A stretch of 6,999 nucleotides of DNA from Thermus kawarayensis JCM 12314 (lineage in GTDB: Bacteria > Deinococcota > Deinococci > Deinococcales > Thermaceae): contig BBBL01000077.1 in assembly GCA_001311545.1 (NCBI GenBank), forward strand, positions 1 through 6,999. Reading direction: 5' to 3'. Under the pieces are notes generated by a model. The model was not told the origin of the DNA, made no database searches, and worked only from the letters and a program-made list of their open reading frames with translations. Both the position numbers and the translations under genes were made by a program. Shown piece after piece: positions 1-6,999 of this stretch; position 1 is the stretch's first letter, and every line of letters starts with the position of its first letter.

Positions 1-190
1 CGTGGTCGTGGTTGCCCCGCACCGCTACCGCCCCGGTCCGCTTGAGCCAGGAGAGGACCCCCCGGGGGCTTGGCCCGTAGTTCACCGCATCCCCGGCGAA
101 GAGGACGGCGTCTACCCGCCCCGCCGCGGCCACGATGGCCCTCAGGGCCCAGACGTTCCCGTGAAGGTCGCTCAGGATCAGGACGCGCAT
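1..190 (-). CDS. Metallophosphoesterase (calcineurin-like), N-terminal 63 residues only
   Basis: The first 63 codons of a gene that runs off the low-coordinate edge. The visible residues carry the metal-binding motifs of the calcineurin-like phosphoesterase superfamily in order: SDLHGN (Asp8, His10), GD at 33-34 followed by AVNYGPSP, and GNHDH at 59-63. These residues bind a two-metal centre that hydrolyses phosphate mono- or diesters. The short spacing is like that of small YfcE-type bacterial enzymes, but the substrate cannot be told from this fragment. The ATG at 190 is preceded by GGAGG about 10 bases upstream, and the start overlaps the end of the preceding gene by 13 bases. It is therefore probably the last visible member of the operon that begins at the antiporter. 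No signal peptide is seen, so a cytoplasmic location is inferred. Confidence 0.9.
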   Translation of the reverse strand, partial: MRVLILSDLHGNVWALRAIVAAAGRVDAVLFAGDAVNYGPSPRGVLSWLKRTGAVAVRGNHDH

Positions 191-623
191 AGCCTTATCT
201 CCTCCTTCCCTTCCTCGTAGTCCCACAGGCCCAGCACCCCACCCCACTCCGCCAGGGCCCGGGCCGCCTTCTCCCCCTGGGGCCCGGGGGAAAGAGGGGC
301 AGGAGGTGGGGGAGGCGCAGGACCTCCTTCCCCTTTAGGGCCTCCAGCACCTCCACCCAGGGGAGGGCTTCCAGGAGCCCAAAGAGGGCTTCGGGAGGCC
401 GTGCGGGGTCTTCCAGCCAGGCCCGGCCTGCCGGGGTGAGCTCCAAGGAGAAGCCCCGCTGCCGCCAAAGACCCAGTTCCTCACCCAGGGCCAGGGCTTC
501 CAAGGGTTCGTCCACCGCTTGGCGGAGGGCGGGAAGGATCTCCGGCCAGCCAAGCCCCTCCCCCACCAAGACCAGGGCCTCGTAGAGGTCCTTGGGGCCC
601 ACCGGGATCAGCCTCGCCTCCAC
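178..623 (-). CDS. Small AAA-associated (ABC ATPase C-terminal-type) domain protein, with one frameshift
   Basis: Restored length is about 148 residues. It begins at GTG 623, with GGAGG five bases upstream, and overlaps the preceding gene by 16 bases. The protein has a winged-helix look: helices, then SLELTPAGRAWLED, then a helical segment, ending GEKAARALAEWGGVLGLWDYEEG. This pattern resembles the domain attached to the C-terminus of nitrate/sulfonate-type ABC ATPases (the AAA_assoc_C type), here without any ATPase. The assignment is from memory of that family and is moderate. The frame breaks near 279-290: the upstream frame runs on into low-complexity Arg-rich sequence, and the frame reached by stepping back one base gives the family-like C-terminus and stops at 178. 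A missing base in a C/G run is the simplest cause; a programmed -1 shift is the alternative. Its role is unknown. Confidence 0.6.
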
Positions 624-1018
624 GGCCACCTCCTTTCCTTGGGCTTGCCGGGCTTGGGCTTGCCCGCCGGGGGCGACCAGCGGGCCTCGAGGCCCAGGAG
701 AACCCGCCGGTACCGGTCCTGCACCTCCCTGAGGTCGCGGATCCACGCCTCCTCGGGGGCGCGGGGGAACCAGTAGGGGCAGGGGCAGAGGCGCCGCCAG
801 TCCTTGACCGCGGGCTCCCGGGCCCAAGAGAAGGTGAAGCGGCAGGCGAAGCGGGCTTCCCCCAGCACCCGGAGGGGGACCAGGTAGAGGCAGGCCTGCG
901 GGTGGGCCAGGGCCTCGGGAATAGGGCAGGCGCGGCACACCTCCGGGGTCACGGGCCGGTCTTCTTCGGCGCCGCAAAGCCCTTGGTGCCGGTAGGGGCA
1001 GGGAGGCCAGCCCTCCAT
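608..1018 (-). CDS. Cysteine-rich hypothetical protein (136 aa)
   Basis: I do not recognise a named family. The 136-residue protein starts at ATG 1018, seven bases after the UspA stop, with GAGG a few bases upstream. It has eight cysteines at 7, 15, 28, 31, 43, 59, 78 and 80, including CRAC and CPCPYWF. This is unusual for a cytoplasmic thermophile protein and suggests an iron-sulfur cluster or structural metal. After residue 85 there is a helical stretch with no cysteine (AWIRDLREVQDRYRRVLLGLEA) and then a Lys/Pro/Arg tail. There is no signal peptide or membrane segment. It overlaps the next gene by 16 bases, so the two are probably translationally coupled. Position in the antiporter-UspA operon suggests a stress-linked role, but function is not known. 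Confidence 0.8.
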   Translation of the reverse strand: MEGWPPCPYRHQGLCGAEEDRPVTPEVCRACPIPEALAHPQACLYLVPLRVLGEARFACRFTFSWAREPAVKDWRRLCPCPYWFPRAPEEAWIRDLREVQDRYRRVLLGLEARWSPPAGKPKPGKPKERRWPWRRG

Positions 1019-1025
1019 CCCGTCC

Positions 1026-1445
1026 TCAGTGGACCACCATGACCGCGCAGTGGGCATAGCGGAGCACCCGCTCCGAAACCGAGCCCAGCATCCAGCGCTG
1101 GACCGGGGTGAGGCCCCGCCGCCCCAGGACGATGAGCTCGTACCCCTCTTTCTCCGCCACCCGCACCAGGGTCTCCGCCGGATGGCCCACCCGGGTTTCC
1201 GCCCGGAAGGGCACGCCCCGGCGCTCCGCCTCCTGGTGGGCGTAGCGAAAGGCCTCCGCCAAGGGGCCTTTGGCCTCCTCCAACACCCCCTCCAGCTCGA
1301 GGCCCAGCTCGGCGAACTCGGGGGGCCGCACCACCGCCAAGGCCAGCACCTCGGCGCGGAAGGCCCGGGCCACCTCCAGGGCCGCCACCAGAGCCTTCCT
1401 CGCCGCCTCTGAGCCATCGTATCCTACAAGGATTCTACGGAACAT
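1026..1445 (-). CDS. UspA-family universal stress protein (139 aa)
   Basis: A complete single-domain Usp of normal length. It opens with FRRILVGYDGSEAA (conserved Asp9 at the end of strand 1) and carries the ATP-binding signature G-2x-G-9x-G-S near the C-terminus, visible as GRRG, nine residues, then GS. It ends in HCAVMVVH, the usual final strand. This places it with ATP-binding, MJ0577-like Usps, which act as cytoplasmic dimers in stress adaptation; the partner and exact output are not known. The ATG at 1445 has AAAGGAGG about eight bases upstream. It lies 42 bases after the antiporter stop with no terminator between them, so it is probably co-transcribed and under the upstream fluoride riboswitch. 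Usp genes are, as I recall, among those reported downstream of this riboswitch class. Confidence 0.95.
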   Translation of the reverse strand: MFRRILVGYDGSEAARKALVAALEVARAFRAEVLALAVVRPPEFAELGLELEGVLEEAKGPLAEAFRYAHQEAERRGVPFRAETRVGHPAETLVRVAEKEGYELIVLGRRGLTPVQRWMLGSVSERVLRYAHCAVMVVH

Positions 1446-1487
1446 CCCCCACTCCTCCTTTCTGCCCGGGCGAGCCAGATCGCCTTC

Positions 1488-2656
1488 TCAGTCACCGGAA
1501 ACCACCTCCCCCTTGGAGGCCCGGGCCTCCTCCAGGTGGTGGTGGGGAAGGAAGAAACGGTTGGCGAGCCAGGTGGGCACCACGGCGCTGGCGATCACGG
1601 TGGCCACCAGCAGGGAATACTGGTCCCGGTCTATGATGCCGTGGGTGAGGCCGTAGAGGCTGGAGATGGTACCGAAGGTGAGGCCGGTGGACATCATCAG
1701 GGTGGTGTAGGCGGCCTCGCGGCCCCGGTGGCCAAGGGCCAGGGTGGCGGGGTAGACGCCCAGGAGCTTGCTGGCCATCTTGGCGACGAAGAGCACCAGG
1801 AAGGCCCCCATCCCCGCCATCAGGCCGGGGAGGCTCACCAGGCTTCCCGCCCTGAGGAAGTAGAAGGGGGTGAGGAGGCCGAGGGTGAGGGTCCTCAGCC
1901 TCCGCAAAAGGCCGTGGTCCCGGCCCACGCTCCCCGCCAGGACCATGCCCACCAGATAGGCGGGGAGGACCGCCTCCGAGCCGCTCCACACGGCGAGGCC
2001 CCCAGGGCGAAGAGGGCGAGGAGGAGGAACTTGGCCTCCAGCTCGTAGGTGCCCCCGCCGAAGCGGCGGAAGAAGGCCGGGGTGGCCCGGGGCAGGAAAA
2101 GGAGGGCCAGGAGAAGCCCCAGGGCGAAGAGGAGGGTGCGCATGCCAAAGGGGGCGAAGAGAAGGCCCAGGGCGAGGACCGTGCCCAGGTCGTTCACGAA
2201 GCAGGCGGCCAGGATCACCTTGCCGAAGGGGGTTCTGTTGAGGCCGAGCTCCAGCATCACCGCGTAGACCACGGCCACGCTGGTGGTGGATAGGGCCACC
2301 CCGGCCAGCCAGCTCGCCCTCGGCGTCCAGCCCAGGAGGAGGTGGGCCAGCAGGGCGGCCCCCAGGAAGGGGGCGAGAAACCCCGCAAGGCCGATGCCCA
2401 GGGCCTCCTTCCAGCTCCGCTTTAGCGTCTCGGGGTCAAGCTCCGCCCCGGCCAGGAAGGTGAGGACCACGCTCCCCACGCCCGCCAGGAAAACTACCCA
2501 GGGGGCGCCCGTCTGCATCAGGTCCCTTCCCAGGACCGCTCCGGCGGCCACGCCCACCACGATCTCCGTCAGGGCCACGGAGAGGCGGAATGCCACGGAG
2601 AGCAAGGTGGCCAGCACCGCAAGCCCAAGCCATATGGCCGCAACACCCCAGTCCAT
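1488..2656 (-). CDS. CPA-superfamily cation/proton antiporter (NapA/KefB-like), with one frameshift
   Basis: Restored length is about 389 residues, the size of membrane-only NapA-type antiporters. Hydrophobic helices run throughout, starting near residue 5. Family signs include FLAGAELD near 67-74, the ALSTTSVAVVY segment near 121-131 (the unwound helix of the core domain), and FVNDLGTV with Asn155-Asp156. The Asn-Asp pair replaces the Asp-Asp of electrogenic antiporters, which in this superfamily usually goes with electroneutral exchange. There is no C-terminal TrkA_N or RCK domain. The ATG at 2656 has AAAGGAGG seven bases upstream. The frame breaks near 1996-2000: FALGA continues one frame over as AVWSGSEAVLPAYLVG, so one base is missing in a G/C run. 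A riboswitch and terminator precede it. It would exchange Na+ or K+ for H+ across the inner membrane. The ion is not readable from the sequence. Confidence 0.88.
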
Positions 2657-2683
2657 CGGGCTTCCTCCTTTCCGGGGTGAAGG

Positions 2684-2714
2684 AAAAGGCCCCCACCCCT
2701 TTTGGGTAGGAGCC
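2684..2714 (-). terminator. Intrinsic terminator hairpin of the antiporter leader (riboswitch expression platform)
   Basis: On the minus strand GGCTCCTACCC (2714-2704) pairs with GGGTGGGGGCC (2698-2688) around the loop AAAAG. This gives 11 base pairs with G-U pairs allowed, followed at once by TTTTCCTT. The first six bases of the 5' arm (2714-2709) are also the 3' strand of the riboswitch pseudoknot, so the two structures exclude each other. This is the layout expected when fluoride binding blocks termination and allows transcription. Confidence 0.8.
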
Positions 2715-2752
2715 ATCAGCCCACGGGGCGGTTTAGGCGGGCCCCATCGCCT
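2706..2752 (-). promoter_or_regulatory. Fluoride riboswitch (crcB motif) upstream of the antiporter operon
   Basis: The minus-strand RNA fits the fluoride aptamer. P1 pairs AGGCG (2752-2748) with CGCCU (2739-2735), closing a loop that contains AUGGGGCC. A short AAACC linker follows, then a GCCC/GGGC hairpin (2729-2719), the conserved UGAU, and the pseudoknot strand GGCUCC (2714-2709). GGCUCC pairs with GGGGCC in the P1 loop (2745-2740). The order and conserved bases match the Thermotoga petrophila fluoride aptamer as I remember it. It would sense F- and turn on the antiporter and downstream genes by preventing the terminator that overlaps its 3' end. Confidence 0.92.
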
Positions 2753-2759
2753 TAAAAAG

Positions 2760-2765
2760 AGGATA
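2760..2765 (-). promoter_or_regulatory. Possible -10 element for the antiporter riboswitch leader
   Basis: TATCCT on the minus strand lies eight bases before the first paired base of the aptamer, so transcription would start almost at the riboswitch 5' end. A convincing -35 box is not seen; the best candidates (CTTGGC or TTGGCT, about 15-16 bases upstream) are weak. Confidence 0.4.
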
Positions 2766-2786
2766 CCACGGCAAGCCTGAAGCCAA

Positions 2787-2802
2787 GGTGAAGCTCTTCA
2801 CC
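2787..2802 (-). repeat. Inverted repeat over the stop codon of the second MutS-like gene
   Basis: GGTGAAG and CTTCACC form a 7-base inverted repeat with a 2-base gap, spanning the TGA at 2800-2798. No clear U-run follows, so it is at best a weak terminator. It sits just before the promoter of the next transcription unit. Confidence 0.35.
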
Positions 2803-4257
2803 CTCCGAAGACCTGGCGCAACAGGTCCTCGCCGTAGGCCGTGGGCTCGGGGGGTGCGGACAGGAGGCGGAAGGTGCGGGTGCCGTCGGGAAGCCGCTCG
2901 GCCTTGAGGAAGAGCGCCCGTGTGTCCTCCAGGAAGGCCGCCACCAGGGTGTAGAAGTGGGTGACGAAGACCACCCGTACCCCCGCTTCCGTCAGGGCCC
3001 GCACCACCTGGCCCCCCAGCTCCGAGCCCTCGGGCTCGCTGGTGGCCGCGAAGCTCTCGTTGAAGAGGAAAAGGGGCCGCGCCGAAAGGTGGTCCACCAG
3101 GCCGCTGAGCCGCCGGAGTTCCTCCTCCAACTTCCCCGCCGAAAGCTCCCGGTCCTCCTCGCGCTTGAAATGGGTGAATATCCCATCCACGAGACCGCTC
3201 TCAAAGGCCTCCGCCCCCACGAAGAGCCCGGCCTGCATGAGGAGCTGGGCGAGGCCCAGGCTCCGCAGGAAGGTGGTCTTGCCCCCGCGGTTGGCCCCCG
3301 TGATGAAAACGGGGTTCTTGCCGTGGGCCTCGAGGTCGTTGCCCACGGCCCCCCCTTGCCGAAGGGCCAGCCCCACGTCGTAGAGGCCCTTGAAGGCCAG
3401 GTGGAGGCCCTCCCTGGGGGTGGGAAAGGCCAGGGGGAAGGCCCAGGGCCTTAAGCTCGAGGCCAGGCGAGAGGCCCCCAGGAGAAAGCCCGCCTCTGCC
3501 CGCAAGGCCTCAAAGAAGCGGGCCACCTCCTCCACCGCCGTGGCCAAGGCCTTGGCCGCGGCCCAGGCGCCCCGCTCCCGGATCTCCCCCAGGATCCTCG
3601 CCCCGGTCTCGTCCCGGGGGTGGAGGGTGAGGAGGTAGGTCCTGGGCCTGCGGGCGAAGGGCCAGGGGAACCTTCGGCTCGGGGGGAAGGAGGGTGTACC
3701 CCTCGCCCCGCCCCTCCGGGCCGAGGCCGGCGGCCATCCAGATGCCCTGGGGAAAGCGGAGGGCCTCGAGGTGCGCCTTGGCCTCCCGGAAGAAGTCGGG
3801 GGTGAGGACGGCGGAAAGCCGCGCCCGGAGGTCCAGGAAGGGGGCGTGGGCGAGGGGGGTGCGGGCGAGGAGGTCCAGAAGCTCCCGCAGGCCTTTGAGC
3901 AGGGCCTCCATCCCCTTGATGGCCCCGTAGAGGTCGGGCCGGTCCCTCCGGTAGAGGCCGTAGCCCTCCCGGCGCTTGGCCTCAGGGTCTCGTCGGCCAG
4001 ACGGTAGAGCCCCTCCGCAAGCCCGGGTTGCTCCAAGGTTCCCGCACCGCCTCCTGGCGGTGGAGGATAGCGGGGATGCCGGTGTGGAGGCCTTGGGCCA
4101 GGACCTTCCGCGCCACCTCCACGAGGTAGGCATCCCCCTCGCCCATGGTTTCCAGGAGCGTTCCCAGCCCCAGGTCGTGCTCCAGGTCCTCCCAGCCGAA
4201 GGGGAGGGGATGGTTTAGGTCCAGGTCGCGGTCGGGGTAGAGGAGGCCCACCCTCAT
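2798..4257 (-). CDS. MutS-like ATPase, second of a tandem pair, with three frameshifts
   Basis: Restored length is about 486 residues, against roughly 800 for true MutS. The C-terminal half has the MutS-type ABC ATPase. Walker A is GANRGGKTTF (about 321-330, Lys327), then IFTHFKREED and a KLEEEL helix, Walker B LFLFNES (Asn400, Glu401), and the H-loop FVTHF (His about 434). The N-terminal half is helical, like MutS core/lever domains, and I see no mismatch-reading FxE domain. Asn replaces the usual Walker B Asp, as I recall for this MutS-related subfamily. The ATG at 4257 overlaps the first MutS-like stop as ATGA. Frame breaks: near 4039-4043 (a base missing between AVREP and LEQPG), near 3985-3988 (a base missing before EAKRREGYG), and near 3659-3662 (an extra base between KVPLA and FARRPRTYLL). 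It probably partners the gene before it; substrate unknown. Confidence 0.85.
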
Positions 4258-5788
4258 GGCCTACCCCCGAGGCGCTCCTTGAGGAGCGGGTAGGTGAGGC
4301 CGTGCTTCGCCGCCAAGGCCAGGGCGTAGGCCTTGCCGTCCGCCGGCCTTTCCAGGATGCGGAAGGTCCGCCTAGAGGGGTCCTGGGGGTCCACCTCCGC
4401 CACCAGGCTGAGGGTGCCGGGTAGGCGGGCGAGCTCGTCCAAGAAGGTCACCAACACCGCCAGGCTTCCCTTGGCCCGGATCCTTTCCAGGAGGAAACGC
4501 CCTATGAGGCGGGCGTCCAGGAGGGCGGCCGAGGCCAAGGGCTCGTTGAGGAGGAGGAGGGAGTGCCCATCGGCCCGGTCCAGTAGGGCCTTGAGCCGGT
4601 GGAGGTCCTCCTCCAGCTTGCTCTTAAGCTCCTCTGGGTTTTCCCGCGCTTCGAAGTGGGTGAGGATGGCCCTGGGTAGGGAGAGCCGGGCCCGCCTGGC
4701 CGGCACCGGGAGGCCCAAGGCGGCCAGGTGGTGGAGTTGCCCCACCATCCGGGCAAAGGTGGTCTTGCCCCCCTGGTTGGGCCCGGTGACCACCAGGATC
4801 CTGGCCTCCTGGAAGCGGAAGCCGTTGCCCACGGGCCGCTTCCCCTCGGCGAGGAGCCTGGCGGCCAGAACCAGGTCGTAGGCCTCCTCGGCGAGGAAGG
4901 GCGGGGCCTCGGCCAGCTCGGGGTAGGCGAAGGGAAGGCCCACGGCCCGCAGGGGGGCCACGAAGTCCAGATAGGCCAGGAAGAAGCGGGCCTCCCGCTC
5001 CAGCCGGGCAAGGGTAGGGTCCGGGAAGTCCCGGTGTTCCCGGAAGAAGGCCTCGAGGCGGCGGAAGACCTCGGGGAAGAGGAGGGCGAGGTGGTCCAGG
5101 ATCCACTCCTCACGTGGTTGAGCCAGGGCCCGAGGGGCAGGGCCTCCTCCCGGAAGGAGGGGGGGCTTTTGCCGAAGAAGGGCCGGAAGGTGGCCTGGAC
5201 CCGCTCGCCGTAGTCCTCCTCGCCCCCGTAGGCCCTGAGGGCCAGGCGTCCCTCGTGCACGTGGAGGACGTAGCGGAGGTGGCGCAGGGCCGCTTGGAGG
5301 GCCTCGAGGTCCCTCCTAAGCCCCAGGAAGCCCGCTCCCTTCCGGTAGGATTCCAGGTAGTCCCGGTAGGCGCGCAGCCCCTCCGACCGCGGGGGATGGC
5401 GGGCGAGGCCTTCCGCCAAGGCCTCCACCCCCTCCAGATAGGCCGAGGCGGCCTGGAGGAAGTAGAGGCGGGCCTGCCAGGGGTGGCGGTCCTGAGCCGC
5501 CAGGTCCAGCCGCGCCCTCACCTCCTCCATGGCCCGGAAGTAGGGGCGGAAGGCCGCCGAGAGCCCCTTTCCCTCCAGGTCCCGGGCCACCTGTTGCCGG
5601 TGGAGGACCCCATCCCGCTCCCTCAGGGGGTTGCGGAAGACCGCCTCGAGGCCCATCCCCGGGTGGGCGGCGAAGACTTCCTTCTCCAGCTCGCCCAGCA
5701 AGAGGTCTTTGAAGTGGGCCGGAACCTCCTCCATGGGCTCCTGGATGGGGCCCAGCAGGCTTGGCGAAACCCCTTCCACCTTCTCCAT
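4254..5788 (-). CDS. MutS-like ATPase, first of a tandem pair, with one frameshift
   Basis: Restored length is about 511 residues. Residues 1-225 are mostly helical. The C-terminal ATPase has Walker A GPNQGGKTTF (about 336-345, Lys342), ILTHFEARENPEELKSKLEE, Walker B SLLLLNEP (Asn415, Glu416), and VTFLDEL where MutS has its H-loop, with Phe in place of His. The fold is MutS-type ABC ATPase without the mismatch-binding N-terminal domain, so a mismatch-repair label would overstate it. The ATG at 5788 has GGAGG directly after the leader terminator U-run. The frame breaks near 5109-5112: one missing base turns PWLNHVEEWILDHL into PWLNHVRSGSW. The stop overlaps the next MutS-like start as ATGA. 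The leader carries a fluoride riboswitch, so induction by fluoride is inferred. It acts in the cytoplasm, presumably on nucleic acid. Confidence 0.88.
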
Positions 5789-5797
5789 GGCTCCTCC

Positions 5798-5834
5798 AAA
5801 AGGAAGACTCCTACCGGCTTCACCGGTAGGAGTC
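5798..5834 (-). terminator. Intrinsic terminator hairpin of the MutS-like leader (riboswitch expression platform)
   Basis: A perfect 12-bp inverted repeat: GACTCCTACCGG (5834-5823 on the minus strand) and CCGGTAGGAGTC (5817-5806) around the loop TGAAG, followed by TTCCTTTT. The Shine-Dalgarno site starts right after the U-run. The first six bases of the 5' arm (5834-5829) are the 3' strand of the aptamer pseudoknot, so ligand binding and termination are mutually exclusive. Confidence 0.88.
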
Positions 5835-5874
5835 ATCAGCCCCAGCGGGCGGTTCAGGCGGACTCCATCGCCCT
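5826..5874 (-). promoter_or_regulatory. Fluoride riboswitch (crcB motif) upstream of the MutS-like pair
   Basis: The minus-strand RNA folds as a fluoride aptamer. P1 pairs GGGCG (5873-5869) with CGCCU (5860-5856). Its loop AUGGAGUCC supplies GGAGUC (5866-5861) for a pseudoknot with GACUCC (5834-5829). Between them lie GAACC, a GCCC/GGGC hairpin (5850-5839) and UGAU. It shares its core with the copy near 2706-2752, while the pseudoknot bases differ and compensate each other (GGAGUC/GACUCC here, GGGGCC/GGCUCC there). That covariation strongly supports the fold. Expected logic: F- present gives readthrough into the MutS-like genes. Confidence 0.93.
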
Positions 5875-5880
5875 ACACCC

Positions 5881-5909
5881 AGTCTAGCAAAGGGAGCCTC
5901 CCCCGTCTA
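5881..5909 (-). promoter_or_regulatory. Promoter for the MutS-like transcription unit
   Basis: On the minus strand TAGACG (5909-5904) and TAGACT (5886-5881) are separated by exactly 17 bases, each matching four of six positions of the -35 and -10 consensus. Transcription would start about 7 bases later, at the riboswitch 5' end. The elements lie inside the last codons of the upstream exported-protein gene. Confidence 0.6.
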
Positions 5910-6315
5910 GGCTTCTTGGGGGCCGACGCGGAGCCACCTTGACCGGCACCAGGCTTCCATCCTTGCCCAGGGCCACGTGCCGGTTCTTGAGGAGGGTGCC
6001 CAGGGTGTAGTCCTTCTTGCCCACCTTGACCACGAGTTCCTCCAAGGCGGTGGCCTTCTGCACCACCGGGTAGCGGTAGCTGGCCTTGGGGAGCTTGAAG
6101 ACCACGTAGACCGCCTTGTCCAGCGCTTCCGGCCCGGGAAGGGTGCCCTTGCCCCCTTCCCAAAGGGCCATCCCATGGGCGTCCTCCAGGACCAGCACCG
6201 TCCCCGCCGGGAGCACCCTGGGCGGGAAGACCAAGCTCACGTGGATCCTCCCCTGGGTGGCCGGGGCGGCCAGGGCCATCGCCGATGCCATGAGAAGCCA
6301 GACCATCCTCTTCAT
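5884..6315 (-). CDS. Small exported hypothetical protein (143 aa)
   Basis: I do not recognise a named family. The protein starts MKRMVWLLMASAMALAAPATQG, a typical short signal peptide with a likely cleavage after AAPA or ATQG and no lipobox cysteine. It is therefore probably periplasmic or secreted. The mature part (about 120 residues) looks like a beta-rich domain: RIHVSLVFPP, GTVLVLEDAHGMALWEGG, AVYVVFKLPKASYRYPVV, LVPVKVAP. The ATG at 6315 has GGAGG seven bases upstream and overlaps the histidine kinase stop as ATGA, so the two genes are coupled. The last residues (SLDGGGSLC) are poor in protein-like signal and overlap the next promoter. Given the indels elsewhere, the true C-terminus may be at PRRPQEA, ending at 5907 if a C run near 5915-5920 is one base too long. 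Confidence 0.75.
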   Translation of the reverse strand: MKRMVWLLMASAMALAAPATQGRIHVSLVFPPRVLPAGTVLVLEDAHGMALWEGGKGTLPGPEALDKAVYVVFKLPKASYRYPVVQKATALEELVVKVGKKDYTLGTLLKNRHVALGKDGSLVPVKVAPRRPPRSLDGGGSLC

Positions 6316-6999
6316 CTCTCACCTCCGGAGCTTCCCGCTCCGGAAGGAAGCCTAGGCCCTTTCCCTGAAGCGGGCCTGAAGAGGAGGCGGGCGCGGAAGG
6401 GGGGGCCTGGGAGGAGAAGGAGGGTCCCGCCCAGGGCCTCCGCCACCTGGCGGACCACCCGGAGACCTAGACCTTCCTGCGCCGAGGCCCTGGGCCCCGG
6501 GCCCTGGTCCTCCACCTCCAGGTACACCCCTTCCTCTTCCCGGCCCACCCGGAGGCGGATGGACCCCTGGCCGTGGAGGAGGGCGTTTTGCACCAGGTTG
6601 TTCAGGGCCCGCTCCAAGAGCCTGGGGTCGGCCCGCACCCGCGTGGGCTCCCCCTCCAGGCCGATCTCCCTGCCCCGGGCCACGGCCAGGGGTTGGAAGC
6701 GGTCAAAGGCCTCGGAGAGAAGGGCGTAGAGGTCCACCTCGGCGGGCCTCAGGTCCTGGGCCCCGGCGCGGGAGAGGGCGAGGAGGTTTTCCGCCAGGGC
6801 CTCGAGGCGCTCGGCCTGGGCCTTGAGCCGCCTCAGGGCCTCCCGGTCCACCCGCTCCTGGGCCAAGAGGCTTTCCAGCCCCACGCGGAAGGCCGCCACC
6901 GGGGTTTTGAGCTCGTGGCTGGCCAAGGCCAAAAAGGCCTGCTCCCGGGCCCGCTCCTCCTTGAGGGTGGACAGGAGGCGGGGCGAAGGCCTGGGCCAG
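6312..6999 (-). CDS. Sensor histidine kinase, C-terminal part (about 229 aa visible)
   Basis: The gene enters from the high-coordinate edge. The visible part has, in order, a helical linker (TLKEERAREQAFLALA), the dimerisation and phosphoacceptor H-box SHELKTP, an N-box NNLVQNALLHG, the G1 box DQGPGP and a G2 box GLGLRVV. Together these are a complete HisKA plus HATPase core. The phosphorylatable His is in SHELKTP (around 6908-6928). The sensor and membrane part, and any response-regulator gene, would lie outside the window. After the ATPase core a low-complexity tail (ASGKGPRLPSGAGSSGGER) is encoded over an inverted repeat, and the stop overlaps the exported-protein start as ATGA. The stimulus cannot be read here. 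It is upstream of the first riboswitch and so need not be fluoride-controlled. Confidence 0.95.
   Translation of the reverse strand, partial: WPRPSPRLLSTLKEERAREQAFLALASHELKTPVAAFRVGLESLLAQERVDREALRRLKAQAERLEALAENLLALSRAGAQDLRPAEVDLYALLSEAFDRFQPLAVARGREIGLEGEPTRVRADPRLLERALNNLVQNALLHGQGSIRLRVGREEEGVYLEVEDQGPGPRASAQEGLGLRVVRQVAEALGGTLLLLPGPPFRARLLFRPASGKGPRLPSGAGSSGGER
6324..6344 (-). repeat. 7-bp inverted repeat touching the exported-protein ribosome site
   Basis: TCCGGAG and CTCCGGA form a 7-base stem with a 7-base loop in the tail of the kinase gene. The 3' arm on the minus strand runs into GGAGG of the Shine-Dalgarno site for the gene starting at 6315. Translation of the kinase would open the stem, which would fit the ATGA coupling. 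No U-run follows. Confidence 0.45.

Follow-up and report, generated by a model that had tools for sequence, protein, structure and literature searches.

A fluoride riboswitch ahead of a tandem MutS-like gene pair in Thermus kawarayensis and the recurrence of this pair in fluoride-defence gene clusters

Two riboswitches and their genes in the Thermus window

The window analysed here was a 6,999-nt stretch of the Thermus kawarayensis JCM 12314 genome (contig BBBL01000077.1, positions 1 to 6,999), and its features described below were all located on the minus strand. A fluoride riboswitch aptamer was found at 5881-5820, where an Rfam scan of the window produced a full-length covariance match to RF01734 (59.9 bits at E 4.6e-15, the gathering score being 34) with P1, P3 and the pseudoknot all present. 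An initial reading made from the letters alone (the sequence-only reading) had proposed such an aptamer with its paired elements and suggested the Rfam crcB covariance search that has now returned a significant match. Two other Rfam matches in the window (E up to 1) were far below their gathering scores. When 32 riboswitch copies were aligned, two of them from the window, pairing reached 99.2% in P1, 98.1% of cells in the pseudoknot (GGAGU/ACUCC) and, in that alignment, only 68% in P3. Changes on both sides of a pair were present in all three elements, including four of the five pseudoknot pairs, and the both-side-changed cells numbered 52 as compared to 15.1 in shuffles. Judged by sequence, we consider it near certain that this first fluoride riboswitch is genuine.

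The aptamer overlapped a terminator-like hairpin (5834-5806, from the scan, the fold and the sequence) that was followed by a TTCCTTTT tail. Its stem, 5834-5823 with 5817-5806, comprised 12 perfect pairs (13 by the scan and the fold), and its 5' arm GACTCCTACCGG included ACTCC, the pseudoknot partner of GGAGT in the aptamer, much as the sequence-only reading had described. Since the terminator hairpin and the pseudoknot compete for the same ACUCC strand, both cannot form at once, and the expression platform of the first switch was, to judge from the nucleotides, mutually exclusive with the aptamer. The 96-nt leader folded better than 200 of its 200 shuffles (z -3.8). One terminator was detected in 5700-6100 as compared to 0.4 (sd 0.6) in shuffles, a count that by itself was weak support. 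A ribosome-binding site GGAGGAG (5797-5791) and the ATG of the first MutS-like gene (5788) were located downstream of the aptamer, again as previously read. The claim that the leader has a promoter was not confirmed, since the scan of 5700-6100 revealed no sigma-70 consensus promoter. The leader alignment offered instead a candidate promoter element, the -10-like hexamer TAGACT (5886-5881) just 5' of the aptamer. At the aligned position, the five other Thermus-type aptamer leaders had either TATACT (four leaders) or TAAACT (one leader). This hexamer overlapped the stop codon of the upstream gene and, therefore, cotranscription from upstream was possible. The genes on that side encoded a small protein without a Pfam match (6315-5884) and a histidine kinase (6998-6312). 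Both adjoined the pair in four Thermus-type relatives as well, namely in L004, L136 and L137, which had the order histidine kinase, small protein, riboswitch and pair, and in L139, which kept histidine kinase, small protein and pair without the riboswitch.

Downstream of the leader there were two MutS-like genes with the working names fluA (5788-4254) and fluB (4257-2798), the stop of the former and the start of the latter overlapping as ATGA. In the window fluA was frameshifted near 5106, and fluB near 4000 and 3660. Intact relatives of both proteins were available: P0001 (511 aa) was 99% identical to the fluA product and P0121 (488 aa) was 93% identical to that of fluB. The MutS_V family (PF00488) was recognised by Pfam in both relatives above its gathering score of 30.2 (48.6 bits in P0001 and 57.5 bits in P0121). 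Thus, the assignment of a tandem MutS-like ATPase pair stood on the intact relatives, with the qualification that both genes of the window were frameshifted.

A second fluoride riboswitch, which was absent from the finding of the sequence-only reading, was located at 2760-2700 (RF01734, 56.0 bits against the gathering score of 34, E 8.3e-14). Its leader was designed like the first one, with a terminator over the pseudoknot strand; the terminator-like hairpin (2714-2688, from the sequence and the fold) was followed by TTTTCCTT. The fold of this leader as a whole was unexceptional (z -1.3, with 22 of 200 shuffles folding equally well). The second switch headed a run that began with a cation:proton antiporter (Na_H_Exchanger, 2656-1488), a gene frameshifted near 1990, both pieces of which matched PF00999, and continued with a universal stress protein of the UspA type (1445-1026, PF00582, E 7e-35). 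A cysteine-rich small protein (1019-608) separated the latter from the start of a calcineurin-like phosphoesterase gene (190-2, PF00149 on the ORF 2-247), which was cut by the end of the window. The cysteine-rich protein had tblastn matches in L136 and L138, and the longer ORF containing it had no match in Pfam.

The order of genes around the phosphoesterase was resembled in relatives. The second riboswitch headed the antiporter, UspA, phosphoesterase, DUF190 and MFS genes in L134, L136 and L004, and both switches were positioned in L134 as they were in the window. Four frameshifts were present within 4 kb of these conserved genes, at about 5106, 4000, 3660 and 1990. We considered a pseudogene reading of these genes, but the frameshifts in the pair and the antiporter are more probably errors in the sequence or peculiar to this strain; for the pair, the intact relatives with 99% and 93% identity point the same way.

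Two sister families of MutS-like proteins

In the tree, the first and the second proteins of the pair formed two families that were sisters to each other and separate from the MutS, MutS2 and KamC rows. The active-site motifs differed as well. Walker B was Asn-Glu in 56 of 56 rows of the first protein and in 52 of 52 rows of the second, departing from the usual Asp of the Asp-Glu present in 16 MutS, MutS2 and KamC rows, and the H-loop His was lost in the first protein. Moreover, P0001 and P0121 remained below the NCBIfam cut-offs of mutS1 (TIGR01070; 46.8 and 51.4 vs 641.7 bits), mutS2 (TIGR01069; 43 and 58.6 vs 400 bits) and KamC (NF052383; 42.3 and 65.1 vs 300 bits).

The predicted models of the two proteins matched the core, lever and ATPase domain of MutS only. 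The alignment to mismatch-bound E. coli MutS began at about residue 170 for the first model (3zlj; a few rows, e.g. 7ai7, began near residue 82) and at about residue 260 for the second; most of the structure alignments began after the mismatch domain of MutS. Pfam did not report a mismatch-binding domain in P0001 and P0121, a result to be read with the fact that Pfam also missed the core domains visible in the fold. In addition, both proteins were too short to carry a mismatch domain besides the core. The pair resembled MutS and the eukaryotic MSH2-MSH6 and MSH2-MSH3 heterodimers in its MutS-type ABC ATPase and differed from them in the seemingly missing mismatch domain and in the lost H-loop His of the first protein. 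The likeness to MutS2 consisted of the core/lever and ATPase parts and of a comparable size, whereas the SMR part was missing from the pair according to Pfam (neither SMR nor KOW domains were reported in P0001 or P0121), Walker B and other motifs differed, and the tree kept the two apart. The net charge of the non-ATPase part was -3.5 per 100 aa in the first protein and about 0 in the second, as compared to -1.2 in six long comparison rows, which we take to be four MutS and two MutS2 proteins from their length and motifs.

We also considered KamC, the lysine 5,6-aminomutase reactivase ATPase (NF052383) and a MutS-family ATPase of similar length, as the closest relative of the pair, since its NCBIfam match had at first seemed specific, and rejected it. 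MutS- or MutS2-length frames matched the KamC profile better than the pair did (156-259 bits vs 42 and 65), the tree grouped KamC with MutS2-like rows, and KamC had Asp-Glu in Walker B. Moreover, in the four loci inspected the gene before KamC was not a second MutS gene but a different P-loop-like protein. The reactivase role of KamC itself rests on its NCBIfam name, and we kept it only as a precedent.

Linkage of the pair with fluoride riboswitches

A scan of contigs identified at least 538 stretches encoding a relative, the best 80 of which were analysed. According to the record titles, these best 80 loci spanned Thermus, Meiothermus, Chloroflexi, Actinobacteria, Acidobacteria, Bacillota, Proteobacteria, Spirochaetes and Thermotogae and included six archaeal MAGs, among others. 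The two MutS-like genes were adjacent or overlapping in 76 of the best 80. In 55 of them, a same-strand riboswitch preceded the tblastn match to the first gene by no more than 600 nt, 48 of these switches scoring at least 30 bits and 7 less than 30. Within all locus DNA examined a riboswitch was present in 70 of the best 80, and none was found with the model used in the remaining 10. For the archaeal MAGs among the best 80, the switch was directly upstream in two of six (L059 and L064). The model had been built from 32 riboswitches, two of them from the window, and 16 of the 80 loci had contributed sequences to it; therefore, this linkage test was partly circular. The direct upstream riboswitch was observed at 14 of the 16 contributing loci and at 41 of the other 64. 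Rfam's own model at its gathering score detected a riboswitch in 17 of the 22 loci tested with it.

A T-tailed terminator over the pseudoknot strand was present in 22 of 57 leaders (20 from the 55 direct loci among the best 80, plus both leaders of the window) as compared to 0.5% of 1140 shuffled leaders, and the other 35 failed the terminator rule used. The best 80 loci of at least 538 contained 154 riboswitch matches in total: the pair was the next gene in 50 cases, 33 matches preceded a singleton ORF and 24 had no ORF in reach.

Two phylum surveys were centred on genomes picked for holding the pair, and the remaining genomes were not picked by riboswitch. In the phylum of Thermus tenuipuniceus (111 genomes, first-gene threshold E <=1e-30), 19 genomes had a riboswitch over the cut-off and 27 had the first gene, with 15 having both, 4 the riboswitch alone, 12 the first gene alone and 80 neither. 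All 15 double-positive genomes had the two features on one contig within 10 kb (Fisher p 3e-8; 1e-7 without the centre genome; 3e-7 without G043, an ambiguous fragment that matched the second protein better than the first). Several of the 27 first-gene matches were fragments. The Streptantibioticus phylum (198 genomes, threshold E <=1e-40) had 37 genomes with a riboswitch and 10 with the first gene: 8 had both, 29 the riboswitch alone, 2 the first gene alone and 159 neither. Here, all 8 double-positive genomes had them on one contig within 6 kb (Fisher p 2.6e-5; 1.1e-4 without the centre genome).

The second gene was found in 26 of the 111 genomes from the first survey. It was missing at 1e-30 from three of the 27 first-gene genomes (G057, G073 and G077) and present without the first gene in G015 and G054. 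At L135 of G077, the first gene had its own riboswitch, and the second gene was not found at 1e-30. Under the strict filters of this survey, 12 of the 27 first-gene genomes had no riboswitch over the cut-off, and a repeated search of 30 first-gene loci with the 32-sequence model revealed one in 9 loci and in none of the 12 lacking genomes. At the Thermus-type locus L139 from G074 (11060-11260, minus strand), the recognisable aptamer was lost and pseudoknot-like and terminator-like strands persisted; this leader appeared to be a decayed or strongly altered switch. Taken together, the sequence, the covariation and the conserved linkage spoke strongly for control of the MutS-like pair by the riboswitch, in agreement with the initial reading.

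The pair was also embedded in larger sets of genes. A Meiothermus locus (L007) had one riboswitch heading antiporter, UspA, DUF190, phosphoesterase, MFS and the pair in a single direction. Plasmids of Citrobacter and Klebsiella had the riboswitch, antiporter, UspA and pair in a run, where the pair adjoined P-type ATPase, crcB, gpm, eno, UspA, phosphatase and CLC genes. On a Rhodococcus plasmid no riboswitch was found near the pair, and the sole one found adjoined crcB. Relatives of the first protein were present on 47 plasmid records, 21 of them typed as conjugative, including 18 from Klebsiella, 6 from Citrobacter and 5 from Enterobacter. A distant MutS-like pair (27.7% identical) was encoded by MT837116.1 (L142), which was filed as a phage, and no fluoride riboswitch was found for it. 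We set the phage origin aside because the record was unannotated and marked UNVERIFIED.

Neighbour ORFs of the best 80 loci were called mechanically, which also yielded 562 singletons, and the Pfam scan covered one member from each of the 28 other clusters that occurred in at least three of the 80. In these best 80 of at least 538 loci, the recurrent neighbours were a dynamin-like GTPase (21 loci), MFS (19), enolase (18), DUF190 (8), pyrophosphatase, antiporter and phosphoesterase (7 each), CrcB (6) and UspA (5). No DNA-repair family was among the 28 clusters scanned. The pair was a recurrent component of gene clusters for fluoride defence, in many bacteria as well as in some archaea, and we assign it to the fluoride-defence set.

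Two of the clusters from the best 80 of at least 538 loci were themselves associated with the switch. Dynamin-like GTPase genes were located directly behind fluoride riboswitches in 6 of 26 cluster members (L031 5033-6802, L035 3021-4700, L047 4341-6125, L068 11478-12486, L072 3162-4916 and L076 5977-6735), and no joint mention of a fluoride riboswitch and dynamin was found in the open-licence literature. A complex-I-like membrane subunit (NADHdh) was behind fluoride riboswitches in all 7 cluster members (L015, L019, L024, L043, L050, L052 and L060), with other complex-I or hydrogenase-like subunits nearby.

A possible function of the pair in fluoride defence

The link between the fluoride switch and mutS has been in print since 2010 and, therefore, the association itself was not new. 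Weinberg 2010 (PMC2864571) named mutS downstream of the crcB motif, now the fluoride riboswitch, which bore out the statement in the sequence-only reading that MutS-like genes occur among fluoride-riboswitch genes. The motif in that paper corresponded to the one described here in RNA family, in terminators overlapping the motif and in mutS downstream, and activation by the ligand was predicted there. However, mutS was listed as DNA repair, and the tandem pair, its families and islands were not described in the portions of the paper considered here. The wording 'DNA repair proteins' for fluoride-switch genes was repeated in the relevant part of PMC7266159. The fluoride-switch-driven resistance cluster of Enterobacter cloacae, the FRM operon ppaC-uspA-eno-gpmA-crcB-orf5249 (PMC5533749, in part), contained crcB, gpm, eno and uspA-type genes, gene types that were also neighbours of the pair on the plasmids from Citrobacter and Klebsiella. 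The words 'MutS', 'mismatch' and 'DNA repair' had 0 occurrences in its text, and MutS, mismatch and DNA repair likewise had 0 in the main text of the 2024 review on fluoride resistance (PMC11139923). No account of the function of the pair was found in the open-licence literature on the fluoride riboswitch and resistance, MutS or mismatch repair; one paper that mentions mutS together with fluoride and crcB does so, as far as its excerpts extend, only for a plasmid backbone. New here is that the two sister families are described, together with their motifs and their fluoride islands.

In our model, a fluoride ON-switch would govern the MutS-like pair. Following the known mechanism of RF01734, fluoride binding would hold the pseudoknot, the terminator would fail and both genes would be transcribed. 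Their products are MutS-family ABC ATPases, seemingly cut down to the core/lever and the ATPase domain. The two proteins most likely form a heterodimer, because the genes are paired and the families are sisters by descent. Taken as one reading, a fluoride switch with a heterodimer dedicated to fluoride seemed probable to us. How the latter would act can be proposed more tentatively. Rather than performing mismatch repair, the heterodimer might act as an ATP-driven clamp, gripping a fluoride-blocked target and resetting it; this would be its likeliest task, and the foremost candidate for the target would be a metalloenzyme, for example enolase or pyrophosphatase. Reactivation of an enzyme was favoured because the recurrent partners included enzymes inhibited by fluoride, or spares of such enzymes (enolase in 18 and pyrophosphatase in 7 of the best 80 of at least 538 loci; parts of PMC5533749 and PMC11139923), and because the MutS relative KamC bears an enzyme-reactivase name. 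On the other hand, no particular tie was observed between the pair and KamC, and the island neighbours may share nothing more than the stress.

Several other explanations were weighed against the preferred reading. The sequence-only reading and the authors from 2010 had thought of nucleic-acid stress, where the pair would be a clamp handling DNA or RNA after fluoride-caused damage or misincorporation. We regard this as rather unlikely, since the predicted models reached the MutS core, lever and ATPase domain only, neither protein was long enough for an added mismatch domain, and no DNA-repair family was present in the recurrent neighbour clusters of the best 80 of at least 538 loci. The negative charge of the non-ATPase part in the first protein, with about 0 in the second, pointed in the same direction, weakly so given the value of the MutS and MutS2 rows. 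A clamp of this family might also act as MutS2 does: where fluoride or metal-fluoride nucleotide complexes freeze ribosomes or translation GTPases, it would split or free them. However, the SMR and KOW domains, described in the source excerpts as recruiting MutS2 to collisions, were the ones that Pfam did not find in P0001 and P0121, which makes such a rescue doubtful.

It can also be supposed that the pair is a passenger, riding fluoride islands and switch-run operons while contributing nothing itself to the handling of fluoride, since the association is by location only and 25 of the best 80 loci (of at least 538) had no switch within 600 nt upstream. This was improbable in our view, as the pair was often the first behind its own switch (55 of the best 80, from many phyla) and kept a fluoride switch though the order of the operon differed between Thermus and Meiothermus. 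The strongly altered leader in the G074 relative would fit a fluoride-like aptamer that senses another ligand at this locus. Such a variant was hardly to be expected with window copies scoring 59.9 and 56.0 bits and with the second switch heading an antiporter, a gene class listed for fluoride riboswitches in the relevant section of PMC11139923.

Returning to the preferred reading of a fluoride-dedicated heterodimer, we propose as an unlikely but specific version that this MutS-type ATPase strips Mg-fluoride(-phosphate) dead-end complexes from essential metalloenzymes, for example enolase or pyrophosphatase. The Asn that replaces Asp in the Mg-binding Walker B of every aligned row of both subunits would then protect its own ATP sites against trapping by metal fluorides. 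The present analysis turns a puzzling mutS entry in a list into a testable question: the genes make up a system of two defined families, probably a heterodimer, whose unusual active-site motifs are fixed and which is carried in fluoride islands in many phyla and on plasmids. If the proposal is true, bacteria and archaea would share a stripping machine that adds a third arm to fluoride defence, next to export and the overproduction of enzymes.
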